Shown: one piece after another, positions 1 to 11,260 of the stretch | Layout of the letters: every line of letters begins with the position of its first letter | Position numbering within the stretch: position 1 is the stretch's first letter | Origin: Ruminococcus sp. | GTDB lineage: Bacteria > Bacillota > Clostridia > Oscillospirales > Ruminococcaceae | Assembly: GCA_003446315.1 (NCBI GenBank) | Contig: DMBA01000053.1 | Span: 1 to 11,260 of the forward strand | Length of the DNA stretch: 11,260 nt | Direction: 5' to 3' | Translations under genes and position numbers: made by a program | Notes under the pieces: generated by a model | Database searches by the model: none | Told to the model about the DNA's origin: nothing | Seen by the model: only the letters and a program-made list of their open reading frames with translations

Positions 1-56
1 GCGTGCGCATGATTTGAATAAACCGCAATAATTAGGGAGAACGGCACAACAAATCA

Positions 57-86
57 TTAGATTTTTTGCCGGACTGTCTGTATAAT
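57..86 (+). promoter_or_regulatory. Probable sigma-A promoter of the esterase gene
   Basis: A perfect TATAAT lies at 81-86, about 97 bases before the esterase start. The best -35 candidate, TTAGAT at 57-62 with an 18-base spacer, is weak, so the promoter may need an activator. The transcript would carry a leader of about 90 bases that ends in a G-rich ribosome site. Seen directly; the function is inferred. Confidence 0.4.
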
Positions 87-182
87 GAAATTAGTTCGGA
101 AAACCGGACAAGGGAAAACGGATTGACCGCAGAGAAAATAGGAAATGATCCGAAGCAATCAAGTAATCAGGGGGAAAAGAAT

Positions 183-1808
183 ATGCGAAACTGTCTACTC
201 AGGAAGGCAGCAGCCGCTGCGGCACTTGCCGTGACAGCGGGTACTTTTGCTGCACTGCCGGTATCCGCGGCAGACGATTTTATTTTCAGCGACGGATTTG
301 AGTCCGGCGAGGGAAGCTGGAAAGGACGCGGCGGCGCTTCGGTGACAGCCGATCAGCAAACGCCTTATGCCGGCAGCGGTGCGCTCTTTGTTTCCGGCAG
401 AACCGATGCATGGAACGGCGCGGAAAAAGATGTGTCCGGCATCTGCAAGGCGGGGGAGCACTATGCGTTCAGCGCTTGTGCCCGCTATGACGGCAATGCG
501 TCATCTGTGACCTTTATGCTTTCGCTTGCCTATAAAGATGCTTCCGGCACCGTGATCTATGACCATATCGCACAGGCAGAAACCATGAGCGGCTTCTATG
601 TGCAGCTTTATAACGACGATTATATGCTTCCGTCAGATGCAAGCGATCCCGTGCTCTATGTGGAAACAAAATCGGGCAGCACATCCTTTTATCTGGATGA
701 AGTGATCTGCGCAAAGTCAGGCACGCAGATCACAGGCCCTGCCCCGAAGCAGTTCCGGCTCGGCGATGTCGATTGCAGCGGCAGCATCACAGCAGCCGAT
801 CTGACGCTTGCAAAGCGCTATGCAGGCAGGACATTCCCGGATAAAACCATGCAGCGTGCTGCGGATGTGGATTGCAGCGGCACCGTTGATGCGGATGATC
901 TGCAATGGATGCAGCAGTATCTGCTCGGCAGGGAAACCGAATATCCGGAACCGGTCAAGCCGCCTGTGACTCCATATGCCTATGATGCCAATTTGCAGTA
1001 TCATCGGTTTGATGAAGATGAATATTTGAAAAAAGCAGATCGCTCCGGTCAGGTCATCGAAGAACATTATGCAGGGCCGAAGGGTCAGAATATGCTTTAT
1101 GTCTATCTGCCGCCCGGATATGACGAGAATCAGAAGTATAATATCTTCTATCTGATGCACGGCGGCAATGAAAATGAGAAAACACTGTTCTTCCAGAATG
1201 ATACCATGATGCAGAATATCTTCGACCATATGATCCAGAACGGTGAGCTGGATCCGCTGATTGTGGTCACGCCGACATTCAATCAAAGCGGCGCGGAGAA
1301 CTTCTGGTCAGAATATCGGGAAAAGGTGGTTCCGTTTGTGGAAGGAAAATATTCCACTTATGCCGAATCAACCGATCTTGCAGGGCTTCAGGCATCCAGA
1401 ATGCACCGTGCATACGGCGGCTTCTCGATGGGCGCTGTTTCGACATGGGCTGTCCTGACCCATTGCCTTGATATCACAGCATATTATATGCCGCTTTCCG
1501 GCGACCATTGGGGCGGCACGCAAACAGCTTCCGACAAGGCAAGAGCCATTGCAAAGGCAGTCGATGATTCCGGATTGGAGAAGAACCAGTATTTTATCAT
1601 GTGCGCGACCGGTACGAAGGATATTGCGTATCAGAATATCGGTCCGCAGGTGGAAGAAATGAAGAAACTGGATGAGTTTATTTATACATCCGATCTTTCG
1701 CAGGGCAACTTCTATTTCCTGCTTGCACAGGGCCCCGATCACTGGTGGGGACATGTCCGCCATTATGTCTATGACATGCTGCCTTACTTCTTCCACGAAG
1801 GTCAATGA
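183..1808 (+). CDS. Secreted feruloyl esterase: CBM22 - dockerin I - CE1
   Basis: This 541-aa protein probably releases ferulic acid from xylan side chains outside the cell. An in-frame TTG lies further upstream, but ATG 183 is chosen because GGGGGA precedes it and a signal peptide follows at once (residues 1-29, cleavage after PVSA). Residues about 33-178 resemble CBM22, a xylan-binding module (WKGRGGA, SGRTDAWNGA). Residues 192-250 are a type I dockerin with two calcium loops (GDVDCSGSITAADL and ADVDCSGTVDADDL), so the enzyme should plug into a cohesin scaffold. Residues 265-541 are a CE1 alpha/beta hydrolase: HGG at 326-328, nucleophile Ser415 in GGFSMG, Asp480 and His520 (DHWWGHVRH) as the likely triad. 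This module order matches the C-terminal part of Clostridium thermocellum XynY as I recall it, without its GH10 xylanase. It appears to be a single-gene transcript. Acetylxylan esterase is the other possible activity. Confidence 0.9.
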   Translation: MRNCLLRKAAAAAALAVTAGTFAALPVSAADDFIFSDGFESGEGSWKGRGGASVTADQQTPYAGSGALFVSGRTDAWNGAEKDVSGICKAGEHYAFSACARYDGNASSVTFMLSLAYKDASGTVIYDHIAQAETMSGFYVQLYNDDYMLPSDASDPVLYVETKSGSTSFYLDEVICAKSGTQITGPAPKQFRLGDVDCSGSITAADLTLAKRYAGRTFPDKTMQRAADVDCSGTVDADDLQWMQQYLLGRETEYPEPVKPPVTPYAYDANLQYHRFDEDEYLKKADRSGQVIEEHYAGPKGQNMLYVYLPPGYDENQKYNIFYLMHGGNENEKTLFFQNDTMMQNIFDHMIQNGELDPLIVVTPTFNQSGAENFWSEYREKVVPFVEGKYSTYAESTDLAGLQASRMHRAYGGFSMGAVSTWAVLTHCLDITAYYMPLSGDHWGGTQTASDKARAIAKAVDDSGLEKNQYFIMCATGTKDIAYQNIGPQVEEMKKLDEFIYTSDLSQGNFYFLLAQGPDHWWGHVRHYVYDMLPYFFHEGQ

Positions 1809-1810
1809 GG

Positions 1811-1853
1811 AAAAAACGCAGTCCCGGAATGCTTCGGGGCTGCGCTTGTTTAT
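1811..1853 (+). terminator. Intrinsic terminator after the esterase gene
   Basis: A 10-bp stem (1817-1826 with 1835-1844, one G-U pair) with an 8-base loop begins 8 bases after the stop codon. It is preceded by six A and followed by the broken T-rich tract CTTGTTTAT. The weak T tract lowers confidence. Confidence 0.6.
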
Positions 1854-1944
1854 ACTGCGATCCGGAGAAAATGAAGGCATCTTTGCATTTTTTTGCGTTT
1901 TTATTGTAGGCTTCTGAATATTCCGTGAAATTTTGGAAAAACCA

Positions 1945-1973
1945 TTGACAAATTGCAGAATCTGCTGTATAAT
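1945..1973 (+). promoter_or_regulatory. Consensus sigma-A promoter
   Basis: TTGACA (1945-1950) and TATAAT (1968-1973) are both perfect consensus hexamers with an ideal 17-base spacer. It drives the glycine-zipper gene, about 43 bases downstream, and suggests strong constitutive expression. Confidence 0.85.
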
Positions 1974-2016
1974 GTTGAAAACAGCCGAATTTCGGCGTAT
2001 AAAGGAGGAGATTTTT

Positions 2017-2328
2017 ATGATAACAGTCAGCAGCTATGCCGAACTCCAGGCAGCGATCCTTCGGGATGAGCCTGTGATTCGTTTGGAAGGCGGCGCAAAG
2101 CAGTTCTATGAGCGCAAGACCGGCGATACCCTCGGCGGCGGTGTGCTCGGTGCACTGCCCGGCTTTCTGATCGCCGGCCCGCTGGGTGCAGCCGTCGGCG
2201 CGGCAGTCGGTGCGGCAGTCGGTGCCGGTTCTGCACCGACGACAGAACGGGATGTCGCAAAATTCATGATGCTCTATTATCGCAAGAGCAGTTGCGGCGT
2301 GACATATGTGGAGTTGACACATAAATAA
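2017..2328 (+). CDS. Small glycine-zipper protein, unknown function
   Basis: A 103-aa protein with a very strong ribosome site (AAAGGAGGAG, 6 bases before ATG 2017) behind a consensus promoter. Residues 1-34 are an ordinary folded stretch (MITVSSYAELQAAI...). Residues about 36-72 are a glycine/alanine-rich hydrophobic segment with GAAVG repeats, typical of glycine-zipper helices that pack together in membranes. Residues 73-103 are polar and end in YVELTHK. There is no signal peptide, so it is probably cytoplasmic or inner-membrane. It appears to be monocistronic. If the inversion discussed for dpaA is reversed, this gene would be the convergent neighbour of dpaB. I do not recognise a named family beyond the glycine zipper. 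Confidence 0.8.
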   Translation: MITVSSYAELQAAILRDEPVIRLEGGAKQFYERKTGDTLGGGVLGALPGFLIAGPLGAAVGAAVGAAVGAGSAPTTERDVAKFMMLYYRKSSCGVTYVELTHK

Positions 2329-2340
2329 GCAAAAGTATGG

Positions 2341-2403
2341 AACAGCGCGGTTTCCGTTCGCCGCCGGACACGGAGCGAAGGAGAAGGAGTCCGCGCTGTT
2401 TCT
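2341..2403 (+). terminator. Hairpin with short T tract after the glycine-zipper gene
   Basis: A perfect 10-bp inverted repeat, AACAGCGCGG (2341-2350) with CCGCGCTGTT (2391-2400), encloses a second stem (TTCGC at 2357-2361 with GCGAA at 2374-2378) and is followed by TTTCT. It could terminate the upstream gene. Its right arm lies inside sequence that codes for DpaA, so the hairpin spans the presumed rearrangement junction and may be partly accidental. Confidence 0.4.
2348..2365 (+). repeat. Left half of a split palindrome (direct-repeat copy 1)
   Basis: An 18-base sequence starting CGGTTTCC and ending CGCC, matching 9533-9550 at 15 of 18 positions in the same orientation. If the segment from about 2371 to 9559 is inverted, the two copies face each other across about 14 bases and form a long imperfect hairpin between the ends of the glycine-zipper gene and dpaB. 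This supports inversion as the cause of the present order. Confidence 0.6.
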
Positions 2404-2580
2404 ATGTATCGGCTGCAAAACGTGATCGGCGATTATCCGCTGATTATCAATACGGTTCCGGCGCTGCTGCTGGATGCGCAGATGCTTGCCGCGGTGCAGC
2501 CGGACGCACTTGTGCTGGATCTTGCCTCGAAACCGGGCGGGGATGACTTCGGAGACATTCGGAAAGGCGGTGCTATGTGA
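2371..2580 (+). pseudogene. dpaA: dpaA middle segment (dipicolinate synthase subunit A)
   Basis: This is the detached middle of DpaA, part of its NAD(P)-binding domain. The frame reads from Arg (CGG 2371-2373) through SEGEGVRAVS, then from 2404 MYRLQNVIGDYPL-IINTVPA and LVLDLASKPGG. INTVPA and DLASKPGG are hallmark blocks of SpoVFA/DpaA. DpaA identity ends at the GG codons (2537-2542); the frame then runs on as DDFGDIRKGGAM to TGA at 2578-2580, which overlaps the GTG start of the next gene. In reconstructed DpaA this segment supplies residues 193-249. An ATG lies at 2404, but the only nearby GAAGGAG is about 14 bases away, so independent translation is doubtful. It is on the strand opposite the N segment and 6.1 kb from the C segment. 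The frame is intact, which argues against long decay. Confidence 0.85.
2528..2554 (+). repeat. Putative recombination site, left copy (junction M)
   Basis: 27 bases that match 8675-8701 at 21 positions in direct orientation, sharing CGAAA at the left, a central CGGGG (2538-2542), TGA, and TTCG at the right. The outer CGAA and TTCG are inverted, giving a dyad of the kind bound by site-specific recombinases. Recombination between the copies would excise about 6,147 bp and fuse the M and C segments of dpaA in frame. Confidence 0.55.
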
Positions 2581-3407
2581 AGAATAAACAGAATTGGCTT
2601 TGGATCGCCGGATTGCTCACAACGCTTGTGACCGCAGTCACGGCATGGGCGGCGGAACGTCCGAAAGAGCCGCTTGTCATCACCATTCAGCAGCAGTCTT
2701 CATCGGCGGAAACCACCGCTTCAGAAGCGGAAAAAACCGAAACTGCTGAGATATCACGCCTTCCGGAACGGTCTGCCGAAACCGCAGCAACAGTGCAGGA
2801 AACGGAGCAAACACACACAACACATCAAACTACAACCCTCGAACAAACCATAATCCAAAATGAAACGCCGGACAGGAACCTCAATTCTGCTGATGCAGCA
2901 GCGTTGAAGTGCGTGTCCGGCGTTGGCGATGTTCTGGCGGATGCGATCATTGCATATCGGGATGCGCACGGCGGCTTTCGGCGGCGGGATGAATTGCTCG
3001 AAATAGACGGCATCGGGCAGGTGCTGCAACAGCGGATCATGGCATATTTCGAGATTCCGGATGAATTGCCGCCGGAAACGGTTCTGCCGGATCCGGAGCC
3101 GCAAGCAGAACCGGAAATCGTGAATGATACACCGGAAATGACGGAAACACGAGCAGAATCAGCGCAGACGACATGGACGCAGGAAACAACATCTGCCGAA
3201 TACTACTATAATATCAATTCCGTTACAAAGACAGAACTGCTGCGGATTCCGGATATGACGGAAAAACTTGCGGATGAGATCCTGCATTTGCGGGAGCAGC
3301 TCGGCGCATATCACAATATCTATGAGCTTGGCTTGATCGACGGCTTGAACGGTGTCTATTTTGAAACAGTGCTGCGGGAATATCTCTACTGCGAACCGGA
3401 GCCATAA
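2577..3407 (+). CDS. Membrane-anchored double helix-hairpin-helix (ComEA-like) protein
   Basis: A 276-aa protein starting at GTG 2577, with GGAAAGGCGG about 7 bases upstream; the ATGTGA overlap rules out the nearby ATG. Residues about 7-26 form one membrane helix. Residues 30-98 are a Thr/Glu/Gln-rich linker. Residues 101-158 are a ComEA-type helix-hairpin-helix pair (LNSADAAALKCVSGVGDVLADAI, then IDGIGQVLQQRI). A second acidic linker follows, then a diverged second unit at 210-272 (INSVTKTELLRIPDMTEKLADEI). ComEA proteins bind incoming DNA at the outer face of the membrane during transformation. The second unit has lost its GIG turn (IPDMTEKLA), so it may serve protein contact rather than DNA. 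If the flanking sites recombine, this gene would follow the winged-helix gene at 7971 by about 34 bases, as in an operon. Confidence 0.75.
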   Translation: MKNKQNWLWIAGLLTTLVTAVTAWAAERPKEPLVITIQQQSSSAETTASEAEKTETAEISRLPERSAETAATVQETEQTHTTHQTTTLEQTIIQNETPDRNLNSADAAALKCVSGVGDVLADAIIAYRDAHGGFRRRDELLEIDGIGQVLQQRIMAYFEIPDELPPETVLPDPEPQAEPEIVNDTPEMTETRAESAQTTWTQETTSAEYYYNINSVTKTELLRIPDMTEKLADEILHLREQLGAYHNIYELGLIDGLNGVYFETVLREYLYCEPEP

Positions 3408-3410
3408 AGA

Positions 3411-3731
3411 TCAGTGCATGCGGGAATCGGCTGCCGGATAAAAATCCTCACCGCTGATCCTGCCGCGCTGCCATGCATGCTGCCGGCTCCGGCGCGATGC
3501 GGCTGCCCCCACCGGGAGATCACAAAGCAGATTCAGGGATGCATCCATCTCGCAAAGCTCCCCCACGCTCATGACGATCGCATCTTCTTCGGTGTGTTCG
3601 CCGCCGCACATGAATTCCCATGTGTTGTCGTCAAAGTGATGACAGACCAGTTTGACATCACCGCCTTCCAGAACATGCGTGCAGGTCAGAACCAGCAAGT
3701 CCGGACGCTCGGTAAACGGAAAATGTGCCAT
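3411..3731 (-). CDS. Conserved-looking 106-aa protein, unknown function
   Basis: ATG at 3731 has AGGAGG about 7 bases upstream and a good promoter, so this is a real gene. The opposite-strand frame over the same region is its shadow. The protein is cytoplasmic, with acidic, aromatic and cysteine-rich parts: VLTCTHVLEGGDVKLVCHH, then WEFMCGGEHTEEDAIVMSVGELCEMD, then LLCDLPVGAAASRRS. It resembles small acidic stand-alone proteins common in Clostridia (some grouped with DUF2185/immunity-like families), but I cannot assign it firmly. Residues 82-106 are basic and low in conservation-like features. It converges on the ComEA-like gene with a gap of 3 bases. Confidence 0.7.
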   Translation of the reverse strand: MAHFPFTERPDLLVLTCTHVLEGGDVKLVCHHFDDNTWEFMCGGEHTEEDAIVMSVGELCEMDASLNLLCDLPVGAAASRRSRQHAWQRGRISGEDFYPAADSRMH

Positions 3732-3763
3732 ATCAATTCCTCCTGATTTGTTGTATATAGTAT

Positions 3764-3792
3764 ATCATACAGGAAAAAACGAAAAAAAGCAA
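3764..3792 (-). promoter_or_regulatory. Sigma-A promoter of the 106-aa gene
   Basis: On the minus strand TTGCTT (3792-3787) and TATGAT (3769-3764) are 17 bases apart, about 33 bases before the start codon. The spacer is T-rich. It reads divergently from the transporter region. Confidence 0.6.
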
Positions 3793-3794
3793 GC

Positions 3795-4072
3795 CAATCA
3801 GAGCGAAAATGTGATAGAAGTGTGAAAGATTCGTGTTTATTTGGTTTTTCGGTATGACGAAACGGAAAACACACCCGATTTCAGAGAAATCAGATGCGGA
3901 TTTCTAAGCCAATTTGTAAGAAATGGAGACAGATTTGTAACCAAATTGTAACAAACTCCAAAAAAATCATTAAAAAGAAATTTCAGAAAAGTGTGAATGC
4001 ACAAATTTAAGCGCTTGTAGTTGGGTAGTTTTAACAAAGCACACAAATAAGATGACGAATTGATGATTTGCA
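3795..4072. promoter_or_regulatory. AT-rich intergenic region with phased TTGTAA repeats
   Basis: No convincing gene lies here. ATTTGTAA occurs at 3912-3919 and 3933-3940 (21 bases apart), and the related ATTGTAAC at 3945-3952 is 11 bases after the matching TTTGTAAC. That is about two turns and one turn of the helix, as in cooperative regulator sites. Short mutually exclusive stems form at 3877-3905 (GATTTC / GAAATC / GATTTCT). AAGCGCTT at 4009-4016 is a palindrome like the centre of LacI-family and cre operators. All are candidates for control of the sugar transporter. Confidence 0.35.
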
Positions 4073-4101
4073 TTGACTTTTCAGGATTTTTCGTGTATAT
4101 T
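4073..4101 (+). promoter_or_regulatory. Sigma-A promoter of the sugar transporter operon
   Basis: TTGACT (4073-4078), 17-base spacer, TATATT (4096-4101). Transcription would start near 4108, leaving a leader of about 230 bases before the binding-protein gene. Confidence 0.7.
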
Positions 4102-4107
4102 TACAGT

Positions 4108-4341
4108 ATGAAAACACCAAGAAACCGCGAGGGCTCTGACGGAAGCCTGACACCAGATGAACCGGAACGCTTTCGGTCGTGTTTGCAGAAAGCAGACCTG
4201 CACCAAGAAAAGATGCAGGCAGTGCTTCAGGCTGCGCAAAACGCAGCGAGAATTCATGCCCGTCAGAAACGGGAAACATTTTCAAGCGCTGCGAACGCAG
4301 CAAATTATTCGCAGCAAAATGAAGGAGGAAACTTACAATGA
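4108..4341 (+). CDS. Possible 77-aa leader ORF overlapping the binding-protein gene
   Basis: An open frame starts MKTPRNREGSDGS and ends NEGGNLQ, with its TGA overlapping the next ATG as ATGA, the layout of translational coupling. The peptide is hydrophilic and Gln/Ala/Arg-rich with no known motif. Its ATG falls almost exactly on the predicted transcription start and has no ribosome site, so it would have to be leaderless. The region may simply be an untranslated leader. Confidence 0.25.
   Translation: MKTPRNREGSDGSLTPDEPERFRSCLQKADLHQEKMQAVLQAAQNAARIHARQKRETFSSAANAANYSQQNEGGNLQ
4231..4315 (+). promoter_or_regulatory. Repeated GCTGCG/CGCAGC hairpins in the transporter leader
   Basis: GCTGCG occurs at 4231 and 4288, and CGCAGC at 4242, 4296 and 4310. 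The first pair makes a perfect 6-bp hairpin with a 5-base loop. The later copies can pair in alternative ways, the last only 5 bases before the GAAGGAGG ribosome site. A further CCTGCA...TGCAGG stem lies just upstream. This could modulate translation of the binding protein or protect the mRNA. No known riboswitch is recognised. Confidence 0.4.
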
Positions 4342-5813
4342 ACAAGCTTAAGAAGTCCCTTGCTTTGATTGCAACTCTGGCAATCGCATCTACTGCATTC
4401 TATGCTTGCGGCGGCGACTCCAGCTCCACCGCAGACACATCTTCTTCTACCGCAGACTCCAGCGAGGCTGAATCCAGCGACGCAGAGTCCAGCGAAGAAG
4501 AGACCAGCGATGCTGAGTCCAGCGAGGCTGAGACCAGCGACGCAGAGTCCAGCGAAGCAGAAGCTCCGGCTGAGATCAAGGTCGGCGATGACGGTGATAC
4601 ACTGTCTATCCTCTGCTGGACCGGCGACGACGTCGAGAAGATGATCGAGAACTTCGAGTCCGCAAACCCGGACTACGCTGGCAAGTGCAAGTATGTCAAC
4701 GTTGGTTCTAAGGGTCAGGAAGCTCGTGAGCAGTATGCAAACTACTTCGCAGGCGGCGAGGATGCTGACCTGTTCGTTCTCGAAGCAGACTGGATCCTGG
4801 ACTACATCAACAACGATGAGTACACCGCTCCGCTGAGCGACCTCGGCTTCACTGACAGCGATTTCGATGGCTGCTATCCTTACACCGTTTCCATCGGTAC
4901 TGATAACAACGGCGTTCTGAAGGCTGCTTCCTGGCAGGCAACTCCGGGCGGCTACGTTTACAGAACTGACCTCGCTGAGCAGTATCTGGGCGTAAAGTCT
5001 CCGGAAGAGATGCAGGAGAAGGTTAAGGACTGGGATACATTCACCGAGTCCGCAAAGACCGTTAAGGAAGCATCTGAGGGCAAGACCGCTATGGCTGATA
5101 CACTCGGCGGTATGTGGCAGGTTTGGCAGTACAACCGTGCAAATGCATGGCTGGATGCTGACAACAAGCTCGTCATCGACGACTTCTGCAAGGAATATGC
5201 AGAGCTCGCAAAGGAATACTATGACAATGGCTATGTAACCAAGGAAGACCAGTGGTCTGACGGCTGGTATCAGATCGGCCAGGATGACTCCACTATGGGT
5301 TACTTCTTCTGCACATGGTGCCTCGGTTCCGGTTCTATGCTCTCCAACGCTGAGGGCGGCGAAAGCGGTTCCACATTCGGTAAGTACAACATCACTGCTG
5401 GTCCTTCCGGCTGGGCATGGGGCGGCTCTTGGCTGGCTCTGTCTCCGAAGTGCGACAACGGCACAATGGCTCACGACTTCGTGAAGTACTTCACCGTTGA
5501 TGAGAACACCGCTAAGGATTATGCTCTGTTCAAGTCTGAGTTCGTAAACAACCCGAGCGCAATGAAGGCTATCGTTGACGAAGGTTCCAACAAGAACGAT
5601 CTCCTCGGCGGTCAGGATCAGTTCTCCGTTCTGTATGAGGCTGCTGGCAACATCGACATGGACGGCAAGATCACCGCTTATGACTCCCAGATCAAGGACG
5701 CTTTCAACCAGGCTGTTCAGAAGTACGTTAAGGGCGATGTCGCTTCTTACGACGATATGATCACTGAGTTCAAGAAGGAAGCTGCTAAGATCGAGGGTAT
5801 CACCGTTGAGTAA
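4338..5813 (+). CDS. Sugar ABC transporter substrate-binding lipoprotein
   Basis: A 491-aa extracellular binding protein that delivers a carbohydrate to the two permeases downstream. The start ATG 4338 follows GAAGGAGG by 9 bases. Residues 1-23 are a lipoprotein signal with the lipid-anchored Cys24 (FYAC-GG; Phe at -3 is slightly unusual). Residues 27-78 are a Ser/Glu/Asp/Ala repeat linker. From about 80 the mature family 1 solute-binding fold begins (TLSILCWTGDD), with Trp-rich sugar-binding stretches such as GGMWQVWQYNRANAW and GPSGWAWGGSWLALSP. Codon use is strongly biased to CTG, AAC, GAC and TTC, unlike the neighbouring genes, and points to very high expression. The sugar cannot be told from sequence alone; given the xylan esterase nearby, a plant oligosaccharide is plausible. 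Confidence 0.92.
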   Translation: MNKLKKSLALIATLAIASTAFYACGGDSSSTADTSSSTADSSEAESSDAESSEEETSDAESSEAETSDAESSEAEAPAEIKVGDDGDTLSILCWTGDDVEKMIENFESANPDYAGKCKYVNVGSKGQEAREQYANYFAGGEDADLFVLEADWILDYINNDEYTAPLSDLGFTDSDFDGCYPYTVSIGTDNNGVLKAASWQATPGGYVYRTDLAEQYLGVKSPEEMQEKVKDWDTFTESAKTVKEASEGKTAMADTLGGMWQVWQYNRANAWLDADNKLVIDDFCKEYAELAKEYYDNGYVTKEDQWSDGWYQIGQDDSTMGYFFCTWCLGSGSMLSNAEGGESGSTFGKYNITAGPSGWAWGGSWLALSPKCDNGTMAHDFVKYFTVDENTAKDYALFKSEFVNNPSAMKAIVDEGSNKNDLLGGQDQFSVLYEAAGNIDMDGKITAYDSQIKDAFNQAVQKYVKGDVASYDDMITEFKKEAAKIEGITVE

Positions 5814-5886
5814 TTCTTTCTGAATTCTCTTGTTCAGACATTTCCACAGATAATTTGATAGAATATGCCTGAAAAACAGCATAACC

Positions 5887-5930
5887 GAATATTTGCCTAT
5901 TGGGTCTTCGTACCCAATAGGCGAATATTT
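5887..5930 (+). terminator. Strong hairpin between binding protein and permeases
   Basis: A 19-pair stem contains a perfect 11-bp core, GCCTATTGGGT (5895-5905) with ACCCAATAGGC (5912-5922), around a CTTCGT loop and followed by TATCTTTGT. Such hairpins after the first gene of sugar transporter operons lower downstream transcription and stabilise the upstream mRNA, giving more binding protein than permease. Otherwise the gap 5814-5979 shows only the next ribosome site. Confidence 0.75.
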
Positions 5931-5979
5931 TATCTTTGTCTGTAAATTTCACTAATTTTCTTCTGAAAGGGTGTGCTGA

Positions 5980-7002
5980 ATGGCTACTGCTGCACAAAGC
6001 AAGCTGAAATCTGTCAGTTACGCAAAGTATGGCTATCTCTTTATCCTGCCGTTTTTCATTGTGTACTTCATTTTCAGCCTGTATCCGCTGCTCCAGACTT
6101 TTGTTCTGGCGTTCCATGCGAACGGTGCCAGAGAAAATCTGGCGTTTGTTGGCCTTGATAACTTTAGAACCATTCTTGCAAAACCGGCTGAAAATGATTT
6201 TAAGGCAATGGGTATCCATGATTCCTTCTGGCTCGGTATCAAAAATACCGCTATCATTTGGGTCGGCAACTTCATTCCGCAGATCGCACTTTCCCTGCTC
6301 CTTGCAGTTTGGTTTACGGATCTGCGCGTAAAAATGCCCGGCAAAGGCTTCTTCAAAGTGGTTATGTATATGCCGAATATCATCACCGCTGCTTCCGTTG
6401 CCGGTCTGTTCCTCTCCTTGTTCGGCGACTCCTCTTACAGCGTTATCAATATCCTGTTCCGTTCCGGTGAGGAGCCCTGGAAGATCGTTTCCAGCGTTTG
6501 GGGCTCCCGTATTCTCGTTATGTTCATCCAGGTCTGGATGTGGTTCGGTAATACGATGATTATGCTCATGTCCGGTATCCAGGGTATCAATGAATCGCTC
6601 TTTGAAGCTGCCGAAATCGACGGCGCGAACTCTACCCAGACTTTCTGGAAGATCACGTTCCCGCTGCTCAAGACCATCATGGTCTACACATTGCTGACTT
6701 CCATGATCGGTGGTCTCCAGATGTTCGATATTCCTTACATGCTCCATACCGGTAATGTTGTGAATGAGAACATCAAGACGGTTGCTGTCTTCGTTTATGA
6801 AATGTTCCACAGCAACTTTGCAAAGCCTTCCTTCGGTTATTCGGCTGCTGCTTCTGTTATTTTGTTTATCATTACCTCCATCCTCGGCGCTATGGTCTTC
6901 TATGTCCAGCGTGATAAGGATGCGATCGAGAAGAAGAGAAAGCAGAAGCAGGCAATTAAGGAATGGAAACGTAAGCAGAAAGGGGGCGGATTTAGCATAT
7001 GA
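5980..7002 (+). CDS. Sugar ABC transporter permease, MalF type
   Basis: A 340-aa inner-membrane protein forming half of the transport channel. ATG 5980 follows GAAAGGG by about 9 bases. It has about six hydrophobic helices (e.g. residues 19-45, 88-112, 125-148, 177-197, 229-246, 284-303). The cytoplasmic EAA loop that docks the ATPase is clear at about 209-228 (EAAEIDGANSTQTFWKITFP). The C-terminus is very basic (RDKDAIEKKRKQKQAIK), probably cytoplasmic. Its stop overlaps the next start as ATGA, so the two permeases are translationally coupled. Confidence 0.93.
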   Translation: MATAAQSKLKSVSYAKYGYLFILPFFIVYFIFSLYPLLQTFVLAFHANGARENLAFVGLDNFRTILAKPAENDFKAMGIHDSFWLGIKNTAIIWVGNFIPQIALSLLLAVWFTDLRVKMPGKGFFKVVMYMPNIITAASVAGLFLSLFGDSSYSVINILFRSGEEPWKIVSSVWGSRILVMFIQVWMWFGNTMIMLMSGIQGINESLFEAAEIDGANSTQTFWKITFPLLKTIMVYTLLTSMIGGLQMFDIPYMLHTGNVVNENIKTVAVFVYEMFHSNFAKPSFGYSAAASVILFIITSILGAMVFYVQRDKDAIEKKRKQKQAIKEWKRKQKGGGFSI

Positions 7003-7892
7003 GTAAGAAGGTTACATATGATTCGGACAAGGGCGGCTACCAGACCCATGTCCTCATCAAATCCGCACTGATCTACATCGTTCTGATCATTTTGACTTTG
7101 ATCTGCCTTGTTCCGATCTGGATTCTGGTCGTCAATGCAACTCGTATGCACGATCAGATCATCAGCGGTATTTCCCTGATTCCGAGTGGCTCTTTGGGTC
7201 ATAATATGGAAACTCTGAAGAACAATTCTCTTTATAATTCGTTCTTTAGCCCGCTGCTTGGTATGAAGAACTCGCTGATTATCGCCGGCTGCTGCTGTGC
7301 ACTCACCGTTTTCTTCTCCGGCATGACCGCTTATGGCCTTGTTGTCTATGACTTCAAGCTCAAGGGCCCGGCATTCGTCTTCATCCTCGCTGTTATGATG
7401 GTTCCGACACAGGTTACTGCTGTTGGTTTCATGCGCCTGTTGATCCAGATGAATTTGCTCGACAGCTATATTCCGCTGATTATCCCGTCTATTGCAGCAC
7501 CTGCGATTGTCTTCTTTATGCGCCAATACATGCTGTCCTCGTTCCCGCTGGACATCATTGAAGCTGCGCGTATCGACGGCTCCAGCGAGCTGCGTACCTT
7601 CCTGACCATCTCCATCCCGATGATGAAGCCGGCGTTTGCTGTTCAGGCAATCTTCGCTTTCATCCAGAAGTGGAATGACTACTACAACCAGTCCATCGTG
7701 CTCGTTTCCGGTAAAAAGGAACAGCTCACGATGCCGATGATGGTTCAGAAGGTTATCGCAATTGACCGAAATGCTGACTACGGTGCAAACTACACCGCAA
7801 TCTTCCTTTCGATTATCCCGGTTGTTATCATTTACGTCGTGCTCTCCCGTTTCATCATCGGCGGTGTTGCTGCCGGCGGTGTCAAGGAGTAA
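6999..7892 (+). CDS. Sugar ABC transporter permease, MalG type
   Basis: The 297-aa partner permease, starting at ATG 6999 with AGGGGGCGGA about 8 bases upstream. The first helix is at residues 22-46. The EAA loop is at about 188-207 (EAARIDGSSELRTFLTISIP). The length and C-terminal helix (IFLSIIPVVIIYVVLSRFIIGG) are normal for the family. No ATPase gene follows; clostridial and actinobacterial sugar importers commonly share a distant MsiK/MsmK-type ATPase, so this is expected and not a truncation. Confidence 0.93.
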   Translation: MSKKVTYDSDKGGYQTHVLIKSALIYIVLIILTLICLVPIWILVVNATRMHDQIISGISLIPSGSLGHNMETLKNNSLYNSFFSPLLGMKNSLIIAGCCCALTVFFSGMTAYGLVVYDFKLKGPAFVFILAVMMVPTQVTAVGFMRLLIQMNLLDSYIPLIIPSIAAPAIVFFMRQYMLSSFPLDIIEAARIDGSSELRTFLTISIPMMKPAFAVQAIFAFIQKWNDYYNQSIVLVSGKKEQLTMPMMVQKVIAIDRNADYGANYTAIFLSIIPVVIIYVVLSRFIIGGVAAGGVKE

Positions 7893-7915
7893 TCGGACAA
7901 CCGTTATTTGCATGC

Positions 7916-7950
7916 AAAAGCACAGTGTCTTTTCCGGCACTGTGCTTTTT
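7916..7950 (+). terminator. Terminator of the transporter operon
   Basis: A 12-bp perfect stem, AAAAGCACAGTG (7916-7927) with CACTGTGCTTTT (7938-7949), has a 10-base loop and ends in T. The A and T arms make it potentially bidirectional. Confidence 0.88.
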
Positions 7951-7970
7951 CTATGGGGGATCTTTTCTTT

Positions 7971-8693
7971 ATGGATTTTCAGACTGCGTTAGCCGCTGCA
8001 CAGAAAGATTGCGGCGGCAAGGGCATCGGGACACTCGGCGAGAAAACACTTCATCTGACATTGAAATATCTGTTTGCGCCGGATCCTGATACCCATGAGC
8101 GAAAAATCGGCGGGTTTGTCGCAGATGCCGTGACAGAAGATGGTGTCGTGGAGATACAGACCCGCAGCCTTTCCAGACTCAAACCCAAACTCGCCGCATT
8201 TTTGCCGCTGTGTCCGGTGACGGTCGTTGTACCTGTGATTGAGCATAAAATGCTGCTCCAAATCAATACGGACGGTGAATTGCTCTCGCAGCGGATGTCG
8301 CCGAAACATGAAAGCGTCTGGACTGCGATGCGGGAAATCTATTTGCTGCGGTCTTTTTTGCAGGATCCGAATTTGGAGATTTGTCTCTGTATGATGAATA
8401 TTTCTGAATATGTGCTGCAAAAAAGCAAAAAAGAGCGCCTTGACCGTGTACCGGCAGCGCTGAATGCCGTGCATCGGCTGCGTTCTCCGCAGGATTATCG
8501 GGCGCTGCTGCCGGATCCGGTTCCGGAAATCATTACGAGTGCGGCGCTCGGCACTATGCTCCGGATTTCGCAGGATACCGCCAGATATTATATCAATTTG
8601 CTCTGTCATCTGGGGTGTGCAGAGGAAATCGGCAGGGTCGGCAGACAGAAGCAATGGCGGCTGTTGTGTGTATCCGAAAACAGCCGGGGTTGA
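7971..8693 (+). CDS. Possible nuclease-like / winged-helix protein, unknown function
   Basis: A 240-aa protein. ATG 7971 is preferred over an in-frame ATG at 7953 because GGGGGAT (7955-7961) then acts as its ribosome site. Residues 1-110 show an alpha/beta pattern with Glu24, Asp52 (GGFVADAV) and Glu61-Ile-Gln63 (VVEIQTRS) followed by hydrophobic strands, reminiscent of a PD-(D/E)xK nuclease fold with Gln in place of Lys. That assignment is tentative. Residues about 185-235 look like a winged helix (LGTMLRISQDTARYYINLLCHLGCAEEIGRVGRQKQWRL). It stands just after the transporter terminator without a clear promoter. Its last codons and stop (AGC CGG GGT TGA) lie inside the right-hand recombination site. 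Recombination with the left copy changes GGT to GGA and keeps TGA, so the protein would be unaltered. Confidence 0.7.
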   Translation: MDFQTALAAAQKDCGGKGIGTLGEKTLHLTLKYLFAPDPDTHERKIGGFVADAVTEDGVVEIQTRSLSRLKPKLAAFLPLCPVTVVVPVIEHKMLLQINTDGELLSQRMSPKHESVWTAMREIYLLRSFLQDPNLEICLCMMNISEYVLQKSKKERLDRVPAALNAVHRLRSPQDYRALLPDPVPEIITSAALGTMLRISQDTARYYINLLCHLGCAEEIGRVGRQKQWRLLCVSENSRG

Positions 8694-8701
8694 TTTCGAA
8701 G
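8675..8701 (+). repeat. Putative recombination site, right copy (junction C)
   Basis: Direct near-repeat of 2528-2554 (21 of 27 identical), with a better dyad: CGAAA (8675-8679) and TTTCG (8694-8698) are perfect inverted arms 14 bases apart, and the shared CGGGG is at 8685-8689. It contains both the end of the winged-helix gene and the first codons of the dpaA C segment. Confidence 0.55.
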
Positions 8702-8838
8702 CAGCATCCGCATTGGGCGTGCGCGTGATCTGGGCGCTTTCTCTCCCGGGAAAAACGGCACCCGTTTCTGCCGGCAAAATCGTCGCACAGACCTTGCAGG
8801 AGTTGTTTGCAGAAGAAGGGAGCGATGCGCATGACTGA
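8685..8838 (+). pseudogene. dpaA: dpaA C-terminal segment (dipicolinate synthase subunit A)
   Basis: The detached C-terminus of DpaA. From the GGG codon at 8686 the frame reads G-VDFEAASALGVRVIWALSLPG, then KTAPVSAGKIV to the stop at 8836-8838. The LPGKxAPxSAG block is diagnostic for DpaA/SpoVFA. It supplies residues 250-298 of the reconstructed protein. It has no start codon or ribosome site of its own; upstream in this frame is unrelated sequence antisense to nothing known but overlapping the winged-helix gene. Its stop overlaps the dpaB start by 8 bases, the native dpaA-dpaB arrangement, so this piece has stayed at its original position beside dpaB. Confidence 0.88.
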
Positions 8839-9412
8839 TTTAAGCGGCGTTCGGTTGGGATTTGCGCTTTGCGGCTCGTTTTGCAATGCTGCACGCGCTG
8901 TGGAAACGGCAGAGATCTGCGCCGGATGCGGTGCGGCGGTTTTGCCGATCGTTTCCGAGCATTTTGCATCCATGAAAACGAAATTCGGCGTACCTGCTGC
9001 ATTTTTGGAACCGTTGGCGAAGATTGGGACAGATAAATTGATTCGCTCGATCGCAGATGCAGAGCCGATCGGGCCGAAGAATCTGACGGATGCGCTGGTC
9101 GTTTGTCCGTGCACCGGAAATTTACTCGGAAAGCTCTCCGCCGGATTGACCGACAATACGGTGACAATGGCAGTGAAATCGCATTTGCGCGGCGGAAAAC
9201 CGGTCATTCTCTGTATTGCAACCAATGACGGGCTTGCCGCATCTGCGCGGAATATCGGTGATTTGCTGAACCGGAAGCATTATTATTTTGTTCCGTTCGG
9301 GCAGGATGATCCGCAGAAAAAGCCAACATCGCTCGTTGCGGATTTCTCCCGCGTGCCGGAAACGGTTGCGGCTGCGCTTGCGGGCAGACAATTACAGCCG
9401 CTTTTATGTTGA
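8831..9412 (+). CDS. dpaB: Dipicolinate synthase subunit B
   Basis: A complete 193-aa flavoprotein-like subunit (SpoVFB, about 200 aa in Bacillus) that with DpaA makes dipicolinic acid from dihydrodipicolinate in the mother cell late in sporulation. The start at ATG 8831 has AAGGGAG about 8 bases upstream. Family blocks are visible: GFALCGSFCN near the N-terminus, VVCPCTGNLLGKLSAGLTD, PVILCIATNDGL, NIGDLLNRKHYYFVPFGQDDP and KPTSLVAD. No frameshift or missing block is seen. In the present arrangement it has no sporulation promoter in front; it could only be read from the winged-helix gene upstream. Joined to the dpaA N segment it would fall under the sigma-K-like promoter at 10185-10214. Confidence 0.94.
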   Translation: MTDLSGVRLGFALCGSFCNAARAVETAEICAGCGAAVLPIVSEHFASMKTKFGVPAAFLEPLAKIGTDKLIRSIADAEPIGPKNLTDALVVCPCTGNLLGKLSAGLTDNTVTMAVKSHLRGGKPVILCIATNDGLAASARNIGDLLNRKHYYFVPFGQDDPQKKPTSLVADFSRVPETVAAALAGRQLQPLLC

Positions 9413-10135
9413 ATCGAAGGCGTGTTGATACGAAGCGGAAAACGCATCTTTTTGCCGGGATTTGCACATTATCATTGTGTCAACACAACCTTGTTTTGCA
9501 GGACGCAGGATCTGACTGTGTCCTGCTTTTTTCGGTTTCCATCCGTCGCCTTGCCCCCGCGCAAGGTCAGAACACCGCCGTGCCGCGATGGTCACTGCGG
9601 CACCCAATCCGCGCAGGCGCTGCTGTAAAGCACGGCTGATCCTGCCGGCTCCCAGAATCAGGCAGGGCAGCCGGTTCAATACCACCGGCAGCTCCTGCAT
9701 TGCGATCTGGATTGCACCTTCCGCCGTCGGGATCGCATTGCGCAGCGCAAATGTCTCCTGCCGGACATAATCAACGGCATGCAGACCGCTGTTTTCGATT
9801 TGGATGCGTTCTTTTTCGGTCAGCATTCCGCCGTATACCGTGCCGCCGGATCTCACAAGCGGTAATAAACTTCGCATCTGGATCGCACGGCTCCCAAACG
9901 GCGTGTGCAGAAATACGCCGTCTTGTGTGACCGGCATCGGCAGGATCAGTGCATCCGTTTCGTCCGGCAGAGCTTGCGAATGCTCCGCTGCATGAATGGT
10001 CTCCGGCAGCTTTCCGAAGCGGTCAAATCCTGTTACTGTGACTTCGTGTTCCTTTGCCAGTTCCCCGGCAGCCGCAATTTGCCGCAGGTCTCCGCCTGCA
10101 AGCAGCAGCCGGCGGCGTTTTGATGTATTGGGCAT
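9404..10135 (-). CDS. dpaA: dpaA N-terminal segment (dipicolinate synthase subunit A)
   Basis: ATG 10135 on the minus strand has GGAGTGA 6 bases upstream. Residues 1-192 are DpaA: LLLAGGDLRQIAAAGELA, LILPMPVTQDGVF, YGGMLTEKE, the conserved NAIPTAEGAIQIA at 133-145, and the dinucleotide-binding motif LGAGRISRAL at 161-170, then AARRCSDLAR. Homology stops around Arg193 (CGG, 9559-9557) to Gly198; the remaining about 45 codons (WKPKKAGHSQ...) run antisense through the dpaB terminator and into the last bases of dpaB, and are not DpaA. As it stands the product is a 243-aa truncated subunit, split inside the first half of the NAD(P) domain and probably inactive alone. It keeps a sigma-K-like promoter, ribosome site and intact frame. 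Confidence 0.88.
   Translation of the reverse strand: MPNTSKRRRLLLAGGDLRQIAAAGELAKEHEVTVTGFDRFGKLPETIHAAEHSQALPDETDALILPMPVTQDGVFLHTPFGSRAIQMRSLLPLVRSGGTVYGGMLTEKERIQIENSGLHAVDYVRQETFALRNAIPTAEGAIQIAMQELPVVLNRLPCLILGAGRISRALQQRLRGLGAAVTIAARRCSDLARGQGDGWKPKKAGHSQILRPAKQGCVDTMIMCKSRQKDAFSASYQHAFDST
9498..9532 (+). terminator. Terminator of dpaB
   Basis: A 10-bp stem (GCAGGACGCA 9498-9507 with TGTGTCCTGC 9517-9526, one G-U pair), a 9-base loop, then six T. It lies 85 bases after the dpaB stop, and ends directly at the right-hand copy of the split palindrome. Confidence 0.88.
9533..9550 (+). repeat. Right half of a split palindrome (direct-repeat copy 2)
   Basis: CGGTTTCC followed by ATCCGTCGCC, 15 of 18 bases identical to 2348-2365. 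Directly beside it is CCTTGC-CCCCGC-GCAAGG (9549-9566), a short hairpin at the point where dpaA homology ends. Confidence 0.6.
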
Positions 10136-10184
10136 AATCTTCACTCCCTGATGCTCTTGCATTTTCCGCAGTTTGCGGTTGACT

Positions 10185-10214
10185 TATGATATGCGAAATC
10201 TGCCGAATCAGTGC
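10185..10214 (-). promoter_or_regulatory. Sigma-K-like sporulation promoter of dpaA
   Basis: On the minus strand GCAC (10214-10211) is followed after 17 bases by CATATCATA (10193-10185). This fits the Bacillus/Clostridium sigma-K pattern AC, 16-17 bases, CATAnnnTA, and no good sigma-A promoter is visible. Sigma-K control of dpaAB is known in Bacillus and Clostridioides. The start codon is about 50 bases downstream. Confidence 0.65.
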
Positions 10215-10223
10215 GGAGCGCGT

Positions 10224-10290
10224 AACGCCATTTTACAATGGTTAACCATTGCGAATCATCGGAAACGGCATAAAAATGGGCGTTTTTTTA
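10224..10290 (+). terminator. Terminator-like large hairpin in the divergent region
   Basis: AACGCCATTTT (10224-10234) pairs with AAAATGGGCGTT (10273-10284, one bulged G) and is followed by TTTTT. The 38-base interior contains the perfect palindrome at 10236-10251. It could stop plus-strand antisense transcripts or insulate the downstream promoter. Confidence 0.4.
10236..10251. promoter_or_regulatory. Perfect 16-bp palindrome, candidate operator
   Basis: CAATGGTTAACCATTG is identical on both strands. It sits 22 bases upstream of the sigma-K-like -35 element and about 68 bases upstream of the surface-protein promoter, a natural place for a dimeric regulator of either gene. Confidence 0.45.
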
Positions 10291-10318
10291 TAAAATTACA
10301 TTTGTTTCTCAAAAATGC

Positions 10319-10347
10319 TTGCAATCTGCTGCTGTCTGTGTTATACT
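10319..10347 (+). promoter_or_regulatory. Sigma-A promoter of the surface-protein gene
   Basis: TTGCAA (10319-10324), 17-base spacer, TATACT (10342-10347), 70 bases before the start codon. Confidence 0.65.
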
Positions 10348-10416
10348 GAAAGCAGAGCACGGGAATCGTGTTTCGTCGGATACGTTGATGCATTGTCATT
10401 GAAAGGAGTGATTCAA

Positions 10417-11260
10417 ATGAAAACAGGACGTTTTTTGAGCTTTATCACTGTGCTGGGCATGGCTGCGCCCTGCATTTCCCTGCAAGTATTTGCAGCGCCG
10501 TCGGCAGTGACGGATTGGACTGCGCTGCGGCATGCGATTGCGGACGGCGGTGAGATCCGGATGGATGCCGATTTGACTGCGGATCCTGCGTCCGGATTAT
10601 TGGTGATCCCGGACGGCGTGTCCGTTTCGCTCGATCTGAATGGACACAAACTGCAAGGCAATATGCAGCATTTCATCACGAATTACGGCGCACTGACGGT
10701 TTTTGATTCCGGTGAAAACGGTTCGATCACCGGCATCGGCTGTGTGATTGAGAATCAGGAACATGCTGATTTGACGATCAAAAGCGGCTCGATCATCTCA
10801 GAAGGATATGTGGATACGGCGGAGGCGAAAATGATTGCTGCGATCCGGAATAACGGCGAAATGCGCTTTGAGGGCGGCTTTCTCCACGGCAAAGACAGCA
10901 ATGCACTTTGCATCGGAGCGCAGGGGCATACTGTGATGTCAGACGGCAAAATGACCGCAGGATATACGGTTGATGACGATTATTATGCGGTGTGCGGCTC
11001 CGGCAGTTTTGAAATGTCCGGCGGCGAATTGACCGGAACTGAGATCCGTGAGATGGAATTGGAAGTCGGATATGATGACATGGGCGACGAGTTTTTGTTT
11101 GAAAAATGGTATGTGTATGCGAGTGAGGCAGTTTCGCGGGAGATCGCTTCCGGCTTGCGGCTCCCGCAGGGGAAAGCATTCCTTGCAGGCGCTCATCCGG
11201 ACGGCTCAGATGCGGTTTTGCTCTCTGAGGCGGATGCTACAGATGCTGCAAAACTCTCCA
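10417..11260 (+). CDS. Secreted repeat-type surface protein, N-terminal part
   Basis: ATG 10417 follows GAAAGGAGTG by about 7 bases. The frame is open to the end of the window (281 codons and counting), so the gene is cut by the window edge. Residues 1-27 are a signal peptide (MKTGRFLSFITVLGMAAPC..., cleavage after VFA). The mature part shows short beta-strand repeats: EIRMDADLT, then VSLDLNGHKLQG, ALTVFDSGENGSITG, DLTIKSGSII, EMRFEGGFLHG, SFEMSGGELTG. This is the pattern of right-handed beta-helix or pectate-lyase-like surface proteins common in gut Ruminococcaceae. No catalytic motif, dockerin or anchor is visible in the part present. It is divergent from the dpaA N segment. Confidence 0.75.
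   Translation, partial: MKTGRFLSFITVLGMAAPCISLQVFAAPSAVTDWTALRHAIADGGEIRMDADLTADPASGLLVIPDGVSVSLDLNGHKLQGNMQHFITNYGALTVFDSGENGSITGIGCVIENQEHADLTIKSGSIISEGYVDTAEAKMIAAIRNNGEMRFEGGFLHGKDSNALCIGAQGHTVMSDGKMTAGYTVDDDYYAVCGSGSFEMSGGELTGTEIREMELEVGYDDMGDEFLFEKWYVYASEAVSREIASGLRLPQGKAFLAGAHPDGSDAVLLSEADATDAAKLS

Follow-up and report, generated by a model that had tools for sequence, protein, structure and literature searches.

Dispersed, intact pieces of dpaA with attachment-like ends in Ruminococcus, probably joined by recombination during sporulation

Results

The dpaA locus

The window analysed here, a stretch of 11,260 nucleotides from Ruminococcus sp. (contig DMBA01000053.1), contains dpaA in three pieces, designated N, M and C, together with an intact dpaB. 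The features are:

2348 to 2373, plus strand: half-site at the start of M, predicted attR type, with P arm CGGTTTCCGTTCG... and crossover GG at 2372-2373
2371 to 2541, plus strand: M piece of dpaA, from Arg to KPGG, open frame (NF006162 positions 205-257)
2539 to 2557, plus strand: half-site at the cut end of M, predicted attL type, with crossover GG at 2539-2540 plus P' arm
2541 to 8685, no strand: 6.1 kb segment between the M and C pieces, predicted to be excised
8668 to 8687, plus strand: half-site at the start of C, predicted attR type, with P arm and crossover GG at 8686-8687
8686 to 8838, plus strand: C piece of dpaA, from GVDFEAA to the stop, open frame, overlapping dpaB (NF006162 positions 248-293)
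8831 to 9412, plus strand: dpaB, intact (NF006161, 228 bits, cut-off 156)
9533 to 9558, minus strand: half-site at the cut end of N, predicted attL type, with crossover GG at 9558-9557, then P' arm to GGAAACCG
9557 to 10135, minus strand: N piece of dpaA, 193 codons ending with the Arg193 codon CGG, open frame (NF006162 positions 5-192)
10185 to 10212, minus strand: sigma-K-type promoter of N by motif match, AC-N17-CATATCATA

The single pieces and the joined product were compared with NF006162, the profile for dipicolinate synthase subunit A (curated cut-off 261 bits). A preliminary description of this DNA had reported three intact pieces on both strands that rejoin exactly, and this holds: all three frames are open and match NF006162, and translation after joining at the codons given in that description yields 298 amino acids, of which 287 residues align with the contiguous relative P0073 with 46% identity and no gaps. 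The joined DpaA scores 258.8 bits over positions 8-294 against the cut-off of 261; for two relatives with a contiguous gene the scores are 301 and 274 bits. The C piece lies directly 5' of dpaB.

The 6.1 kb segment encodes an HHH/ComEA-like protein, a small minus-strand gene, an ABC transporter (two permeases, and a binding protein assigned by position) and h240. No recombinase domain was found in the six genes tested, the three of their six proteins that were compared with PHROGs gave no match below E 0.01, and the segment does not appear prophage-like by this comparison. The h240 gene looks nuclease-like by our own reading and, being present in 8/8 split and 0/7 contiguous genomes, was considered as the joining enzyme. 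Its homologues, however, are spread over 172 of 396 genomes of the family, a distribution that makes h240 a likely passenger.

The split across the genus

The comparison set comprised 30 genomes of the genus, of unstated completeness. N was found in 25 genomes, M in 26 and dpaB in 24. M is never followed contiguously by C (0/26 genomes with M), and C precedes dpaB in all 24 genomes with dpaB. Of the 25 genomes carrying both N and M, 22 have them separated; in G005, G416 and G422 the two are fused into a single open frame. Among these three, G416 and G422 cluster with the split genome G003 (97/98), and at least two changes are needed to account for the fused label. Breakpoints are identical even between species at about 50% identity.

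Because N and M are found on different contigs in these 22 other genomes, the split in the window is neither chance nor the result of a single bad contig. A mis-assembled contig had been named as an alternative in the preliminary description, and the window's own genome is indeed absent from the comparison set. However, with the same pieces apart in 22 other assemblies, and with the window's N plus tail recurring at 99% identity in another record (P0002), the probability of an artefact is practically nil.

The pieces are stop-free (0/26 N, 0/27 M and 0/25 C among matched pieces) and under purifying selection, with median dN/dS of 0.24 for N, 0.47 for M and 0.16 for C, compared with 0.17 for dpaB, in pairs with pS 0.05-0.55. 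The absence of stop codons in the relatives' fragments removes one of the objections foreseen when the split was first described. Another, a second intact dpaA elsewhere, is answered for the comparison genomes by the single N match per genome, both at E 0.001 (9/9 genomes) and at E 1e-20 (25/25 matching genomes). SpoIVA is above its cut-off in 26 of the 30 genomes.

Arms and half-sites at the cut ends

Every cut end has an inverted arm matching the arm of its partner end, species by species. For N/M, where the fused G005, G416 and G422 were omitted as they have no cut ends there, the duplex energy is -29.2 kcal for ends from the same genome versus -24.0 kcal for ends from different genomes (n=23; 0/20,000 permutations). 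The corresponding M/C values, which include a misplaced C anchor for G006, are -21.4 and -15.6 kcal (n=24; 0/20,000 permutations). The register of the arms is constant in 23/23 N/M pairs and, with the corrected anchor, in 23/24 M/C pairs, and the arm pairs change together between species while the register stays fixed.

Both dyads are centred on GG, found in all ends examined, as would fit a serine recombinase, for which a 2-bp overlap is expected. The predicted excised N/M site matches at 14.3 of 20 dyad positions; the joined site forms a weak dyad (7.3/20), and the fused genomes score 8, 8 and 4. At M/C, with dyad positions picked after viewing the sequences, matches amount to 10.5/13 in the predicted excised site and 9.75/13 in the joined site versus 6.0 in 67 contiguous relatives, single ones of which score up to 10/13 at this joint. 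The window's own M/C arms match at 9/13, which is below average. Inverted repeats about a common central dinucleotide, as in the attachment sites of skin-type elements, are thus present, weakly so in the joined N/M site. The cut ends resemble the attachment sites on which large serine recombinases (LSR) act, and the att types listed above are predictions.

Candidate recombinases and the promoter of N

The LSR survey covered the comparison genomes of the genus, and the window's own LSRs lie outside it. LSR-C (E<1e-200) was found in 22/22 genomes in which N and M are split and in 0/3 fused genomes (Fisher P=0.0004, with species treated as independent). It co-diverges with DpaB (r 0.77) and with N (r 0.79), and LSR-D co-diverges with DpaB (r 0.67), with 0/2000 permutations in each case. 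LSR-C and LSR-D are two recombinase families inherited with the genus, LSR-C vertically. The Resolvase (PF00239) and Recombinase (PF07508) domains are above cut-off in all four LSR-C/D proteins tested, and the zinc ribbon PF13408 in three, the fourth scoring 24.7 against 25.3 bits. Co-occurrence makes both families candidates for acting on the dpaA sites. No LSR-D match was obtained for G005, G007, G416 and G422, though M and C are apart there, and LSR-D is therefore a tentative candidate for the M-C enzyme. The remaining LSR groups are patchier or more alike between genomes, and one group of about 730-790 amino acids is tied to spoVT.

A sigma-K-type motif lies upstream of 23/26 N pieces (shuffle mean about 0.2) and of 0/27 M and 0/25 C pieces. 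No consistent sigma-E or sigma-K motif was seen at the LSR genes in a scan of the anchorable loci (21/24 for LSR-C, 18/21 for LSR-D), with a sigma-K-type motif at 2/18 LSR-D loci and a sigma-E-type motif at 1/21 LSR-C loci.

Discussion

The dpaA gene consists of three intact pieces with GG-centred inverted arm pairs, and we hold with good confidence that they are likely joined up in the mother cell during sporulation by LSRs encoded elsewhere in the genome. Programmed rearrangement of dpaA had been suggested from the window by itself, and the comparison lends it support, among other things through att-like dyads that share a GG centre and through LSR-C having been found only in genomes with N and M unfused; these two observations are new here. 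LSR-C would recombine the end of N with the start of M, and a second enzyme, perhaps LSR-D, would recombine the end of M with the start of C. As N and M are inverted relative to each other in the window, the first of these reactions would flip a stretch of about 7.2 kb (2372-9557). In the second, about 6.1 kb would leave as a circle, and the reactions could take place in either order. Together they would yield an uninterrupted dpaA-dpaB operon with the sigma-K-type promoter of N in front, and recombination of attL with attR would need a directionality factor. Assembly is placed in the mother cell on account of this promoter and by analogy with known systems. That the pieces recombine, when they do so and which enzyme serves M-C are all inferred.

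The strong species-by-species complementarity of unlinked ends would also be expected if the arms were RNA helices that unite separate transcripts for joining by an RNA enzyme. Such trans-splicing would tolerate any distance or orientation of the pieces, and sense-strand duplexes are somewhat stronger than antisense ones in 32/47 pairs (-0.9 and -1.2 kcal on average), a weak tilt towards RNA; the gap in non-cognate pairs is about half to two thirds of the cognate gap. However, RNA helices favour G-U, whereas the arm mismatches comprise 52 G-T and 49 A-C, near-equal numbers that point to DNA pairing over RNA pairing. An Rfam scan of the window gave only matches far under the curated scores and none that was intron-like, the joined M/C exons make a dyad on the same GG that splicing does not need, and the N/M state is tracked by LSR-C. 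We regard trans-splicing as very unlikely. Three separate polypeptides forming a working DpaA are very unlikely as well. Every matched piece is open, M could begin at ATG 2404 in the window, and an in-frame start codon lies within the first 16 codons of 14/24 M pieces, but 16/24 M and 9/25 C pieces are without an in-frame start within 150 nt upstream, M and C have no sigma-K-type promoter, and the arms are conserved beyond the coding parts.

Split genes are usually broken genes, and the genus could be losing dipicolinate after ordinary rearrangements broke dpaA. Among the best 120 of 3204 proteins in a search with the joined M-C region there was no rearranged or joined dpaA of this group; all 120 were nearer to contiguous dpaA of organisms outside it. 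Yet the stop-free pieces with low dN/dS, the shared breakpoints in distant species, the retention of dpaB and SpoIVA in most genomes and the open N-M frame of the fused genomes all speak against decay, which is very improbable. Serine recombinases operate invertible switches, and the LSR genes show no mother-cell promoter, as might be expected of a reversible switch in growing cells. Such phase variation is nevertheless extremely unlikely in view of the sigma-K-type promoter of N and of the state of the genomes: every one of the 22 genomes with LSR-C, N and M is split, and so is the window, as if growing cells were nearly always so.

Assembly by programmed recombination has relatives among the prophage-like intervening elements of sporulation genes: skin in sigK, SPbeta in spsM, yin in yabG and vfbin in spoVFB (PMC4191935, PMC10747680, PMC5025042). 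In these systems a late sporulation gene is held apart and restored by site-specific recombination at inverted-repeat sites, and the enzyme, where identified, is an LSR; vfbin interrupts dpaB, the gene for the partner subunit of DpaA. The split of dpaA likewise interrupts a sporulation gene. In contrast to these prophage-like elements, which act in cis and carry their own recombinase, dpaA has two junctions, dispersed or inverted pieces, candidate LSRs elsewhere in the chromosome and a genus-wide state; it is not interrupted by a single cis element with its own recombinase, N being on another contig in the 22 split genomes. The gin element in gerE of Bacillus cereus is non-prophage and has the serine recombinase GirC plus the directionality factor GirX; its excised site is symmetric and its gene-side site asymmetric (PMC5595907), as in the N/M sites of dpaA. 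Prophage content, as gin shows, is not universal in intervening elements of sporulation genes. Unlike dpaA, gin is described as one 28.6 kb element with its three recombinases and leaves gerE in two parts in cis. Cyanobacterial heterocyst elements, of which one nifD holds four (PMC4874684), are a precedent for a gene in multiple pieces that is restored in a specialised cell; they are described within genes, and inverted or relocated pieces are absent from the passages of that source. The proposal for dpaA involves two dedicated enzyme-site pairs, whereas gene unscrambling in ciliates is eukaryotic and massive. Ciliate unscrambling is RNA-guided. Its likeness to dpaA is that scrambled pieces are ordered in the developing somatic genome (PMC9797194).

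No report of a split dpaA or spoVFA was found in the openly licensed PMC literature, judged from listings and passages. If the proposed assembly is true, bacterial developmental gene assembly goes beyond excising an inserted element: genes may be stored as pieces that are scattered and inverted, to be reassembled at the right moment by recombinases the host has domesticated. The system would then show a route from insertion to fixed host system and offer a source of natural families of recombinase-site pairs whose partners are known. In that case, too, automatic annotation could wrongly report dpaA as absent or truncated in gut bacteria of this kind. What maintains a terminal-cell rearrangement across species with only about half of the DpaA sequence in common would become a testable question.

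We lean, with some reserve, towards a wider reading in which a spore gene whose parts lie at as many as three unlinked loci of the chromosome is put together in a doomed cell by two dedicated recombinases inherited as ordinary chromosomal genes, amounting to bacterial gene unscrambling; since spoVT is split in this genus too, its sporulation programme may have programmed assembly as one of its general layers. The split spoVT was seen in G259, where an LSR is fused to the 3' part of spoVT and a perfect 19-bp inverted arm pair was judged by eye.

The split dpaA gene and its surroundings

The dpaA gene lies in the window as three separate pieces (N, M and C), each identified from the window sequence and by a profile match. 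These pieces and one neighbouring gene are located as follows:

10135-9557, minus strand: dpaA N piece
2371-2541, plus strand: dpaA M piece
8686-8838, plus strand: dpaA C piece
7971-8693: h240, a protein of about 240 amino acids with no family match

The C piece overlaps an intact dpaB, the gene for the partner subunit. The claim in the preliminary description that the pieces rejoin to a full-length gene was borne out: joined at the codons proposed there, they encode 298 residues that align without gaps to a contiguous DpaA over 287 positions. The product scores just under the cut-off of the family model (258.8 bits, cut-off 261). Nearby there are also an esterase-like gene with a dockerin, a ComEA-like gene and a likely binding-protein gene followed by two transporter permeases. 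The dockerin of the esterase-like protein (66-1808) is of type I and accompanies a carbohydrate-binding module, an arrangement found in cellulosome-forming gut bacteria. By eye, h240 looks like a nuclease plus a winged helix, and 172 of the 396 genomes in the family encode a homologue.

Conservation among relatives

The closest DpaB relatives (loci L001-L009, 65-78% identity) come from metagenome genomes whose titles read Oscillospiraceae, Ruminococcus or Clostridia, with ruminant or horse gut named as the source of some. Five of these nine loci (L001, L003, L004, L006 and L009) share the gene order of the window: M, ComEA-like gene, small minus-strand gene (without a match in L009), binding protein, two permeases, h240, C and dpaB, with N elsewhere. 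L005 has N joined to M with C apart, L002 has C and dpaB with the shared neighbours missing from 9 kb upstream, the L007 locus begins within the permease genes, and L008 has a contiguous dpaA. Most N homologues with at least 60% identity diverge from DpaA shortly past the same point, and a few (P0035, P0043 and P0056) continue into M.

A comparison genus of 30 genomes was built around the genome of L001, and N was found in 25 of them, M in 26 and dpaB in 24. Both N and M are present in 25 genomes, on different contigs in 22 (split) and in a single reading frame in G005, G416 and G422 (fused). C follows M in none of the 26 M-bearing genomes. M and dpaB are 5.9-7.1 kb apart on one contig in 19 of the 23 genomes having both and on different contigs in G002, G007, G414 and G422; in G002, C is separated from h240 as well. 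No matched N, M or C stretch contains a stop codon. Median dN/dS is 0.24 for N and 0.16 for C, both low, against 0.47 for the short M, and dpaB has 0.17. A second intact dpaA, which would have refuted the preliminary description, was not found in a search of nine genomes at E 0.001, with one N match per genome. The split dpaA is real and functional-looking.

SpoIVA was above the cut-off in 26 of the 30 genomes, and the genus therefore probably forms spores. In B. subtilis, dpaA is a sigma-K gene. The motif AC-N15..17-CATANNNTA, which we take to be the sigma-K consensus, is found upstream of N in 23 of 26 sequences (shuffle mean 0.21) and was not found upstream of M (0 of 27) or C (0 of 25).

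Other breaks in dpaA were also seen. Locus L053 has N, M and the start of C at 1373-2179 and the rest of C with dpaB at 9927-10597, a cut within C at another point. Outside the group, the predicted DpaA proteins P0140, P0147, P0203 and P0215 (164-205 amino acids, some such genes on long contigs) lack the N domain, their first residues lying at the NAVPTAEG motif or shortly ahead of it, which perhaps represents another recurrent break at a different point.

Structure of the cut ends

The sequences 3' of the last N codon and 5' of the first M codon are inverted copies of one another over about 20 bases, and the M/C ends have similar inverted arms of about 14-16 bases. Pairing is much stronger between the ends of one genome than between those of different genomes, both for N/M (-29.2 vs -24.0 kcal/mol, n=23) and for M/C (-21.4 vs -15.6 kcal/mol, n=24, one anchor being misplaced in this comparison), and these energies were matched in none of 20,000 permutations. 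The register is constant in 23 of 23 genomes for N/M and, with the corrected anchor, in 23 of 24 for M/C; thus the arms change together.

Such arms might pair as RNA rather than serve as DNA half-sites, and sense duplexes are slightly stronger than antisense in 32 of 47 pairs (by -0.9 and -1.2 kcal on average). However, values of -0.5 and -0.8 are reached by non-cognate pairs too, which makes roughly half to two thirds of this excess background. RNA pairing tolerates G-U but not A-C, and the mismatches are about equally G-U-type (52) and A-C (49), so DNA half-sites fit better.

The symmetry axis of both junctions lies between two G's present in all ends examined, which come from CGG in N/M and from the first two bases of the second glycine codon in M/C. 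In G004 and G006 this GG is the only sequence common to the M and C ends at the very centre. The joined M/C gene itself forms a dyad centred on this GG (9.75/13 vs 6.0/13 in 67 contiguous relatives, at positions picked after inspection and with the best contiguous relatives reaching 10/13), and where its left arm is changed, in G411 and G007, the right arm is changed along with it. The joined N/M site is a weak dyad (7.3/20). A passage on a serine integrase-attP structure describes a pseudo-palindromic attP with a central dinucleotide and half-sites of 25 bp (PMC3783163), and the dpaA ends agree with it in their central-dinucleotide symmetry. In gin, the element in gerE, the excised site is symmetric and the gene-side site asymmetric, a pattern like that of N/M here (PMC5595907). 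For SPbeta in spsM, a figure of att and joint sequences marks 16-bp inverted repeats (PMC4191935).

Proposed rearrangement

Of the explanations for the dpaA split, programmed recombination is by far the strongest, and a probable one. N is inverted relative to M in the window, and a crossover between GG 9558-9557 and GG 2372-2373 would flip a 7.2 kb segment. GG 2539-2540 and GG 8686-8687 are in direct orientation, and a crossover between them would excise the transporter genes on a 6.1 kb circle. After both steps the order would be promoter, N, M, C, dpaB, and transcription of the assembled gene in the mother cell would start from the sigma-K-type promoter of N; before joining, M and C would each be without one. 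In the other split genomes, with N and M on different contigs, the first step would amount to a larger rearrangement, presumably harmless only in a terminal cell. A joined M-C of this group was not found, the best 120 of 3204 matched proteins all being closer to outside contiguous dpaA; this fits a joint formed only in dying cells and gives no support for it. The system would work like skin (in sigK) and gin but, unlike the usual intervening elements, it is not one cis element carrying its own recombinase (no recombinase domain in six genes of the 6.1 kb segment) and showed no prophage-like content in three of those six proteins. It therefore appears to be a variant of the known systems.

Candidate recombinases

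Large serine recombinase (LSR) genes are frequent, with PF07508 in 28 of the 30 genomes. Two families, LSR-C (about 485-505 amino acids) and LSR-D (about 390-430), diverge like resident genes in a comparison of 50 loci. LSR-C divergence tracks that of DpaB (r = 0.77) and of N (r = 0.79), and LSR-D that of DpaB (r = 0.67). Some neighbours, named by eye, recur: of eight LSR-C loci, three have a ROK-kinase-like gene and three an mreB-like gene, and of seven LSR-D loci, four have an rlmB-like gene. The LSR gene promoters showed no consistent sporulation motif.

LSR-C (E below 1e-200) is present in 24 genomes: all 22 split ones and two in which N was sought but not found, G259 and G421. The same search did not find it in the three fused genomes or in G202, G418 and G424, which likewise lack matches to N, M, dpaB and SpoIVA. 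G416 and G422 cluster with the split G003 (support 97/98) and the fused label requires at least two changes; hence the N-M fusion in these two is likely derived and accompanied by loss of LSR-C. LSR-D, present in 21 genomes, would be the best candidate for the M/C enzyme, though G005, G007, G416 and G422 gave no match to it despite having M and C apart; G413 and G421 gave none either. A third, LSR-C-related family of about 420-436 amino acids (G006:C28, G007:C15, G413:C60 and G414:C45) perhaps serves another split gene.

A second split gene, spoVT

A recombinase of the genus, about 730-790 amino acids long, continues in frame into spoVT residues 28-180, as established by a family match on L228 and read in all nine loci fetched (L228, L333 and L335-L341 among them). 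Only G259 yielded the 5' piece, 11.2 kb upstream of the fused LSR gene:

L334:12203-12105, minus strand: first 33 codons of spoVT in G259, with the LSR-spoVT fusion on the same strand

An LSR-bearing element in spoVT with the same type of ends strengthens the reading of the dpaA ends; by eye, both spoVT ends in G259 carry a perfect 19-bp inverted arm.
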